Shown here one piece after another: positions 1-64,000 of a DNA stretch of 64,000 bases. The position numbers and the translations under genes were made by a program. Location: NCBI GenBank assembly GCA_024998565.1, contig JACOEM010000003.1, positions 186,001-250,000 of the forward strand, given 5' to 3'. Below the pieces are notes generated by a model. That model was not told the DNA's origin. It was given only the letters and a program-made list of their open reading frames with translations, and made no database searches. Numbering within the stretch: the first letter of the stretch is position 1; each line of letters opens with the position of its first letter. The DNA is from Nitrospira sp. GTDB taxonomy: Bacteria; Nitrospirota; Nitrospiria; Nitrospirales; Nitrospiraceae.

Positions 1-118
1 CCATGATCTCTCCGCAGGCGAAGCAACGCCATGCGGGCGAATCCTTCCTCATCAATCCGCCGCCCCAGTCCTGTAAAGCAATCGGAAACATCAGATTGTT
101 GCAACGATGACAATGCAT
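1..118 (-). CDS. Small zinc-ribbon protein, partial (3' end outside window)
   Basis: Thirty-nine codons are visible before the gene runs off the left edge. The start is an ATG preceded by GGAGGACACACC, a strong ribosome binding site. The protein opens with CHRC and later has a W-R-CFAC-GE block, so two CxxC pairs can bind one zinc. Spacing and the LM and W-RC residues match the small protein at 59296, so the two are paralogues. It has its own candidate CTAG-type promoter (159-204). Function is unknown; a metal-binding or protein-interaction role is inferred only from the cysteines. Confidence 0.65.
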   Translation of the reverse strand, partial: MHCHRCNNLMFPIALQDWGGGLMRKDSPAWRCFACGEIM

Positions 119-158
119 GGTGTGTCCTCCGGTTCGGTGCCCCTGAATCACACCTGCG

Positions 159-204
159 ATCGTACGGTAATACCTCTCAGCGACATCACTAGGGGCAACC
201 CTGG
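159..204 (-). promoter_or_regulatory. CTAG-type operator plus -10, driving the zinc-ribbon gene
   Basis: Read on the minus strand, the operator CCAGGGTTGCCCCTAG (189-204) is followed after 24 nt by TACGAT (159-164), about 40 nt before the start codon. This is one copy of the element described in the findings. Confidence 0.5.
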
Positions 205-229
205 TTATTGACGGTACCGGTCTTCGTCG

Positions 230-274
230 CCAGGGAACTACCTAGTAGTTCGATAGGCTGTGCGCCGGTAGATT
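230..274 (+). promoter_or_regulatory. CTAG-type operator plus -10, driving the cytochrome-glgC-treY unit
   Basis: The operator CCAGGGAACTACCTAG (230-245) is followed after 23 nt by TAGATT (269-274). Transcription would begin near 281, giving a leader of about 45 nt before the cytochrome gene. There is no recognisable -35 hexamer. Confidence 0.6.
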
Positions 275-327
275 GAGACTCACTGACGCCGACCGCGAAT
301 GCTTCTGACACCCACATGAGGTCTCAC

Positions 328-1785
328 ATGCGCACGTTCCGAAGAAGACGAATGGCCACAGCGGGGGTTATGGGAGCGACTGTTTTCGGCGTCGCCATTG
401 CGTCCGGGGTGGTGTTTTTGGCGGCTCAAGGACATGGCGAGGAGAAGCGGAATCATTCACAGTCTGCGATCGAGAAAACCAAGGAGAAGGGATTCGACGG
501 GGTAGACTTTTCTTACGATCTGTTCGGCGCGCCATCCGGTCAATCGACGGCTCACATAGCGGATGAAGTGATGAAGAAAGACAGGGCGGACAAGCCACAG
601 GTCATGGCGGATCACGCTGCGTTGTTGCAGACACGTTATACGCTCGAATGTAAGACCCAGACCGGGATCATGATGACCAAGGGGAAACCTCAGCCGATCG
701 GACCCACGGTACAGCTGAAGGACGGTATGACCTGGGAGAAACTTTCGCACATGAGCGCCGAGGACATCCGGCGGCAGAAAGTGTTCCCGGCTGGATTCAT
801 GCGGTTACCGCACGTCAAACACGAAGTCGGCGGCCAGGTGTTTCCTCAAAAACAGGTGGAACAATTTCCCCGGCTCGAACGTTTCGATGTGGACTTCGAC
901 CTGCCGGACTGCTTTCTTCCCGAATTTCCCCCGCCGATTTTCCTGACCACCCATCCCGAATTGGGCGATGTCTCGCAGGGAGAAGTGCTGAGCGCGGACA
1001 ATTTCGATCGCTTGTTTCGCGGACTGATTACACCGGTTCAGTTGGATGGATTGAGGATGTTAGTGACCCAGTTCCCGCAGGAAGAATTCAACCTGACACC
1101 GGATCGGAAATCTCCCAAGCCGAGTCTGGGCGTGGCCTGCCTGGATTGCCATGTCAATTTTCACACCACCGGTCAATTTCATCTCAATCCGGACACCCGC
1201 CCTCAACGCGACCGGTTACGGCTGGATACGGTCAGTCTCAGGGGGATGTTCAATCAACAGGTTCACGGTTCAAAGCGAAGTTTGAGATCCATCGAGGACT
1301 TCACCGAATTCGAACAACGGACAGCCTATTTTAACGGCGATCCGATCCGCGCGATGAAGAAAGGGATGAACGTCATTGACCGTCTGCAGGTGGCACATAT
1401 GGCGCAAATCCAAAACATGATCGATTTTCCACCGGCGCCGAAGCTGGATCCCATGACCGGGCGGTTGGATCGTGCACGGGCGAGTCAGCGGGAGATCGCA
1501 GGCGAGGACCTGTTCTTCGGGAAGGCGCGCTGTGTCACCTGCCATCAGCCGCCGGCCTATACCGATCACATGCTCCACGATCTGTTTCTGGAACGATTCG
1601 GTGCCGAGGCCGACGGTCCGATCAAATCGTTCGCGTTACGGGGAATCAAGGATTCGCCGCCCTATCTCCACGATGGGCGATTGTTGACGTTGGAGGATAC
1701 GGTTGAATTTTTTAACCTCGTGGCAGGCCTCCAACTCAATCGCGACGAAAAGTCTGCGCTGGTGGCGTTTATGCGCGCGCTGTAG
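328..1785 (+). CDS. Exported di-haem cytochrome c, cytochrome c peroxidase/MauG-like
   Basis: This is a secreted c-type cytochrome with an N-terminal hydrophobic signal segment and two haem-binding CxxCH motifs: CLDCH near residue 270 and CVTCH near residue 400. The C-terminal part (CHQPPAYTD, then a F-A-L-R-G-I...PYLHDGR stretch) is typical of the bacterial di-haem peroxidase/MauG superfamily, which reduces peroxide or oxidises a protein partner in the periplasm. The start at 328 is chosen because GAGG lies six bases upstream; an ATG at 316 overlaps that site. The gene is followed closely by glgC and treY and shares their promoter. True peroxidase activity is not established: the long N-terminal region before the first haem is unlike classic CcpA. 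Confidence 0.75.
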   Translation: MRTFRRRRMATAGVMGATVFGVAIASGVVFLAAQGHGEEKRNHSQSAIEKTKEKGFDGVDFSYDLFGAPSGQSTAHIADEVMKKDRADKPQVMADHAALLQTRYTLECKTQTGIMMTKGKPQPIGPTVQLKDGMTWEKLSHMSAEDIRRQKVFPAGFMRLPHVKHEVGGQVFPQKQVEQFPRLERFDVDFDLPDCFLPEFPPPIFLTTHPELGDVSQGEVLSADNFDRLFRGLITPVQLDGLRMLVTQFPQEEFNLTPDRKSPKPSLGVACLDCHVNFHTTGQFHLNPDTRPQRDRLRLDTVSLRGMFNQQVHGSKRSLRSIEDFTEFEQRTAYFNGDPIRAMKKGMNVIDRLQVAHMAQIQNMIDFPPAPKLDPMTGRLDRARASQREIAGEDLFFGKARCVTCHQPPAYTDHMLHDLFLERFGAEADGPIKSFALRGIKDSPPYLHDGRLLTLEDTVEFFNLVAGLQLNRDEKSALVAFMRAL

Positions 1786-1828
1786 TCCACGTCCGTCCGC
1801 AGCATGTTGATAGTAGCCGAGGAGTCAT

Positions 1829-3088
1829 ATGGGAACTCATGCGCGTCTCAACCAACCTCGTGTCCTGGCCTTGATTCTTGCCGGCGGCAAGGGTGAACGA
1901 TTGATGCCCTTGACGCAGGTACGCAGTAAACCCGCCGTGCCCTTCGGAGGTACGTACCGTCTCATCGATTTTGTCCTGAGCAATTTCTACAACTCCGGGA
2001 TCATCGCCATGCATGTGATGGTCCAATACCGCTCGCAATCGTTGATCGAGCATCTCCGACGAGCCTGGCGTATCGGCGATGGTGACCGGCAGTTCGTCAC
2101 GGTGGTTCCTCCGCAGATGAATCTGCATCGCGGTTGGTATGAAGGCACTGCGGATGCCGTGTACCAAAACCTCAATCTGATCCATGAGTTTACTCCCGAC
2201 ATTGTGGCGGTGTTCGGAGCCGACCACATTTACCGTATGGACATCCGCCAGATGGTCCGTGCTCATCAGGAGCGGGAGGCCGAGGTGTCGGTCGCGACCC
2301 TGCCGGTTCCCCTGGCGTCGGCGCAGGGTTTCGGCATCGTCGAGATCGATCGGAACAGCCGGATCGTCGGATTTGAGGAGAAACCCTCGGATCTCAAAGG
2401 ACTCCCCGGACAACCGGATCGCGCCCTCTCGTCCATGGGCAACTATCTGTTCAATACGGACGTGTTGATCAGAGCCTTGGAGGAGAACGCGGAGAGCGAA
2501 GGGTCGCATGATTTCGGAAAAGATATTCTTCCACGCCTCATCCGTCAGGAACGAGTGATGGCGTACAACTTTCAGGAGAACGAAATCCCCGGACTGGCGT
2601 ACTACGAGGAGCCGGGGTATTGGCGGGATGTCGGGACCATTCCCGCCTATTGGCAAGCCAACATGGACCTGCTCGGGGACGCGCCGCTCAACGATTTGCG
2701 CAATCCGGAGTGGCCCATCCGGAGTGAGCCGTCATTCGGCCCTCCCGCCAGTGTAGTGAACTGCTATCTGGATCATGCGGTGGTCGGAGAGGGGAGCCGT
2801 TTGATCGAAGCGGACATTCGCCGCTGTATCATTGGTCGCCATGTGCGGATCGAAGCCGGTGCCCACATAGAAGATTCGGTCATTCTCGATCATGCCAGGA
2901 TCGGCGCGAAGGCGCATCTGCGTCGAGTTGTGATCGACCGGAACAATGCAATTCCGGCCGGGGTCGAATTGGGGCATGGGGATCGTGAGGCCGAACCGAA
3001 CGCTCCCTGGATGGCCTCCGATGTCATGGTGTTTCCCAAGCCGGACGTTCGGACTGAGCTGTTCAAGCGCCGATTGTCGTCCCACTGA
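1829..3088 (+). CDS. glgC: Glucose-1-phosphate adenylyltransferase
   Basis: GlgC makes ADP-glucose from glucose-1-phosphate and ATP, the committed step of bacterial glycogen synthesis in the cytoplasm. The N-terminal nucleotidyltransferase signature GGKGERLMPLT with the following R-S-KPAVPFGG, the GTADAVYQNL block and FGADHIYRMD are all present, followed by a left-handed beta-helix C-terminal domain. Its 419 residues are normal for the family. GAGGAG precedes the ATG. It lies 43 bp after the cytochrome gene and 24 bp before treY, so it appears to be the middle gene of a three-gene unit. No glgA or glgB is in the window, so the polymerising enzymes must be elsewhere. Confidence 0.95.
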   Translation: MGTHARLNQPRVLALILAGGKGERLMPLTQVRSKPAVPFGGTYRLIDFVLSNFYNSGIIAMHVMVQYRSQSLIEHLRRAWRIGDGDRQFVTVVPPQMNLHRGWYEGTADAVYQNLNLIHEFTPDIVAVFGADHIYRMDIRQMVRAHQEREAEVSVATLPVPLASAQGFGIVEIDRNSRIVGFEEKPSDLKGLPGQPDRALSSMGNYLFNTDVLIRALEENAESEGSHDFGKDILPRLIRQERVMAYNFQENEIPGLAYYEEPGYWRDVGTIPAYWQANMDLLGDAPLNDLRNPEWPIRSEPSFGPPASVVNCYLDHAVVGEGSRLIEADIRRCIIGRHVRIEAGAHIEDSVILDHARIGAKAHLRRVVIDRNNAIPAGVELGHGDREAEPNAPWMASDVMVFPKPDVRTELFKRRLSSH

Positions 3089-3112
3089 GAGCCGGCTGAG
3101 GTTCAACAGGTC

Positions 3113-6007
3113 ATGCCGAGGATTCCTGTTTCGACCTATCGTCTCCAGTTCAACCACACCTTCACGTTCAAGGACGCCGCCGCCCTGGTGCCCTATCTGC
3201 ACGCCTTGGGTATTACCGATTGTTATGCCTCTTCATTGCTCAAGGCGGCACCGGAAAGTATGCACGGATACGATCTGGTGGACCCCGGTACCTTGAATCC
3301 TGAGTTGGGAAGCGACGAGGATTTTGCCCTCTTCGCTGACGCGCTGAAACAACACGACATGGGGTTATTGGTCGATGTCGTCCCCAATCACATGGGCATC
3401 GGGACCCCGGACAACCGTTGGTGGTGGGATGTGCTCGAAAACGGTCCTGGTGCTCGCTACGCCGCGACCTTCGACATCGATTGGACTCCGCTGAAACGGG
3501 AACTCGAAGATAAGGTGCTGCTCCCCATTCTCGGCGAGCAGTATGGAACGGTGCTCGAGAACCAGGAGATCCGCTTGCAGTATGAGGAGGGCGGGTTCCT
3601 GGTGTCCTATTACCGGCAGCGGCTTCCTCTTGCTCCCAAGTCCTGGGCGTCGATCCTGTCCTTCCGGCTCACCGAGTTAATCGAACTCCTGGGATCAGGG
3701 CATGCAGCCGTCCTCGAACTGCAAAGCATTCTGACCGCGCTGTCTCATTTGCCGCCGGGCCGGGAACGTGTTCCGGAAAAAGTCGCCGAGCGCTATCGGG
3801 AAACAGAAATTGTCAGGAGACGGTTGGCTGCGGTGATCACGGACTGCCGGGAAGTGCATGCGCATGTCCTGGCCAACGTGGCGGCCTATAACGGCACGAA
3901 AGGTCTGTCGGCAAGCTTCGACAAACTCGACGCGCTGCTGAACGAACAAAATTACAGGCTCGCGTCCTGGCGTGTGGCGTCGGAGGAGATCAATTATCGG
4001 CGTTTTTTCGACGTCAATGAATTGGCCGCCATCCGGACGGAAGAGGAATGTGTCTTTACGGAGTCTCACCGGCTCATTTTCCGTCTACTCAAGCAAGGAA
4101 TTGCGACCGGTCTGCGGATCGACCATGTCGATGGGTTGTACGATCCGGAGCATTATCTCCAGCAGCTGCAGGTGTGGGCGGCTGCGGAATTGCCACCGGA
4201 GCGTGAGGGGGACGTGCCGTCGCTGTTCCTCCTGGTCGAGAAGATCCTGGGTGAAGGAGAACAGCTTCCCCGCAGCTGGCCCGTCGCCGGCACCACCGGC
4301 TATGACTTTCTGAACCTACTGAACGGATTGTTTGTCCGGGCGGATCAAGAACAGGCGATGGAGGCACTGTATACGCGCTTTATCGGAGAACGGCGACCGT
4401 ATCGTGAATTGGTGTACCAGTCCAAGAAACTGATCATGCGGGCCTCCATGTCCAGCGAACTCAATGTGCTCGGCCACCAATTGAATCGACTGTCCGAGCG
4501 GGACCGACACTACCGGGACTTTACCCTCAACAGCCTTACCCATGCCGTCCGGGAAATCATCGCCTGTTTTCCCGTCTATCGCTCGTATCTGACGACCGAC
4601 CGCGAGGCTCCGCTTGACCGTGATCAGGCCTATATCGTGCTGGCTGTCGCCCGGGCCAAACGGCGCAATCCAACACTGAACGGTCAGATATTCGATTTCG
4701 CCCGCGACCTGCTCTTGGGAAAGCTGGACCCGTCCACAGGATTGACGAAGGAGGATCAGATCCGGTTCGTCACGAAGTTTCAGCAGACGACAGGTCCGGT
4801 GATGGCCAAGGGCGTCGAGGACACCGCCTTCTATGTCTACAACCGACTGATCTCGCTCAATGAGGTGGGGGGAGATCCGGCTCATTTCGGCTCCTCCGTG
4901 GAGGCGTTTCACCAGGCCATTCGCCAACGTCGAGCCGGCTGGCCCTATTCGATGTCGGCAACCTCAACCCATGACACGAAACGTGGCGAGGACGTGCGTG
5001 CTCGAATCAATGTGCTCCCGGAACTTCGAGAGCGTTGGAGCAAGGCCATCGCCCGCTGGGCCAGGCTCAATAAGCGGTACCGGACCGAAGTCGAGGAGTT
5101 GCCTGCTCCCGATCGCAATGACGAGTATCTTTTCTATCAGACCCTGGTAGGCGCCTGGCCGCTCATGACGATGGACGAGGTCAAGTACGAAGAGTTCGTG
5201 GCGCGCATCGAGCGATATATGATCAAGGCAGTGCGAGAAGCGAAGACGCACAGCAGTTGGATCAACCCCCACCCGGACTATGAAGCCGCGCTCTGCCGGT
5301 TCGTTCGCGCCGTCTTGTCAGGGCGAGTGGCCAATCCTTTTCTGAACGACTTTCTGCCGTTTCAGGCAATGGTCGCTCGATACGGCATGTACAACGGCTT
5401 GTCGCAGTTGTTGGTGAAGGTAGCCGTGCCCGGCGTTCCGGACTGTTACCAGGGCGCAGAATTATGGGAATTGAATCTTGTCGATCCGGACAATCGCCGC
5501 CCGGTGGAGTACACGGTTCGCGCCGGGATGCTGAATGAGTTCGATCGAGCCGCAACAAACGATGTCGGCCATCGAATCGAGTTTCTCCGAGGCCTCGCGG
5601 AATCTTGGCAGGACGGGCGACTGAAACTATTTATCTTGCAGGCGGCACTGCGTCATAGACGAGCCTCTCCCGATCTGTATCTGGACGGTGACTATGTGCC
5701 ACTGGAGTGCGAGGGCCCTCACCAGTTCCACCTCTGCGCATTCGCGCGATTGCACCAGGATCAGGCGGTGGTGGCCCTCGCTCCTCGCTTCATGGCCGGA
5801 TTACCCGCGACGAGAGGCGAGGGTGGGTCCGATGACACCTGGCGGGACACGTGGTTGACGGTTCCATCCTGGAAAGCCGGATCAGCCTATGAACACCTGT
5901 TCACCGGAGAACGATTCGAGACGCTCAACCGGGGCGAGCGCCAAGTGCTGCCTGTCGGGCAAGTGTTGAACCATTGTCCTGTGGCCCTGCTGATGCGTTG
6001 CGCGTGA
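3113..6007 (+). CDS. treY: Malto-oligosyltrehalose synthase
   Basis: TreY is a GH13 enzyme that isomerises the reducing-end alpha-1,4 bond of malto-oligosaccharides to the alpha,alpha-1,1 bond of trehalose. The N-terminal YRLQFN and the H-GYDLVDP motif are diagnostic. The catalytic blocks GLRIDHVDGLYDP, VEKILGEGE and STHDTKRGEDVRAR are intact. At 964 residues it is full length. It works with TreZ (52493) and a debranching enzyme such as GlgX (16287) to turn glycogen into free trehalose. The three genes are scattered across the window rather than clustered, which is unusual. The ribosome binding site is weak (AGGTC). Confidence 0.95.
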   Translation: MPRIPVSTYRLQFNHTFTFKDAAALVPYLHALGITDCYASSLLKAAPESMHGYDLVDPGTLNPELGSDEDFALFADALKQHDMGLLVDVVPNHMGIGTPDNRWWWDVLENGPGARYAATFDIDWTPLKRELEDKVLLPILGEQYGTVLENQEIRLQYEEGGFLVSYYRQRLPLAPKSWASILSFRLTELIELLGSGHAAVLELQSILTALSHLPPGRERVPEKVAERYRETEIVRRRLAAVITDCREVHAHVLANVAAYNGTKGLSASFDKLDALLNEQNYRLASWRVASEEINYRRFFDVNELAAIRTEEECVFTESHRLIFRLLKQGIATGLRIDHVDGLYDPEHYLQQLQVWAAAELPPEREGDVPSLFLLVEKILGEGEQLPRSWPVAGTTGYDFLNLLNGLFVRADQEQAMEALYTRFIGERRPYRELVYQSKKLIMRASMSSELNVLGHQLNRLSERDRHYRDFTLNSLTHAVREIIACFPVYRSYLTTDREAPLDRDQAYIVLAVARAKRRNPTLNGQIFDFARDLLLGKLDPSTGLTKEDQIRFVTKFQQTTGPVMAKGVEDTAFYVYNRLISLNEVGGDPAHFGSSVEAFHQAIRQRRAGWPYSMSATSTHDTKRGEDVRARINVLPELRERWSKAIARWARLNKRYRTEVEELPAPDRNDEYLFYQTLVGAWPLMTMDEVKYEEFVARIERYMIKAVREAKTHSSWINPHPDYEAALCRFVRAVLSGRVANPFLNDFLPFQAMVARYGMYNGLSQLLVKVAVPGVPDCYQGAELWELNLVDPDNRRPVEYTVRAGMLNEFDRAATNDVGHRIEFLRGLAESWQDGRLKLFILQAALRHRRASPDLYLDGDYVPLECEGPHQFHLCAFARLHQDQAVVALAPRFMAGLPATRGEGGSDDTWRDTWLTVPSWKAGSAYEHLFTGERFETLNRGERQVLPVGQVLNHCPVALLMRCA

Positions 6008-6030
6008 CTCTTGTCCCACACTGAGAATTT

Positions 6031-6075
6031 CTAGGGGCCTTCCTAGCTGTTCATCTCGACCTCCGGCGTTATGAC
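6031..6075 (+). promoter_or_regulatory. CTAG-type operator plus -10, driving the PRC-barrel pair
   Basis: The operator CTAGGGGCCTTCCTAG (6031-6046) has two perfect CTAG half sites. After 23 nt comes TATGAC (6070-6075). Predicted transcription starts near 6082, about 56 nt before the gene. Confidence 0.65.
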
Positions 6076-6137
6076 TAACATACGAGGTCCATGTGACTGC
6101 CTCACAGCATCGCATACCAACACAAGGAGGGTTTCTC

Positions 6138-6497
6138 ATGGCGTTACATACAGGGCGACGACTGCTGGCGGCTTCTACGATCGAGGGCACGCCGGTGCAG
6201 AATCAGGCGGGGGAAGATCTTGGAGAGATCAATGAGCTGATGATCGATCTCGAAAAGGGACGCATTGCCTATGCGGTCCTGTCGTTCGGCGGCTTTCTTG
6301 GCTTGGGCGACAAACTATTCGCGCTCCCCTGGGAGGCACTGACGATGTCCGCAGGGGGAGATTTCTTCATTCTTAACGTGGCCAGGGAACGGCTGGAGCA
6401 GGCCGAAGGGTTTGATAAGGATCGTTGGCCGGATATGGCGGATACCGCCTGGGGTGAGCGCCTCCACACCTATTATGGCTACAAGCCGTACTGGTGA
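6138..6497 (+). CDS. PRC-barrel domain protein
   Basis: A 119-residue soluble protein whose N-terminal 75 residues match the PRC-barrel fold: VQNQAGEDLGEINELMIDLEKG followed by hydrophobic strands and a LFALPWEAL segment. Such proteins are found in stress-related and photosynthetic contexts and mediate protein-protein contacts; no enzymatic activity is expected. The C-terminus ends in an aromatic YYGYKPYW tail. The start is fixed by AAGGAGGG seven bases upstream. The following gene encodes an exported PRC-barrel protein, so the pair may act on both sides of the membrane, which is inference. Confidence 0.85.
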   Translation: MALHTGRRLLAASTIEGTPVQNQAGEDLGEINELMIDLEKGRIAYAVLSFGGFLGLGDKLFALPWEALTMSAGGDFFILNVARERLEQAEGFDKDRWPDMADTAWGERLHTYYGYKPYW

Positions 6498-6553
6498 GAC
6501 GTTTATCCGAATTACTTGGCCAACGGTAGCACACCTGCAAGAAGGAGAACGTG

Positions 6554-7261
6554 ATGATGCGACAAATAGCCATCTACGCCGGAACGATTGCTCTCTTACT
6601 CGCCACGAGTTCGCCGGGGTTCACGCAAGGATCCAGGGAAGGCGGGGCGTCCGATTCCACCATGGGGAAAGGAGCGGGAACATCCACTCCGACTGAGACG
6701 CTCCAGCCTGATAAGAAAACCGACTTGACCGGCGGAAAACAGGGCATCCCTGAAGAATATGCGGATACACCGGTTCGACAGGGAAAACTCGAAGAGGAGA
6801 AAGGGAGCAAATACGCCAATGCTTCTGTGTACAATACACAGGGCGCCGAGATCGGCAAGATTCATCAAGTCTTGAAAGATACGAAGACGGGTGACATCGA
6901 ATACGTCGTGTTTGTGCCCAACGAATCGAAGCGGCCGATTCCCATTCGCTGGAGTCAGTTTGTGACGAAGGGTGACAAGCTTCAGTTGAATCTCAAAAAA
7001 GAAGACATTCAAAACCCGGTGTCGATGAACAGCAGCAAGGATCAGTCACCGGATATCAAGCACTATATGGATAAGATGGAACAGGTTCGCGAAGCGCCCT
7101 CCGCTCCCGGTAATCCCGGCATTCCAGGGCAGAAGGGGCCGGGCGCAACCGGGCCGATGGGTGAAGAAAGCGTGGGTGGCGGTGGTCCGAGCGGAACCAG
7201 CGGCTTGCCTCCCGGACAGGCCCCTGGATTCGAAGGCGGCCATCCGAGCAGCAAACGCTAG
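6554..7261 (+). CDS. Exported PRC-barrel protein with a Gly/Pro-rich collagen-like tail
   Basis: A signal peptide (hydrophobic stretch ALLLATSSPGFTQ) precedes a low-complexity linker and then a PRC-barrel core (NASVYNTQGAEIGKIHQVLKD...YVVFVPNES) at about residues 90-150. The last 50 residues contain several Gly-X-Y triplets (GNP-GIP-GQK, then GAT-GPM-GEE after a one-residue slip) followed by glycine- and proline-rich sequence. The ATG at 6554 is preferred to the GTG at 6551 because AGGAG sits six bases upstream. It is the last gene before a strong terminator. Function is unknown; a periplasmic structural or stress role is plausible. Confidence 0.75.
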   Translation: MMRQIAIYAGTIALLLATSSPGFTQGSREGGASDSTMGKGAGTSTPTETLQPDKKTDLTGGKQGIPEEYADTPVRQGKLEEEKGSKYANASVYNTQGAEIGKIHQVLKDTKTGDIEYVVFVPNESKRPIPIRWSQFVTKGDKLQLNLKKEDIQNPVSMNSSKDQSPDIKHYMDKMEQVREAPSAPGNPGIPGQKGPGATGPMGEESVGGGGPSGTSGLPPGQAPGFEGGHPSSKR

Positions 7262-7284
7262 TTCGACACCTTGTGTGAAGTGAG

Positions 7285-7325
7285 AAAGGGCAGGCTCTCT
7301 CATAAGAGCCTGCCCTTTCATTTTG
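7285..7325 (+). terminator. Rho-independent terminator
   Basis: A perfect 14-bp stem (AAAGGGCAGGCTCT at 7285-7298 and its complement at 7305-7318) with a six-base loop is followed by CATTTTGG. It closes the PRC-barrel operon. Confidence 0.9.
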
Positions 7326-7401
7326 GAGTAAAGTGGCAGAGTACCCTTGGTTCCACAGCCAGTTCATATGCGGATATGGCAGACGGTAGGTAGGGAGAAC
7401 G

Positions 7402-7670
7402 ATGCAGCCGGTGGTGATCGTCGGGGGGGATTCGGGGGCTTGGCTGCTGCCGGAGCGCCCGAAGAGGCGTCGATCCAGGTTGTGCTCGTGGATCGCGTCC
7501 ATCATCAACTATATCGGCCGCCGTCCCACCGGATCCCGACTGCTGCATTGTCACCGGCTGATTATCGCCCGGCTGATGCGTTGGAGCTTCATGAACGGAT
7601 GGTGATGGCCTTTGTTGAGCCGAACGGACTGCGAGAAGAGTACGTTATGGAAACGGAAGAGCTGGTCTGA
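7402..7670 (+). pseudogene. Decayed N-terminal fragment of a type II NADH dehydrogenase
   Basis: The start MQPVVIVGG has a good ribosome binding site (GGGAG). It then shifts frame at a run of seven G (7430-7440 region); one more G would restore VVIVGGGFGGLAAA, the FAD-binding GxGxxG motif. The downstream frame continues with VVLVDRVHHQLYRP and TAALSPAD, which match the NDH-2 pattern LVDR-N-HH-LFQP and TAALSPADIA. After that similarity fades and the frame stops at 7670, so only about 60 of some 400 residues survive. The single-base lesion in a homopolymer could also be slippage or a read error, but the loss of the rest of the protein marks it as a remnant. Confidence 0.55.
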
Positions 7671-7681
7671 TCCAGGGGGGC

Positions 7682-8464
7682 CTAGCGCTTTACTGCACGC
7701 AGGCCGATCACCAATTCATAATCCCGGTCCCAATGGTCCAATTCATCCCGACGCAATTCTGAGGAGATCAATCCCTGCAAGCTTGCTGTCGCGGCGAGGA
7801 CATTGCCATAGGTGGTGACCGTCACATCGTCGGGTCCAAACACTTCTTCGAAGAGCTTTCGCGCCGATAAAGAGGTGAAGCGCCAGAACTCCCCCCAATT
7901 GTCCATGTCATAGCGGGAGATCTGAGTGATACCGGGAAACACCAGCAGGGCGACGCCCCCGGGTTTGAGAATGCGTGCCACAGTCCTGATCGCCGCCCGT
8001 ACATCGAAGATAAATTGCAGGGTGAAAGTGAGAATGACGCAATCGAAACTGTCGGAAGGTATGTGATCCGCCTTGGTCAAATCCGCGCAAATCGTGGCGC
8101 CGGGAGTATCGGGATGAAGATGGAGAACTTCCGAAACCGTGACTTTTTCCGCACCGAATTGCCTGGTATATCGATCGTCTCCGACCTCCAACACTCTGCC
8201 GTGAATATCCGCGCGACAGGCCGGTAGAAAGTGCTGTTCGGTATAGTACCGATCGATCGGTTGCCCCGCCTGCCAACCGAAGTCCCGGCGGATAGGATGC
8301 GGGCGGCGCAGAGAATTCGCCCACCGCCAGTCGAGTCCCAGCCCCGATTGTTCACCGAGAAATGTGACCCGCACTTGCTGATACAGGGAAGGGCTCAGGA
8401 TCGTCCTGACGAGTCCCTTCAGCGGCCATGCGAGGATCGATACGAGGGTTCCACGCGCACTCAT
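7682..8464 (-). CDS. SAM-dependent methyltransferase, class I
   Basis: A 260-residue protein with motif I as GRVLEVGDDRYTRQFG, an acidic residue after VTVSEVLHL, and DSFDCVILTFTLQFIFDVRAAI followed by ILKPGGVALLVFPG, the classical methyltransferase post-I and motif III pattern. The N-terminal 75 residues are basic and rich in W and Y. The start is set by GGAGG upstream of the ATG; a much longer open frame upstream lacks a start signal. The substrate is unknown. Similar proteins often sit near glycosyltransferases, but none is here. Confidence 0.8.
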   Translation of the reverse strand: MSARGTLVSILAWPLKGLVRTILSPSLYQQVRVTFLGEQSGLGLDWRWANSLRRPHPIRRDFGWQAGQPIDRYYTEQHFLPACRADIHGRVLEVGDDRYTRQFGAEKVTVSEVLHLHPDTPGATICADLTKADHIPSDSFDCVILTFTLQFIFDVRAAIRTVARILKPGGVALLVFPGITQISRYDMDNWGEFWRFTSLSARKLFEEVFGPDDVTVTTYGNVLAATASLQGLISSELRRDELDHWDRDYELVIGLRAVKR

Positions 8465-8525
8465 GGACGTACCTCCGTGACGGGGCGATTGAGTGAGAGA
8501 CGTCGATTCCCGGAGTGAAGGATTC

Positions 8526-8569
8526 AACATAGCATGCTCTCTTTCGTCATGGAAGATAGGCCTATCTAG
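8526..8569 (-). promoter_or_regulatory. Weak CTAG-type operator and palindrome upstream of the methyltransferase
   Basis: On the minus strand CTAGATAGGCCTATCT (8554-8569) overlaps the perfect 14-bp palindrome AGATAGGCCTATCT and is followed after 22 nt by TATGTT (8526-8531). Only one half site fits the consensus, so this is a doubtful member of the set. Confidence 0.3.
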
Positions 8570-8891
8570 TCCTACTTGGAGGATTTCCAGATGATGGCGG
8601 AGGCGGCGAACTCGGACGTGGACTCTTCTCGGGGTCGATCGCCATCTTGGGGTCGACGACCGGTGGAGGCACGACGGCTTCGGGCGCCGGCGGAGGTAAA
8701 TGCTCCGGTTGTTTGAGGATCCCAGGGTCAGTTTGGGAGGGCGGCGCCGGGGGCGCCAGGCCAGGCTTGGGCAAAGGGGGAGCGGACTCAGTAGGCGGCA
8801 ACGCGGGCCCGGAGTCGGCAGTGGCCACACCTGTAGCCGGCAGACAAAAGAGAAGCGCCGCGATAAGAAGCTGTGCCGATGTTTTTCTCAT
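8562..8891 (-). CDS. Exported proline-rich protein
   Basis: A 109-residue protein with a clear signal peptide (LLIAALLFCLPATGVATA). The remainder is nearly all proline, alanine, serine and charged residues, including PPPAPEAVVPPPVV and SSPPPPSS, so it is probably disordered in the periplasm or envelope. GGAGGATCAGCC precedes the ATG. It lies 73 bp after the Lys/Arg-rich gene on the same strand. A similar proline-rich exported protein is encoded at 40158. Function is unknown. Confidence 0.6.
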   Translation of the reverse strand: MRKTSAQLLIAALLFCLPATGVATADSGPALPPTESAPPLPKPGLAPPAPPSQTDPGILKQPEHLPPPAPEAVVPPPVVDPKMAIDPEKSPRPSSPPPPSSGNPPSRTR

Positions 8892-8964
8892 GGCTGATCC
8901 TCCCCATAACTTAAGCGGATCGCTGTGAGGCTGGTGGTCCGCTCATCCTGACAACCCGGGATTT

Positions 8965-9318
8965 TCACGAACGCTGTTTGCTCCGACCGCGTGATGAGGC
9001 CAGGCGTACTCCTTTTGGTTTCGACCCGGGCATCACCTTCGCGACTGTCTGTTCGACTGTGCCGATCACCCTGCCCAGAATCTTTCCGACGGCGCGGCCT
9101 ACCTTTTTGGCTTGCCCGCGTGAGGTCGAAGCCGTTTTTGTCGGCGCAACGGGTTTCTTGGCCCTCTGCTTCTTTTGTTCTGCGGCCGCGCCGGGGGCTC
9201 GTCGTGGTTTCCGCTCAATGACATGAGTGGAGGGTTCGATCTCGCGCTGTTTGACCCGTCGCATCTTCGAACGGGTCTTCTTGCGGGCCTGCGTTTTTTT
9301 CTCAACGATTCTTTTCAT
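8965..9318 (-). CDS. Lysine/arginine-rich small protein, possibly DNA-binding
   Basis: A 117-residue protein with very many K and R residues spread along its length, for example KKTQARKKTRSKMRRVKQR at the N-terminus and KKQRAKKP in the middle. A short amphipathic region VGRAVGKILGRVIGTVEQTV is the only likely helix. Such composition resembles histone H1-like or nucleoid-associated proteins of bacteria, but no specific family motif is visible. The start has AGGGAGGG upstream. It sits 30 bp after the secreted-protein gene and probably shares its promoter. Confidence 0.6.
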   Translation of the reverse strand: MKRIVEKKTQARKKTRSKMRRVKQREIEPSTHVIERKPRRAPGAAAEQKKQRAKKPVAPTKTASTSRGQAKKVGRAVGKILGRVIGTVEQTVAKVMPGSKPKGVRLASSRGRSKQRS

Positions 9319-9348
9319 GTTCCCTCCCTATGATCTAGTGCCCATCCG

Positions 9349-10197
9349 TCACTTTACCTTGGGTGACATCTGCTCGACGATCCAGGTTGGACCGTCAGGG
9401 TACAAACTACCTTCAAAGCGGACAAACGCCGGCGCGTCCTTCTTAATCAGCCAAAAATGATATTCGGGGATCGTTCTTCTCACGAGGGAGGCAAGCGTGC
9501 TCATGAACCATCCCAACTTCGGTGTTAAGACGTAATGTGCGGCCGCGGCCTTCACTTCCTTACGGTTGGTATTCTGCGTTGCTTCATGCTCGATCAGCTG
9601 CAAGTCGAGCTCATAAATTTTCGGGTCCGGGTTGAAGACCACCATGTGGATGGAAGCACCGGTTTTGCCGCGCAGGTTCTTGAGCGCCGTAATCGTCATG
9701 CCGTTGTAGACATCCGAAGGCAGATTTATGCGGCCCGAAATCGGCGGTTCGGCGTTCGTCTGCTCGTGCCGGCGCACCTGATACTCTCCCGTTTGTCCGT
9801 TGAGTGAAATCGTCAAGGGTTCAGGGAACGCCGGTCCGCGCTGCTTTAATTGATAGCTCAACATGGCCAGATGCTTCTTTTGCGAAAATGTCACCGTCTC
9901 GTCATAGAGGGACCCGTCGGTGAAGCGAAACGTGAGACGGCTGGCCAACCGGTCGGCTCCTGTCGTCATCTGGCTCAGCTCCCCGTCGGCGAGCTTCTTG
10001 CCATCCATGCTCTTCAGCGTGACGAATCCCTCGCTGACTCCCTCGGGATAGATCACTTCGATCGGGGCGGCGAGGGGTTCGTTCGTGGCAACCATGAGGC
10101 ACAGCCCGGCGAGGGCCAGTGTGAATCGGGCACACCTTCGGCCTGACGGTGTGGAGGTCGACTGATGCTGTTGAGATTGCGGACGACGCCTGGTCAC
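9349..10197 (-). CDS. Exported protein of unknown function
   Basis: A 282-residue protein with a basic N-terminus, a hydrophobic export segment (FTLALAGLCLMVA) and a beta-rich remainder. Readable features are GFVTLKSMDGKKLADGE and LTFRFTDGSLYDETVTFSQ, which suggest a lipid- or ligand-binding beta fold, but I cannot name the family. The GTG start has no Shine-Dalgarno sequence. Instead it lies exactly six bases after the TAGGCT hexamer of a CTAG-type promoter, so the mRNA may be leaderless. It leads a probable three-gene unit with the Lys/Arg-rich and Pro-rich genes downstream. Confidence 0.65.
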   Translation of the reverse strand: MTRRRPQSQQHQSTSTPSGRRCARFTLALAGLCLMVATNEPLAAPIEVIYPEGVSEGFVTLKSMDGKKLADGELSQMTTGADRLASRLTFRFTDGSLYDETVTFSQKKHLAMLSYQLKQRGPAFPEPLTISLNGQTGEYQVRRHEQTNAEPPISGRINLPSDVYNGMTITALKNLRGKTGASIHMVVFNPDPKIYELDLQLIEHEATQNTNRKEVKAAAAHYVLTPKLGWFMSTLASLVRRTIPEYHFWLIKKDAPAFVRFEGSLYPDGPTWIVEQMSPKVK

Positions 10198-10203
10198 AGA
10201 ACG

Positions 10204-10248
10204 AGCCTACCGAACATCAAGAGATTGCGATACTGGAGATCTACCTAG
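10204..10248 (-). promoter_or_regulatory. CTAG-type operator plus -10, apparently leaderless
   Basis: On the minus strand CTAGGTAGATCTCCAG (10233-10248) is followed after 23 nt by TAGGCT (10204-10209). The GTG codon of the next gene begins seven bases downstream, where transcription would start. Confidence 0.6.
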
Positions 10249-10377
10249 TCTCGGTCCCGGCCTTCTGCCGAAGCGAAGTGACACGTCGTTCCGTCAAGAC
10301 ATCCGTGTCGATACTGGCCTCCTTTGAGGATCGGCCAAGGATGGCCGGGTAAATACTCGCCGTTCCTGAGGGCATGT

Positions 10378-10422
10378 CCAGGGGTTTTACTAGGACGAGT
10401 CACGCCACCGCTGTCTTATAAG
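10378..10422 (+). promoter_or_regulatory. CTAG-type operator plus -10, driving the beta-barrel gene
   Basis: The operator CCAGGGGTTTTACTAG (10378-10393) is followed after 23 nt by TATAAG (10417-10422). Together with the element at 10204-10248 it forms a divergent pair 130 bp apart. Confidence 0.6.
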
Positions 10423-10469
10423 GAGACACCAGCAGCCGAGGTGGTGAGTGAAGGAACGAGTGAGGTGTT

Positions 10470-11780
10470 ATGGCGGTGCTGCATCCAAGAGGATTTCGTA
10501 GTGTGGCGCGAGGGCTGGCATGCGGCTTGGGCCTTGTTCTGTGTGGCCTTGGAGGGAATGCCGCGCAGGCAGAGGAACCGACGCCCATCGCAGGGGAAGA
10601 ATTTCGGACGACATTATTCGGCGAAGAAATCTATGTGCCGCCCCGCGATCGGAGGAGTGTCACGGCGGCAAGTTTCGGGATTCAGGCGATTCCGAACGGG
10701 CCGAGTCAAATGGAGATGCTGCCGTTCGGCGCCCTCTATGTATGGCGTAATTGGGACGACGACAACCGGCGTCTCCGCGGCACGTTCTCCGGAGTGGTCA
10801 ATGACGTGGATTACACGATCGGCCTGCGGGAGTATCCCAACTGGTCGCTGATCTTCACCTGGGACAATTTCATTCTTCCCATGGGACGTTCGGAATATGT
10901 CCAGGGTCAGCGCCAACGAGGAACGGAATTGGAATGGAGTTATGCCTTTGCCGGGGCAGGGTTAGGGTATCGATTGCCCGTGCATCCGTTTCGACAGGAC
11001 AGCGCCGTCAACATGTCCCTTACGTATGAAGCGGGCTATCGCTGGTTCAAAGGAACCGGCCATACCTCTGCCCAGTATGGTGTGCCCAAAGACACGTATG
11101 AGGGACGTATCCATTTTCGAATCCGCGCCGATGCGTTAAAGCGAAACTTGATGGAGCTGCCCCACGAAGGGTTCACCATGGGGGGAGATCTGATTCATGG
11201 CCATCGGGCAAAATGGGAGCAGTGGGGAGGCGCGCCCTTCAATACGCCCGATTTCAGGAAAGAACAGACCTATCTGCAAGCCAGTGCCTATGCATTGGTG
11301 GCCACCGGGCTTCCGTTCATTGAGAGCGAGAAGCATCGGCTCCTCACCAGTGTACATGGAGGCATCGGCAAGGATTTGGATCGGTTCTCAGCCTTTCGAT
11401 TGCCGGGAAGGCCGACGGGATATGAATGGGAAGCCATCTCGCTTCCTATGATCCACGGCGTCGCCTTCAACGAGCTGTTCCCGACCCGTTATGCTGTCGC
11501 CAATCTTCAGTATCGATATGAAGCCTTGTTCTTCCTGTATCCCTATCTTGAGGCCACATGGGGACTGGTCGAGCGTCCGGTCTTCACGAGCAACGGGGCA
11601 GTCAAAAATATTACGGATTCCATGCCGGCCCTGGGGGGCGGGCTGGTCACCGGTGCGCCATGGAAATCGCAAGTCGAGCTGAATTATACGTATAATTTCG
11701 GCATTTATCGCGATCCAGGAGGGGCGCCGCCGACCAAGGGGGGCCATGGAATCATTTTTTTCTGGTCAAAACAGCTCTAA
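10470..11780 (+). CDS. Predicted outer-membrane beta-barrel protein
   Basis: A 436-residue protein with a signal peptide (LACGLGLVLCGLGGNAAQA) and many alternating hydrophobic/aromatic strands such as YTIGLREYPNWSLIFTWDNF, GAGLGYRLPV and VELNYTYNFGIY. The C-terminus GIIFFWSKQL resembles a closing beta strand. This suggests an outer-membrane barrel or surface protein, but no named family is recognised. GAGGTG lies just before the ATG. The gene is followed after 91 bp by a response regulator on the same strand. Confidence 0.6.
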   Translation: MAVLHPRGFRSVARGLACGLGLVLCGLGGNAAQAEEPTPIAGEEFRTTLFGEEIYVPPRDRRSVTAASFGIQAIPNGPSQMEMLPFGALYVWRNWDDDNRRLRGTFSGVVNDVDYTIGLREYPNWSLIFTWDNFILPMGRSEYVQGQRQRGTELEWSYAFAGAGLGYRLPVHPFRQDSAVNMSLTYEAGYRWFKGTGHTSAQYGVPKDTYEGRIHFRIRADALKRNLMELPHEGFTMGGDLIHGHRAKWEQWGGAPFNTPDFRKEQTYLQASAYALVATGLPFIESEKHRLLTSVHGGIGKDLDRFSAFRLPGRPTGYEWEAISLPMIHGVAFNELFPTRYAVANLQYRYEALFFLYPYLEATWGLVERPVFTSNGAVKNITDSMPALGGGLVTGAPWKSQVELNYTYNFGIYRDPGGAPPTKGGHGIIFFWSKQL

Positions 11781-11871
11781 CCGGAGGAACCCCCTCGCTA
11801 TCGTCTCGAGAGGGTGGTAGGATTTTCCATCCATTCCTGGCCGCCTTCTCATCTCAGCCCGGAGCACACCC

Positions 11872-12555
11872 ATGAAACCAAGAGTTCTCATAGCCGATGA
11901 TCACACGCTCGTTGCTGAAGGTGTCGAAAAACTCCTGGAGCATGACTTCCAGTTATGCGGCCGGGTTGCGGACGGCCGGGCCCTGGTGCGGGCCGTGGAA
12001 AAGGAGAATCCGGACATTGCGCTCGTCGACATCGCGCTTCCCCTGCTCAACGGGCTCGATGCCTGCCGCCAGATCAAGAAGTCCACTCCGGAGGTCAAGC
12101 TGCTGGTGCTCACCATGCATGGCGAGCAGTATTTCGTCACAGAGGCGTTTCGCGCCGGAGTGTCCGGCTATGTGCTGAAGCAGTCTGTCGCGGAAGAGTT
12201 GGTGTTTGCGATCAAGGAAGTGCTGAAAGGGCGACTCTATGTCTCCCCGAGTGTGGCGGAAAATCTGGTCGAGCAGGCGCTGAATCCTGCTGAGCCCGGC
12301 CCGGCACGTGCCACGGCAACGAATGACCAGTTGAGTGCACGCCAGCGGGAAGTGCTCCAATTGATCGCAGAGGGGCAGTCCACCAAGGAAATTGCCTCGA
12401 CTCTCAACGTATCGATCAAGACCGTCGAATTTCACAAAACCCGCATCATGAAACAACTCGGCGTCCACAGCACCGCCGAACTCACCAAACATGCCATCAC
12501 GATCGGCTTGATCGCGATGCCGCAGCAACCGACGGTCCCCGGGCCTCACGTCTGA
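11872..12555 (+). CDS. NarL/LuxR-family response regulator
   Basis: A two-domain transcription regulator. The receiver (about 1-120) has the acidic pair in IADDHT, the phosphoacceptor in IALVDIALP, and the conserved T and K (VLTMHG and YVLKQ). A LuxR-type helix-turn-helix follows at about 150-210 (LSARQREVLQLIAEGQSTKEIA...VEFHKTRIMKQLG). It needs a partner kinase; NarL-type kinases of the HisKA_3 class are abundant at 22267-40039. Its gene has no CTAG operator directly upstream. The gene ends only four bases from the end of the opposing regulator gene. It is a candidate activator for the CTAG element, which is inference. Confidence 0.92.
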   Translation: MKPRVLIADDHTLVAEGVEKLLEHDFQLCGRVADGRALVRAVEKENPDIALVDIALPLLNGLDACRQIKKSTPEVKLLVLTMHGEQYFVTEAFRAGVSGYVLKQSVAEELVFAIKEVLKGRLYVSPSVAENLVEQALNPAEPGPARATATNDQLSARQREVLQLIAEGQSTKEIASTLNVSIKTVEFHKTRIMKQLGVHSTAELTKHAITIGLIAMPQQPTVPGPHV

Positions 12556-12559
12556 GCGT

Positions 12560-13216
12560 TCAGGGATGTTGGTCGTCCAGCTTGGTGAGGCCCTGTGACA
12601 AGGCGAACCTCGTCAATTCCGCGGTCGTGCGGATGCCCAGCCGCCGGGTGATATTGCCCTTGTGGAATTCCACCGCCTTGGTCGACACCTGCATCGTGGC
12701 CGCAATCTCCTTCGTGGAAAACCCCTTTGTCAGAAGTTGTAACACCTCCTGCTGACGCGGCGTCAGTTTGGAGGAGAATCCTTCCGGCTTCACCCACGGC
12801 GTTTCAATGGCGTCCTGCACCTCAAGGGAGAGTTGCGGAGAGATATACCGCTGATTCTTCAGCGCGGCATTCAGCGCCGACAAAAGCTCGGTGGACGCCG
12901 ACTGCTTCAGCACATAGCCGGAGGCGCCCAGCTCGAACGCCTGCGAGATATAAAACGGCTCGCTCATCATGGTGACAAAAATCAATTTAGCCCGCGGGAC
13001 TGCGGCGCGCAGCTGTTTCGTGACATCCAGGCCGTTCATGGTCGGCATGGAGATATCGAGCATGATGATATCGGGAGCCAGTCCCGGAGCGATGTTCAGA
13101 AGCTCTTGACCGTTTTCGGCCGTGCCGACGACTTCGAATTCTGGCTCGAGAAGTTGGCGGTAGGCCTCCAAGACGATGCTGTGGTCATCGGCGATGACGA
13201 TACGTGCTTTTGACAC
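12560..13216 (-). CDS. NarL/LuxR-family response regulator
   Basis: Receiver (IADDHS, IIMLDISMP, FVTMMSEP, YVLKQSAS) plus LuxR-type helix-turn-helix (LTPRQQEVLQLLTKGFSTKEIA...VEFHKGNITRRLG). It is about as long as the convergent neighbour and clearly paralogous, with the same STKEIA and KAVEFHK/KTVEFHK recognition region, so both may read similar DNA sites. The start is a GTG with AGGA upstream. Its upstream region holds one orphan CTAG-type operator (13386-13401) without a matching -10. Confidence 0.92.
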   Translation of the reverse strand: MSKARIVIADDHSIVLEAYRQLLEPEFEVVGTAENGQELLNIAPGLAPDIIMLDISMPTMNGLDVTKQLRAAVPRAKLIFVTMMSEPFYISQAFELGASGYVLKQSASTELLSALNAALKNQRYISPQLSLEVQDAIETPWVKPEGFSSKLTPRQQEVLQLLTKGFSTKEIAATMQVSTKAVEFHKGNITRRLGIRTTAELTRFALSQGLTKLDDQHP

Positions 13217-13385
13217 AGTAGTTCCTGCCTCCGTGCCTGCTTCGTTCCGATAGGCGGTTCAGGAACGTATGTACCAGAACAGTCTCAGGATAACAGGCTT
13301 TTGTATTCTTTACACCTATAGCTGCAGGGGAAGTCTGCTAGGACTCCCCCGGATGTTCACACTGTCCTGTCATATCACGATACCT

Positions 13386-13401
13386 CTGGTCGCGCTCCTA
13401 G
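13386..13401. promoter_or_regulatory. CTAG-type operator without a matching -10
   Basis: CTGGTCGCGCTCCTAG fits the 16-bp consensus but has no TANNNT hexamer 22-24 nt away on either side. It lies 25 bp upstream of the SOD promoter operator in a 303-bp intergenic region with no other gene; two more CTAG tetramers occur at 13338 and 13506. Confidence 0.4.
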
Positions 13402-13425
13402 GAAACTCCCCGGCATCGGTCCGCG

Positions 13426-13470
13426 CCAGGGCATCACCTAGTGGGGGTGGACCAGGATTGGTGATAGGGT
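13426..13470 (+). promoter_or_regulatory. CTAG-type operator plus -10, driving superoxide dismutase
   Basis: The operator CCAGGGCATCACCTAG (13426-13441) is followed after 23 nt by TAGGGT (13465-13470), about 50 bp before the SOD start. Confidence 0.6.
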
Positions 13471-13519
13471 CCCATTCATCGCAGGGAGATGTTTCGTGAT
13501 CCGTACTAGGAGGCACAGG

Positions 13520-14155
13520 ATGAAGAAGATCGAACCCTATACAGCGAGATCCTACGATCTGTTCGGATTGTCGGGAATTTCAGATCACAGTCTCGCGGTT
13601 CACTTCGGGCTGTACGAAGGTTATGTCAAGGCGGCGAATGCCCTTCGAGACCGCCTGCACGACATGATTCGCGACGGAAAGGTTGATCAGGAAGAACTGC
13701 CGGCCTATTCGGAGCTGACGCGGCGTCTGGGATTCGAATACAACGGAATGATCCTGCATGAATATTACTTCGGCAACCTCAGACGGGGAGGGCAGGATCG
13801 TCCGGTGGACGGGTCGCCGTTCGGCCAGGCTGTCGAGCGGACCTTCGGGAGTTATGAGCGTTGGAAGACGGACTTTTGCAGTGTAGGCATGTTGCGTGGC
13901 GTGGGCTGGGCGATCTGCAATATCGATCCCTCCACCGGCCTTCTCTCCAACCATTGGGTTTCCCTGCACGAGCATGGAAATGTTGCCGGCTTCCTGCCGA
14001 TCCTCGTCATGGATGTGTGGGAACATGCCTACTTGCTGGATTATCAACCGCAGGAACGGAAGCAATATATCGAGGCGTTCTTCAGCAATATCTCTTGGAG
14101 TACGGTTGAGGAGCGGCTACAGGCTGCCTGTTCAGCTGTCGTCGTCCCGCGATGA
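13520..14155 (+). CDS. Fe/Mn-type superoxide dismutase
   Basis: The enzyme converts superoxide to oxygen and hydrogen peroxide using a mononuclear Fe or Mn site. Candidate ligands are all present: His in LAVHFGLYEGYV, His in ILHEYYF, and the Asp and His of MDVWEHAYLLDY. At 211 residues the length is normal. The N-terminal HFGLYEGYV form differs from the usual HHxKHH and belongs to an atypical subgroup, so metal preference cannot be read from sequence. There is no signal peptide, so it acts in the cytoplasm. AGGAGG precedes the ATG at 13520. Confidence 0.9.
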   Translation: MKKIEPYTARSYDLFGLSGISDHSLAVHFGLYEGYVKAANALRDRLHDMIRDGKVDQEELPAYSELTRRLGFEYNGMILHEYYFGNLRRGGQDRPVDGSPFGQAVERTFGSYERWKTDFCSVGMLRGVGWAICNIDPSTGLLSNHWVSLHEHGNVAGFLPILVMDVWEHAYLLDYQPQERKQYIEAFFSNISWSTVEERLQAACSAVVVPR

Positions 14156-14165
14156 GGAGGTGGGT

Positions 14166-14369
14166 ATGAGATTACTCGTCATCACACCCGATCCAGATCC
14201 GCAACCGCCCGATCCGGCCCCTTTCCCAGAGCCGGATCCCTGCCCATTTCCTCCGCAACCCGTTCCCCCTCCCATTCCGCCTCTGCCGACCAGGCCGCCG
14301 ATTCCACAGCTCCCGGAAGAGCGGCGCATTCATCGAGCCCCTGTTCATATGGTTTCGGTGGTGGACTAG
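14166..14369 (+). CDS. Short proline/aspartate-rich protein
   Basis: A 67-residue protein dominated by a P-D-P-x-P pattern: PDPDPQPPDPAPFPEPDPCP, then many PP and IPP steps, ending in a basic RRIHRAPVH tail. It starts 11 bases after the SOD stop codon with GAGGAGGTGGGT before the ATG, so it is cotranslated with SOD. No signal peptide is evident. Composition points to an extended polyproline-like or disordered chain; function is unknown. Confidence 0.55.
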   Translation: MRLLVITPDPDPQPPDPAPFPEPDPCPFPPQPVPPPIPPLPTRPPIPQLPEERRIHRAPVHMVSVVD

Positions 14370-14410
14370 AGACATCGCTAGTGGGCAGCAAGCAGGTTGC
14401 GTGAGAAGAT
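14366..14410 (+). promoter_or_regulatory. CTAG-type operator with a weak -10
   Basis: CTAGAGACATCGCTAG (14366-14381) has two perfect half sites and overlaps the stop codon of the proline-rich gene. The hexamer at the expected place is GAAGAT (14405-14410), which keeps only A2 and T6 of TANNNT. Confidence 0.4.
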
Positions 14411-14415
14411 CCATT

Positions 14416-14485
14416 TGTCACTGCCGATGGATCAGTGACTCGGGCGCCATGTCACTGATCCATCGGCAGTGACAATGGCGCCCGA
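14416..14485. repeat. Interleaved inverted repeats (A-B-A'-B' layout)
   Basis: Segment A (14416-14439, 24 bp) is repeated as a perfect reverse complement at 14451-14474. Segment B (14440-14450, TCGGGCGCCAT) is repeated as a perfect reverse complement at 14475-14485. Because the order is A-B-A'-B', the RNA can form either stem or an H-type pseudoknot. A is itself bounded by GTCACTG and CAGTGAC, so smaller hairpins are also possible. It lies 26 bases before the start codon at 14511 and just downstream of the candidate promoter. Confidence 0.8.
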
Positions 14486-14510
14486 ACAGACCGCCACGAG
14501 GAGGCACCGC

Positions 14511-14807
14511 ATGGAATCCCCTGAGAAAGTCATGACGATCCGTCGGTGGATCGATCCCGAGGAGCGGATCACGGTGGATTTTAAAGATGAGCGGGACCTG
14601 AATGCCGAGGTGATCGAGTGTGAGGGGCAGACCGTCACACTCCTGCTGGAAACCCCATTTCCGCATTACAAACAACACCTCACGCTTCCGTTGAGCATGG
14701 TCTCGATCGGTGAAGATAAAACGAAATACACCAGAAATCCGGCTAAACCAGTTGAGTATGGCAGGCTTCGACTGACGGTGCATGAGGTTCGCCCGCAGGC
14801 CGTTTAG
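14511..14807 (+). CDS. Small conserved-type protein of unknown function
   Basis: A 98-residue soluble protein with alternating charged and hydrophobic segments (WIDPEERITVDFKDERDLNAEV, LTLPLSMVSIGEDKTKY). The pattern suggests a small beta-barrel, loosely like a PilZ- or SH3-type fold, but no PilZ RxxxR signature is convincing. The start has GAGGAGG upstream. Its 5' leader contains the interleaved inverted repeat, so translation or transcript stability may be controlled there. It is followed by the CBS-domain gene 28 bp later. Confidence 0.6.
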   Translation: MESPEKVMTIRRWIDPEERITVDFKDERDLNAEVIECEGQTVTLLLETPFPHYKQHLTLPLSMVSIGEDKTKYTRNPAKPVEYGRLRLTVHEVRPQAV

Positions 14808-14835
14808 TGTGTCTGGGTAAAAAAGGAGGTCCGGA

Positions 14836-15309
14836 ATGAAACCAGAAAGTCCTAGAACAATAGACGAGGCCAGGGCGAAACGGAGTCGATCCAGCGTATT
14901 TCTAGAATCCACGCTGGATGAGCAATTGGGGCTGCTCCCGGGGGAGTCTCGGAAGGTGAAGAGCGCGATGAGCTCGGCGGTCACAGTGGCCTCCCCTAGG
15001 ACCAGTCTGCAAGAGGCGATTTCGATGATGACCTCGCTCAATGTGCCGGTCATCGTAGTATATGACGGCAGACGTTTGGTCGGCATGATCACGGATCGAG
15101 ATATCGGTTTGGACCAGCGCGTGCGAGAAGCGCCTCAAGACGCTGCCATTTCAGGGTTCATGCGAACGTCTGTGCCGTTCTGTCTGGAAGATGACCTGCT
15201 GGCGGACTCTGTCTCGGTGATGCACGGGTCGCAGTCGGACTGGTTACCGGTGCTGAATCGTTACGATCAGCTGGTTGGTGTTCTTTCCGTCCACGCCTCT
15301 TCCCTCTAA
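14836..15309 (+). CDS. CBS-domain pair protein
   Basis: A 157-residue protein with two CBS motifs: TSLQEAISMMTSLNVPVIVVYDGRRLVGMITDRDI at about 55-92, and LADSVSVMHGSQSDWLPVLNRYDQLVGVLS at about 122-152. CBS pairs bind adenine nucleotides and often regulate partner proteins by energy state. The N-terminal 45 residues are charged and lack a known domain. AAAGGAGG precedes the ATG. It probably shares a transcript with the gene before it. Confidence 0.88.
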   Translation: MKPESPRTIDEARAKRSRSSVFLESTLDEQLGLLPGESRKVKSAMSSAVTVASPRTSLQEAISMMTSLNVPVIVVYDGRRLVGMITDRDIGLDQRVREAPQDAAISGFMRTSVPFCLEDDLLADSVSVMHGSQSDWLPVLNRYDQLVGVLSVHASSL

Positions 15310-15352
15310 ATCCAACATCACCTCAGGTTGCCAGGGCAGTTGAACTCTCTCT

Positions 15353-15398
15353 CCAGGGTTCCTCCTAGTACGTCTCCGGGGCCGTCTGCCTCTACTCT
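15353..15398 (+). promoter_or_regulatory. CTAG-type operator plus -10, driving the ferritin-glgX unit
   Basis: The operator CCAGGGTTCCTCCTAG (15353-15368) is followed after 24 nt by TACTCT (15393-15398), about 42 bp before the small protein at 15441. Confidence 0.55.
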
Positions 15399-15440
15399 AC
15401 GCTCAGGCAATTTGAGAACCATGAGAGAGGAGAACAGCGC

Positions 15441-15629
15441 ATGCCGTTTCATACAACCGGAAAACAAGTCGGTCTGTTTCTCTCGCTCGCCGCTTGCGCA
15501 TTAGTGGTCGGTACACAGTCGAAGGGCCTTCTTCAACGGGTGGCCGACCGTAGTTTGCGTGTCGAGGCGGGCCCCGAACTCGGCCTGGAGTCGGCCTGGC
15601 CGCATCTGCGTGTCGATCTCGTGCCCTGA
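15441..15629 (+). CDS. Small protein with one hydrophobic segment
   Basis: A 62-residue protein with a single hydrophobic stretch (VGLFLSLAACALVVGT) near the N-terminus, followed by a polar tail. It may be a membrane-anchored or exported peptide. GAGGAGAACAGCGC provides a good ribosome binding site. It is the first gene after the CTAG-type promoter and 62 bp before the ferritin-like gene. I do not recognise a family. Confidence 0.5.
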   Translation: MPFHTTGKQVGLFLSLAACALVVGTQSKGLLQRVADRSLRVEAGPELGLESAWPHLRVDLVP

Positions 15630-15691
15630 GCGCAGCACCACAGATGTCTAAACTTCGGTTCCACCTCGTCCAGTCCGCGAAAGGAGTTGTC

Positions 15692-16231
15692 ATGAAACCA
15701 GTCAAGTCACAAGTCTCGATCATCAAGGATGTGCAGACAATCAGAGAACGCGCGCGTCAACACATCGAAGAGGGAGCGATGACGTTCGACTACAAAGCCG
15801 ATCGGGAAACCGTCATCAAATTATTGAATGAGGCGCTGGCCACCGAAATCGTCTGTGTCCTGCGGTACAGGCGGCACTATTTCACGGCAGAGGGTATGAA
15901 TGCAGAGAGCGTGAAGTCTGAATTTCTGGCCCACGCAGGCGAGGAGCAGGCGCATGCGGATCAATTGGCCGAGCGTATCGTCCAACTGGGCGGCGAGCCG
16001 AACCTTTCCCCGGAGGGCTTGGCCGACCGCAGCCATTCCGAATATATCGAGGGTGAGAATCTGGAAGACATGATCAAGGAGGATCTGGTAGCGGAGCGCA
16101 TCGCGATCGAGAGTTATCGGGACATGATCGCCTTTGTCGGCAGCGATGACCCGACCACGCGCAGGCTGCTCGAAGAGATTCTGATGAAAGAAGAAGAGCA
16201 TGCCGAAGACCTGGTCAGTCTCCTGAAATGA
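15692..16231 (+). CDS. Bacterioferritin-like / ferritin-like diiron protein
   Basis: A four-helix ferritin-fold protein of 179 residues. Diiron ligands are suggested by EALATEIVCVLRYRRHYF, AHAGEEQAHADQLAERIVQLGG and KEEEHAEDL, the E...ExxH...E...ExxH arrangement of bacterioferritins and related stress ferritins. The N-terminal 45 residues are an extra charged extension. AAGGAG lies before the ATG chosen here. Probable role: iron storage or peroxide-linked iron oxidation in the cytoplasm. It is co-directional with glgX, 55 bp away. Confidence 0.85.
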   Translation: MKPVKSQVSIIKDVQTIRERARQHIEEGAMTFDYKADRETVIKLLNEALATEIVCVLRYRRHYFTAEGMNAESVKSEFLAHAGEEQAHADQLAERIVQLGGEPNLSPEGLADRSHSEYIEGENLEDMIKEDLVAERIAIESYRDMIAFVGSDDPTTRRLLEEILMKEEEHAEDLVSLLK

Positions 16232-16286
16232 CCCGGTTTCCCACGATGGTCGCCTCGGTTCACCCTGTGATTGAAATGGAGACATG

Positions 16287-18425
16287 ATGAAGGTATGGCC
16301 GGGCCGACCCTATCCGCTGGGAGCCACGTGGGACGGGGAGGGGGTCAATTTCGCTCTCTTTTCGGAGAATGCCACGTCGGTGGAACTGTGCCTGTTCGAT
16401 GGTCCGGATGCTTCGAAAGAATCCCACCGGATTCGGCTGGAGGAACGGACCAATCAAACCTGGCACGCCTACCTGCCGGAGGGTCGCCCCGGCCTCCATT
16501 ATGGTTATCGTGTGGATGGGCCCTATGAGCCCGGCGCCGGGCATCGATTCAACCCCTCTAAGCTGCTGATCGATCCCTATGCCAAATCCATCGCCGACAC
16601 GATCCGATTGTCCGATCGCATGTTCGGATATCGCATCGGCGACCCGGAGGGAGATCTGGCGAGGGATGATCGCGACAATGCCGACGAGAGTCCGAAGTGT
16701 GTGGTGATCGATCAAGCATTCAGCTGGGGAGGCGATCATCTGCTCCGCACGCCCTGGTCGAAGACGGTCATCTACGAAGTGCATGTCAAAGGGTTTACCG
16801 CTCGTCATCCGGATGTGCCGGAGCATTTGCGAGGCACCTACGCCGGTCTTTCGACCCCGGCCGTCATCGAGTATTTGCAGGGGCTGGGTGTGACGGCCGT
16901 GGAGCTTCTGCCGGTACACCATGCGGTGCAGGACAAGCATTTGACCGACCAGGGGCTCACGAACTATTGGGGGTATAACACCATCGGGTTCTTCGCCCCG
17001 GACATGCGGTATGCCCTGTCTCCGGTTAGAGGCCGGCATGTGCGTGAATTTAAGACGATGGTCAAGACGTTACACAGCGCCGGCATCGAGGTGATTCTTG
17101 ACGTGGTCTATAACCACACCGCTGAGGGCAACCATCTCGGGCCGACGCTGTCGTTTCGCGGGATCGACAATGCCGCCTATTACAGGCTGGTGGGCGACGA
17201 TCCACGTTACTACATGGATTACACCGGCTGTGGAAACAGCCTGAACGTGCGTCATCCGAGAACGCTGCAGTTGATTATGGACAGTTTGCGGTATTGGGTG
17301 CTGGACATGCATGTAGACGGGTTCCGGTTCGATCTGGCCTCCACGCTTGCCCGTGAACTGCATGAGGTGGATCGCCTCAGCGCCTTCTTCGATATCATTC
17401 ACCAGGACCCGGTGCTGTCGCAGGTGAAGCTGATTGCCGAACCCTGGGATCTCGGGGCGGGAGGATACCAGGTCGGCAATTTCCCTGTCGGCTGGGCCGA
17501 ATGGAACGGGAAGTACCGTGATGCGATCCGCCGGTATTGGAAGGGAGATGGCGGGCAGGTTGCCGAGCTGGCCTATCGGCTTTCCGGCAGCAGCGATCTC
17601 TACGAGATGAGCGGGCGACGCCCGTTTGCCAGCATCAACTTCATCACGGCGCATGACGGATTCAGTTTGCAGGATCTTGTGTCCTACAACGAAAAACATA
17701 ATGAGGCCAACGGTGAGCACAACCAGGATGGCCATAACGACAACTTGAGTTGGAACTGTGGCGCGGAAGGACCGACCGAGGATCGGGACGTGCTGGAACT
17801 CCGTCGTCGCCAGAAACGCAACATGTTGGCCACTCTGCTACTCTCGCAGGGGGTGCCGATGTTGTGCGGCGGTGATGAGATCGGCCGGACCCAGCTTGGG
17901 AACAACAATGCCTACTGTCAGGACAATGACATCAGTTGGCACAACTGGGACCTCAGCCGGGAGAACCGGACATTGCTGACGTTCGTCCGCCGGCTCATTG
18001 CCTTGCGGCAGGATCATCCGGTGTTTCGCCGCCGGCGTTTCTTTCAGGGGCGGCGGATCCACGGTTCGGACATCAAAGACATTGTCTGGCTGCACTCGGA
18101 CGGTAAAGAAATGGATGAGGCCGATTGGAATCAGGGGCACTTGAGAGCCATCGGCCTCGTCCTCGCCGGCGACGCTATCGAAGAAAAGGATACACGGGGC
18201 AACCCCATCGTCGACGACACGTTCGTCTTGCTCTTCAACGCCCACCATGAATCCATTCCATTTGTACTGCCGGCATGCGATGAGAGCACGTCCTGGGTCC
18301 TGATGCTGGATACCTGCGATCCAAAACCTCGTCGATCGAGCGCTGTATTCAAGGGCGGCGAGTCATACACCATCGAAGCCCGCTCTATGGCGATCCTTTG
18401 CCGGGAATCGCTCCTCGGCGCGTAG
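16287..18425 (+). CDS. glgX: Glycogen debranching enzyme (GlgX/TreX type)
   Basis: A GH13 isoamylase-type enzyme that cleaves alpha-1,6 branches of glycogen. An N-terminal CBM48-like domain ([20 protein letters not shown]) precedes the catalytic barrel with YNHTAEG, nucleophile region [10 protein letters not shown], acid region LIAEPWD and [16 protein letters not shown]. The length of 712 residues is typical. Released linear chains would feed TreY and TreZ. Two adjacent ATGs occur; the second is preferred because GGAG is five bases upstream of it. Confidence 0.94.
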
Positions 18426-18593
18426 CCTCTCCGCACACAGGCCGACGACTCTCCTTCGCAATCCACATCATCTCTACGTGTGTTTCGTCAGGCCGATCAG
18501 CCGAATGGAGTGCGCGCCGGTCATCGTCGTTCGCAGGAAAAAATAAAATACGTATACGAAGAAGTCATCGGCCGGGGTAAGCCGCTGTAAAAA

Positions 18594-18638
18594 CTAGGGG
18601 TATGTCCAGTCCTGGACGGACCTCCCGAGCGTTATAAC
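18594..18638 (+). promoter_or_regulatory. CTAG-type operator plus -10, driving the CsbD operon
   Basis: The operator CTAGGGGTATGTCCAG (18594-18609) is followed after 23 nt by TATAAC (18633-18638). It differs by one base from the operator at 41169. Upstream, 18540-18560 is a locally AT-rich patch in GC-rich DNA. Confidence 0.65.
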
Positions 18639-18664
18639 AAGCATGTGCAAACCGGGAGGCACCG

Positions 18665-18898
18665 ATGAAACCTCTGAAATCCAAAGGAGTCAAGCAGAAG
18701 GTCGTCGTCAGTATCGGTGAACATGACGACGGGAACACCATCGTGCTTTACCGTGGCGGCAAGACCGGTTTGGCCTTCCGCACTCCGGACCACCGGGTGT
18801 TTCGAGAGGCGGCTCAGCAACGCCGGAGCGGAGATGCGACGACGTCAGTGCCGTCCGCTTCCGCGGCGGTGACATCACAACAAGGAGGATCACGATGA
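18665..18898 (+). CDS. Small basic protein of unknown function
   Basis: A 77-residue protein with a beta-rich N-terminal half (KQKVVVSIGEHDDGNTIVLYRGGKTGLAF) and a Ser/Ala-rich C-terminal tail. CGGGAGGCACCG precedes the ATG. Its TGA overlaps the ATG of the csbD-like gene by four bases (ATGA), which implies translational coupling. It is the first gene of a long co-directional run to 22256. Confidence 0.6.
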   Translation: MKPLKSKGVKQKVVVSIGEHDDGNTIVLYRGGKTGLAFRTPDHRVFREAAQQRRSGDATTSVPSASAAVTSQQGGSR

Positions 18899-19134
18899 AT
18901 ACCGATCAATTCAAGGGAAAGTGGGTCCAGTTCAAAGGTGAAGTCAAAAAACAGTGGGGTAAGCTCACAGACGATGACCTGATGCAGGTCGAAGGCGATT
19001 ACGACAAATTCGTCGGGCGCGTCCAGGAACGCTACGGCGACAAGAAGGAAGAAGTCGTGAAGTGGGCCGACGACTGGTACACGCAACAGGGGAAGCCGGG
19101 GGCGGAAGCGCGCCAGGCTCCACGTCCGCGCTGA
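18895..19134 (+). CDS. CsbD-family stress protein, cytoplasmic
   Basis: A 79-residue CsbD-like protein: NTDQFKGKWVQFKGEVKKQWG and LTDDDLMQVEGDYDKFVGRVQERYG are the family signature. CsbD proteins are small helical proteins induced in general stress responses; their biochemical role is unknown. There is no signal peptide, unlike the paralogue at 19534. It is coupled to the upstream gene by a four-base overlap. Confidence 0.92.
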   Translation: MNTDQFKGKWVQFKGEVKKQWGKLTDDDLMQVEGDYDKFVGRVQERYGDKKEEVVKWADDWYTQQGKPGAEARQAPRPR

Positions 19135-19188
19135 CTGTGACCAGCGCTTAACAGAACATCACATTGATCATAACAGGGAGCATGACAC

Positions 19189-19467
19189 ATGAAAAAAATT
19201 ATTGCGATGGCATTGATGTCCGGAGTTCTGGCGAGCCCCGCCTGGGCATTGTTCGAAACCAACAAGCAGTTGGCCTCCACCGCGACCGTCACGCTCGAAG
19301 ACGCCGTCCGTCACGCGTTGAAAGCGGTGCCGGGTAAGGCAGTCGAAGCGGAGATCGGAAAGGAAGACGGCCGAACCGTCTATGAAGTGGAAATCGTCGA
19401 CGTCAACAACAAGATGCAGAAGGTGTATGTCGATGCGCAGAGTGGCCAAACGAAAATCGATCACTAG
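19189..19467 (+). CDS. Exported PepSY-domain protein
   Basis: A 92-residue protein with a signal peptide (MKKIIAMALMSGVLASPAWA) and one PepSY-like domain (TLEDAVRHALKAVPGKAVEAEIGKE...VYEVEIVDVNNKMQKVYVDAQSG). PepSY domains act as peptidase propeptide-like inhibitors or envelope modulators; here it would be a free periplasmic domain. It lies between the two CsbD genes. The ribosome binding site is AGGGAG. Confidence 0.85.
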   Translation: MKKIIAMALMSGVLASPAWALFETNKQLASTATVTLEDAVRHALKAVPGKAVEAEIGKEDGRTVYEVEIVDVNNKMQKVYVDAQSGQTKIDH

Positions 19468-19533
19468 ATGGAGTCGGGCGTGCCGGCCGCGGAGGCCGGC
19501 GCGCAGCGCTCGATGTAGCGGAGGAGAGAGGCC

Positions 19534-19893
19534 ATGGAACTCAGGATGAGGCTGCTTTCGATGACTCTGACAGGCATGGTCCTGACGTCTGGTGTGGGCC
19601 AGGCCGGTGACCGGTCCTTCGGCAGCACCAAGCGGGCTGACGGACATCCCGGCACTGCTACCGTGGCAGTCAACCAGGACCAGCTGCAGGGGAAATGGAA
19701 ACAGTTCAAGGGGGAATTGAAGCAGAAGTGGGGTGAGTTTACCGACGACGATCTCCTGGCAATCGAAGGGAGCGTCGATAAGCTGGAAGGCAAGATCCAG
19801 GAGCGGTACGGCGACCGGCGCGAGGATGTGAAGCGCTGGGTCGATGAATGGTTCGACTCCCACGGCACTCAACGAGACCAATCGTCCTCATGA
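19534..19893 (+). CDS. CsbD-family protein with an N-terminal export signal
   Basis: The C-terminal 70 residues are a CsbD domain (VNQDQLQGKWKQFKGELKQKWGEF, EGSVDKLEGKIQERYGD) closely resembling the one at 18895. The N-terminal 25 residues look like a signal peptide (LLSMTLTGMVLTSGVGQAG). CsbD proteins are usually cytoplasmic, so an exported copy suggests duplication followed by a move to the periplasm. A ribosome binding site (GGAGGAGAG) precedes the start. Confidence 0.85.
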   Translation: MELRMRLLSMTLTGMVLTSGVGQAGDRSFGSTKRADGHPGTATVAVNQDQLQGKWKQFKGELKQKWGEFTDDDLLAIEGSVDKLEGKIQERYGDRREDVKRWVDEWFDSHGTQRDQSSS

Positions 19894-19927
19894 TGCACTA
19901 CACGACACATTCAGAGAGGAGTCAGCA

Positions 19928-20527
19928 ATGAAAAAAGTTTCCCCTTCGATACTCATGCTTGTTTTGGGGTTGACGCTCGCAGTCGGAAGTATTGCCGCTC
20001 CGACAGGTGCGCAGGCTGCGGACGATAAAGGGCTGTTTGAGCAAATCGATATCGGGCTGCTGTCGATCGGTGGTCGCGCCACCTATGTCGACCCCAAGGA
20101 CGGGTCGAGTCGCTGGTTCGGAGGCGGGCAGGTGCGGCTCCACCCGTCCCGGTACTTCGCATTTGAGGGTTCGGTGGACTACCGAAGAAATGATATCGGC
20201 GACACACGGGTACACAGCTATCCGGTCATGGTGTCGGCGTTGATCTATCCCCTGGGGACCACCAGGCTGGCCCCGTTTCTATTGGGCGGCGGCGGCTGGC
20301 ACTACACGACGGTCAAAGGGCCGGGCGGGTTTGACGACACGCAGAACCGGTTCGGCGCGCATGCCGGGGGCGGTCTGCAGTTTTTCTTCAATAAGCATGT
20401 TTCGATCGATAGCACCTATCGTTACATCTGGCTGGAAAAAATTGAGTCTCGAGACCAGAACATCGTGGACAAGAAGTTCCAGGACAATGGTCACATGGTC
20501 ACGGTCGGCCTCAACTTCCATTTCTAG
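19928..20527 (+). CDS. Small outer-membrane beta-barrel protein, OmpA/OmpW-like
   Basis: A 199-residue exported protein with a signal peptide (ILMLVLGLTLAVGSIAAPTGAQA) and eight or so predicted strands, ending in a closing aromatic strand HMVTVGLNFHF. Strands such as RYFAFEGSVDYRR, APFLLGGGGWHY and SIDSTYRYIWLEK are typical of eight-stranded OmpA-like barrels. GAGAGGAG precedes the ATG. It lies in the CsbD stress operon. Confidence 0.8.
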   Translation: MKKVSPSILMLVLGLTLAVGSIAAPTGAQAADDKGLFEQIDIGLLSIGGRATYVDPKDGSSRWFGGGQVRLHPSRYFAFEGSVDYRRNDIGDTRVHSYPVMVSALIYPLGTTRLAPFLLGGGGWHYTTVKGPGGFDDTQNRFGAHAGGGLQFFFNKHVSIDSTYRYIWLEKIESRDQNIVDKKFQDNGHMVTVGLNFHF

Positions 20528-20613
20528 GGTGTGGCTATGGTTCGATCTGTGATTCTGGAGAGCAGGCGGAGACGGTCTGGATCGGGCATGACTCTGGGAG
20601 GAGTCCGAAGGGA

Positions 20614-21696
20614 ATGATCCCTCCATGGAAGGTGGTGCTCCTCGCGTGTGTGACCTGCGCGTTCGTTGCGGCGGGCGCGGCGGCCGCCGAGTCCGATGAG
20701 TATATCGCGGGCTATGCGGCCGCCACCCTGGAGCATGAGTTTCACCTTTCTGGAGCGGTGATAGACGTTGATCAAGGCGCCGTCACAGTCCAGGTCAAGC
20801 ATTTGGGAGGGGAGGACCCGGCCAAGATCGTCAGGGCGTTGGAGCAGATACCCGGCGTGGTGCGGGCCGATGTTCAGGCGGGGAAGGAGCCCGTGCTTTC
20901 GTCGAGGGGCACCGCAGCGCGGGCGGTGACGCCGGAAGCGGAGTCAAAGTTTCTGCCGCGCGGATTGCTTGTGGATCCGCTGCATGCGGACTTGAGGTGG
21001 CCACACTTCGGCGCGTCCTATCACAGTCTTTCGTCCGGGAAAGAATTTGCCAGCGCGTTCGGGGAATCGTTCGCGTTTTACCGGAACGCCGCTCCGTTCG
21101 ACGGGCAATGGGAATTGGGGATGCAGGCGGGGGTGTTCGGCGTCTTCGATACGGAGAAACGGTCCATCGATTTGATCAATGCCGACTATATGGTCGGGCT
21201 ATTGGCCAGTTATCGGGCGGACAAATTCTCAGGGTTTTTCCGGGTTCGTCACCAGAGTTCGCATTTAGGCGATGAGTTTCTCCTTAACAATGCCCAGGTC
21301 GCCAGAATCAATCTGAGTTATGAAGAGGTCGATCTCAAGATTTCGTATGACCTGACGACGTGGCTGAGGGTCTACGGTGGAGTCGGTACGATCGTCCGAA
21401 AGGATCCCAGCACCCTCGGCCGTGAGACGAGCCAGGGTGGAATCGAGTTCAAGAGCCCCTGGTTGTTCTTCGGCGGCAAGGTGCGGCCGGTCGTCTATGC
21501 GGATTTTCAAGCCAACGCTCGCACGAATTGGAATGTCGCCCAATCGATTATGGGAGGGTTGCAGTTTGAAAATGCCCGGATCGGCGACAGAAAGCTCCAG
21601 GTCTTGGCCGAATACTTTTCCGGCCCCAGTCCGGACGGACAACTGTTCACACAAAAAGTCGAATGGATCGGAATGGGAGTCCATCTCTGGTTCTGA
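20614..21696 (+). CDS. DUF1207-family exported protein with BON-like N-terminus
   Basis: A 360-residue exported protein. After the signal peptide comes DEYIAGYAAATLEHEFHLSG and a short BON-like beta-alpha-beta segment (VTVQVKHLGGEDPAKIVRALEQIPGVVRADV). The rest is DUF1207, with RGLLVDPLHADLRWPHFGASY and long beta strands that end in VEWIGMGVHLWF, consistent with an outer-membrane barrel. The family has no established function. It ends the sequence of envelope genes following the CTAG-type promoter at 18594. Confidence 0.82.
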   Translation: MIPPWKVVLLACVTCAFVAAGAAAAESDEYIAGYAAATLEHEFHLSGAVIDVDQGAVTVQVKHLGGEDPAKIVRALEQIPGVVRADVQAGKEPVLSSRGTAARAVTPEAESKFLPRGLLVDPLHADLRWPHFGASYHSLSSGKEFASAFGESFAFYRNAAPFDGQWELGMQAGVFGVFDTEKRSIDLINADYMVGLLASYRADKFSGFFRVRHQSSHLGDEFLLNNAQVARINLSYEEVDLKISYDLTTWLRVYGGVGTIVRKDPSTLGRETSQGGIEFKSPWLFFGGKVRPVVYADFQANARTNWNVAQSIMGGLQFENARIGDRKLQVLAEYFSGPSPDGQLFTQKVEWIGMGVHLWF

Positions 21697-21866
21697 TCCA
21701 AGACTGCGATGAGCGGCCCGTTTTTTCTGATGAGAGGACCGGCGGTAGAAACGTATCGAGCTGTGCCGCTCGCCTTATCGGCGGGACTCGTGGTGCTTAT
21801 CGGTGTTTGTTCGGTTCCGAAATTTCGTTGTGAAAGACGGCCTGGATCGTCTGGAAGGAGGTCATG

Positions 21867-22037
21867 ATGCCCAATCCCGCGAGCAGCCAGAAATCCTGTG
21901 CGCATCCCGGATGTTCCTGCCCGGCTGAGAAAGGGCGGGAGTTTTGTTCCGACGCCTGCCGCAGTTCGTCGGCTCCCAGCGGAGCCTGTGCCTGCGGGCA
22001 CAAGGGCTGTGCCACGAAGCATCCGTCGCATTCATAG
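21867..22037 (+). CDS. Metallothionein-like Cys-rich peptide
   Basis: A 56-residue peptide with eight cysteines in the pattern CAHPGCSC, FCSDAC and CACGHKGC, plus four histidines. This matches bacterial metallothionein-like proteins (CxHPxCxC...YCSxxC...CxCGHxGC), which bind Zn, Cd or Cu. AAGGAGG lies five bases before this ATG; another ATG at 21864 is too close to it. The gene falls in the stress operon after DUF1207 and may buffer metal under oxidative stress. Confidence 0.8.
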   Translation: MPNPASSQKSCAHPGCSCPAEKGREFCSDACRSSSAPSGACACGHKGCATKHPSHS

Positions 22038-22088
22038 TGGTTCCTGCGGTATGAGCATATCGTCCACCATTTCTGATGAGGTGCCATC

Positions 22089-22256
22089 ATGTTGAGCTGG
22101 GCTATGACATTTTTAGTCATCGGGCTGATCGCGGGGGTATTAGGAGTGAGCGGTGTGGCGGGGACCGCGACCTACATCGCCTACGTGCTGTTCGTGGTCT
22201 TTCTGATTCTGGCGGTGATCGGCATGGTGATGGGCAAGCGCCCTCCCGCTGTCTGA
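22089..22256 (+). CDS. DUF1328-type small membrane protein
   Basis: A 55-residue protein with two hydrophobic helices (AMTFLVIGLIAGVLGV and YIAYVLFVVFLILAVIGMV) separated by a small G/A-rich turn (SGVAGTAT). This is the pattern of the DUF1328/YtjA family of inner-membrane peptides common in proteobacterial stress regions. GAGGTG precedes the ATG. It ends 10 bp before the convergent kinase gene. Confidence 0.85.
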   Translation: MLSWAMTFLVIGLIAGVLGVSGVAGTATYIAYVLFVVFLILAVIGMVMGKRPPAV

Positions 22257-22266
22257 CCAGGTGGTC

Positions 22267-25200
22267 CTACTTTCTCGTGCGGACTGTGCGTACGATCGCT
22301 TCATACAGCTGGCCGGCGGCGCGCTCTTTGGTGACGAAGACCGCCGCCCCGGCCCTCGTCATGGCCTCTTCCACATGTCGTTCGTTCTGAACCGACAATC
22401 CGATCACGACGATGTCGGGTTGCGTTGAGACGATGCGGCGGGTCGCTTCAATCCCGTCGATCCTCGGCATATTCACATCCATCACCACGACATCCGGCTT
22501 GAGTGCTGCGGCGATGCTGATCGCCGACTCGCCGTCACCCGCTTCGCCGATGACCTCCAGGTCTTCATAGTTGTCCAGCACGCTCCGGAGGCCTTGTCGG
22601 ACCATTTCGTGGTCATCGACGAGGAGGATGCGAAGCCGTTCGGAAGGAGGAACAGGCGAGGTGAGGAGTTGTTTGGCGCGCGACGCCCCTGACCCCGATT
22701 CGGACTGAGAGTCGATGTCGATGGGGGCTGTCAGCGTGACGGTCGTGCCACTGCCTTCGGTGGAATCTAAATTCAAGCGTCCGCCGACCGCCTCAACCCG
22801 CTCCTGCACATTGAACAGGCCGAATCGGCCGGGGAGAGTCCGATCGGTTTCCATCATCGTCGACGGGTTGAATCCGCATCCCTGATCCGAGACGGTGATG
22901 GAGACCATGTTATCGGTACGGCACGAGAGGGAAATGACGGCCTCCGTGGTCCGTGCATGCTTGACGACGTTGAACAGCAATTCCCGAACACTCTGGTAGA
23001 GAATGACCGCGCTTTCTTCCTCCATGGGGAGATGATCACGGTCACACTGGACGACGACGGTCAGCCCGTGGGTTTTCATCTGGCCGCCCAGCCATTTGAG
23101 CGCCGCAGGTAGGCCGAATTGGTAGAGCACCTGGGGGCTCAGTTCCGCCACGAGAAAACGAGTATAGTTGAGTGATTGCGTGAGGACGTCATCCGCCTCG
23201 CTTAGAAGTTGCTGGGTCTTGGAATCTTGCACGTGCGGTTTAGCCTGGCCCAGTTTCATGCGCCCGACCACGAGCAATTGCGCCAGATAATCGTGAAGTT
23301 CCGTCGCCAGCCGCCGGCGCTCCTGTTGTTCGGTCGCACTGAGGTCGGAGGCGAGGGCACGGAGACGTTCCTGTGAACGCACCAATGCTTGGGTTCGTTC
23401 ATCCACCCGTTTCTCCAACTCAACCGTCCATTGCTGCAACTGCTCTTCGGCATGCTTTCGGTCGGTGATGTCGATGGCGGAGCCGAGGTACCCGCTGAAT
23501 TCTCCGTTCTGCGTCAGGAGCGGCACACCCCGGTCGAGAATCCACCCATAGGTCCCGTCTTGACGTCGCAGGCGGTACTCCATTTCAAACGGCTCGTGCC
23601 GGGAAAAGTGCGTTTTGTAGATTCGCAGGTACTCGGTGCGATCGTCCGGATGGATGCCGGCTGTCCATCCGCTGCCGAGCTCGTCTTCCAGGGGACGGCC
23701 TGTGTACTCCAGCCACGATCGATTCAGCCAGGTGCAACGGGTGTCGGTTCCCGCCATCCAGACCAACACCGGAGTGGCATCCGCCAACATGCGGAAATGG
23801 GCTTCGCTTTCCCGCAGCCCGGCCTCGGCCCGTTTGCGTTCGGTGATGTCGCGGACGATGGCATGCCAACGTCTGTCGGGCTGGAGTTTGGCACTGATTT
23901 CGACGGACAGTGTCGCTCCGTCCTTCCTGCGTAACTTCCATTCACCGGAATGGCGGTGGCCTTCCAGCAACTCAGCCTTGATCTCCCGCAGGCGTTTGTA
24001 GTCATTCGGATCGAGCAAGTCAGTCACGCCCATGCCGAGCAGCTCTTCGCGGGAATATCCGAGCATGTGACAAGCTCGACTATTCACATCCAGGTAGTGG
24101 CCCGACATATCCGCCATGACGATACCGTCGGAGGCCTGTTCAAAAAGATGTCGAAACCGTTCTTCGCTTTCCCTCAACGCCTGCTCAGTCCGTTTCCGGT
24201 CCGTGATGTTGGTGATCAGGACGTAGAAGCCTTCGACTGTTCCCCCGGCTGTCCGTTCCGGGACGTAGGTCTCCAAGAGCGTTTGTTCGCCGGTCTGACC
24301 CAGAAGGGTCGTTTCGAATGAGATCTGCTCGCCGGCCAGTACACGTTGGATGAAACATTGTACTTGCGGATAATCCTGTTGCAGGAGCTCTTTGACGAAG
24401 GTTCCGATGATCTGCTCACGAGGCCGTCCAAAATGCCGTTCATATCCGGCGTTCACGAAGCGATATCGTTCGTCGCGGTCCACATAGGCGATGAGGCCGG
24501 GTAATGCATCGGTCACGACCCGCAGTTGCTCTTCGCTCTGTCGAAGCGCGGTTTCCGATCGTTTCCGTTCGGTAATGTCGAACATGACGCCGGTGATTTG
24601 CCGCGGATGCCCGGTCGAGTCGGGGAGCACCTGGCCGGTCACCGCAATCCAACCCTCACCGTTGGGACTCGTGCGAAGAATCCGGCACTCAAGATCGTAG
24701 GCGGTCCGGTTTTCAACCGCTTCGGCAACCGCCTGCTGCACCCGTTGTCGATCATCGGGATGGATCAGGTGTTGAAACGCCGCAAAGGTGCTGGCGAAGC
24801 TCATGGGAGGGAGGCCGAAAATCGCCTCGAGTTCAGGGGAAAACACCAGCGATTGGTTATCGAGGTCCTGGTGAAAGGTGCCCATGCGGCCGGCTCTCAA
24901 TGCCAGGCGATGCCGGGCTTCACGCTGTTGGAGAATTTGCATGATGTGTTTCTTCTGGCCGTCGGTGTGATTCAGGCTTCCTGCCAGAAGCCAGAGGAAT
25001 GCCAGCATGATCAGCATCACGGCGGCCACAGCCAGTGCAACGCCGAAATTGAAGTCGTACTTCCCCGACCGCTGGGCTGCGATGCGAATCCATCCGGCAA
25101 GGATCGGCAGCGCGACGGCGAAGGGCAGGAGACGTCGCAACATTACTCCGCCGAGCTTCTCGCTGGTGAGAGTGGCCATCAGACCTCTCGACGGTCGCGC

Positions 25201-25812
25201 GCAGAGGATTCCCAGACTCAATGCCACCAGCAAGGAGGCACTATAAATGGAGGTGGATGTGAACGTTCCCACCTTGTAGAGGCTCTGAACTCCGTACAAA
25301 TACCCGACCAGCCCGATGCTGCCGATCGTTCCTCCCAGCAGTGCGGCAGACTGATCGAAGAAGTACGTCGCGAACGGTTTCGTATCAAGCCAGAACAGCG
25401 CCAGTCCCAGCATCAGAATAGCGACGGCTGTGGCAGGAGCCGTGCGTCCGGGATGGGCATCACTGGAGATTTCCGGCAGTGCAATGCGCCAGAGATCGAT
25501 TCCCAGGTCGAGAGCAAGGAGGTGTTCCGACAGGATCAGGCTGGCAAGCAGGCAGGCGAGGATCGCGGAGCCTTGTGCGACATACCGCCGTGCGGTTGTG
25601 ACGGCACCCTCTTTCGCTTGTAACCAGAGGGAGAATCCGCAGAAGAGGACCGCCAACATGGTCGTAGGTTTCAGGGTTCGAAAAGACGTGTGCAGATGAA
25701 ACAGCAGCGAATGGTCGTAGGCCCAGCAGAGCAACGCGAGGGTCGGGAACGCGATAGCCAGTCCGGCGGCCGACAGGACCACACGCTGCAATGTGAAAAG
25801 CATCGAGGTCAT
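22267..25812 (-). CDS. Membrane PAS hybrid sensor kinase with NarL-like receiver
   Basis: A 1181-residue kinase. About 275 N-terminal residues hold several membrane helices. Four PAS domains follow at roughly 295-795, separated by the E-R-K-R-x-E/A linkers typical of PAS-PAC repeats. A HisKA_3 dimerisation domain carries the phosphorylated His in TELHDYLAQLL near 838. The HATPase domain (SVRELLFNVVKHARTTEAV) lies near 940. The C-terminal receiver (VDDHEMVRQGLRSVLDNYEDLEVIGEAG...VVVMDVNMP) resembles NarL receivers but has no DNA-binding domain. The stimulus is unknown. A CTAG-type promoter lies about 150 bp upstream. Confidence 0.92.
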   Translation of the reverse strand: MTSMLFTLQRVVLSAAGLAIAFPTLALLCWAYDHSLLFHLHTSFRTLKPTTMLAVLFCGFSLWLQAKEGAVTTARRYVAQGSAILACLLASLILSEHLLALDLGIDLWRIALPEISSDAHPGRTAPATAVAILMLGLALFWLDTKPFATYFFDQSAALLGGTIGSIGLVGYLYGVQSLYKVGTFTSTSIYSASLLVALSLGILCARPSRGLMATLTSEKLGGVMLRRLLPFAVALPILAGWIRIAAQRSGKYDFNFGVALAVAAVMLIMLAFLWLLAGSLNHTDGQKKHIMQILQQREARHRLALRAGRMGTFHQDLDNQSLVFSPELEAIFGLPPMSFASTFAAFQHLIHPDDRQRVQQAVAEAVENRTAYDLECRILRTSPNGEGWIAVTGQVLPDSTGHPRQITGVMFDITERKRSETALRQSEEQLRVVTDALPGLIAYVDRDERYRFVNAGYERHFGRPREQIIGTFVKELLQQDYPQVQCFIQRVLAGEQISFETTLLGQTGEQTLLETYVPERTAGGTVEGFYVLITNITDRKRTEQALRESEERFRHLFEQASDGIVMADMSGHYLDVNSRACHMLGYSREELLGMGVTDLLDPNDYKRLREIKAELLEGHRHSGEWKLRRKDGATLSVEISAKLQPDRRWHAIVRDITERKRAEAGLRESEAHFRMLADATPVLVWMAGTDTRCTWLNRSWLEYTGRPLEDELGSGWTAGIHPDDRTEYLRIYKTHFSRHEPFEMEYRLRRQDGTYGWILDRGVPLLTQNGEFSGYLGSAIDITDRKHAEEQLQQWTVELEKRVDERTQALVRSQERLRALASDLSATEQQERRRLATELHDYLAQLLVVGRMKLGQAKPHVQDSKTQQLLSEADDVLTQSLNYTRFLVAELSPQVLYQFGLPAALKWLGGQMKTHGLTVVVQCDRDHLPMEEESAVILYQSVRELLFNVVKHARTTEAVISLSCRTDNMVSITVSDQGCGFNPSTMMETDRTLPGRFGLFNVQERVEAVGGRLNLDSTEGSGTTVTLTAPIDIDSQSESGSGASRAKQLLTSPVPPSERLRILLVDDHEMVRQGLRSVLDNYEDLEVIGEAGDGESAISIAAALKPDVVVMDVNMPRIDGIEATRRIVSTQPDIVVIGLSVQNERHVEEAMTRAGAAVFVTKERAAGQLYEAIVRTVRTRK

Positions 25813-25960
25813 GCGGGAACAACATACCTTCGGTTGATGCCGTCACATCGTGCGATGAAGGTCTTTCGCAGGCTCTTCATCGAAGGACATACCCGGTGCA
25901 GGCACGAGAGTCGGTCAGGTCGGAACAGCAAGGCAAGCGGCGGTACACTCAGGCAGAAAC

Positions 25961-26005
25961 AGCATACCGCGCTCCGCGGCGAATGAGAACTGGGGGATAC
26001 CCTAG
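25961..26005 (-). promoter_or_regulatory. CTAG-type operator plus -10, upstream of the membrane PAS kinase
   Basis: On the minus strand CTAGGGTATCCCCCAG (25990-26005) is followed after 23 nt by TATGCT (25961-25966). The leader to the kinase start would be about 140 nt. Confidence 0.5.
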
Positions 26006-26029
26006 TTCCTGTCCGTCAGGGCCGACATC

Positions 26030-28021
26030 TTAGATAGAGGTCACCGGGCAATGGCGGAGGATGATTTCGTAGAGTTGGCTGGCTGCGGATTCTTTGGGGA
26101 GGAATGCCACCGCTCCTGCTTCAGTCATGGCGACATGCACCTGGGGGTCGTTCCTCACCGAGATGCCGATGACGGCGATAGAGGGATATTCGCGCGACAC
26201 GATGCGGGTGGCTTCGATGCCGTCGATGAGCGGCAGGTTCACGTCCATAATCACGACATCCGGGCGAAGCGAACGGACCATCACGACGGCGTCCTGGCCG
26301 TCGGCTCCCTCGCCGACGACGATCAGGTCGGCATAACCATCCAGTATGCTGCGCAGTCCCTGCCGGACCATGGCGTGGTCGTCGACGAGCACGATTCTGA
26401 TCCGTCGGGCTGGGTCTTTGGACGCGGCGGCCGGCGTATGCACGGGAACCGCGGGGGGAGTGGAGGGCGAGGCGGTGACGCTCCCGGAGAGCGGCAGGCG
26501 GAGGATCGCGACGGTGCCGGCGCCGGGCGCGGCGGAGAGTTCGCATTCTCCTCCCAGCGTTTCCATCCGTTCCCGGATGCTGAGCAGCCCGAACTTTCCC
26601 CGGCTGTCCTCCCCGTCGGTCAGCTCCGTCACGTCAAATCCGACGCCCTCATCCTCGACGCAGATCCACAGCTCCCGTTGCTCATCGACGTTGATCGTGA
26701 TGACAGCGTGATCTGTTTTGGCATGTTTGACGATGTTGAACAGCAATTCGCGGACCGATTGAAATAACAGAACGGCCTGGTCGTCGGGCAGGGTAAACGC
26801 CGTCGGACCCGGTTTGACCGTGACCTCAAGCGCATGTTGCTTCATCCGCTCTCCCAGCCAGACCAGCGATTTTGAAAGGCCGAATTGGTAGAGGATGTGG
26901 GGGCTCAATTCGGCTACGAGCGATCGGGTGTAGGTCAAGGCCTGATCCAGCATCCCGTCCACGTTCGTCAGCGCGGCCGATGCGGCTTCATCCTGAACCT
27001 TGGGGATGGCTTGCGAAAGCCTGAGCCGGCTGGCCACGACGAGCTGCGCAAGATAGTCGTGTAACTCCACTGCGAGCCGCCGGCGCTCGCGTTGTTCAGT
27101 CAACGTCAGTTCCGAGGCCAGTGCCCGCAGCCGTTCCTGAGACAGGACGAGTTCATGCGTGCGTTCCTTGATGCGACGTTCGAGCTGAGCCGCAGACTCC
27201 TGCAGTTGGCGTTCCGCACGTTTCCGTTCCGTGAGGTCCATGAGCACGTCCAGCCCGCCGACCAATTCTCCGGCCGCGTTGCGAAGGGGGGTGGGGTGGG
27301 GTGCGACCGGGACCCGGGTTCCGTCCGGGCGTTCAATGATCATTTCAAGGCCGCGTATCGGGCGATTGAGCTTGAGGCACTGGGCGAGCGGACAGGATGC
27401 AAGCGGCATGGGGCGCCCGTCTGGCCAGTAGACCCGCCATGAACCGCACCATCTGGTGGTGCCGAGCACGGGTCTGGATCCCCAGAGGTTCACAGCCGCC
27501 TGATTGTAGCGCGTGATTCGTCCCTCGGCATCGGTTGTGTAGACCGCGACCGGAAGGGCTTCGACCAGATTTGCCAGGTCACGCTCACCCTGTTTTCGCT
27601 CGGAAATCTCCCGGGCGACTTTCGAGGCGCCGACAATTCGGCCTTCCCGGTCCTTGATCGGCGACACTGAAAGCGAGACGTCGATCATCGTTCCATCTTT
27701 GCGCTGCCGCACCGTTTCGTAATGGTCGATCCGTTGCCCCGAACGGAGGCGTTCCAGAATTCTCGGTTCTTCATCGAATCGATCCTTGGGGATCAGGCGA
27801 TGCACCGGCTGTCCGATCATTTCTTGTGCCGTGTATCCGAAAAGGCGCTGCGCCCCCTGATTCCAACTCATGATGCAGCCATTGAGGTCTTTGGAAATGA
27901 TGGCGTCATCGGACGACTCCACGATCGCAGCCAAACGGGACAGGAGGAGATCAATCTGAAGTGGAAGCTCCGAAGGAGTGGCGTTGTCTCCGTCTGTGGA
28001 ATGCATCTCAGTGTGCCTCAT
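26030..28021 (-). CDS. PAS-PAS hybrid sensor kinase with NarL-like receiver
   Basis: A 663-residue soluble kinase. Two PAS domains (SSDDAIISKDLNGCIMSWNQGAQRLFGY; ALPVAVYTTDAEGRITRYNQAAVNLWG) precede HisKA_3 with ELHDYLAQLV near 320, HATPase with SVRELLFNIVKHAKTDHAV near 430, and a NarL-like receiver (VDDHAMVRQGLRSILDGYADLIVVGEG...VVIMDVNLP) from about 540. It lacks membrane helices, so it senses a cytoplasmic signal. The kinase core is closely similar to those at 22267, 28605 and 35234, indicating duplication. It is transcribed from a CTAG-type promoter about 30 bp upstream. Confidence 0.92.
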   Translation of the reverse strand: MRHTEMHSTDGDNATPSELPLQIDLLLSRLAAIVESSDDAIISKDLNGCIMSWNQGAQRLFGYTAQEMIGQPVHRLIPKDRFDEEPRILERLRSGQRIDHYETVRQRKDGTMIDVSLSVSPIKDREGRIVGASKVAREISERKQGERDLANLVEALPVAVYTTDAEGRITRYNQAAVNLWGSRPVLGTTRWCGSWRVYWPDGRPMPLASCPLAQCLKLNRPIRGLEMIIERPDGTRVPVAPHPTPLRNAAGELVGGLDVLMDLTERKRAERQLQESAAQLERRIKERTHELVLSQERLRALASELTLTEQRERRRLAVELHDYLAQLVVASRLRLSQAIPKVQDEAASAALTNVDGMLDQALTYTRSLVAELSPHILYQFGLSKSLVWLGERMKQHALEVTVKPGPTAFTLPDDQAVLLFQSVRELLFNIVKHAKTDHAVITINVDEQRELWICVEDEGVGFDVTELTDGEDSRGKFGLLSIRERMETLGGECELSAAPGAGTVAILRLPLSGSVTASPSTPPAVPVHTPAAASKDPARRIRIVLVDDHAMVRQGLRSILDGYADLIVVGEGADGQDAVVMVRSLRPDVVIMDVNLPLIDGIEATRIVSREYPSIAVIGISVRNDPQVHVAMTEAGAVAFLPKESAASQLYEIILRHCPVTSI

Positions 28022-28057
28022 CTTGCGAGAACAGAGACCGACTCGGGCGCGGACCTG

Positions 28058-28102
28058 ATACTAGGATGTCGGGCCCCTGTGAACAACTAGGCAAACCGCT
28101 AG
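28058..28102 (-). promoter_or_regulatory. CTAG-type operator plus -10, driving the PAS-PAS kinase
   Basis: On the minus strand CTAGCGGTTTGCCTAG (28087-28102) is followed after 23 nt by TAGTAT (28058-28063). Both half sites are perfect CTAG. Confidence 0.6.
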
Positions 28103-28120
28103 CATCTTCCAGGTCCGAAT

Positions 28121-28164
28121 CCCGGGGAAATCCTAGTAGTCCCACGGACGAGATGCCGTAAGGT
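28121..28164 (+). promoter_or_regulatory. CTAG-type operator plus -10, driving the Hsp20-like gene
   Basis: CCCGGGGAAATCCTAG (28121-28136) has one degenerate half site and is followed after 22 nt by TAAGGT (28159-28164). It is divergent from and close to the element at 28058-28102. Confidence 0.4.
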
Positions 28165-28212
28165 ACCACCAGGATACAGCGAGGTTCCCACCATCACATG
28201 ATTGGAGCAAGC

Positions 28213-28596
28213 ATGAAGCATACGCTCGGCGGTGAGATCGATGGAATGCGGTCGAATGCCTCCGCTCAGGGATTTCAACAGGGAACTGGTACCCCGCCGG
28301 CTTCTTCGTGCGCCATTCAGCAAGGCCCTGTGATTGAGGTGTCTGAGTCCGATGGTACATTCAATGTCTATGCAGACTTTCGAGCGATGCCGGACATGTC
28401 CCATGCCGAGGATATTGCCGTTGAGTTTGCCCGACAAGGCATCATTCTCGCCGGCGGGTCGGTGCAGCGATACGTGCCTCTGCCCACCGATGCCCAAATC
28501 GAACATGCCAGGGTGACCATCGAGGCAGGCATCGTGCGAATGTCCGTCCCGACCGCAGATTTGGGGCATCGCTGGCGTTCCATCGTCATGTGGTGA
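28213..28596 (+). CDS. Small heat-shock (Hsp20/alpha-crystallin)-like protein
   Basis: A 127-residue protein whose second half follows the alpha-crystallin pattern: VIEVSESDGTFNVYADFRAMPDMS...DIAVEFARQGIILAGGS, then LPTDAQIEHARVTIEAGIVRMSVPT. The terminal I-x-I motif may be RSIVMW. Similarity is weaker than in classic Hsp20 members, so the call is tentative. The ATG at 28213 is favoured over 28198 because GGAG is five bases upstream. It is the only plus-strand gene inside the kinase region, with its own CTAG-type promoter. Confidence 0.55.
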   Translation: MKHTLGGEIDGMRSNASAQGFQQGTGTPPASSCAIQQGPVIEVSESDGTFNVYADFRAMPDMSHAEDIAVEFARQGIILAGGSVQRYVPLPTDAQIEHARVTIEAGIVRMSVPTADLGHRWRSIVMW

Positions 28597-28604
28597 GCGG
28601 CGAC

Positions 28605-30686
28605 TCAGCCTGGCACTCCCTCGTCTGCCAGCGCCTGGCGGATCGCGGCATAGAGTTCGTCGACGGCCGATTCTTTCGAGAGCAAGGTGGTGGCGCCGGC
28701 CTGCAGCATGGCCTCCCGTGCCTCGCCGGTGTTTTGCACAGAGAGCCCGATGACGGCGACGTCCGGATGCCGTGCCTTGATTTCGACCGTCGCATCGATC
28801 CCGTTGGTCTCAGGCATATTGATATCCATGACCACCACCGCAGGCCGCAACCGTTCGACGAACTCAATGGCTTCTCGACCGGTTGACGCCTCGCCCACCA
28901 CCGCAACGTCGTCATAATGTTCCAGCACGCTCCGCAATCCCTGGCGGACCATGGCGTGGTCGTCCACCAGTAGAATGCCGATTTTCGACGTGGGGTGATG
29001 GGAATGGGAAAGGTGCTCCACGTCTGTGGACCCGGTGCGCAGCGAGGGGGCCCGTGACTCCGCCTGGGCCAGGGTGTCGTTGTCCTCCGGTTTCTCCCGG
29101 CTGTTCCAGTAAGGCGTCGTGAGGATGGCGCGTGTCCCGCCGCCCAGGACGGATTCGATCACCAATTGCCCGCCCATGGAGGCCATGCGCTCTCGAATGC
29201 TGAACAGACCGAAGCGGTTGGCGGTGGTTCCGGACCGATGTTGCGGCGCAGTGACAAACCCGCATCCGTCATCGGCGACCATCACCTTCAACTGGCCGTC
29301 GTCTCTCACCGAGAACACGATGGTCGCCTCCGTAGCCTTGGCATGTTTAAGCACGTTAAAAAGTAGTTCGCGCACGGATTGAAACAGGAGCACCGCCTGG
29401 TCTTCCGGGAGCGGCAGGGGCGCTGCCTCCTGTCGCACGGTGACGGCGAGTCCGTGGCGGTGCATTTGGGCGGCCAGCCAGGTCAGTGCCTGGAGCAGGC
29501 CGAATTCCTTGAGGGTGGGGGGCGTCAACTCTGCGACGAGCGACCGGGTGTAGTCCAGCGATTGAGTCAGGGCGTGGTCGGCGTCTTTCAACAATTCGGG
29601 AACACGCTCCCCCGTGATCAGCGGAATGGTCTGCCGTAATTTCATCCGCACGACCACCAGCAATTGAGCCAGGTAGTCGTGGAGCTCCGTGGCCAGTCGT
29701 TTGCGTTCCCGTTGCTCGGTCAGGTTCAACTCCGTCGTCAGCGCACGAAGTTGCTCCTGCGATTGCAGCAATTCCGCTGTCTTCTGGCTGACCGCCCGTT
29801 CAAGATCTATGCTCCATCGCTGCAGGCGTGCTTCGGCTTCCTTGCTTTCGGTGACGTCGAAACTCGCCCCGATGTAGCCGAGGACGCCTCCGTCGGCAGA
29901 GAGATTCGGCATCCCGACAGAACGTATCCATCGATAGGTGCCGTCCCGCCGCCGACAGCGCAAAGAGGCCTCGAAACGGGTTCGACCCTCGACCGCCTGC
30001 CGGTAGACTGTGGCTGCCTGATCGCGATCGTCCGGATGGACGTGGCGAGCCCAGTCGAGCAGGTCAATCTGGCCCAGGTGGTCGATGCCCAGGAAGTCGA
30101 GGCAGGCCTGGTTGACGAATTCGCAGCCGGACGGTCCGTTCATCCAGATGATCACCGGTGCACTGTCGGCTAATGTCCTGAAGCGTATGTCGCTCTCCCG
30201 CAGCCGACGATCGGCCTCGTCTCGTTCCTTCAGGAGGCGGGCCTTTTCTTCGGCCAATGTAATAAATGTGTCACGCTGTCTGGCCAGCTCCTCCCGCTGC
30301 CGGTACAGGTCCAGGAAAATCCCGGTCTTGCTGCGCAACACGTCCGGCTCGATGGGTTTGTAGAGAAAATCCACCGCGCCGGCCTGATACCCGCGAAAGC
30401 GGCGGAGGTTGTCTTGAGGCCCTGCCGTCAGAAAAATAATCGGCACATGCTGGGTGCGGTGAGAGCCTCGCATGAGTTCCGCCAGTTCAAAGCCGTCCAT
30501 GACCGGCATCTGGACGTCGATGATAGCCAGGGCGATGTCGTGTCGGAGCAACAGTTCGAGCGCTTCCCTCCCGGACCTGGCGCGTAACATTTCGACGTCG
30601 TCGCGGGATAGGACGGCGCTCAGGGCCACGAGGTTGGGCTCATGGTCGTCGACTAAGAGAAATTTGGCCGGTGAAGCGGTCAGCAT
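28605..30686 (-). CDS. REC-PAS-HisKA_3-HATPase-REC hybrid kinase
   Basis: A 693-residue kinase with receivers at both ends. The N-terminal receiver (LLVDDHEPNLVALSAVL, ALAIIDVQMPVMDGFEL) has the phosphoacceptor near 53. A PAS domain at about 160-290 precedes HisKA_3 (ELHDYLAQLLV near 335), HATPase (near 447) and a NarL-like receiver from about 570. The start codon ATG overlaps the end of the CheB gene by seven bases, so it is translationally coupled as the last gene of a five-gene operon. The two receivers could take phosphate in and pass it on, or inhibit one another. Confidence 0.9.
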   Translation of the reverse strand: MLTASPAKFLLVDDHEPNLVALSAVLSRDDVEMLRARSGREALELLLRHDIALAIIDVQMPVMDGFELAELMRGSHRTQHVPIIFLTAGPQDNLRRFRGYQAGAVDFLYKPIEPDVLRSKTGIFLDLYRQREELARQRDTFITLAEEKARLLKERDEADRRLRESDIRFRTLADSAPVIIWMNGPSGCEFVNQACLDFLGIDHLGQIDLLDWARHVHPDDRDQAATVYRQAVEGRTRFEASLRCRRRDGTYRWIRSVGMPNLSADGGVLGYIGASFDVTESKEAEARLQRWSIDLERAVSQKTAELLQSQEQLRALTTELNLTEQRERKRLATELHDYLAQLLVVVRMKLRQTIPLITGERVPELLKDADHALTQSLDYTRSLVAELTPPTLKEFGLLQALTWLAAQMHRHGLAVTVRQEAAPLPLPEDQAVLLFQSVRELLFNVLKHAKATEATIVFSVRDDGQLKVMVADDGCGFVTAPQHRSGTTANRFGLFSIRERMASMGGQLVIESVLGGGTRAILTTPYWNSREKPEDNDTLAQAESRAPSLRTGSTDVEHLSHSHHPTSKIGILLVDDHAMVRQGLRSVLEHYDDVAVVGEASTGREAIEFVERLRPAVVVMDINMPETNGIDATVEIKARHPDVAVIGLSVQNTGEAREAMLQAGATTLLSKESAVDELYAAIRQALADEGVPG

Positions 30687-31285
30687 TGGACGATGCCTCC
30701 CCAGGCGCACAACAGCTCCGCGAGGGCATTCAGGTCCATCACTCGCGCCTCCGGACAGGCCGTCAGGGCGGATTCCGGCATCATGCGGGCCTCGGCGGAA
30801 TCAGGACTTTGCACTACGACGATCCCGCCGGCTTCGCTGACTGCACGAGCCCCCCTGGCGCCGTCCTCGTTCGCACCGCTGAGCACGATTGCGAGTAAGT
30901 CCTTGCCGTACGCGTCCGCAGCGGATTCGAAGAGCACGTCCACCGACGGGCGGGAGAAGTTCACCGGCTCCTCATTCGACAGCGACAGGCGTCGATCCCG
31001 CTCCACGAGCAGATGATAGTCGGGCGGCGCAAAGTAGACGGTTCCGGGCACGATGGGCTCCTTATCCTCCGCCTCTTTGATCACAATCCGGCACTTTGTC
31101 TGTAACAAGGCCGGAATATTGTTGGGCTTGTCGGCGGGCACGTGTACCGTCACCAGGATTGCCAGCGGGAAGTCTGCCGTCAGCGGGGGCAGGAGGCGCG
31201 ACAGCGCGGCGACCGCGCCGGCGGACGCTCCGATGACGATGGCGCGTGATTCTCGCAGGCATTCCTGCAGGGGGAGCGCCGTCAT
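30680..31285 (-). CDS. CheB-type methylesterase catalytic domain, stand-alone
   Basis: A 201-residue protein holding only the CheB esterase domain, without the usual receiver. The catalytic triad is readable as Ser21 (IGASAGAV), His48 (VTVHVP) and Asp141 (SGANEDGARG). CheB normally removes methyl groups from chemoreceptor glutamates and deamidates glutamines. No chemoreceptor, CheA or CheW gene is in the window. It overlaps cheR upstream by four bases (ATGA) and the kinase downstream by seven bases, so it belongs to a kinase operon, not a chemotaxis one. The target may be a coiled coil in the partner kinase (32118), which is inference. Confidence 0.88.
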   Translation of the reverse strand: MTALPLQECLRESRAIVIGASAGAVAALSRLLPPLTADFPLAILVTVHVPADKPNNIPALLQTKCRIVIKEAEDKEPIVPGTVYFAPPDYHLLVERDRRLSLSNEEPVNFSRPSVDVLFESAADAYGKDLLAIVLSGANEDGARGARAVSEAGGIVVVQSPDSAEARMMPESALTACPEARVMDLNALAELLCAWGGIVQC

Positions 31286-32121
31286 TCATCGCCTCGTTTC
31301 TGATAAATCCGCTCGCCGGGGAGTAATTCCGTGAACGCCTGGACGTGGGCGTTGAAGCGCAGACTCTCTCTGGCGCCGATCCCGAGAAACCCTTTTCGGA
31401 CGAGGGCCTCCCTGAACAGTCCGATGGCGCGGTCCTGCATCGGCCGGTCGAAATAAATCAGCACGTTCCGGCAGGACACTAGCTGCACCTCGGCGAAGAC
31501 CGAATCCGAGACCAGACTATGATCGGAGAAGACCGTCCGCCGGCGGAGTGACTTATCGAACCTGGCCGCCCCGTATGCGGCCGTATAGTAGTCCGATAGC
31601 GAACCCTTCCCGCCGGCCAGACGGTGATTCCTCGTAAAGAGGGCGATCCGCTGGAGGTCGTAGACCCCGGCCTCGGCCTTGGCGAGCGCGCCGGCGTTGA
31701 TGTCGGTGGCATAAAACATGGTTTTGCTCTCCAGCCCTTCCTCACGAAACAGAATAGCCAGGGAGTACAATTCTTCACCCGAACTGCAGCCGGCCACCCA
31801 GACCTTCAATGAAGGATAGGTCTTGAGGTGGGGAAGGATCTGTTCCCGCAGTGCGCGAAAATAGCCGGGATCGCGAAACATATCGCTGACCTGCACGGTC
31901 AGGTAGTCCAGCAGCTGGGGGAGCACCGCGCTATCGTGCAGCATTCGCTCTTGCAGCGCGGAGAAGGTGCTGCACCCGATGCGTTCGCGTGCCAGCAGGA
32001 GTCGCCGTTTGATCGAGGCTTTGGAGTAGCCGCGAAAATCATAGTGATACCGTTGATACAGGGCTTCCAGAAACAGCTGCAGCTCGAGATCTTCTGTCTT
32101 CAGCGCCGTGTCGGGGCTCAT
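31282..32121 (-). CDS. CheR-type SAM-dependent methyltransferase
   Basis: A 279-residue protein with the CheR N-terminal helical domain (RYHYDFRGYSKASIKRRLLLA) and the SAM site VWVAGCSSGEELYSLAI, followed by YATDINAGALAKAEAGVY and the motif VQLVSCRNVLIYFD. It methylates glutamates on a receptor-like coiled coil using SAM. The ATG at 32121 overlaps the previous stop codon by four bases; an in-frame ATG at 32133 is also possible. No chemoreceptor is nearby. It forms a modification pair with the CheB-type gene after it. Confidence 0.9.
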   Translation of the reverse strand: MSPDTALKTEDLELQLFLEALYQRYHYDFRGYSKASIKRRLLLARERIGCSTFSALQERMLHDSAVLPQLLDYLTVQVSDMFRDPGYFRALREQILPHLKTYPSLKVWVAGCSSGEELYSLAILFREEGLESKTMFYATDINAGALAKAEAGVYDLQRIALFTRNHRLAGGKGSLSDYYTAAYGAARFDKSLRRRTVFSDHSLVSDSVFAEVQLVSCRNVLIYFDRPMQDRAIGLFREALVRKGFLGIGARESLRFNAHVQAFTELLPGERIYQKRGDE

Positions 32122-35100
32122 CGGGGCATCCATACCCGCACGAGCGACAGCAACTGATCCACATCGAGCGGTTTGGCCATGTAGTCGTTCGCCCCGGAGG
32201 CCAGCGCCTGCTCCTGGTCGTTCTTCATCGCCTTGGCCGTCAGGGCGATGATGGGAAGTTTGTGCCATTCCGGCCGTTCGCGGATCGCGCGCATGGCCGT
32301 GAGGCCATCCATTTCAGGCATCATGATATCCATCAATACGAGGTCGATGAGCCGGTCGTCGCTCCGGAGCGACTCCTCAAGAACGGTCAGCGACTCGCGA
32401 CCGTTCCGCGCGATCTCGATCTTCGCCCCATGCGGTTCGAGAACCGCGCTCAAGGCAAAAATGTTCCGTACGTCGTCTTCGACGATGAGGATGCGCCGGC
32501 TTTCGAGCACGGCGTTCCGGCTGCGCGCTTTCTCCAGCATCCGCTGTTGCTCGGGCGGCAGCGCCGTCACGACCTGATGGAGGAACAGGGTCACTTCGTC
32601 CAGCAGCCGTTCCGGAGATTTCGCGCCCTTGATAATGATCGAACTTGAATATTTGCGCAGCCGCTGTTCCTCATCGGGAGAAAGCTCCCGGCCCGTATAG
32701 ACGATCACCGGTGGAAATGCGAGGTGTTCTTCTCGGCTCAGCGTTTCGAGCAACGAAAAGCCCGACGCATCGGGTAGCGTGAGGTCGAGCACCATGCAAT
32801 CGAAGGTGCGTTCGGCGAGATGGGCGAGGCATTCCGCCGCGCTGTCTGCGCCGATCGTTTCGACTTCGTCTGAACCGAGCAGCAGCCGCAGGCTCTCACG
32901 CTGGGCGGGGTCGTCCTCCACGATCAACACCCGCCGCGGTTTATCCGTCAGCCTGGTCTCGAATTGCCGGAAGGCCTCCACCAGCTGATCCCGCTTCACC
33001 GGTTTGAGCATGTAGCCGACGGCGCCCAACGAGAGTGCGGTTTTTTCATAATCGAGACCCGACACGACGTGGATCGGAATATGACGCGTCCTCGGATCGG
33101 CTTTCAGTCGGTCGATGACGGAGAGCCCGGAATGGTCCGGAAGTCCGATATCGAGAATGACCGCGCTCGGCAGGTAGCGCGAGGACAGCGCCAGGGCATC
33201 GGCGGCCGTCGTGGCGATCAGGACCTGAAAATTGAGTTCATGGGCCAGGTCCGCAAGAATCTTTGAAAAGGGTTCGTCATCCTCGACGATCAAAATCACC
33301 CGCCGGTTGGCGGCCAGCCGTTCACGATCATCGTCGATGGGTGTCGTCGCGACCCGATTTTCGGACGGAATGGCAGGCAAGCGCGGAATGTCGCCGGGGC
33401 TGATCGCCGCAGGCGGCGGTTGTCCTTGGAGGGAGCGGGCAGGCGCCGGTAACGGCGCAGACGAGAAGCGTTGAGGGAGGAGCACGGTGAAGGTACTGCC
33501 CTGGCCGGGAGCACTCGACAAATGAATGTCTCCCCCCAGCAGTCGAACGAATTCGCGCGAAATGGAAAGTCCGAGTCCGGTTCCGCCGTATTTCCGGCTG
33601 GTGGTGCCGTCGCCCTGGCAGAAAGGTTCGAAAATCAGCTCATGCTGGTCCTGCGGAATACCGATGCCGCTGTCCTGAACCGAGAAGGCCAGGCGGCTGT
33701 CCGGGAGGCGGGATACTTCGAGCGACACTTCGCCGATCTCGGTGAATTTGATGGCGTTCGACAGAAGATTCTTCAGCACCTGTTCGAGCCGTTGCGAGTC
33801 GGTCTCGAACGAATCGGGTGTGCCAGGACGCTGTTGCATGATGAGCCGGAGGCCCCGTTGTTCCGCGAGTGGTTGGAACATCGACCGCAAGCTGTCGAGG
33901 AGCCTCGGAATCGGCACTTGTTGCGGAGTAAGGTCGATGCGTCCCGCTTCCACCTTGGCCAGGTCCAGGACGTCGTCGATCAGCGCCAGCAAGTCATGGC
34001 CGGAGGATTCGATCGTCGTGAGCGATTTGATCTGGTCGGCCGTGAGATTGCCCTGGGGATTGTCGGCCAACAGTTTCGTTAGGATCAGCGTCGAGTTCAG
34101 GGGCGTCCGCATTTCGTGCGACATGTTGGCCAGAAACTCGGATTTGTAGCGACTGGCCCGCTCCAACTGTCTGGTTTGCGATTCGAGAATCGCCGTCGAT
34201 TTATTCAGATCTTCCTTCTGAATTTCGAGGATTTGGGCTTGCTCCTCCAACTGGGAGTTGGTTTGTTCCAGTTCCGCCTGTTGTTGTTCGAGGCGGCCGT
34301 GCGACTCCTTCAGCGCCCGACTCTGTTCCTCCAGTTCTTCGTTGGCGACGCGGAGCTCCTCACTTTGCACCTGCAACTCCTCGGCTTGCCGTTGGGTCTC
34401 TTCCAGGAGGTCCTGAAGGCGAGTCCGGTATCGGGCCGACCGGACGGCAACGGCGATCGATTCCGCCACGCGATCGACGAACTCCCGATCGGATTCCGTC
34501 ACTCGGGTGAAAAATCCGAGTTCCAGGACGGTGTTCACGCGTCCATCGACGCTCAACGGTGCGATCATCAGGTGGCGCGGAGCGCTTCGTCCCAAACCGG
34601 AGCCGATGGTGAAATACCCCTCCGGCAAGTCCTGCACCACAACCGTGTGTTTGTGCTGGAGCGCCTGGCCCAGGAGTCCATCGCCCGCCGTGAACCGTTC
34701 CGGCAGGGCAGTGCCTTCCGGGATCCCATAGGTCGCGGCGCGGTGAAACCCGCTCCCGTTGTCGATGAAGATGGCCCCGGCTTCCGCTCCCAGGTAGGTG
34801 GCAAGGCTATGCAACAGGTTTTCGCCCAGGCTGTTCAGCGCCAACTCTCCCATCATCCGTTCGCTGAGGAGGGTCTGACCTGCCCGCATCCATTCTTCTT
34901 TGCGCATGGCGAGCCGGTTGCGGATGAAATGGGCGCCGAACGCGGCCAGTGCCCAGGAGGTGGCGATACCAACCAGGCGATTGATGCGTGAGATAGACGG
35001 ATCAATACCCGGAGGACTCAGGTAGAGGCCTGCCACTGTCAGGACCGTGACGGCTCCCGCCACGGCAAAGGGGGTCACCGGAAACCAGAAGAGATAGGCC

Positions 35101-35237
35101 AATACGAGCGGGACCAGGTAGAGGACCCAGATGGTGATGCCGAGCGGCGTATAAAAATCCAGCACGAAGACGGTTGCCAGAGAGAAGACGATTGCTCCGG
35201 ACAGCAGGGGATTGGGGGATTGTTGGAATCGTATCAT
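32118..35237 (-). CDS. Hybrid kinase with GAF, coiled coil and three receivers
   Basis: A 1039-residue sensor kinase. The N-terminal 110 residues contain several membrane helices. A GAF-like domain (about 125-265) is followed by a long Glu/Gln-rich coiled coil (about 270-370), then HisKA with SHEMRTPLNS near 374 and a HATPase domain with GTGLGLSIS. Three receivers follow at roughly 645-760, 765-880 and 910-1035. The coiled coil is the likely target of the neighbouring CheR/CheB pair, as in hybrid kinases paired with methylation enzymes; that is inference. Its start overlaps the preceding stop codon by four bases. Confidence 0.9.
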   Translation of the reverse strand: MIRFQQSPNPLLSGAIVFSLATVFVLDFYTPLGITIWVLYLVPLVLAYLFWFPVTPFAVAGAVTVLTVAGLYLSPPGIDPSISRINRLVGIATSWALAAFGAHFIRNRLAMRKEEWMRAGQTLLSERMMGELALNSLGENLLHSLATYLGAEAGAIFIDNGSGFHRAATYGIPEGTALPERFTAGDGLLGQALQHKHTVVVQDLPEGYFTIGSGLGRSAPRHLMIAPLSVDGRVNTVLELGFFTRVTESDREFVDRVAESIAVAVRSARYRTRLQDLLEETQRQAEELQVQSEELRVANEELEEQSRALKESHGRLEQQQAELEQTNSQLEEQAQILEIQKEDLNKSTAILESQTRQLERASRYKSEFLANMSHEMRTPLNSTLILTKLLADNPQGNLTADQIKSLTTIESSGHDLLALIDDVLDLAKVEAGRIDLTPQQVPIPRLLDSLRSMFQPLAEQRGLRLIMQQRPGTPDSFETDSQRLEQVLKNLLSNAIKFTEIGEVSLEVSRLPDSRLAFSVQDSGIGIPQDQHELIFEPFCQGDGTTSRKYGGTGLGLSISREFVRLLGGDIHLSSAPGQGSTFTVLLPQRFSSAPLPAPARSLQGQPPPAAISPGDIPRLPAIPSENRVATTPIDDDRERLAANRRVILIVEDDEPFSKILADLAHELNFQVLIATTAADALALSSRYLPSAVILDIGLPDHSGLSVIDRLKADPRTRHIPIHVVSGLDYEKTALSLGAVGYMLKPVKRDQLVEAFRQFETRLTDKPRRVLIVEDDPAQRESLRLLLGSDEVETIGADSAAECLAHLAERTFDCMVLDLTLPDASGFSLLETLSREEHLAFPPVIVYTGRELSPDEEQRLRKYSSSIIIKGAKSPERLLDEVTLFLHQVVTALPPEQQRMLEKARSRNAVLESRRILIVEDDVRNIFALSAVLEPHGAKIEIARNGRESLTVLEESLRSDDRLIDLVLMDIMMPEMDGLTAMRAIRERPEWHKLPIIALTAKAMKNDQEQALASGANDYMAKPLDVDQLLSLVRVWMPR

Positions 35238-38200
35238 GGGACCTGCAGCAGTTCCTTCCGGGCGACCTGGATGGTCTGGTACAAGTCTTCCACCGCAGCC
35301 TCCTTGTTGAGAAAGGCCGCCGCACCGGCTTCCTTCATCACGCGTCCCACATGGGCTGCGTTTTGTACGGAGAGCCCGATGATGATCGTCGCGGGAAGGA
35401 CTTGCTTGATCCGTCTGGTGGCTTCAATGCCGTCCATCTGCGGCATGTTGACGTCCATGAGCACGACGTCGGGCTGCAATTGGATCGTCAGGGTGACGGC
35501 CTCTTCACCATCGGCCGCCTCTCCTACGACTTGGATATTCCCATAGGCGGCCAGTAGTCCGCACAGACCCTGCCGCACCATGGCATGGTCGTCGGCGATC
35601 AACACGCGGATGGGGTGATCGACAGGCTCGAGTTCGCCGGTCGCACCCGCCTGCTCAGCCGCCTCTGGTTTCCTAGCGAGGGGCACAGTGTTCGGGACCG
35701 TCCCGTCCATTCCTGCCGGTTGTTTCGCGCGCGTCTTGCCGGGCGCCAGCGGCGCGGTCAACGTGGCCTCAGTGCCCCGGCCGGGCTGGGATTGCAATTC
35801 AAAGCGGCCGCCGAGTGCGAGCATGCGCTCGCGTATGCTGAACAGTCCGAAGCCCGGGATACCTGTGGAGCCCGCCGCCGGAACAGAGTCCGGAGGGGAG
35901 AAGCCTCGGCCCTGGTCTGCGACGGTAATATGCAGCCAACCCTCCTCCTCCCTGACCGTGATCCGCGCCTGCTTGGCAGACGCATGTTTCACGATATTCA
36001 TCAGCAGTTCGCGTACCGATTGGAACAGCAGCATGGCCTGGTCCTCCGGCAGGGCGAGGTGCTCTGTTCCGAGCTCCAGGGATACCTGCAGGTCCCGTTG
36101 TATCATTTGTTCCGCCAACCACTTTAGGGCCATCGGCAATCCGAATTCTTTCAGAATCGGCGGGCTGAGTTGGGCCACGAGGGTGCGGGTATAGGTCAGG
36201 GCCTGATCCATCACGTCCTGCAACTCGCTCAGGATCTTTCCCAAGGCCGTCGTCATGGGTTGCTGTTTGGCCTGGGCCAGACGGATCCGGCTCAGGGCCA
36301 GAAGTTGCGCCAGATAATCGTGCAGTTCAGTTGCCAGATGTTGCCGTTCCCGCTGTCCGGCGAGATTCAATTCGGTGGCGAGCGCCCGCAGCTGTTCCCG
36401 AGACTGAGACAGTTCGAGAGTGCGTTCCACCACCCGCTGCTCCAGATCGGAGGCAGACCGCTGGAGGGCTTCCTCCACGTGCTTGCGTCTCGTGATGTCG
36501 TAATTGATCCCGACCATCCGGATGGCCTCTCCCTGGTTGTTCCTGACCGTCGCTCCCTGTCCGGCAAGCCAGCGGATCGAGCCGTCCTGCGCGACCACTC
36601 GAAACTCCTGGGAGAATGAGCCCGTCGTCAAAGCCTCCGCGGCCGCTTCCTTTACGCGGCACACATCGTCCGGATGGATGGATTCGTAGAAGTGCTCCGC
36701 ATGCGTCAGGGGCCTGTCTCTTGGTCTGTCGAACAGCTCGTATTGTTTGGCGTCCCAATTGGTCGCTCCGGTCGAGAGGTCCGCGTCCCACGCACCCATC
36801 GAGCCGGCTGCCATGGCCAAACGAAGTCGTTCCTCATTGGACCGCAACAACTCGCCGGCCCGGGCCCGTTCGATCCCGAGAGCCAGGGTCCTGGCGATCG
36901 TCTGAGCCAGGCCTCTCTCCTGCTCGTCCATCACGTGGGGCCGGTCGAAATACATCATGAACTTGCCGAGTAACCGGCCGCCGAAGGTCAGCGGGATAAA
37001 GCCCAGCGCGGAGATCCCTTCGCTCTGAATGACCGATCGCAAAGAAGTGTGGAGACCGGACGAGGCGACATCAGGAATGAAGATGGCCGGGGGATCTTGC
37101 TGGTCCGGGGGCCAGGGTGAATGGCCCTCGACTGCCTCTCGATACGCCTGCGACAGACCGCGCCAGGCCTCGAAACGCATCACGCCTTCGTCGTCGAACA
37201 GCAGAATCGAAGCGCGGTCCGCATGCAGGGCCTTGATGATCGTGTCGATGGCTTTGTCGTAGAGGCCGCTCAGGGTTTCCGCCCGGTTGACGACGTCCGC
37301 CAGATCGTACAAGAGGGATTGCCGGTGGGTGAGGGCCAGGAGTTCCGCTTCCTGACGTTTGCGGTCGGTGATGTCGAGCCCCACGGCGAGGATATGGCGC
37401 AGTTCGCCGTCTTCCCGAACCCCGCCGACACTGACTCTGGTCCAGACCGCGGACCCGTCCTTGCGCCGGTATCGCTTCTCAATCACGAAGTCCGGACCGC
37501 CGGCGGTCAACCGATGAAAGAGCACGAGGTTGGCCGGCAGGTCCTCCGGATCGGTGACCTGCTGCATGTTCATCCCGAGCAGTTCAGCTGCACTGTATCC
37601 GAGCAACTCGCAGAAGCGTTGATTCACGAGCAGGAATCGCCCGGTGAGATCGGTCTGCGCGACGGCGGCCGTCGCTTGGCTGACGATGGCCTCAAACCTT
37701 GCCTCGCTGTGTGCAATCTCCCTTTGCGCCTCACGTCGGACGCGCGCCATGTCGAGATGGGTGGCGACTCGCGCGAGTAATTCACGGGCGCCGAAAGGTT
37801 TGACGAGATAGTCGTCCGCGCCACGCCCCAGCCCTTCGATTCTGGACTCTTCGCCTGCGCGCGCCGAGAGCAAAATGACGGGAATGGTTTTGAGGGCGGG
37901 GTCGTCTCGCAGGGCTTGAAGGAGCCCGAAACCGTCCAGGTGCGGCATCATGATATCGCTGAGGATCAAATCCGGCGGTTGCCGGCGGGCTTCGGTCAAG
38001 GCGGCCATGCCTTCCGGCATGGCCGTGACGTGGTACCGATCCGCCAAGAGACGCATGATGTACTGGCGCATGTCCGCATTGTCATCGACCACGAGAACCC
38101 TGGGTCGGGCCGTCTCCTCGCTCGTTGTGGAGAGAGGGGCTTCGGCAGGCTCAGGCCTCCTGTCCGTCGGCTTCGTCTCGCGTTCCGGTTCGGGCAGCCA

Positions 38201-40039
38201 GTGGAGCGCTTCCTCCAGATAGGGTCTGACTCCGGTCTCGGGTGTGGTTGATCGGCTTTGCGCGACGACCTTATCCGGCGGGAGATGGGCGTTTCCGAAC
38301 GGCAGCGTGACGACAAAGGTGCTGCCTTGGTCCACGTGGCTGCTGACCCGGACGGTTCCTCCGTGAAGGTGGACCAACTCCTGAACCAGCGCCAAGCCGA
38401 TACCGCTCCCTTCATAGGTCCGGCTGCGCATTTCCTGCACGCGATAGAACCGTTCGAAGAGCCTCGGGAGGGCTTCGGGCGGAATGCCGACACCGGTATC
38501 CTGGACATGTAGTTCCACCCCGCCTGTCTGTGCATGCAGTGAGAGCGCGATGTGGCCCTGAAAAGTGAATTTGAAGGCGTTGCTGAGCAGGTTCAGAACG
38601 ATCTTCTCCCACATGTCACGATCGACATAGATCGTTTCAGGCAATGGCGGACAGTCGATCCGGAATACCAGCCCTGCCTGCTCCACAGCCGATCGGAACT
38701 GGCTTGCGAGGTCGGCGCTATAGGCTGCCAGATCGGTCGGCTCATAGCGCGCCTCGACGCGGCCTGCTTCCAGGCGTGAAAATTCCAGCAGCGTGTTGAC
38801 CAGTTTCAGCAGCCGGAGACTGTTGCGATGTGCCACCTCGAGGCGGGGCGCATGGGGGCGCTCACGAAGTTCCTCCTCCAGCGGCCCGAGCATGAGGGTG
38901 AGCGGCGTTCGGAATTCGTGACTGACGTTGCTGAAGAACGCGGTCTTGGCGCGATCGAGCTCGGTCAGGGCTTCGGCCCGGCGTTTCTCCGAAGAGTACG
39001 CCTCCGCATTGGTAAGGGCTCCTGCGATGTGAGACTCGACCATGGTGAAGAACGAGCGGTAGTCGTCGTCCAGCGGCCGGCGAGGGTTGATTCCTGCCAC
39101 CAGTATGACGGCACGGCCATCCCAGCGTACCGTGCTGAGCGGCAGGAGGATGGCCTGCCTGGTCGGTTCAGGCCAGTACCCGCCGGACAGGGGCCCGAAG
39201 CGGTCGCCTACGTCGTCGACGATGACCGGAACACCTTCTTGGAGAGGGGCTGACAGCGGCCACCCGGTATCAGGATCCTCCAGCGTGAGGCTCACGGTTT
39301 CTTGCCGAGCCGGACTTTCCGGAGATAATCCCGTGGATGCGATCAAGTGCGCGTACCGACGATCCCGGTCGATATGGTAGAGGAGCGCAAAGGGTACGTC
39401 TGCTTGATCGGTAGCGAGCGCTTCGATGGCCAGGCGGCAGGCATCCTGCTGGCTATGGGCGGACCCAGACCGGGAGGCCAGTTCACGCAGCAGGCGCATG
39501 CGCCGGTCGTTGAGGACCCGGTAGGTGGTTTCCTGGACGATATTTAGGATGCCTTCGACTGCGCCGTTTTGTCCGCGAATGGGGTTCAAGCTGTAGTCGA
39601 AGTAACATTCCTCCGTGTACCCGAACCGTTGCATCGGCAAGAGTTCGTCGCTCCGCCAGTTCGCCTGCCCGGTGGCATGGACGCTGAGAAAGTAGTGCTG
39701 AATGGTTTCCCACAGCTCGGGCCAGACTTCCCGCGCAGGCCGGCCGAGCGCCCAGGGGTGTTTCCCGCCGACGACCGGTCGCCAGGCGTCGTTGTAGAGG
39801 AGCCAGTTTTCCGCCCCCCAGTAGATGGCCATTGGGGTTTGGGCCGTGAGACAGACACCGAGGGTGGACACGAGTGCGGCGGGCCAATGTTCAATCGGCC
39901 CAAGCGGGGTCCGGCGCCACTCGAATGCCCGGATCCGGCCACCCATTTCACTGCCGGTCAACCAACTGAAGGTTTCGCTTGCATTCATCTGCTGGTCAAT
40001 CGCATCGGGGGTGAATGATGACTCTGTGTGCCAGGTCAT
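35234..40039 (-). CDS. Giant double kinase: HisKA-HATPase-REC fused to HisKA_3-HATPase-REC
   Basis: At 1601 residues this is the largest protein in the window. Order: PAS-like (25-190), GAF (195-350), HisKA with SHEFRTPLTL near 375, HATPase with GSGIGLALVQE, receiver (645-765), PAS (790-905), GAF (925-1090), PAS (1095-1220), HisKA_3 with ELHDYLAQLL near 1240, HATPase near 1350, NarL-like receiver (1485-1600). It therefore contains two full kinase modules of different histidine-kinase families, each followed by its own receiver. There is no membrane helix. It starts the five-gene overlapping operon and has a CTAG-type promoter upstream. Confidence 0.92.
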   Translation of the reverse strand: MTWHTESSFTPDAIDQQMNASETFSWLTGSEMGGRIRAFEWRRTPLGPIEHWPAALVSTLGVCLTAQTPMAIYWGAENWLLYNDAWRPVVGGKHPWALGRPAREVWPELWETIQHYFLSVHATGQANWRSDELLPMQRFGYTEECYFDYSLNPIRGQNGAVEGILNIVQETTYRVLNDRRMRLLRELASRSGSAHSQQDACRLAIEALATDQADVPFALLYHIDRDRRYAHLIASTGLSPESPARQETVSLTLEDPDTGWPLSAPLQEGVPVIVDDVGDRFGPLSGGYWPEPTRQAILLPLSTVRWDGRAVILVAGINPRRPLDDDYRSFFTMVESHIAGALTNAEAYSSEKRRAEALTELDRAKTAFFSNVSHEFRTPLTLMLGPLEEELRERPHAPRLEVAHRNSLRLLKLVNTLLEFSRLEAGRVEARYEPTDLAAYSADLASQFRSAVEQAGLVFRIDCPPLPETIYVDRDMWEKIVLNLLSNAFKFTFQGHIALSLHAQTGGVELHVQDTGVGIPPEALPRLFERFYRVQEMRSRTYEGSGIGLALVQELVHLHGGTVRVSSHVDQGSTFVVTLPFGNAHLPPDKVVAQSRSTTPETGVRPYLEEALHWLPEPERETKPTDRRPEPAEAPLSTTSEETARPRVLVVDDNADMRQYIMRLLADRYHVTAMPEGMAALTEARRQPPDLILSDIMMPHLDGFGLLQALRDDPALKTIPVILLSARAGEESRIEGLGRGADDYLVKPFGARELLARVATHLDMARVRREAQREIAHSEARFEAIVSQATAAVAQTDLTGRFLLVNQRFCELLGYSAAELLGMNMQQVTDPEDLPANLVLFHRLTAGGPDFVIEKRYRRKDGSAVWTRVSVGGVREDGELRHILAVGLDITDRKRQEAELLALTHRQSLLYDLADVVNRAETLSGLYDKAIDTIIKALHADRASILLFDDEGVMRFEAWRGLSQAYREAVEGHSPWPPDQQDPPAIFIPDVASSGLHTSLRSVIQSEGISALGFIPLTFGGRLLGKFMMYFDRPHVMDEQERGLAQTIARTLALGIERARAGELLRSNEERLRLAMAAGSMGAWDADLSTGATNWDAKQYELFDRPRDRPLTHAEHFYESIHPDDVCRVKEAAAEALTTGSFSQEFRVVAQDGSIRWLAGQGATVRNNQGEAIRMVGINYDITRRKHVEEALQRSASDLEQRVVERTLELSQSREQLRALATELNLAGQRERQHLATELHDYLAQLLALSRIRLAQAKQQPMTTALGKILSELQDVMDQALTYTRTLVAQLSPPILKEFGLPMALKWLAEQMIQRDLQVSLELGTEHLALPEDQAMLLFQSVRELLMNIVKHASAKQARITVREEEGWLHITVADQGRGFSPPDSVPAAGSTGIPGFGLFSIRERMLALGGRFELQSQPGRGTEATLTAPLAPGKTRAKQPAGMDGTVPNTVPLARKPEAAEQAGATGELEPVDHPIRVLIADDHAMVRQGLCGLLAAYGNIQVVGEAADGEEAVTLTIQLQPDVVLMDVNMPQMDGIEATRRIKQVLPATIIIGLSVQNAAHVGRVMKEAGAAAFLNKEAAVEDLYQTIQVARKELLQVP

Positions 40040-40084
40040 GGACGGACTCTAGGGTCCAGGACGCAACATCCACACTGCGCACGG

Positions 40085-40129
40085 GTAGTAGCACCTTGGG
40101 CCAAGTCGCCCCACTAGTGAAACCCCTAG
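40085..40129 (-). promoter_or_regulatory. CTAG-type operator plus -10, driving the five-gene kinase operon
   Basis: On the minus strand CTAGGGGTTTCACTAG (40114-40129) is followed after 23 nt by TACTAC (40085-40090). Both half sites are perfect. Confidence 0.65.
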
Positions 40130-40157
40130 TTCGATCGGGCGTGTACGACAACGTAGC

Positions 40158-40616
40158 TTATTTTGCGGGAAAAGAGGGAGGAATCTCAGGCGCCGTGGTG
40201 TCCATCACCCGGACGGCCTGTTGTCGCTCATCGAGTTTGAGGGTGACACGTTGACCGACAGATAAATTGAGAAAGAGTTCCGGTTTTGGGATTTGAAAAG
40301 CCACTTCCCGACCAAGATCGGTCGTGAGCAGTCCCTGTTTCGCGATCAAGTCCACTTTTGCCAGCACTCCGGAGACGATGTCCTGCGGATCGGTTGCCGC
40401 ATCTGCCATGAGATAAATATGTGGATTACTTGATAGATGAGGCGGTTTTGCTGATTTCGGATCGGGTGGAGCCGGAACCGGGTCGGACGGTTTCGGTGGA
40501 ACGGTCGGCCCGGGACCGGGATGTGGAACAGGAGCCGGTACTTCGTTCCATGCGGGGCTCCACCCCGTGAGCAGGGCTCCACTCACCAGGCCGACTCCGA
40601 TGATGGTGCGTAACAT
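40158..40616 (-). CDS. Exported proline-rich protein with a small beta domain
   Basis: A 152-residue exported protein. After a signal segment (IIGVGLVSGALLTGWSPA) comes a proline-rich stretch (VPAPVPHPGPGPTVPPKP, SDPVPAPPDPKSAKPP), then a folded-looking domain with IVSGVLAKVDLIAKQGLLTTDLGREVAFQIPKPELFLNLSVGQRVTLKLDERQQ. The last part resembles small beta-barrels that bind ligands or proteins, but no family is clear. A strong GAGGAGG precedes the ATG. It follows the copper-protein gene by 55 bp and probably shares its transcript. Confidence 0.65.
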   Translation of the reverse strand: MLRTIIGVGLVSGALLTGWSPAWNEVPAPVPHPGPGPTVPPKPSDPVPAPPDPKSAKPPHLSSNPHIYLMADAATDPQDIVSGVLAKVDLIAKQGLLTTDLGREVAFQIPKPELFLNLSVGQRVTLKLDERQQAVRVMDTTAPEIPPSFPAK

Positions 40617-40671
40617 GATGACCTCCTCTCAAGCCGGTTCCTGGTGACGACTGACGATCAGATGCAGTCGG

Positions 40672-41073
40672 CTAGGCCGTACCACCGGAGGAACTCGGCA
40701 CTGTTTCCATCACCATCTTATGGCAGAGTTCGGCGCAGCGACGGCATGCGGCCGCGCAGTCACCGCAGAGGGCGTGGTGCGGGGCCTGTTCTTCACACAG
40801 GCCGGCACAGAGTTCACACACCTCGGCGCACCAGGCGCACAGCCGGACGGCGAACGCGGAGGTCCGGCCCATCCACTGAGCCGAGAGAAGACAGATGTCG
40901 GCGCAGTCCCGACAGAGTCGAATACAGCGGGTCATCAAATCCTGCTCTGTTTCATGGGGCATACCGATCATGTCGTCTCCGCAGGTATTACACAGACGGG
41001 CGCACTCAAAGCAGGCCTGGATGCAGTCGATTCGGTGTTGATCGATGGAGTGGGGCGCTGCAGCCGTGGTCAT
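40672..41073 (-). CDS. Four-helix-bundle copper storage protein (Csp-like)
   Basis: A 133-residue protein with about fifteen cysteines, spaced as CxxxC and CxxC along four helices: CIQACFECARLCNTCG, CIRLCRDCADICLL, LCAWCAEVCELCAGLCEE and LCGDCAAACRRCAELC. This is the hallmark of the Csp copper-storage family (four-helix bundle binding many Cu(I) ions in its core). There is no signal peptide, as in cytoplasmic Csp3. It starts with AAGGAGG before the ATG. Its CTAG-type promoter is 36 bp upstream. Confidence 0.92.
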   Translation of the reverse strand: MTTAAAPHSIDQHRIDCIQACFECARLCNTCGDDMIGMPHETEQDLMTRCIRLCRDCADICLLSAQWMGRTSAFAVRLCAWCAEVCELCAGLCEEQAPHHALCGDCAAACRRCAELCHKMVMETVPSSSGGTA

Positions 41074-41108
41074 CAGTCTGTCCTCCTTATGGTCTGAATC
41101 CAGATGTC

Positions 41109-41153
41109 AGCCTACCGAAGAGTGCGTCAGTCGCCCACTAGGAAAACCTCTTG
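41109..41153 (-). promoter_or_regulatory. CTAG-type operator plus -10, driving the copper-protein gene
   Basis: On the minus strand CAAGAGGTTTTCCTAG (41138-41153) is followed after 23 nt by TAGGCT (41109-41114). It lies back to back with the element at 41169. Confidence 0.55.
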
Positions 41154-41168
41154 ATCGATGGTCCAGAG

Positions 41169-41214
41169 CTAGGGGTATGACCAGCTGGGCATTCTGCGTG
41201 GTCTGAGTTAAGGT
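41169..41214 (+). promoter_or_regulatory. CTAG-type operator plus -10, driving the PLD/VTT gene
   Basis: CTAGGGGTATGACCAG (41169-41184) is followed after 24 nt by TAAGGT (41209-41214). Start of the gene is about 72 bp further on. Confidence 0.6.
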
Positions 41215-41285
41215 GACTGCGCGCATCGCCTGTGAGACCGACTGCGCGTGGAACGACTGTGACCGTGGATGCGGGAGGGTGTTGC

Positions 41286-43493
41286 ATGGAGCGAGCCGAA
41301 GTTCTGAGGGCATGTCAGGGGCAGGAACAGACACCGCAGTCGTTTTTGGTACGAGGCCGCACTTGTTGGCGCGTGGAACAAAGCGATCGGTGCGGATTCT
41401 TGATCGATGGGGAAGCGTATTTCAAGACGTTTCGGGATGTCGCATTGCACGCCAAACATTCCATCATGATTGTCGGATGGGATCTCGATACGCAGATCGA
41501 ATTGGTCAGGGGCCCGGCCGAGCCGTCCGAATTTCCGTCGAAACTCGGGGAGTTTGTGTCGGCGCTCCTACGGCGCAAGCGAAAGCTGCGAGTCTATGTG
41601 CTCAATTGGGACTTCGCCATGATCTACGCTCTGGAGCGTGAGTGGATGCCGACGGCCCAGACGGGCTGGAGCGGCCACCGTCGGCTCTCCTATCAGGTGG
41701 ATGGGCAGCATCCTATCGGCGCCTCGCATCACCAGAAGCTTGTGGTCATCGACGACACGATTGCTTTTGTCGGAGGGCTGGATTTGACGAAATCCCGATG
41801 GGATACCCCTGCGCATGCTTGCCAGGATCCCCTTCGGGTCGACGCGGACGGGCAACCCTATGCGCCGTTTCACGATGTTCAGATGATGGTGTCGGGTGAG
41901 GCGGCCGCTGCCTTGGGTGAGTTGGCTCGTGACCGATGGTTTAACGCGACGGGACGGCGACTCGCCCCCTCCGCCCGACGGCCGGTGGAGGAGTTGTGGC
42001 CGGTCGCCCTCGTGCCGGATGTGGAACAGTGCGGCGTCGGTATCATGCGCACCCAGCCTGCCTATGCGGGGCAACCTGAGGTCCGGGAGATCGAACAGGC
42101 CTATCTGGAAGGAATCAAGCGCGCCCGCCGCTCTATTTATATCGAGTCGCAGTATTTTACGTCCAATACGATCAGTCGGGCCCTGGCGGCCCGGCTCATG
42201 GAGCAGGATGGTCCGGAAGTCGTGTTGGTTCTTCGTCACAATTGCGACGGATGGTTGGAACGCCAGACGATGGACGCGCTCCGTTCCCGTATCCTGCATG
42301 AGCTGGAACTCGCCGACCATTATGGACGTCTGCGCATCTACGCGCCTACCGTACCGAACACGCAGGGCAGGGACATGGTGGCGGTGCACAGCAAGTTGCT
42401 CATCGTTGACGAAGATTTTGTTTGCCTGGGGTCGGCCAATGTGTCGAATCGTTCGATGGGATTCGATACGGAGTGTAATCTCGCGATCGAATCCGTCGGA
42501 ACCTCCCGGCTCCAGGCGGTGATTGCGAGATTGCGCAATGGATTGATCGGGGAACATCTAGGCGTCGAGCCTGAGCTGGTGGCTGAGCATGTCCGGCGGC
42601 TGGATTCCCTGGGGCCTGCGATCGATCACCTGCGGGGCGGAGATCGGAGCCTGGAAGATGGATGCTTCGACAAGAGCCCCGCCGAAGCCATTTCAATCCC
42701 GGAACAACTCCTGATCGACCCCGAACGTCCCATGGCCGCGGATGAGGTGTTGGGGGCCGTGGTTCAACATCGGGAGCGGGCACATGTGGGGCGCCGGGTG
42801 TTCCTTGGATATACGGCGCTGCTGATACTGGGTCTCCTGGCCGCTGCGTGGCGTTGGAGCCCTCTGAGTGAGTGGATGAATGTGAACGACCTGGTTGATG
42901 CCGTGCGGGCCTTCGGCCAAGGACCTACCGGTTCGCTCGTCATGCTGGGCGGTTTCCTGGTGGGTGGTTTTCTCGCGGTTCCTATCACGGTGTTGATCGT
43001 GGTGACCATTCTGGCGTTCGGCCCGCTGGTCGGTGCGCCATCCGCCCTGGCCGGCGCCCTCCTAAGCGCGGTAACCATTTTTGGCCTGGGTCGGGCCTTG
43101 GGCAGATATCGAGTGCAGCGGTTTGCCGGCCGTCGAGTGGCGCATTTGAGCCGCCGGATTGCCCAAAGAGGATTCTGGGCGATTCTGATCGTCAGGCTCC
43201 TGCCCATCGCGCCCTTTTCCATGGTCAATCTGGTTGCCGGGGCGACCTCGCTGTCGCTCCGCGATTTTCTGCTGGGGACGGCGCTCGGCATGAGCCCCGG
43301 AATTGTGCTGATGTCGGCGTTCGTCGACCGTTTGGCGGAAGCCCTGCGCAATCCGAGTCCCGTCGCCTTTGGCGTGCTGGGCCTGCTCATGGCTGCGGCA
43401 TGGAGTGTCGCCTGGTACGTGTCGCGGCGGTTACAGGTCAGGGGCACCCCACCGGATGTCGGCAACGTTCAGCAGGTGGCGCCGGCCGGCTGA
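41286..43493 (+). CDS. Phospholipase D / ClsB-like protein fused to a VTT (DedA-type) membrane domain
   Basis: The N-terminal part (about 1-480) has two HKD motifs: HHQKLVVIDD near 155 and HSKLLIVDED near 378, as in cardiolipin synthase ClsB. The last 220 residues are several membrane helices of the VTT/DedA type (GGFLAVPITVLIVVTILAFGP, RLLPIAPFSMVNLVAGATSL). Fusion of a PLD with a VTT domain is found in other bacteria. The adjacent gene encodes an EEP-family nuclease, as in the E. coli ybhP-clsB pair. GGGAGGG lies before the chosen ATG. Confidence 0.88.
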   Translation: MERAEVLRACQGQEQTPQSFLVRGRTCWRVEQSDRCGFLIDGEAYFKTFRDVALHAKHSIMIVGWDLDTQIELVRGPAEPSEFPSKLGEFVSALLRRKRKLRVYVLNWDFAMIYALEREWMPTAQTGWSGHRRLSYQVDGQHPIGASHHQKLVVIDDTIAFVGGLDLTKSRWDTPAHACQDPLRVDADGQPYAPFHDVQMMVSGEAAAALGELARDRWFNATGRRLAPSARRPVEELWPVALVPDVEQCGVGIMRTQPAYAGQPEVREIEQAYLEGIKRARRSIYIESQYFTSNTISRALAARLMEQDGPEVVLVLRHNCDGWLERQTMDALRSRILHELELADHYGRLRIYAPTVPNTQGRDMVAVHSKLLIVDEDFVCLGSANVSNRSMGFDTECNLAIESVGTSRLQAVIARLRNGLIGEHLGVEPELVAEHVRRLDSLGPAIDHLRGGDRSLEDGCFDKSPAEAISIPEQLLIDPERPMAADEVLGAVVQHRERAHVGRRVFLGYTALLILGLLAAAWRWSPLSEWMNVNDLVDAVRAFGQGPTGSLVMLGGFLVGGFLAVPITVLIVVTILAFGPLVGAPSALAGALLSAVTIFGLGRALGRYRVQRFAGRRVAHLSRRIAQRGFWAILIVRLLPIAPFSMVNLVAGATSLSLRDFLLGTALGMSPGIVLMSAFVDRLAEALRNPSPVAFGVLGLLMAAAWSVAWYVSRRLQVRGTPPDVGNVQQVAPAG

Positions 43494-43514
43494 GGCCGTG
43501 TGAATAGGAGCACG

Positions 43515-44204
43515 ATGCATCTGCGGGTAGCCTCCTACAATATCCATCGCGCTATCGGACGGGACGGGCGATATGAGCCCGGTCGCATCCTGCGTGTGGC
43601 GCAAGAACTCAATGCGGACATCATTGCTTTGCAGGAAGTTGATTTTCCAAGGCAGGACCACGCTCCTATTGCGCCGTGGCTGGCGCAGAAAACCGGGATG
43701 ATAGCCATCGGCGGACCTGTGTGGTCACGGGAAGGTGTGGGGTATGGCAACGCGCTGCTGAGCCGGTACCCGGTGGATCGGGTACGGCGATGGGATCTCT
43801 CAGTGGGTCGGCACGAACCGAGGGGCGCGCTGGATGTCGAGCTCACAATCTGCGGCCGAACGGTTCACGTGCTCAATACCCACCTGGGACTGTGGCCTCG
43901 CGAACGACCGCAACAAGCGGATCGATTGTTGGAACTCCTGGCACTCAGCCGGCGTGATCTCACTATTTTGATGGGAGACCTGAATGAGTGGCACGTATGG
44001 GGAAAATCCTTGCGAGGTTTGCGTCGGGTGTTCGGTTCCCCGGCTGCCCCGGTCACCTTTCCCGCTCGATGGCCGGTGTTGGCGCTGGACCGGATCTGGA
44101 TCTTTCCCGCTCAGGCGCTACTCACAGTGGAAGCGCACGATACTCCCCGGAGCCGACTGGCCTCAGACCATCTGCCGGTCAAGGCCGACATTTACCTTCC
44201 TTGA
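43515..44204 (+). CDS. Endonuclease/exonuclease/phosphatase (EEP)-family protein
   Basis: A 229-residue metal-dependent phosphoesterase. Catalytic positions are readable: Asn in ASYNIHRAIG, Glu in ALQEVD, His in NTHLG, Asp and Asn in GDLNEW and His in SDHLPV. This family hydrolyses phosphodiesters or phosphates in nucleic acids, lipids or proteins. Pairing with a ClsB-like gene, as in E. coli ybhP, suggests a lipid-related role but is not proof. The ATG at 43515 is preferred to the GTG at 43500 because AGGAG lies five bases upstream. Confidence 0.85.
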   Translation: MHLRVASYNIHRAIGRDGRYEPGRILRVAQELNADIIALQEVDFPRQDHAPIAPWLAQKTGMIAIGGPVWSREGVGYGNALLSRYPVDRVRRWDLSVGRHEPRGALDVELTICGRTVHVLNTHLGLWPRERPQQADRLLELLALSRRDLTILMGDLNEWHVWGKSLRGLRRVFGSPAAPVTFPARWPVLALDRIWIFPAQALLTVEAHDTPRSRLASDHLPVKADIYLP

Positions 44205-44207
44205 GAT

Positions 44208-44347
44208 GTGAAACGTAAAACGTTAGCCGTGAAATGTGGGACGTAAAACGTCGCCCATTGCCGAGGCTGTTATCGAGCAGGTTGCTTAATAATCCGTCGG
44301 GCGAAGTTCTCCGAGATACGTTTCACGTCTTCCGTTTCACGTTTCAC
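44208..44347. repeat. Degenerate GTGAAACGT direct and inverted repeats
   Basis: GTGAAACGTAAAACGT (44208-44223) and a related copy (44229-44251) face inverted copies at 44318-44347 (ACGTTTCACGT, then GTTTCACGTTTCAC). Arms separated by about 65 bases could pair imperfectly. They lie between two convergent genes. Confidence 0.6.
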
Positions 44348-44583
44348 AGCGAACGACTTGCCGAGGCTTCCGGGATGGCCGCGTGTTCGCGGCTCAGTTT
44401 CGAAAATCGAACCGAACAGGACGGGCAATAGGTATGGGTCAACCGGTAGTCCCCGCTGGTCAGATGATGGGTGTTGAGATAGGCGTCCAACGTTCCCCAT
44501 CCCGGTTCCATCTCCTCATGTCGTGAATCGTCCCGCACATTGTTGCAACCGCAGCAAATGGGAATGAACTGTGGCGTTGTCAT
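44344..44583 (-). CDS. Small Cys-rich protein with CxxC pairs
   Basis: A 79-residue protein with CCGCNNVRDD near the N-terminus and HTYCPSCSVRF near the C-terminus, plus W, LDAYL and THHL between. Two CxxC pairs with this spacing suggest one zinc-binding site. Similar short domains accompany PAS and response-regulator proteins in many bacteria. GGAGGTGAAGCC precedes the ATG. It has a CTAG-type promoter upstream. Confidence 0.65.
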   Translation of the reverse strand: MTTPQFIPICCGCNNVRDDSRHEEMEPGWGTLDAYLNTHHLTSGDYRLTHTYCPSCSVRFSKLSREHAAIPEASASRSL

Positions 44584-44626
44584 GGCTTCACCTCCATGGT
44601 TGAGCGCACTGAACTCCCCTTTATTG

Positions 44627-44670
44627 AGTATACATAAAGCCCTGGGCCAGTCCACTAGGAGGTGCCCTAG
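44627..44670 (-). promoter_or_regulatory. CTAG-type operator plus -10, driving the Cys-rich gene
   Basis: On the minus strand CTAGGGCACCTCCTAG (44655-44670) is followed after 22 nt by TATACT (44627-44632). Both half sites are perfect. Confidence 0.6.
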
Positions 44671-44704
44671 TTCCCACTCAGGGGTGGTGGCGGAGTCAGG
44701 ATAA

Positions 44705-44749
44705 CTAGGGCTTCCACGAGCTCACCCGGTTCGACCCGCGTGATAGGTT
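44705..44749 (+). promoter_or_regulatory. CTAG-type operator plus -10, driving hemerythrin and katE
   Basis: CTAGGGCTTCCACGAG (44705-44720) is followed after 23 nt by TAGGTT (44744-44749). Confidence 0.55.
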
Positions 44750-44792
44750 GCGCCTGGCAGTAAGGAATCTCTTCATTCGAAAGGAGCTGACC

Positions 44793-45365
44793 ATGGCACG
44801 AGCGGCAGGATTCGTTTCGACGGTTTTCGAAATGCTGAAAGAGGATCACGACAAGGTCAAGAAGCTGTTTGAGGATTTCGAATCGGCGGAGGGGCGAGAG
44901 CGGGGCGAGATCGCAAAAACGGCGATCCAGGAGCTGGAAATCCATGCCGACCTGGAAGAACGCTTGATTTATCCCGCTATTCGGGCGGAACTCGATGACG
45001 CAGACATGATGAACGAGGCGGTGGAGGAACATCACCTCGTCCATGTGCTCATCGCTGAGCTGAAGAAACTCAAATCGGGGGACGAGAAATTTCAGGCCAA
45101 GTTCAGCGTGCTCAGCGAACTGGTGAAGCATCACATCCAGGAAGAAGAGGATGAAATGTTTCCGAAAGCCGAAGCATGCGACATCGACTGGGAATCTCTG
45201 GAGGCAACGGTCCTCAAGCGCAAGGAAACGTTGATGGCCAAAGCATCCGGTCGAAAAACCGGCGCCCGCCATCCAGGAAAACCACTCGATAGACGACCAT
45301 GCCGGCGAGGGCCAACCAGGGGAGGACTGTGCCATGCCCAAAGATCGTTCCAAGCGGGAGAATGA
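44793..45365 (+). CDS. Hemerythrin HHE-domain protein
   Basis: A 190-residue protein with a four-helix hemerythrin fold. The iron-ligand pattern is visible as DHDKVKKLFEDFE, EIHADLEERLIYP, EEHHLVHVLIAEL and KHHIQEEEDEMFP. HHE proteins bind a diiron centre and react with oxygen, nitric oxide or peroxide. The C-terminal 40 residues are basic and overlap the first 32 bases of katE in a different frame. AAGGAG precedes the ATG at 44793. Cotranscription with a catalase fits a role in oxidative stress. Confidence 0.9.
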   Translation: MARAAGFVSTVFEMLKEDHDKVKKLFEDFESAEGRERGEIAKTAIQELEIHADLEERLIYPAIRAELDDADMMNEAVEEHHLVHVLIAELKKLKSGDEKFQAKFSVLSELVKHHIQEEEDEMFPKAEACDIDWESLEATVLKRKETLMAKASGRKTGARHPGKPLDRRPCRRGPTRGGLCHAQRSFQAGE

Positions 45366-47532
45366 GAAAACCGCTGCCCTTGACAGCGCACGGGAGAAGT
45401 CCGGCGATCAGTTCCTGACTACCAATCAAGGCCTGCGCGTCAACGATGATCAGAATAGCCTCAAAGCCGGTGCGCGCGGTCCAACACTGCTGGAAGATTT
45501 TATCCTCCGGGAAAAAATCACGCATTTCGACCATGAACGTATTCCGGAGCGAGTGGTGCACGCGAGGGGCGCCGCGGCGCACGGCTACTTTCAAGTGTAC
45601 AAGTCGCTTGCCTCGCTGACGAGGGCGAAGTTTCTGCAGGACCCGGAGGTCAAGACCCCGGTCTTTGTGCGTTTCTCGACCGTCGCCGGGTCGCGAGGCT
45701 CCAGTGATCTGGCGCGGGACGCGCGCGGCTTCGCCGTGAAGTTTTACACGGAGGAAGGGAATTACGACCTGGTGGGCAACAACATCCCGGTCTTCTTCAT
45801 CCAGGATGCGGTGAAATTCCCGGATCTGGTCCATGCCGTGAAACCGGAGCCTCATCATGAGATGCCGCAGGCGGCCTCGGCGCATGATACGTTCTGGGAC
45901 TTTATCTCGCTGATGCCGGAGTCCATGCACATGATCATGTGGGTCATGTCGGATCGAGCGCTTCCGAGGAGTTTTCGCATGATGGAAGGATTCGGGGTGC
46001 ATACCTTTCGTTTCGTGAATGCCAAGGGGGTCGCTCGATTTGTAAAGTTCCACTGGAAGCCTCTGCTGGGTGTGCATTCCATCTTGTGGGATGAGGCCCA
46101 GAAAATTTCCGGCCTGGATCCTGATTTTCACCGGCGTGATTTGTGGGAGGCGATCGAGGCGGGGCAGTATCCGGAATGGGAGCTAGGAGTGCAGATTGTG
46201 GAGGAGAAAGACGAACATACGTTCGACTTCGATCTTTTGGATCCGACGAAGCTCATTCCTGAAGAACTGGTGCCGGTAGTCCGGATCGGAAAAATGACAC
46301 TGGATCGCAATCCGGATAACTTTTTTGCCGAAACCGAACAGGTGGCCTTCCACCCCGGGCACCTCGTTCCCGGCATCGATTTCACCAACGATCCGTTGTT
46401 GCAGGGCCGACTATTCTCCTATACGGACACCCAACTCATCCGGTTGGGCGGTCCGAACTTCCATGAGATTCCCATCAATCGTCCGCTTGCGCCCATACAT
46501 AACAACCAGCGTGACGGGCACATGCGGCAAACGATCAATCCCGGACAGGTGAGTTATCAACCGAACACATTGGGGGGTGGTTGTCCCATGCAGGCCAGGG
46601 CGGACATGGGTGGGTTCCTGAGTTATGCAGAACGGCTGCCTGCCAGCAAGGTGCGGGAGCGGAGCAGGAGTTTCTTCGACCATTTCAGCCAGGCTGCGCT
46701 GTTTTGGCGGAGCCAGTCTGCGCCGGAGCAAGAACATCTGGTGCAGGCGTTGCAGTTTGAATTGGGCAAGGTCGAGAGTCTTCCCATTCGCGAGCGAATG
46801 GTCGGCATGCTGTCCCAGATCGACAAAAATCTGGCTTCACGAGTGGCCGAGGGGCTGGGGCTGCCGGTCAAGAAGGTCGACGGTCTGCTCAATTTGAGTA
46901 TTCCTGCGGACGGGGATCCGAAGGATTTTCAGCCCAAGCGGGCGACGACCTCACTGGAGAAATCCGCGGCGTTGAGCATGGTGCTGGCTCCCAAGGAAGG
47001 CATCCAAACCAGGAAAGTGGCGATTCTTGTTGCCGATGGAGTGAACGCAGAAGCTGTCAAGGGAATGCAGACGGCCCTGGCGGCTGCCGGAGGGCAGGGC
47101 AAGATCGTGGGAACCCGCTCGGGGAGCCTCAAAGCTGCGAACGGCAGTCAGATGAAGATCGATTTCAGCCTGTTGACGACGGGATCGGTCTTATTCGACG
47201 CGGTCTATGTTCCCGGCGGTGAAGCGAGCGTCAGTGCATTGTTGCGCACCGCCAAAGCCAGGATGTTTGTTCAGGACGCCTACCTGCATTGCAAGACGAT
47301 TGCCGCAACGGGGGAGGGGGTTGCCTTTGTTGAAGAGGCGGTCGGGGCGGTCGATCCGAGTGCGCAACCTCGCGAAAACCTCAAGGGACTGACGAAAAAC
47401 TGGTCAGGTGATCCGGGGATTATTCTGTCGCCGGATCCGTTACCCAAGCAGATTGCGGCCCCCTTCATTGAGGGAATCGAGATGCATCGGCATTGGACAA
47501 GGGAAGTGCCCCTCGCCAGACCTACATCCTAG
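45334..47532 (+). CDS. katE: Large-subunit catalase, HPII type
   Basis: A 732-residue haem catalase of clade II with an extra C-terminal flavodoxin/DJ-1-like domain ([19 protein letters not shown] onwards). The catalytic His is in [12 protein letters not shown], the Asn in [17 protein letters not shown], and the proximal Tyr in [15 protein letters not shown]. The enzyme breaks hydrogen peroxide into water and oxygen, complementing SOD at 13520. Its start lies inside the end of the hemerythrin gene. A GC-rich hairpin follows the stop codon. Confidence 0.96.
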
Positions 47533-47574
47533 AACGTATGTCGCGAGGCCTTACGCTGGTCGTGTTGAACGCAG

Positions 47575-47612
47575 CCGCCCTCCACACCGTTGATGTGGAG
47601 GGCGGTTGTGTA
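47575..47612 (+). terminator. Terminator-like hairpin after katE
   Basis: CCGCCCTCCACA (47575-47586) pairs perfectly with 47594-47605 across a seven-base loop. The following bases TTGTGTATGT give only a weak U tract. It lies between two convergent genes and may serve either strand. Confidence 0.6.
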
Positions 47613-47630
47613 TGTAGAGGCGGAGCCGGC

Positions 47631-48068
47631 CTACTGAACGTTGATGGAGCCGTGGGTGTTGGCCATGCTGGTCTTCGTGTCGGCAGCCGGCCGGACCGAA
47701 TATTTCACGGTACCGACCCGACTGAAACAGAGGCCAGCGGTCTCATTGCTGGACAAGGTGGTGGAGTTGTCCACGCCCATACCCATGGCCTTGGAGAACC
47801 CGTTCCGGCAGGAGACATTATGCTCGAGCGGCTCGTCGATCGTGACAGTAACAGAGTCCTGCCGCTGATTGATCCACCGAACCTCGTCTCCGGCCCGAAC
47901 CGTCAAGGCATCAGGGACGATGGTGTCCTTGATGACGATGTTCTTGACCATGCCGGTTTTCGTGCCTACCTCCATTTCCGAGTGTGTTTTCGATGCGGTC
48001 GGTGAATGGGAGCAGGCAGCCAATGAGATAAGCGCCAACGCGAGCAGCGAATGCAGTGCGGTCTTCAT
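47631..48068 (-). CDS. Lipoprotein with a cupredoxin-like domain lacking copper ligands
   Basis: A 145-residue lipoprotein: signal peptide and lipobox LISLAACS. The mature part has VPDALTVRAGDEVRWINQRQDSVTVTID and a C-terminal FSRVGTVKYSV, the layout of plastocyanin/cupredoxin domains. The usual copper ligands (His...Cys-x-x-His-x-x-Met) are not present in the C-terminal loop; cysteines at NVSCRNGF and GLCFS might instead form a disulfide. AAGGAGG precedes the ATG at 48068. No CTAG operator is found upstream. Confidence 0.7.
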   Translation of the reverse strand: MKTALHSLLALALISLAACSHSPTASKTHSEMEVGTKTGMVKNIVIKDTIVPDALTVRAGDEVRWINQRQDSVTVTIDEPLEHNVSCRNGFSKAMGMGVDNSTTLSSNETAGLCFSRVGTVKYSVRPAADTKTSMANTHGSINVQ

Positions 48069-48288
48069 CGATTTCCTCCTTGGTAAGATGAACATGGTGT
48101 TACAGGAATGCCGTCCTCACAAAGTTTTGCAGGCCATCGCACTCGATAGCTCACAGTACAGAGGCCTGGTGCGAGACCATACTCGGGAGACCCCCAGTAT
48201 GCCTGTGAGACCTGACTGGTTATTAGTTGAAGAAGGACGATTGCGAGCGGGAGCTGTGCATATACCGCTTTCGGAGGTTCGGCCGACA

Positions 48289-49155
48289 ATGAAAAGGAAG
48301 CGCATGTGGGGGACGGTTCGAGCTGCGGGGCTCTGCCTCCTGTCGGTTGTCGTTCTCTTGAGCGGTTGTGCCCTGACTTTTGGGTACCGGCATGCCGATT
48401 GGCTGATCAGCTGGCAATTGGATCACTATTTGGACCTTACGGCGGGCCAGCGCCGGGATGTGACGGCCCGCTTAAAACCGCTGCTTACAAGACACCGTGC
48501 CGAGGCGATTCCACGGTACGAACAGTTTCTGAAAGAGCTGCAACAACGGGTAAGCGGGGGACTGACAGGGGATGATCTCGAGTGGGTGTACGCGTCTTAC
48601 GACCGGTTTCGAGCGGACCTGCTCGAGCGGGCAATACCGGACGGCAGCGCCCTATTGGTGACCGTCAACGAGCGGCAGATTCGAAATCTTGAAGACGTGT
48701 TTCGTAAAGAGGAGCAGAAAGCCATCCGGGCGCTGCAGGGATCGAGCGCCAACCGTCTCGACGAGCGTACAAGAAAACTCCTGGCCATTGCCGAGGATTG
48801 GCTGGGTCCCTTGAGCCCTGAGCAGGTGGCAAGAATCAGCCCCTTCACAAGGGCTCTTCCCGATACTCAACCTGTGTTGTGGCACTACCGCCGGCAGCGC
48901 CAGCAGGAACTCCTGACGGTGCTCAGACGCCCTGCGTCAATCGATGATATGAGCCTGGAATTGCGGATGATGTTCGTACAGTCGGACCAGACCGCGCCGG
49001 TCGTCTTTCGTGAGATGGTGAAGGAATTGCGGGCATCCCTTACACGCCTGCTGTTGGAAACCGACCGACTTCTGACCGTTCAACAGAGGCGTAAGGCGGT
49101 GACGTCTATCCAACGTCTCATTGACGACCTGCACAGCCTATCCCAGGGCTCGTGA
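48289..49155 (+). CDS. DUF6279-type lipoprotein
   Basis: A 288-residue lipoprotein: signal peptide with lipobox VVVLLSGCAL. The mature sequence GYRHADWLISWQLDHYLDLTAGQRRDV matches the DUF6279 family (x-NxxDWLxxWxLDxYxDLTxxQ), and the rest is helical. The function of this family is unknown; members are found in proteobacterial envelopes. Two starts are possible: 48289 (used here, GGAGG 12 bases upstream) and 48304 (AAGGAAG upstream). No CTAG operator lies upstream. Confidence 0.8.
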   Translation: MKRKRMWGTVRAAGLCLLSVVVLLSGCALTFGYRHADWLISWQLDHYLDLTAGQRRDVTARLKPLLTRHRAEAIPRYEQFLKELQQRVSGGLTGDDLEWVYASYDRFRADLLERAIPDGSALLVTVNERQIRNLEDVFRKEEQKAIRALQGSSANRLDERTRKLLAIAEDWLGPLSPEQVARISPFTRALPDTQPVLWHYRRQRQQELLTVLRRPASIDDMSLELRMMFVQSDQTAPVVFREMVKELRASLTRLLLETDRLLTVQQRRKAVTSIQRLIDDLHSLSQGS

Positions 49156-49236
49156 TCAGAACCCGACTACACCGAACAACCATAGCACCAGAACCAAACT
49201 CATCGGCACTCCCAGAAGCCAGAGAAGGATCGGCAT
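49156..49236 (-). CDS. 26-residue single-helix membrane peptide
   Basis: The peptide is almost entirely hydrophobic (PILLWLLGVPMSLVLVLWLF then GVVGF), one membrane helix with a conserved-looking GVP kink. AAGGAGACGACATC precedes the ATG, a convincing ribosome binding site. It overlaps nothing on its strand and lies 78 bp downstream of a CTAG-type promoter candidate. It resembles other tiny hydrophobic peptides in bacterial stress regions but cannot be assigned to a family. Confidence 0.55.
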   Translation of the reverse strand: MPILLWLLGVPMSLVLVLWLFGVVGF

Positions 49237-49313
49237 GATGTCGTCTCCTTGGCAGAAGTGAAACGTTACTGGCCGCAGCACTGTTTCTCAGTTCAATCTT
49301 TGCGGCTGTCATT

Positions 49314-49358
49314 ACGATGCCGCAGGGAGGCGAACGGCGCTACTAGGCGATCCCCTGG
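49314..49358 (-). promoter_or_regulatory. CTAG-type operator with a partial -10, upstream of the 26-residue peptide
   Basis: On the minus strand CCAGGGGATCGCCTAG (49343-49358) is followed after 23 nt by CATCGT (49314-49319), which keeps A2 and T6 of TANNNT. Confidence 0.4.
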
Positions 49359-49382
49359 CGTTGCGGGCAATCGTGGCCCGGA

Positions 49383-51116
49383 TCAAGAGGTGTGTTCATC
49401 CCCGCCTGCCGGAACGGTGTACCGTTCCTCGATCGCCCTCCGGATCAGTTGCCGGCTCGCTTCTGCGGGCAGATGAGTCTCCTGTTCCACTTCGAGAACG
49501 CGCTGCGCGAGTGCCTCGTCCTTGATCACCTGCTTGATCCAGGTCGAGTAATCGTGAGAGCGGAGGTGATGAGTCCATGTCATCTGGTCGACGCCTTCGC
49601 CGAGTTGCATGAATAGCAGTAAATTGTGTGCGCGAAGGTTGAGCTGTCCGGCCGGTCCGCGAAAGTAAAAGCTCTGCTCCGGAGGCAGTTCGCCTTCCGC
49701 ATATTTCCGTCGATGCCGGCGGCGTTCGATGGTGCTTGGAGCGATCTCAAGCACGAAAGGCGTCGTCCCGGAGGTGCGATCCCACATAATCGCTCGGCCC
49801 GGTTGAAGCCGGGCGGCCGTCGCGGCCGGAGGCGCCTGTTGGATCGCCGCGCAATACTGTTTCAACGTCCCGTCCGGCGATTTGCCCAGGGTGAACACGA
49901 TATCCACGGTCTTGAGAATCGAATGTTCGATGTGGTCGGGATGAACGGTGACGTAAATCATGCCGGTGAGATCCTTCATCAGTCCCGGTGTCGTGGGGTT
50001 CCCATCGACCGGCAGGAGATGATGCGTTTCATCGACGAGCATCCAATGGGGACGGCCTGATTTCGATCGGAGTTCCTGAAGCTTGGGCAACAGGGTGAGA
50101 AAAAATGAAGGCCGGTCCTGCAACGGCAGTCCCACGAGGTTGACGACCACGTGGTTATTCGGATTGGCCAATGCGGTGAGAATTTCGGCGTGACTGGGAC
50201 CATCCTGTGCGGTTCCGAGGATAATCGCCTGTGGAAAACTTTCGTAGTCTCCCTCCGGATCGATCACACACAATTGATAAGCCCGCTCGCCAAGTCGCTC
50301 GAGTAGCCCCGTCGCCAGCGTAGACTTCCCACTGCCTGACGTGCCGGCAAGCAGGAGGTTTTGTCGCGCCGGATGAAACGTGATGTCGCCCCCGTTCTCC
50401 TGTGTGCCGAGCGCAATCCGATGTCGCGCCACGGATCGTTCCGCTACCTCCAGGTCATTCTCAACCAGCTCATTCATCAGCTCGATGACTCCGTGGCCAT
50501 GGTCGCCGACGGTGGTGCGATCCGCCGTTTCCTTCAACATCGGCACGGCATTCTCGACCGCCGCGGCATATTCTGAACATGCCAGCATGGCATGATCGTT
50601 TTCTCCGTCTCCGATCGCAGCAATGTTATGAGGCGACAATTCCACCTGTTTGAGCGCTGCGCTCAGCCCCGTGGCCTTATTGATGCCATGTGACAACACC
50701 ATCACCGCGCCCTTGTTGAAGATGATGCGCAGTTCAAGACCGAGGTCACGAATGATGTCGAGGAGGACTGTTTCGTAAGGGACCCGGCTCGCCACGATCG
50801 AATGACCGATGGTGAGATGTTCCACCTTGCGACGTTGCACTTCTTCCAGGAATGCCGGTGGAGGAGGAGGGGCAAGAAGAGTGATTTCTTTAGTGGCCGG
50901 TCGGTAGAGGACTGCGCCATTTTCCGCCACGACACTTTCGCAGAGTGATATCTGGGGAAAAATCTCCAGGATCTCCGGCAATACTCGGCCGGTGACCAGA
51001 ATGAGTTTGCGACCCGAGGCCACAAGGCGTTCGATGGCCTGGACGGTGTCCTGGCTCACAGTTCCCCCGCTCGCCAATGTCCCGTCATAGTCGGCGGCCA
51101 ATGCTAAATAACGCAT
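49383..51116 (-). CDS. HAD phosphatase fused to a P-loop ATPase
   Basis: A 577-residue two-domain protein. Residues 1-220 are a HAD phosphatase of the Cof/IIB type: ADYDGTLA with Asp9 and Asp11, LVTGR, and GDGENDHAML. From about 250 there is a HerA/DUF87-like ATPase with P-loop LLAGTSGSGKSTL, a VIDPEGDY block and Walker B PHWMLVDETHHLLPV. The start at 51116 has AGGAG nine bases upstream; the longer open frame upstream lacks a start signal. Such fusions are known in other bacteria but the physiological substrate is unknown. It is divergent from ku with a CTAG-rich region between. Confidence 0.85.
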   Translation of the reverse strand: MRYLALAADYDGTLASGGTVSQDTVQAIERLVASGRKLILVTGRVLPEILEIFPQISLCESVVAENGAVLYRPATKEITLLAPPPPPAFLEEVQRRKVEHLTIGHSIVASRVPYETVLLDIIRDLGLELRIIFNKGAVMVLSHGINKATGLSAALKQVELSPHNIAAIGDGENDHAMLACSEYAAAVENAVPMLKETADRTTVGDHGHGVIELMNELVENDLEVAERSVARHRIALGTQENGGDITFHPARQNLLLAGTSGSGKSTLATGLLERLGERAYQLCVIDPEGDYESFPQAIILGTAQDGPSHAEILTALANPNNHVVVNLVGLPLQDRPSFFLTLLPKLQELRSKSGRPHWMLVDETHHLLPVDGNPTTPGLMKDLTGMIYVTVHPDHIEHSILKTVDIVFTLGKSPDGTLKQYCAAIQQAPPAATAARLQPGRAIMWDRTSGTTPFVLEIAPSTIERRRHRRKYAEGELPPEQSFYFRGPAGQLNLRAHNLLLFMQLGEGVDQMTWTHHLRSHDYSTWIKQVIKDEALAQRVLEVEQETHLPAEASRQLIRRAIEERYTVPAGGDEHTS

Positions 51117-51213
51117 GTAAGTGCTTCTCCTTTGTGCCGAGTTCGCCTGCGGACCTGGATTCTTCTGCCCTGTGAGACGGAGATTGCGCGCTTGCCAAAA
51201 CATCGGAGGGTGT

Positions 51214-51230
51214 CTAGGCCTTGAGCCTAG
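51214..51230. promoter_or_regulatory. CTAG-type palindrome with 13-bp half-site spacing
   Basis: CTAGGC (51214-51219) and GCCTAG (51225-51230) are perfect inverted arms around a five-base centre. It overlaps the TAGGCT hexamer of the element at 51224-51269 and could act as a repressing site. Confidence 0.4.
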
Positions 51231-51269
51231 TGACAATAGGCGAGTGAATGCAGCTAGGCAGGGGCCTAG
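51224..51269 (-). promoter_or_regulatory. CTAG-type operator plus -10, driving the HAD-ATPase gene
   Basis: On the minus strand CTAGGCCCCTGCCTAG (51254-51269, perfect six-base arms) is followed after 24 nt by TAGGCT (51224-51229). The start codon is about 108 bp further on. Confidence 0.55.
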
Positions 51270-51287
51270 TTTCACGATGCCGCCAGG

Positions 51288-51331
51288 CTAGGGATTGTCC
51301 GAGTTGGCGAGAGAAGTTCTCGTGGTATCGT
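51288..51331 (+). promoter_or_regulatory. CTAG-type operator plus -10, driving the ku-treZ-glucosidase-ligD unit
   Basis: CTAGGGATTGTCCGAG (51288-51303) is followed after 22 nt by TATCGT (51326-51331). Confidence 0.5.
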
Positions 51332-51362
51332 GAAATTCCGGAGCATGTCCGGGGAAATTTCA

Positions 51363-51578
51363 ATGATGACGATCTGTCTTTACGACTGCAGTCCCTGCAG
51401 GGATGCCTTGTGCCGGCGGGAGGGTTGTCGGCTGGCCACAGAGATGCGTTCTTTCGTCTGCGATGGCTGCGGCGAACCGGTATCACGTGTCAATTGTCTG
51501 GAGCTCTGTGTGATGTGCTCCCTCACTGTAGGACAGGAGCTGTCTTCGGTCCCCCGGAAGGTGCTTCACTCAAGGTGA
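51363..51578 (+). CDS. Possible small Cys-rich protein upstream of ku
   Basis: From this ATG the frame gives 71 residues with ten cysteines in pairs (CSPCRDALCRREGC, VCDGCG, NCLELCVMC), suggesting one or two zinc sites. It ends five bases before ku and lies downstream of a candidate promoter. The ribosome binding site is poor, so it may be an untranslated leader or a weakly translated leader peptide. A GTG at 51330 in the same frame overlaps the -10 hexamer and is unlikely. Confidence 0.35.
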   Translation: MMTICLYDCSPCRDALCRREGCRLATEMRSFVCDGCGEPVSRVNCLELCVMCSLTVGQELSSVPRKVLHSR

Positions 51579-51582
51579 TGTC

Positions 51583-52443
51583 ATGCCGCGATCGCTCTGG
51601 AAAGGATCCATCAGTTTTGGGCTCGTCAATATTCCTGTTGTGCTCTATTCGGCCGAAAACCGGAACAGCTTTGATTTGACGCTCCTCGACCGTCGCGACA
51701 TGAAACCGGTCGGATTCAAGCGCTACAACAAGGAGTCGGGCAAGGAGGTGGCGTGGGACCAGATCGTAAAAAGATACGAATATGAGAAGGACCGTTACGT
51801 CGTACTGACGGACGAAGACTTTCGACGTGCGAATGTCGAAGCGACACAGACCATCGATATTCTGAATTTTGTGCGGGCCGAAGAAATCCCGCCTACCTCA
51901 TTCGAAACCCCGTACTACCTGGCGCCGGATAAACGGGGAGAAAAAGGCTATGCGCTCTTGCGCGAAACCTTGAGCAAGACAGGGAAAGTTGCCGTTGCCA
52001 CGGTTGTGATCAGGACGCGGCAATATATCGCCGCGCTGATTCCCTGGAGTGAAATGATGGTGTTGAACACGCTGCGCTATGCCAACGAACTCCGGCCGAC
52101 CAAGGATCTCGGGATTCCCGCGAAAAGTTTAAAGACGACCGGAGTGACCTCCCGGGAGTTGGAGATGGCCACGAAGTTGGTAGAGGAAATGTCGGAGCGT
52201 TGGAAGCCGGCCCAATACAAGGACACCTACCATGAGGATCTCATGCGATTGATCCACAAGCGGATCAAGGCAGGAAAAACCGAAGTCGTGACGGTACCTG
52301 AAGAAGGTGAGGCCCAAAATCAGCCGGGTCGCGCCAAGGTCGTAGATTTAATGGCTCTCCTCAAGCGAAGTGTGCAGCGCTCCGTGAAACCGAAGCCACC
52401 GTCGCGGGGTAGTGAGCGGCATGTCAGCCGCAAGACGGCATGA
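51583..52443 (+). CDS. ku: DNA end-joining protein Ku
   Basis: A 286-residue bacterial Ku: LWKGSISFGLVNIPV at the N-terminus, GKEVAWDQIVKRYEYEKDRYVVLTDEDF and a Lys-rich C-terminal tail. Ku binds double-strand DNA ends and recruits LigD for non-homologous end joining. AAGGTG precedes the ATG. It is the first confidently assigned gene of a unit with treZ, a GH133 enzyme and ligD. Confidence 0.96.
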   Translation: MPRSLWKGSISFGLVNIPVVLYSAENRNSFDLTLLDRRDMKPVGFKRYNKESGKEVAWDQIVKRYEYEKDRYVVLTDEDFRRANVEATQTIDILNFVRAEEIPPTSFETPYYLAPDKRGEKGYALLRETLSKTGKVAVATVVIRTRQYIAALIPWSEMMVLNTLRYANELRPTKDLGIPAKSLKTTGVTSRELEMATKLVEEMSERWKPAQYKDTYHEDLMRLIHKRIKAGKTEVVTVPEEGEAQNQPGRAKVVDLMALLKRSVQRSVKPKPPSRGSERHVSRKTA

Positions 52444-52492
52444 ATCGACCAGGAAAATCAGTTTGCGTGAGGGCTCCCAAAGGAATCGCATC

Positions 52493-54400
52493 ATGAGCGG
52501 GTCGGCTACCGTCGTGCCGGAGCAACCACATGGCAATCAGGCCCCGTCGTCCGGTCGTAACCGATTGGGGGCTCACGTCGTTCGGGATGGCGTGCAATTC
52601 CGCTGTTGGGCACCCAAGCCTGCGCAACTTGATGTCGTCCTCGAGCCCCACGGAACCGTGCATCCCCTCACAAGAGGCGCCGATGGCTACTGGACCGGTG
52701 GTATCCCGGAGGCCCGGGCCGGCATGACCTACCGCTATCGCCTGGATGGCCAACGCCTCTTTCCTGATCCCTGTTCCCGATATCAACCGGAAGGACCCCA
52801 TGGTCCTTCGCTGATCGTCGATCCGGACGCGTTCATTTGGAAGGATTCCGGGTGGCCTGGCCTGACGATCCATGGACAGGTGATCTATGAGCTGCATATC
52901 GGTGCGTTCACCCCGGAAGGGACATTCGATGCGGCTGCCACGCGTCTCGACGCGCTGAAGGACCTCGGTATCACCGTCATCGAGATCATGCCGGTGGCGG
53001 AGTTTCCCGGTCGATGGAATTGGGGCTATGACGGGGTCGGCCTGTATGCGCCTGCGCATGTGTATGGGGATTGCGATGCCTTGAAGCGATTTGTGGATGA
53101 AGCGCATCAGCGGGGGCTGGGTGTGATTCTCGACGTTGTGTACAACCATTTGGGACCGGATGGAAACTATCTGCCCGCGTTCAGCGACGAATACCTCACC
53201 GATCGATATCCCAACGAGTGGGGGCAAGCGATCAATTTCGACGGACCCGGCTCCAAAGAGGTGCGGGAATTTTTTATCCGGAATGCCTGTTATTGGATCG
53301 AGGAATTTCACCTCGATGGCCTCAGGCTGGATGCCGTCCACGCATTTCATGATGAGGGACCGCTGCACGTGATCGCAGAATTATCTCAGGCGGCCAGAAC
53401 GGCGGCAGGAGCGCGGTCGATCATCCTGATCGCCGAATGTGAGGCGCAGTGGGTCTGTACGATTCAACCGACAGTCGAACAGGGATGGGGGCTGGATGCG
53501 ATCTGGAGCGAAGATTTTCACCACAGCGCACGTGTGGCCGCCACGGGTCGAAGCGAGGGGTATTACACCGACTATCGGGGCGGGCCGCAGGAGTTGATTT
53601 CCTGCGTGAAGCGGGCGTTTCTCTACCAGGGACAACGTTATCAGTGGCAAGACGGCCCGCGTGGTACGCCCGTTCGCGCCGAGCCGGCGAAACAGTTCGT
53701 CTTCTTTCTTCAAAACCATGATCAAGTCGCCAATCAGTTGCGGGGAGATCGATTGCACCAGCAGACCAGTCCCGGTGTATATCGCGCCTTGACGGCGCTC
53801 CTCCTGCTGGCCCCTGAGACGCCGATGTTGTTCATGGGACAGGAGTTCGGGGCTTCCGCTCCATTTTTATTCTTCGCCGACTTTCCAGCAGGAGAGTTGG
53901 CCCGGCAGATCCATCAAGGTAGAAAGCAGTTCCTCGCTCAGTTTCCGAGTTATGGCTCTGCGGAAGCTCAGGCGGCCGTCGCTGATCCTCGCGGTCCTGC
54001 CGTATTCCAGCGGTCCAAACTCGATTGGTCGGAGCGCGAGCGGCATGCCGGGTATGTCCGATTACATCGAGATCTGCTTCGCCTCCGGCGGGAAGACCCG
54101 GTCATCGCACAACAGGCTCGCGACCGGGTGGACGGCGCGGTAGTCGGAGCTGCTGCGTTGGTCCTGCGGTATGCCGGTGAGCAGGGTGATGATCGATTGC
54201 TGCTCATTAACTTGGGGGCGGATTGTGACTATCGTCCCGCTCCTGAACCGTTGCTCGCCCCGCCCGATGGGCGAACGTGGTGCCTGGTCTGGTCGAGCGA
54301 TGCGCCTGAGTACGGAGGACCCGGTGTCATCCCGCCCTTGGGTGAAACCGGTTGGGTCATTCCTGGCGGATCGGCAGCGTTGTATTCCGTCCAAGCTTGA
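52493..54400 (+). CDS. treZ: Malto-oligosyltrehalose trehalohydrolase
   Basis: TreZ releases trehalose from maltooligosyltrehalose made by TreY. An N-terminal CBM48-like region (LGAHVVRDGVQFRCWAPKP) leads to a GH13 barrel with YELHIGAFTPEGTFDAA, VYNHLGPDGNY, nucleophile region LRLDAVHAFHD, acid LIAECE and QNHDQVANQLRGDR. The length, 635 residues, is typical. Its position between ku and a GH133 gene is unusual, as treY is about 49 kb away. AAAGGA precedes the ATG. Confidence 0.95.
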   Translation: MSGSATVVPEQPHGNQAPSSGRNRLGAHVVRDGVQFRCWAPKPAQLDVVLEPHGTVHPLTRGADGYWTGGIPEARAGMTYRYRLDGQRLFPDPCSRYQPEGPHGPSLIVDPDAFIWKDSGWPGLTIHGQVIYELHIGAFTPEGTFDAAATRLDALKDLGITVIEIMPVAEFPGRWNWGYDGVGLYAPAHVYGDCDALKRFVDEAHQRGLGVILDVVYNHLGPDGNYLPAFSDEYLTDRYPNEWGQAINFDGPGSKEVREFFIRNACYWIEEFHLDGLRLDAVHAFHDEGPLHVIAELSQAARTAAGARSIILIAECEAQWVCTIQPTVEQGWGLDAIWSEDFHHSARVAATGRSEGYYTDYRGGPQELISCVKRAFLYQGQRYQWQDGPRGTPVRAEPAKQFVFFLQNHDQVANQLRGDRLHQQTSPGVYRALTALLLLAPETPMLFMGQEFGASAPFLFFADFPAGELARQIHQGRKQFLAQFPSYGSAEAQAAVADPRGPAVFQRSKLDWSERERHAGYVRLHRDLLRLRREDPVIAQQARDRVDGAVVGAAALVLRYAGEQGDDRLLLINLGADCDYRPAPEPLLAPPDGRTWCLVWSSDAPEYGGPGVIPPLGETGWVIPGGSAALYSVQA

Positions 54401-54470
54401 GATCGGGAGGTCCTTCTCCGGAGGGGCGAGGTCGGGGAGAAACTGGTTGGCTGTGGTGCACGTCGACAAT

Positions 54471-56492
54471 ATGACGCTCTCAGTGCCTCCGGAGCAGCTT
54501 CAGGACAGCGATGCCCTGATTTCCAGAGAATGGCTGGTGACGAATGGGCTCGGCGGCTACGCCTCCGGAACCTTGCTCGGTGCCCCGACTCGCCGTTACC
54601 ACGGGATGTTCGTGCCCGATCTTCCCTCGCCCTGGGGGCGGACGGTCATGATTCCCCGGTTGGACGAAGAAGTTGTGGTGGATGGAGAGTCCATGCTCCT
54701 CAGCGGGGTCGAGTTTGAAAATGGACGCTTGCAAAGCGACCTGACGAAGGTCATCAGCGCATTTACCCGCGAGTGGCAGACTCCGGTCTGGCGTTGCTCA
54801 TTCAATGGCCGGCGACTGGAGAAGCGTGTCATCATGCCGTACGGGCATAACTCGGTGTATGTGGAATACCGGTTGCGGGAGGGTGATCCGGTCCGCGTTC
54901 GTCTCCGACCGTTCGTAACCTTTCGCATGTTGGACGCACCGCTTCATGACGCGAGAAAGCCTCCCTTTCCGCTCACGGTGCTCGACGGTCGTTATGAACT
55001 ATTCCTGTGTGAACATGCGCCGTCGTTAAAAATGTGTCTGCGCCCTCAGGCCGGAGTTTTCGTGGCCGACTCGTTGCTCAGTCCGGGAGTATCCTACCGC
55101 GTGGACCGGGATCGCGGGTCCGAGCATGTCGAAAGCCTCACCAGTCCGGGGTATTTCAGCGCGGATCTGACGACCGATCGGCCGATCGCGTTTGTCGCCA
55201 GCACCGAACCGTGGGAGCACCTCGAGTTTGCTCCCGAGGAAATTTTTGAAGCGGAAGCGCAGCGGCTAAACAAATTGCTGGCCGAGGGACAAGATCGAAC
55301 TCCGGACGATATGGAGGGCTGGCTGACGCTTGCAGCCGACCAGTTTATCGTCCTACCCGGTTCACGCATGGAAGAGCAGGCGCTGGCAAGGGCTTCGGGG
55401 GATGAAGCGCGGACGGTCATCGCCGGCTATCATTGGTTCACGGACTGGGGCCGCGACACGATGATCAGTTTGGAGGGGCTCACGCTCTGTACCGGCCGCT
55501 GTCAAGAAGCGCGGTCGATTCTTCGCACCTTCGCCAATTATATCCATGATGGACTGGTGCCCAATCTGTTCCCGGAAGGGCAGCGAAAGGCCCTCTACCA
55601 TACCGTGGACGCGACGCTCTGGTATTTTCATGCAGTGGATCGCTATCACCAGGTGACCGGCGACAACGAGACCCTGTCGGCGCTGCGACCTGTTTTGAAG
55701 TCCGTCATCGAACACCATGTGAAGGGAACCGATTTCGGTATCGGAGTAGATCCGCACGATGGGCTCCTGCAGGCCGGGGCAGAGGGCTACCAACTCACCT
55801 GGATGGATGCGAAGGTAGACGGGTGGGTGGTGACGCCCCGTCGAGGCAAGCCGGTAGAAATTCAGGCGCTCTGGTATAACGCGCTCCGGTGCATGGTGCG
55901 GTGGGGTGAGATCGCCGGGGAGGAAACAAGCCAGTGGGAGGCGATGGCGTCCCGGGCGCGACACTCTTTCAACGAGCGTTTTTGGCGGCCGGATGAGGGC
56001 TGTTTGTTCGATGTCATCGACGGCGAGCAGGGCGATGACGCCAGCTTTCGCCCGAACCAGATTCTCTCGATTGCCCTGCACCACCCGATCCTTGACGAAC
56101 CGCGGTGGCGCCCGGTGGTCGATGCCGTGGAACACAAACTGCTGACGCCGGTGGGCCTGCGCAGCCTCTCGCGCGACCATCGCGATTATAAACCGATGTA
56201 TTACGGAGACCTCCGCGACCGGGATGCCGCCTATCACCAAGGTACCGTCTGGGCCTGGCTGATCGGGCCTTTTGTCGACGCCTGGCTCAAGGTCTACAAG
56301 GATGCTGCCAAGGCGAGAGATTTCTTGGGAGGCTTCCGCTCCCATTTGCTCGAGGACGGTATCGGCACGGTGAGCGAGATTTTCGATGCAGAGCCTCCCT
56401 ACCATGCACGAGGATGCATCGCCCAAGCCTGGAGCGTCGCGGAACTCTTGCGGATCTATAGGAAAACGCGACAGGCGTTGGAGCAGGCGTGA
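54471..56492 (+). CDS. Amylo-alpha-1,6-glucosidase (glycogen debranching, GH133 type)
   Basis: The N-terminal domain starts with SREWLVTNGLGGYASGTLLG and RRYHGMFVPD, the N-terminal module of bacterial debranching enzymes. The C-terminal (alpha/alpha)6 barrel has YHWFTDWGRDTMISLEGL and a long NLFPEGQRKALYHTVDATLW block. It removes branch points of glycogen and so gives a second debranching activity beside GlgX. GTG codons at 54453 and 54456 in the same frame are alternative starts; the ATG used is conservative. It follows treZ by 71 bp. Confidence 0.92.
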   Translation: MTLSVPPEQLQDSDALISREWLVTNGLGGYASGTLLGAPTRRYHGMFVPDLPSPWGRTVMIPRLDEEVVVDGESMLLSGVEFENGRLQSDLTKVISAFTREWQTPVWRCSFNGRRLEKRVIMPYGHNSVYVEYRLREGDPVRVRLRPFVTFRMLDAPLHDARKPPFPLTVLDGRYELFLCEHAPSLKMCLRPQAGVFVADSLLSPGVSYRVDRDRGSEHVESLTSPGYFSADLTTDRPIAFVASTEPWEHLEFAPEEIFEAEAQRLNKLLAEGQDRTPDDMEGWLTLAADQFIVLPGSRMEEQALARASGDEARTVIAGYHWFTDWGRDTMISLEGLTLCTGRCQEARSILRTFANYIHDGLVPNLFPEGQRKALYHTVDATLWYFHAVDRYHQVTGDNETLSALRPVLKSVIEHHVKGTDFGIGVDPHDGLLQAGAEGYQLTWMDAKVDGWVVTPRRGKPVEIQALWYNALRCMVRWGEIAGEETSQWEAMASRARHSFNERFWRPDEGCLFDVIDGEQGDDASFRPNQILSIALHHPILDEPRWRPVVDAVEHKLLTPVGLRSLSRDHRDYKPMYYGDLRDRDAAYHQGTVWAWLIGPFVDAWLKVYKDAAKARDFLGGFRSHLLEDGIGTVSEIFDAEPPYHARGCIAQAWSVAELLRIYRKTRQALEQA

Positions 56493-56537
56493 ACGAATCG
56501 ATTCTTGTACCGGATCGACTCAGGGGAGAGGAGCTGC

Positions 56538-59147
56538 GTGGGTCTTCAGCAATATTGGAACAAGCGAAACTTCAAGAAGACGCCGGAGCCTCGGGGTAAA
56601 AATGCCGAGCCGGAAGGTCGGCTGCAGTTCGTCATCCAGAAGCATGCCGCAACCAGGCTGCACTATGACTTTCGCCTCGAATTGAACGGCACCCTGAAAA
56701 GTTGGGCCGTCCCCAAGGGGCCCAGTCTGGATCCGGCGCAAAAGCGCCTGGCTGTGCATGTGGAAGATCACCCTCTGGAATATGGACAATTCGAGGGGAT
56801 TATCCCTGCCAAGCAGTATGGTGGTGGCACGGTGTTGCTCTGGGATCGCGGCTACTGGGAACCGATCGGGGACCCCGCTTCGGGCTACCGTCGTGGACGG
56901 CTCAAGTTCACCTTGCATGGAGAAAAATTGCACGGTCTCTGGAATCTGGTGCGCATGGGTGGTCGGCACGAAGAAGGCAAGGGGAATTGGCTCCTCATCA
57001 AAGAGGATGATGAAGAAGCCCAGCGCGGAAAACAGGGAGAAATTACGCAGACCCTTGAAGAGAGTGTGGTGAGCGGAAAAACTCTGGCGGAGGTTGCCGC
57101 CGGAGAACATACAGTCCGGCTATCGAAGCAACCATCGCGGAAAAAACCCCCGGCTGCCTCCGGGCAGCGTTCTATCAAGAGAACTCCTGCTCCGGGAGCT
57201 CGAAAAGCCTCGCTAGAGCGATGGATGGCTCCGCAGCTGGCGACCCTGGTCCCAACTTCTCCTGAGGGGCCTGATTGGGTCCATGAACTCAAGTATGACG
57301 GCTATCGAATGCTCTGTCGGGTAAAAGACCGCACCGCAACCTTGCTGACCAGGAACGGCCATGACTGGACTGCGAAGCTCCCTCACATCGCCGCGGCGGC
57401 GGCAGGGCTTCCGGCCAAGACGGCCTGGCTCGACGGTGAAGTGGTCGCCTTGCTGCCGAACGGGCGAATCAGCTTTCAACGTTTGCAGAACGCATTCGAT
57501 GCGCAAATCGACCATGAGCTGATCTATTTCGTGTTCGATTTGCTCTATCTTGACGGGTACGACTTTCGAGCGTCGTCTTTGCTCGACCGGAAGCGTCTCC
57601 TGTCAGTCCTGGTGCAGGACAGCCATCCGTCAACGCTGATTCGCTATAGCGACCACATCGCCGGGCGGGGCGAGGCGGCCTTTGCCGCGGCCTGTCGACG
57701 CGGCATGGAAGGCCTGATTGCCAAACGCGCCGCCGCCTCTTACGTGGCAGGGCGGAATCGCAATTGGGTCAAGGTGAAATGTGGACGGCGGCAGGAATTT
57801 GTCATCGGCGGATTCACCGACCCCTCCGGCTCTCGAAGCGCGTTCGGTGCCTTGCTGCTCGGTGTGTACGATGAGCAGGGCCGGCTGCGGTATGCCGGAC
57901 GAACCGGAACCGGATTTTCCGACCGCTCCCTCAAGTCGCTCCATGCGCGGTTGAAACGATTGCGACAACCGAACTCACCCTTTATGAATCCACCGGGCGG
58001 GAGCCAGGCGGCCGGCGTGCATTGGGTGAAGCCGACGCTGGTCGCTGAGGTCGCATTCGCCGAGTGGACCAACGACGGTCGATTGAGACAGGCCTCCTTC
58101 CAAGGCTTGCGAGAGGACAAAGACGCTCGTTCCGTCCTCGTCGAACATACATCGGAGAGCGCTTCAAGTGAGAGGTCCGGACAACCGAACGGTTCCACGA
58201 AGGGACTTGGACGAAAAAGCCGCGCCGTGCAAGGGGATTCAGAACGAGCTGCTGCTGAAGCGACCATGGTCGGGGGAGTCACCCTGAGTCATCCGGATCG
58301 CGTGCTGTTTCCGGAGCAAGCCGTCACCAAACTGGAACTCGCCAGGTATTACGAGACGGTCGGCGAATGGATCCTTCCGCATGTGAAGGACCGACCTCTG
58401 ACCCTTCTGCGCTGCCCTGAGGGATATCAAAAAGAATGTTTTTATCAGAAACACGCGAACGATCAGATGCCCGCTGTCATCGGATGAGTGGAGGTGCCCG
58501 AAGATCACGGGACGGCCTATTATATGGCCGCTCACACGCTCGACGCGTTGCTCGCGCTGGTGCAGATGGGTGTCCTGGAAATCCACACCTGGGGAGCGAA
58601 GCAGGATAAATTGGATCGTCCCGACCGGATGATTCTCGACCTGGATCCGGGCCCCGCTGTGGACTGGTCGTCCGTCATTGAAGGGGCTCAACTGCTCCGT
58701 ACGTTGTTGCGCGAATTGAATCTGACGTCCTTCGTCAAGACCACGGGCGGGAAAGGTCTGCATGTCGTTGTGCCGTTGCAGCGCGTGCACACCTGGGATG
58801 AGGTCAAGACGTTCTCGAAATCTCTCGCGGAACATCTCGAACGCCTGATTCCCGAACGGTTCGTGGCCACCATGTCGAAGGCCAGGCGCAAGGGAAAGAT
58901 CTATGTCGATTACCTGCGCAATGCGCAGGGTGCAACGGCCGTTGCCGCGTTTTCTACGCGCGCCAGGCCGGGCGCTCCGGTGTCAGTTCCGCTGGCATGG
59001 GACGAACTCTCGATCGACCTGCGCTCCGACAGTTTCACGCTCGTCAATCTGCCGGATCGACTCCGCCGACTTCCGAAAGACCCCTGGGCAGAGTACGGTG
59101 CGACGAAACAACGACTCACGAAAGCAATGCGGCATAGACTCGCGTAA
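56538..59147 (+). pseudogene. ligD: Multidomain DNA ligase LigD, interrupted by an in-frame TGA
   Basis: Reading frame 1 (56538-58487) encodes the 3'-phosphoesterase domain (HYDFRLELNGTLKSWAVPKGPS), the ATP-dependent ligase domain with catalytic lysine in HELKYDGYR, and the first 70 residues of the polymerase domain (GVTLSHPDRVLFPEQ). A TGA at 58485-58487 stops it. The same frame continues without interruption from 58488 to 59147 with the rest of the polymerase, including the catalytic MILDLDPGP. The break lies inside a domain. It may be a nonsense mutation (for example CGA or TGG to TGA), a read error or readthrough; a GTG directly after the stop might allow restart. The GTG start at 56538 has GAGGAG five bases upstream. 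Confidence 0.85.
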
Positions 59148-59185
59148 GGCATGAGCCTGGTGGCCAGGGTGCTTTCAACAGAGAC

Positions 59186-59230
59186 CTGGGGGGAGTGCTA
59201 GTGGAGTGATTCAGGGCGGGCTGATATTGG
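59186..59230 (+). promoter_or_regulatory. CTAG-type operator plus -10, driving the zinc-ribbon gene
   Basis: CTGGGGGGAGTGCTAG (59186-59201) is followed after 23 nt by TATTGG (59225-59230). The start codon is 66 bp further on. Confidence 0.5.
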
Positions 59231-59295
59231 TGAGCATGACAAACGGTGGGAGGGGCCGCCTATCCCACTAGTGCTCACAACGAAAGGAGAGCCGC

Positions 59296-59556
59296 ATGAA
59301 TACCACAAACATGACCATGGCACACATCAATCGGAGCAGACAGACCGCCGAATTTGTTCGCAGTTCGTCCTCCGGTTGTGCGCGCTGCGGAGGCCTGATG
59401 ATCGGCGAACGTTGCATGGATATCGGCGAAAGCCTGGGCGGTTACTGGTTTTGGGCCATGCGTTGTATTCAATGCGGCGACATCGTGGACGAAGTGATTA
59501 TGCGAAACCGTTGCCGGCCGCAGGAACAGGTCACGGCAGTCGTGCAAGCCGCCTAG
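59296..59556 (+). CDS. Small zinc-ribbon protein
   Basis: An 86-residue protein with CARCGGLM near the middle and RCIQCGDIVDE later, two CxxC pairs that should bind zinc. The N-terminal 25 residues are polar and Thr/Asn-rich. It is a paralogue of the partial protein at the left edge of the window, sharing CxxC-x2-LM and W-x-RC-x2-CG-x-I. AAAGGAG precedes the ATG. Function unknown. Confidence 0.75.
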   Translation: MNTTNMTMAHINRSRQTAEFVRSSSSGCARCGGLMIGERCMDIGESLGGYWFWAMRCIQCGDIVDEVIMRNRCRPQEQVTAVVQAA

Positions 59557-59585
59557 AGTGAGAAGGGGCGAGGCCGGCCCGGTGA

Positions 59586-59957
59586 TCAGCCGGGGAATGC
59601 CATCGTGCTGAACAACGCGTTTTCTGCCTGGCGTGAGTCCAGGCGGGTGTGCTGGACCACGATGCGCACGTTCGATTCGACGACGGCCGCATAATCGGTA
59701 TCGACGGGAATAGGTTCTGGATCCGTCAGGTCGTTGAATCGAATGTGTCTCGTGCGCCGAGCCGGCGCCGAAACCGTGTAGGGTCCGACCGGCTCCCGGT
59801 CGGCGTAATAGATGGTGATCCGCACCTCCGCGGGCTGGTCCGACGTGTTCAGAATACACAGAGTCTCATGGCTTGTCATTTGTGGAGCCGGGCCGTGACT
59901 AGTCCCGGGGATGTATCCATCCGCAATGGCCCATCGTCTGCGACCGATCGATTCCAC
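59586..59957 (-). CDS. Sensory-rhodopsin-transducer (ASRT)-like protein
   Basis: A 123-residue protein very like Anabaena sensory rhodopsin transducer: RRWAIADGYIPGTSHGPAPQ, SHETLCILNTSD, ITIYYADREPVGPY, ARRTRHIRFNDL and IVVQHTRLDSRQAENALFST are all conserved. ASRT is a soluble tetramer that binds a sensory rhodopsin and also DNA. No rhodopsin gene is in the window, so the protein probably works without light. The start is a GTG with GGAGGGAGAAGCG upstream. It is the last gene of a probable operon with poxB. Confidence 0.9.
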   Translation of the reverse strand: MESIGRRRWAIADGYIPGTSHGPAPQMTSHETLCILNTSDQPAEVRITIYYADREPVGPYTVSAPARRTRHIRFNDLTDPEPIPVDTDYAAVVESNVRIVVQHTRLDSRQAENALFSTMAFPG

Positions 59958-60000
59958 CGCTTCTCCCTCCGTTCAACTTGCAGCGGCCACGCGGGTGACC

Positions 60001-61752
60001 TCAGATCACTTCCCTGATTTTTCCGGCTACCAACGTCTTGATAATGCCCCAGCGGTCTTCCTGTCCACGCGCCAGCGCCTTCGCGAATTGCCAGGCTTGT
60101 TCTGTGGTGATTTTTCCGGGCAGCGGGGCCTCCAGCGGGTCAATGACGGCTTGCACGACGACAGGACCTACGGTGGCAAATGCCTGTCGCAGTACTTCCC
60201 GAACCTGGTTTGGGTTTTCCACCGTGAATCCTGTCGCGCCGCAGGCTCTCGCATAGGCCGCAAAGTCGATCGGCTGGAGATCGACGCCGTATTGCGGGTT
60301 ACCCTCAAAAGCCAATTGCTCCCATTTGATCATGCCGAACAGATTGTTCTTCAAGACGATGATTGTGACGGGTAAGGCGTATTTCACGAGTGTGGCCAAC
60401 TCGCCCATCAACATGGTGAATCCCCCGTCTCCCGCGATACAGACTACCTGACGTCCCGGATAGGCTATGCCGGCTCCCAGACTATAGGGCAGTCCGTTGC
60501 CCATCGTGGCCAGTGTCCCTGAGGCGGAAAATTCCATCTGTTCTCTCATCTTGATATGCCGGGCGACCCACGTCGTCACAGTCCCGGTATCACAGCAGAC
60601 GATGGCATCGTCTGCAAGGAACTCATTCACCGCTCGAACGACGACTTGAGGTTTCAGCGGCATGTCCATGCGACGGCCGCGTTCCTCCATCAATGTGTTC
60701 CATTGCGCCATCCACCCCTGAGCTTCCGTCAGAAATGTGCGGTCGGCTCTGTGCTTTAGGAGCGGAAGCAGCGCGCGGAGGACATCCCAGCACTGTCCGA
60801 CTAATCCCACCTCGGCCGGATATCGAAGGCCGATGCGGCTCGCATCGAGGTCGATTTGAACGGCCCTGGCCTGACCCGGTTTGGGATAGAACTCCAGATA
60901 GGGGAAGCTGCTGCCGGCGATGATGAGGGTATCGCAAGCCTCGAGGACTTCCTGCGAGGGGGCGGTGCCCAGCAGGCCGATTCCTCCGGTGGTCAAGGGA
61001 TGATCGTCCGGCACGACGCCTTTTCCCAGCAGAGGCTTCACGATCGGAGCCCCGAGCGTTTCCGCGAGCTGGAGAATTTCAGATTTCGCGCCCAGGCAGC
61101 CGCGGCCGGCGAGGATCGCGATCTTCGACCCGGCATTGATGAGGTCGGCGGCACGCTCCATCACGGATGGGGCGGGTAACGGCAACGGATCGCTGTACCG
61201 GTCTCCGCTATGTCCCTGCACATTGGCCTTGGAGCCGTGATCCTGTGCGCTCCAATCCTGCATATCTTTTGGAATGGTGATGTGGGCCACCGTGCGACGG
61301 GAGATGGCGGTCTTGATCGCTTCATCGACCACATTGCTTACGTGCGCCGGCCCCATCACCCGTTCACTGTAGAGGGCCACGTCGCTGAACAGTTTGTCCA
61401 GGCTGACGTCCTGTTGATAGTGCGTCCCGATCAAGTCATGGAACGTATGCCCGGTGATCGCCAGCACCGGCTGACCGTCGCTCCTCGCGTCATACAGTCC
61501 GTTGAGCAGGTGAATGCCACCGGGTCCGGACGTGGCGAGGCAGACTCCCAATCGCCTGGTGAACTTGGCGTAGCCGCAGGCAGCCAGGGCGGCAGACTCC
61601 TCGTGGCGCACCTGGATGAGAGCGATGCGTTCCTGCCTGGTGCGGAGGGCTTCGTAAATGCCGTTGATGCCGTCACCCGGCAGGCTGAAGACCGTGTCGA
61701 CCCCCCAGGCGATCAAACGGTCGACTAACAGGTCTGCGACGGTGCTGCTCAT
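60001..61752 (-). CDS. Thiamine-diphosphate enzyme, PoxB-type pyruvate dehydrogenase/oxidase
   Basis: A 583-residue ThDP enzyme. The activating Glu is in VRHEESAALAACGYAKFT, and the ThDP motif runs GDGGFTMLMGELATLVKYALPVTIIVLKNN. Length and sequence are closest to E. coli PoxB (pyruvate:quinone oxidoreductase), which turns pyruvate to acetate and CO2 at the membrane; acetolactate-synthase-like activity cannot be excluded. GGAGG precedes the ATG, and the start overlaps the end of the permease gene by four bases. Stress-linked pyruvate oxidation fits the rest of the window. Confidence 0.85.
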   Translation of the reverse strand: MSSTVADLLVDRLIAWGVDTVFSLPGDGINGIYEALRTRQERIALIQVRHEESAALAACGYAKFTRRLGVCLATSGPGGIHLLNGLYDARSDGQPVLAITGHTFHDLIGTHYQQDVSLDKLFSDVALYSERVMGPAHVSNVVDEAIKTAISRRTVAHITIPKDMQDWSAQDHGSKANVQGHSGDRYSDPLPLPAPSVMERAADLINAGSKIAILAGRGCLGAKSEILQLAETLGAPIVKPLLGKGVVPDDHPLTTGGIGLLGTAPSQEVLEACDTLIIAGSSFPYLEFYPKPGQARAVQIDLDASRIGLRYPAEVGLVGQCWDVLRALLPLLKHRADRTFLTEAQGWMAQWNTLMEERGRRMDMPLKPQVVVRAVNEFLADDAIVCCDTGTVTTWVARHIKMREQMEFSASGTLATMGNGLPYSLGAGIAYPGRQVVCIAGDGGFTMLMGELATLVKYALPVTIIVLKNNLFGMIKWEQLAFEGNPQYGVDLQPIDFAAYARACGATGFTVENPNQVREVLRQAFATVGPVVVQAVIDPLEAPLPGKITTEQAWQFAKALARGQEDRWGIIKTLVAGKIREVI

Positions 61753-62945
61753 GATGTCGCCCTCCTTTGCTCGTCGAGCGGTCCGGATAAAACGGCCGTG
61801 CGGGCGAGCCGGGGAAGCAGCAGTTCCTGTATAAGGATTTTCAGGCAGGCTGCTAAGGGAATGGCGAGCAACAGCCCGTAAAAGCCGCCCAACGCCCCAC
61901 CGATGAAGATCACGATCAAAACCGTGACGGCATTCATATCCATCGACTGGCTCTGTACCCAGGGCGTCAGGAGCCAGCTTTCGATGAACTGCACCAGAAG
62001 GTATGCGAGAGAGGGCCAGATCACGATCGTCATCAGATCGAATCCGCCCGCATTGGACGAAAGGACGTCGAGATATTTCAGCGCAATGGCAAGCGGCCAG
62101 CCGATCAACGACGCATAGGGAATGATCGTCAGTATGCCAGTGATCAAGCCGAGGAGAAACCAATAGCGTATACCGGTGAACGCCCAGGCGAGTGAGTACA
62201 GGACCGCCGACCCGAGGGCGATCGCAAGACGGCCGCGAAAGAATCCGCTGACGGCGGCATCCATCCGTTGCACGATATGCCGGACCCGTGAGCGGTAGGC
62301 GGTCGGGATGTATCGTTTTATCCGGTCGAGCGTGCCGTCGAAATGCCAGGCGAAGAAAAAGAAATAAATCGGGATCAGGATGAATGCCAGGACGACGTCG
62401 GTTGTTGTGCCGATAACGGTCCCCAGAACACCAAAGGCCTGGCCGGTTCCGGAGAAGATCGGCTGCAGGATTGAAAGCGGATCATCCCTGAGACTTGTGG
62501 CCAGACGCGAGAGGTGCTCCGAGAAGTCACCCATGCGCACATGATAGCGCTGAGCGACGCTTTGTATATAAGACGGAACCCGCTCCGCGAACGACTGCAC
62601 CTGTTCCGACAGCAGCGGGCCAAGCCACGTGATCAATCCGAGGACCACGACGGCTGAGACGAAGAGAATGACGGAAATCGTGACGGGACGGGGCACACGC
62701 CAGCGGCTCTCCGCTCGTCTGATCAGCGGGTTGAACAGATAGGCCAGCAATAACGCGATGATGACCGGCGTAAACACGCCGCGCAGGTAGTAGCCGAACC
62801 AGAGGCAGAAGAGAATCCCGCTCAACCACATGAGATCTCTGATCGGTGTGATCTGCCACAAGTGCCGATCCGCAGGGGAGGCCTGTTCCCTCGGTGGAAA
62901 AGGCACCTCTTGTTTTATCAGCGGGTCAGGATAGACGGGCGTCAT
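61749..62945 (-). CDS. AI-2E/PerM-family membrane protein
   Basis: A 398-residue integral membrane protein with seven or eight predicted helices: LSGILFCLWFGYYLRGVFTPVIIALLLAYLFNP near the N-terminus and GGALGGFYGLLLAIPLAACLKILI near the C-terminus, matching the AI-2E/PerM exporter family. Members transport autoinducers, sodium/protons or folate-like solutes; the substrate here is unknown. It overlaps poxB by four bases (ATGA) and follows the YihY gene by 34 bp. The start has only a weak ribosome binding site. Confidence 0.88.
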   Translation of the reverse strand: MTPVYPDPLIKQEVPFPPREQASPADRHLWQITPIRDLMWLSGILFCLWFGYYLRGVFTPVIIALLLAYLFNPLIRRAESRWRVPRPVTISVILFVSAVVVLGLITWLGPLLSEQVQSFAERVPSYIQSVAQRYHVRMGDFSEHLSRLATSLRDDPLSILQPIFSGTGQAFGVLGTVIGTTTDVVLAFILIPIYFFFFAWHFDGTLDRIKRYIPTAYRSRVRHIVQRMDAAVSGFFRGRLAIALGSAVLYSLAWAFTGIRYWFLLGLITGILTIIPYASLIGWPLAIALKYLDVLSSNAGGFDLMTIVIWPSLAYLLVQFIESWLLTPWVQSQSMDMNAVTVLIVIFIGGALGGFYGLLLAIPLAACLKILIQELLLPRLARTAVLSGPLDEQRRATS

Positions 62946-62979
62946 AGAACATCGTGTCCATTCCGTGTGAGCCGTTCAT

Positions 62980-63933
62980 TCAATTCGCAGGGGCCGGGAC
63001 AGGTTGTGGCGCCTTTTCCTGCCGGATGCGGAGCGATGAGGCGGCCTGTTGAATCTGGGCATTGATTTCTCCTCCGAGCAGGATCACCACCCCGGTGAGA
63101 TAAAGCCATAACATTAAGACGATCACCCCTGCGATGGAGCCATAGGCTGCATTGTAGTTTCCAAAATGCTCGACATAGACCTTAAATGCCAGGGACACCA
63201 GGAGCCAGAGCGCCCCCGCGCAGACAGATCCAGGTGTGACCCAACGCCAGTTCTGCTTCACGTCCGGACAGACGTAATAAATAATTGCCAGGGCCAGGAG
63301 CATCAACGTCACGGCGACCGGCCACTGCGCAAGGTTCCACGTGATGAGGAAGAGCCATCCGAGCCCGACGATATCGGCGATCCATTCACCGATGCGGGCG
63401 CCATAGAGAATCAGCGTGATGGAAACGATAATGAACCCCGCGAGGCCGATCGTGAGCAACGAGGCAACCAGCCTCACCTTCCAATACGGCCTCGTTTCCT
63501 TGGCTCCATAGACTACATTGAGCGCTTCCATGATGGCCGTCACACCGCTGGAGGAAGCCCAGAGGGCGCCTAACAGTCCAAGGGACAGGATGTCGCCACT
63601 GCTGCCCTTCATCACATTTTCCAGATATTTCTCCAGCAGGGAGAGGGCATCCGCAGGGAGGACGGTCCTCAGGTATTGCATCAACTCCGGCATCGTTTGT
63701 TTCAGGGGAAAGAGACCGATGAATGCCGTGAGGAACAAGAGCGCCGGAAAGAGGGCCAGCAGAAAGTAGTACGCCAACTGTGCGGCGCGTCCGAGAATTT
63801 CATCGTGCAGACTTTCCCGCCACAAACGGCGGACCAATGCCTTCCAACCGAGGCCGCCCAGTTTCCAGGGATTCCAGCGGGGCGATGAACTACTCAGGGA
63901 CGCAGGCACGGGTCTCTCTCCATTTTCGGCCAA
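62980..63933 (-). CDS. YihY/BrkB-family membrane protein
   Basis: A 317-residue inner-membrane protein with six predicted helices, including YYFLLALFPALLFLTAFIGLFP and GALWASSSGVTAIMEALNVVYG, typical of the YihY/BrkB family. The C-terminal QQAASSLR segment is cytoplasmic. The family's transport role is unresolved. The start codon appears to be TTG with no alternative nearby. It is the first gene of a run into the permease, poxB and ASRT-like genes. Confidence 0.88.
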   Translation of the reverse strand: MAENGERPVPASLSSSSPRWNPWKLGGLGWKALVRRLWRESLHDEILGRAAQLAYYFLLALFPALLFLTAFIGLFPLKQTMPELMQYLRTVLPADALSLLEKYLENVMKGSSGDILSLGLLGALWASSSGVTAIMEALNVVYGAKETRPYWKVRLVASLLTIGLAGFIIVSITLILYGARIGEWIADIVGLGWLFLITWNLAQWPVAVTLMLLALAIIYYVCPDVKQNWRWVTPGSVCAGALWLLVSLAFKVYVEHFGNYNAAYGSIAGVIVLMLWLYLTGVVILLGGEINAQIQQAASSLRIRQEKAPQPVPAPAN

Positions 63934-64000
63934 CTATATGACGACGTGAGCATGAGCTACTCTTGCCTCTCCGTCGAATGTCGCTCCTCATGGCCACGAA

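Follow-up and report, generated by a model that had tools for sequence, protein, structure and literature searches.

The ligD gene of this Nitrospira genome, which runs in the order PE-LIG-POL from a GTG at 56538 to a TAA at 59147, is split by a single in-frame TGA codon at 58485–58487, inside the polymerase (POL) domain. On balance, we consider it fairly probable that a recent nonsense mutation has removed the polymerase and left a phosphoesterase-ligase (PE-LIG) protein that works with Ku. Positions are those of the window, the whole stretch of 64,000 nucleotides that was analysed, and the ligD features and the Ku gene described below all lie on its forward strand.

The premature stop codon and the two parts of ligD

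When the TGA is taken as a residue, 56538–59147 forms a single frame of 869 residues containing no other stop, and it aligns to its relatives without a gap at the stop, in agreement with the initial annotation, which had described the frame as open on both sides. The GTG start coincides with the ATG of the two nearest relatives and is served by a strong Shine-Dalgarno match (energy −8.3). The read-through product has the full PE-LIG-POL order and a PRK05972 score of 1129.7 bits, above the cut-off of 895. There is no homopolymer at the TGA, and the assembly comprises 4.13 Mb in 19 contigs at 99.99% completeness.

The stop lies 69 codons past the start of the POL domain, after position 52 of the 254 in the POL profile. 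The truncated upstream ORF (56538–58487) encodes 649 residues, in which Pfam matches were found to LigD_N (148 bits), DNA_ligase_A_M (93.5), DNA_ligase_A_C (115) and positions 1–52 of LigD_Prim-Pol; the phosphoesterase and ligase domains are both whole. By Pfam and NCBIfam, this product thus retains what defines a LigD in the broad sense, an ATP-dependent ligase domain accompanied by PE and/or POL, but it is without the complete POL domain that a three-domain LigD carries on the same chain. The orphaned 3' part (58488–59147) covers POL profile positions 59–254 of 254, lacking the N-terminal quarter of the domain, and closes at the TAA at 59145–59147; the retained DLD motif and the normal end reported earlier for this part were both found.

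Alignment to solved POL structures was used to assign functional residues to the two pieces, in Mycobacterium tuberculosis (Mtb) numbering with a three-residue offset for the crystallised chain that was assumed on the basis of this analysis. The segment stranded on the upstream product (58278–58484, alignment to 2IRU) holds the positions aligned with Lys16 and Lys26, which form the 5'-phosphate pocket of Mtb POL, and with the base-stacking pair Phe64 and Lys66 (PMC8656161). Motif I (DLD; Asp137/139), motif II (TGGKGLH; Ser172 and His178) and motif III (VDYLR; Asp227) all lie after the stop. As judged from this distribution, neither piece alone would qualify as a complete polymerase. A single POL domain was found in the genome, with no second LigD or POL domain elsewhere. 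When the read-through POL domain was modelled from its single sequence, the result was uninformative (pLDDT 41.6). That both pieces are made, and that PE-LIG-POL(N) and POL(C) assemble into a working, naturally split LigD polymerase, is very unlikely.

Comparison with relatives

The closest LigD matches in named records are from Nitrospira, and the two nearest relatives (84% and 83% identity over residues 1–868) have neither a stop nor a gap at the TGA. All 16 full-length LigD homologues that were aligned are open across the site and carry arginine at the TGA position. The gene studied here differs at just two of the 283 columns that are invariant in these 16 homologues, the stop itself being one of the two, so that no other decay is visible in ligD. 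With a stop that is absent from the orthologues, a frame that is otherwise open and a truncated product, the gene shows these features of a pseudogene formed by nonsense mutation. The phylum-wide comparison of POL homologues covered 295 genomes and gave no further full-length match with a mid-domain stop; none of the full-length POL homologues in the 48 other genomes with a POL match had one, and the only other stops occurred in two short, weak matches.

Against the nearest relative, dN/dS was 0.18 before the stop and 0.15 after it (about the 80th and 76th percentiles of 200 contig genes), placing both halves of ligD inside the range of those genes. Relaxed selection after the stop was considered and set aside, the values for both halves being normal and the lineage-specific changes too few to tell. 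The dN/dS of ligD gives no positive sign of relaxation, and this is counted against a recent mutation as the explanation.

The two parts of the gene also differ in dS (0.58 before the stop vs 0.26 after). From about 58611 to 59235, identity to the two nearest relatives is mostly 91–99%, vs near 80% in the flanks, and this tract is probably a homologous-recombination tract ending within ligD. Recombination was rejected as the cause of the stop: the tract begins about 125 bases past the TGA, which lies outside it, and mosaic identity is common on the contig. Since per-kb identity on this contig lies anywhere between about 0.80 and 0.98, the 3' tract of ligD is not unusual here.

A sequence error as the alternative

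The principal alternative is that the TGA arose as an error in the consensus or the assembly and that the organism possesses an ordinary full-length LigD. To place the stop against a background rate of broken genes, the whole 322-kb contig was set against the corresponding 381 kb of one relative and its ORFs were passed through a coding filter, which gave 227 conserved coding ORFs and 85,266 aligned codons; the disruption rate is that of this one contig. The ligD TGA was the sole convincing mid-gene nonsense codon in the set, the remaining flagged stops lying, on our reading, near start codons or in ORFs that are small or doubtful. Beyond the limits of the window, the gene for an MFS transporter (G000:C3:83396-84702, L085), 97% identical to its G019 relative, has a one-base frameshift near C3:84133.

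With one mid-gene nonsense codon and one frameshifted gene on the contig, the assembly is mostly clean; this, together with the lack of a homopolymer at the site, speaks against an error. The stop is more than a chance occurrence, as the 16 homologues are open there and it is unique among the 227 ORFs. An error is nevertheless favoured by the single base that separates the present frame from an open one, by the normal constraint on both halves and by the isolated frameshift in a well-conserved gene of the same contig, which fits a low error rate. The frameshift, as a second unexplained break, is likewise counted against a recent mutation. Taken together, a sequence error is possible, though we regard it as less likely than a real mutation.

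Reinitiation and readthrough

It had also been proposed that a GTG immediately after the stop could allow reinitiation and so give a separate polymerase. In such an arrangement, termination at the TGA would be followed by a new start at GTG 58488 or at the in-frame ATG 58524, producing a small polymerase and hence a split LigD. The GTG does adjoin the stop, motifs I–III are retained in the downstream ORF, and POL proteins encoded separately are found elsewhere in the phylum. However, the same GTG is an ordinary valine codon in several intact relatives (e.g., L003, L004 and L006), and its Shine-Dalgarno energy of −2.6 is at background (median −3.0), on which ground reinitiation at 58488 was rejected. 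ATG 58524 scores −6.5, close to the 10% quantile of −6.6 and thus about in the best tenth of random sites, and the ATG that overlaps the TGA belongs to another frame. A split LigD would require a downstream ORF with a complete POL domain and its own ribosome site, but here POL begins at profile position 59 and the fragment is without the part bearing the phosphate pocket and Phe64/Lys66, a region that the stand-alone POL homologues possess. The proposal of a separate polymerase was accordingly not upheld, and we regard reinitiation as very unlikely.

Readthrough of the TGA into a full-length LigD, by selenocysteine insertion, a suppressor tRNA or a programmed event, is likewise very unlikely. 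In its favour, the downstream frame is conserved (dN/dS 0.15), but no SelB above cut-off and no tRNA-Sec reaching the gathering score were found, RF2 is present, and the RNA 3' of the stop is no stabler than its shuffles (z 0.33). A selenoprotein or programmed recoding is identified by SelB, tRNA-Sec and an RNA structure 3' of the TGA, and on these results all three forms of readthrough were rejected. The homologues, moreover, carry Arg and not Cys at the site, and the conserved genes of the contig contain no other in-frame TGA mid-gene. TGA is the commonest stop, terminating 94 of 200 conserved genes, and an alternative genetic code was rejected on this ground. Jointly, readthrough and a reinitiated polymerase remain improbable. 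The initial annotation had left recent loss and bypass of the codon side by side; recent loss is favoured by the single stop, the lack of other decay and the normal dN/dS of 0.18 and 0.15, while bypass finds no backing in the machinery, RF2, TGA usage or RNA structure.

Ku and the fate of NHEJ in the genus

The NHEJ partner of LigD is present in the genome: an intact Ku gene (51583–52443; PF02735, 156.9 bits) lies 4 kb upstream of ligD. Within the genus, 17 of the 29 genomes searched have both Ku (strong matches) and LigD, a count that takes in two fragmented assemblies with LigD split between contigs, and the module is absent from the other 12. G016 retains traces of LigD sequence and G022 a trace of Ku, which suggests that the genes were lost by decay. 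Given that Ku and LigD are found in only 17 of 29 genomes and that these remnants exist, NHEJ loss is frequent in the genus.

The ligD gene starts 45 bases (56493–56537) past a glycogen-debranching gene. The two nearest relatives, like several others, have two further genes, about 1.8 kb together, immediately before ligD that are missing here; on our own reading of the sequences, one is for an outer-membrane-type protein and the other for an Slp-like lipoprotein. A stand-alone PE-domain protein of about 180–240 aa is encoded in some relatives (L058, L059, L060 and L027); none was found in this genome.

Discussion

Under the favoured explanation, a recent nonsense mutation, a single base change would have created the stop codon in the chromosomal ligD. 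Translation would then end at 58487 and yield the 649-residue PE-LIG protein, which would remain able to trim 3' ends and to seal the breaks that Ku holds, with the gap-filling activity of POL lost. The DNA past the stop would be an untranslated remnant, too young to have decayed. We infer for this sequence of events a genuine base at the stop, a truncated protein both stable and active, and no synthesis of the downstream fragment.

The gene can be set beside three known arrangements. The PE-LIG-POL LigD of the Pseudomonas aeruginosa type (PRK05972, TIGR02776) has the same three domains in the same order, and the gene described here exceeds the family cut-off when read through; unlike that type, it has a nonsense codon inside POL, and each piece covers the family model only partly. 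Some LigD proteins, for example that of Bacillus subtilis, which has no PE (PMC8656161), likewise have fewer than three domains, but here POL is lost through a point stop inside the domain, with the remnant still adjoining. Stand-alone LigD-type POL proteins elsewhere in the phylum also have POL encoded apart from LIG; these proteins, however, are about 310–360 aa and span almost all of the domain, N-terminal part included, whereas the present fragment lacks roughly the first quarter.

The stop looks like an ordinary gene-damaging mutation or a sequence error and reveals no new mechanism. If the base is real, NHEJ in this strain would trim and seal ends without gap filling, as a natural counterpart of a LigD without POL; for the evolution of end joining in bacteria this would be a minor point.
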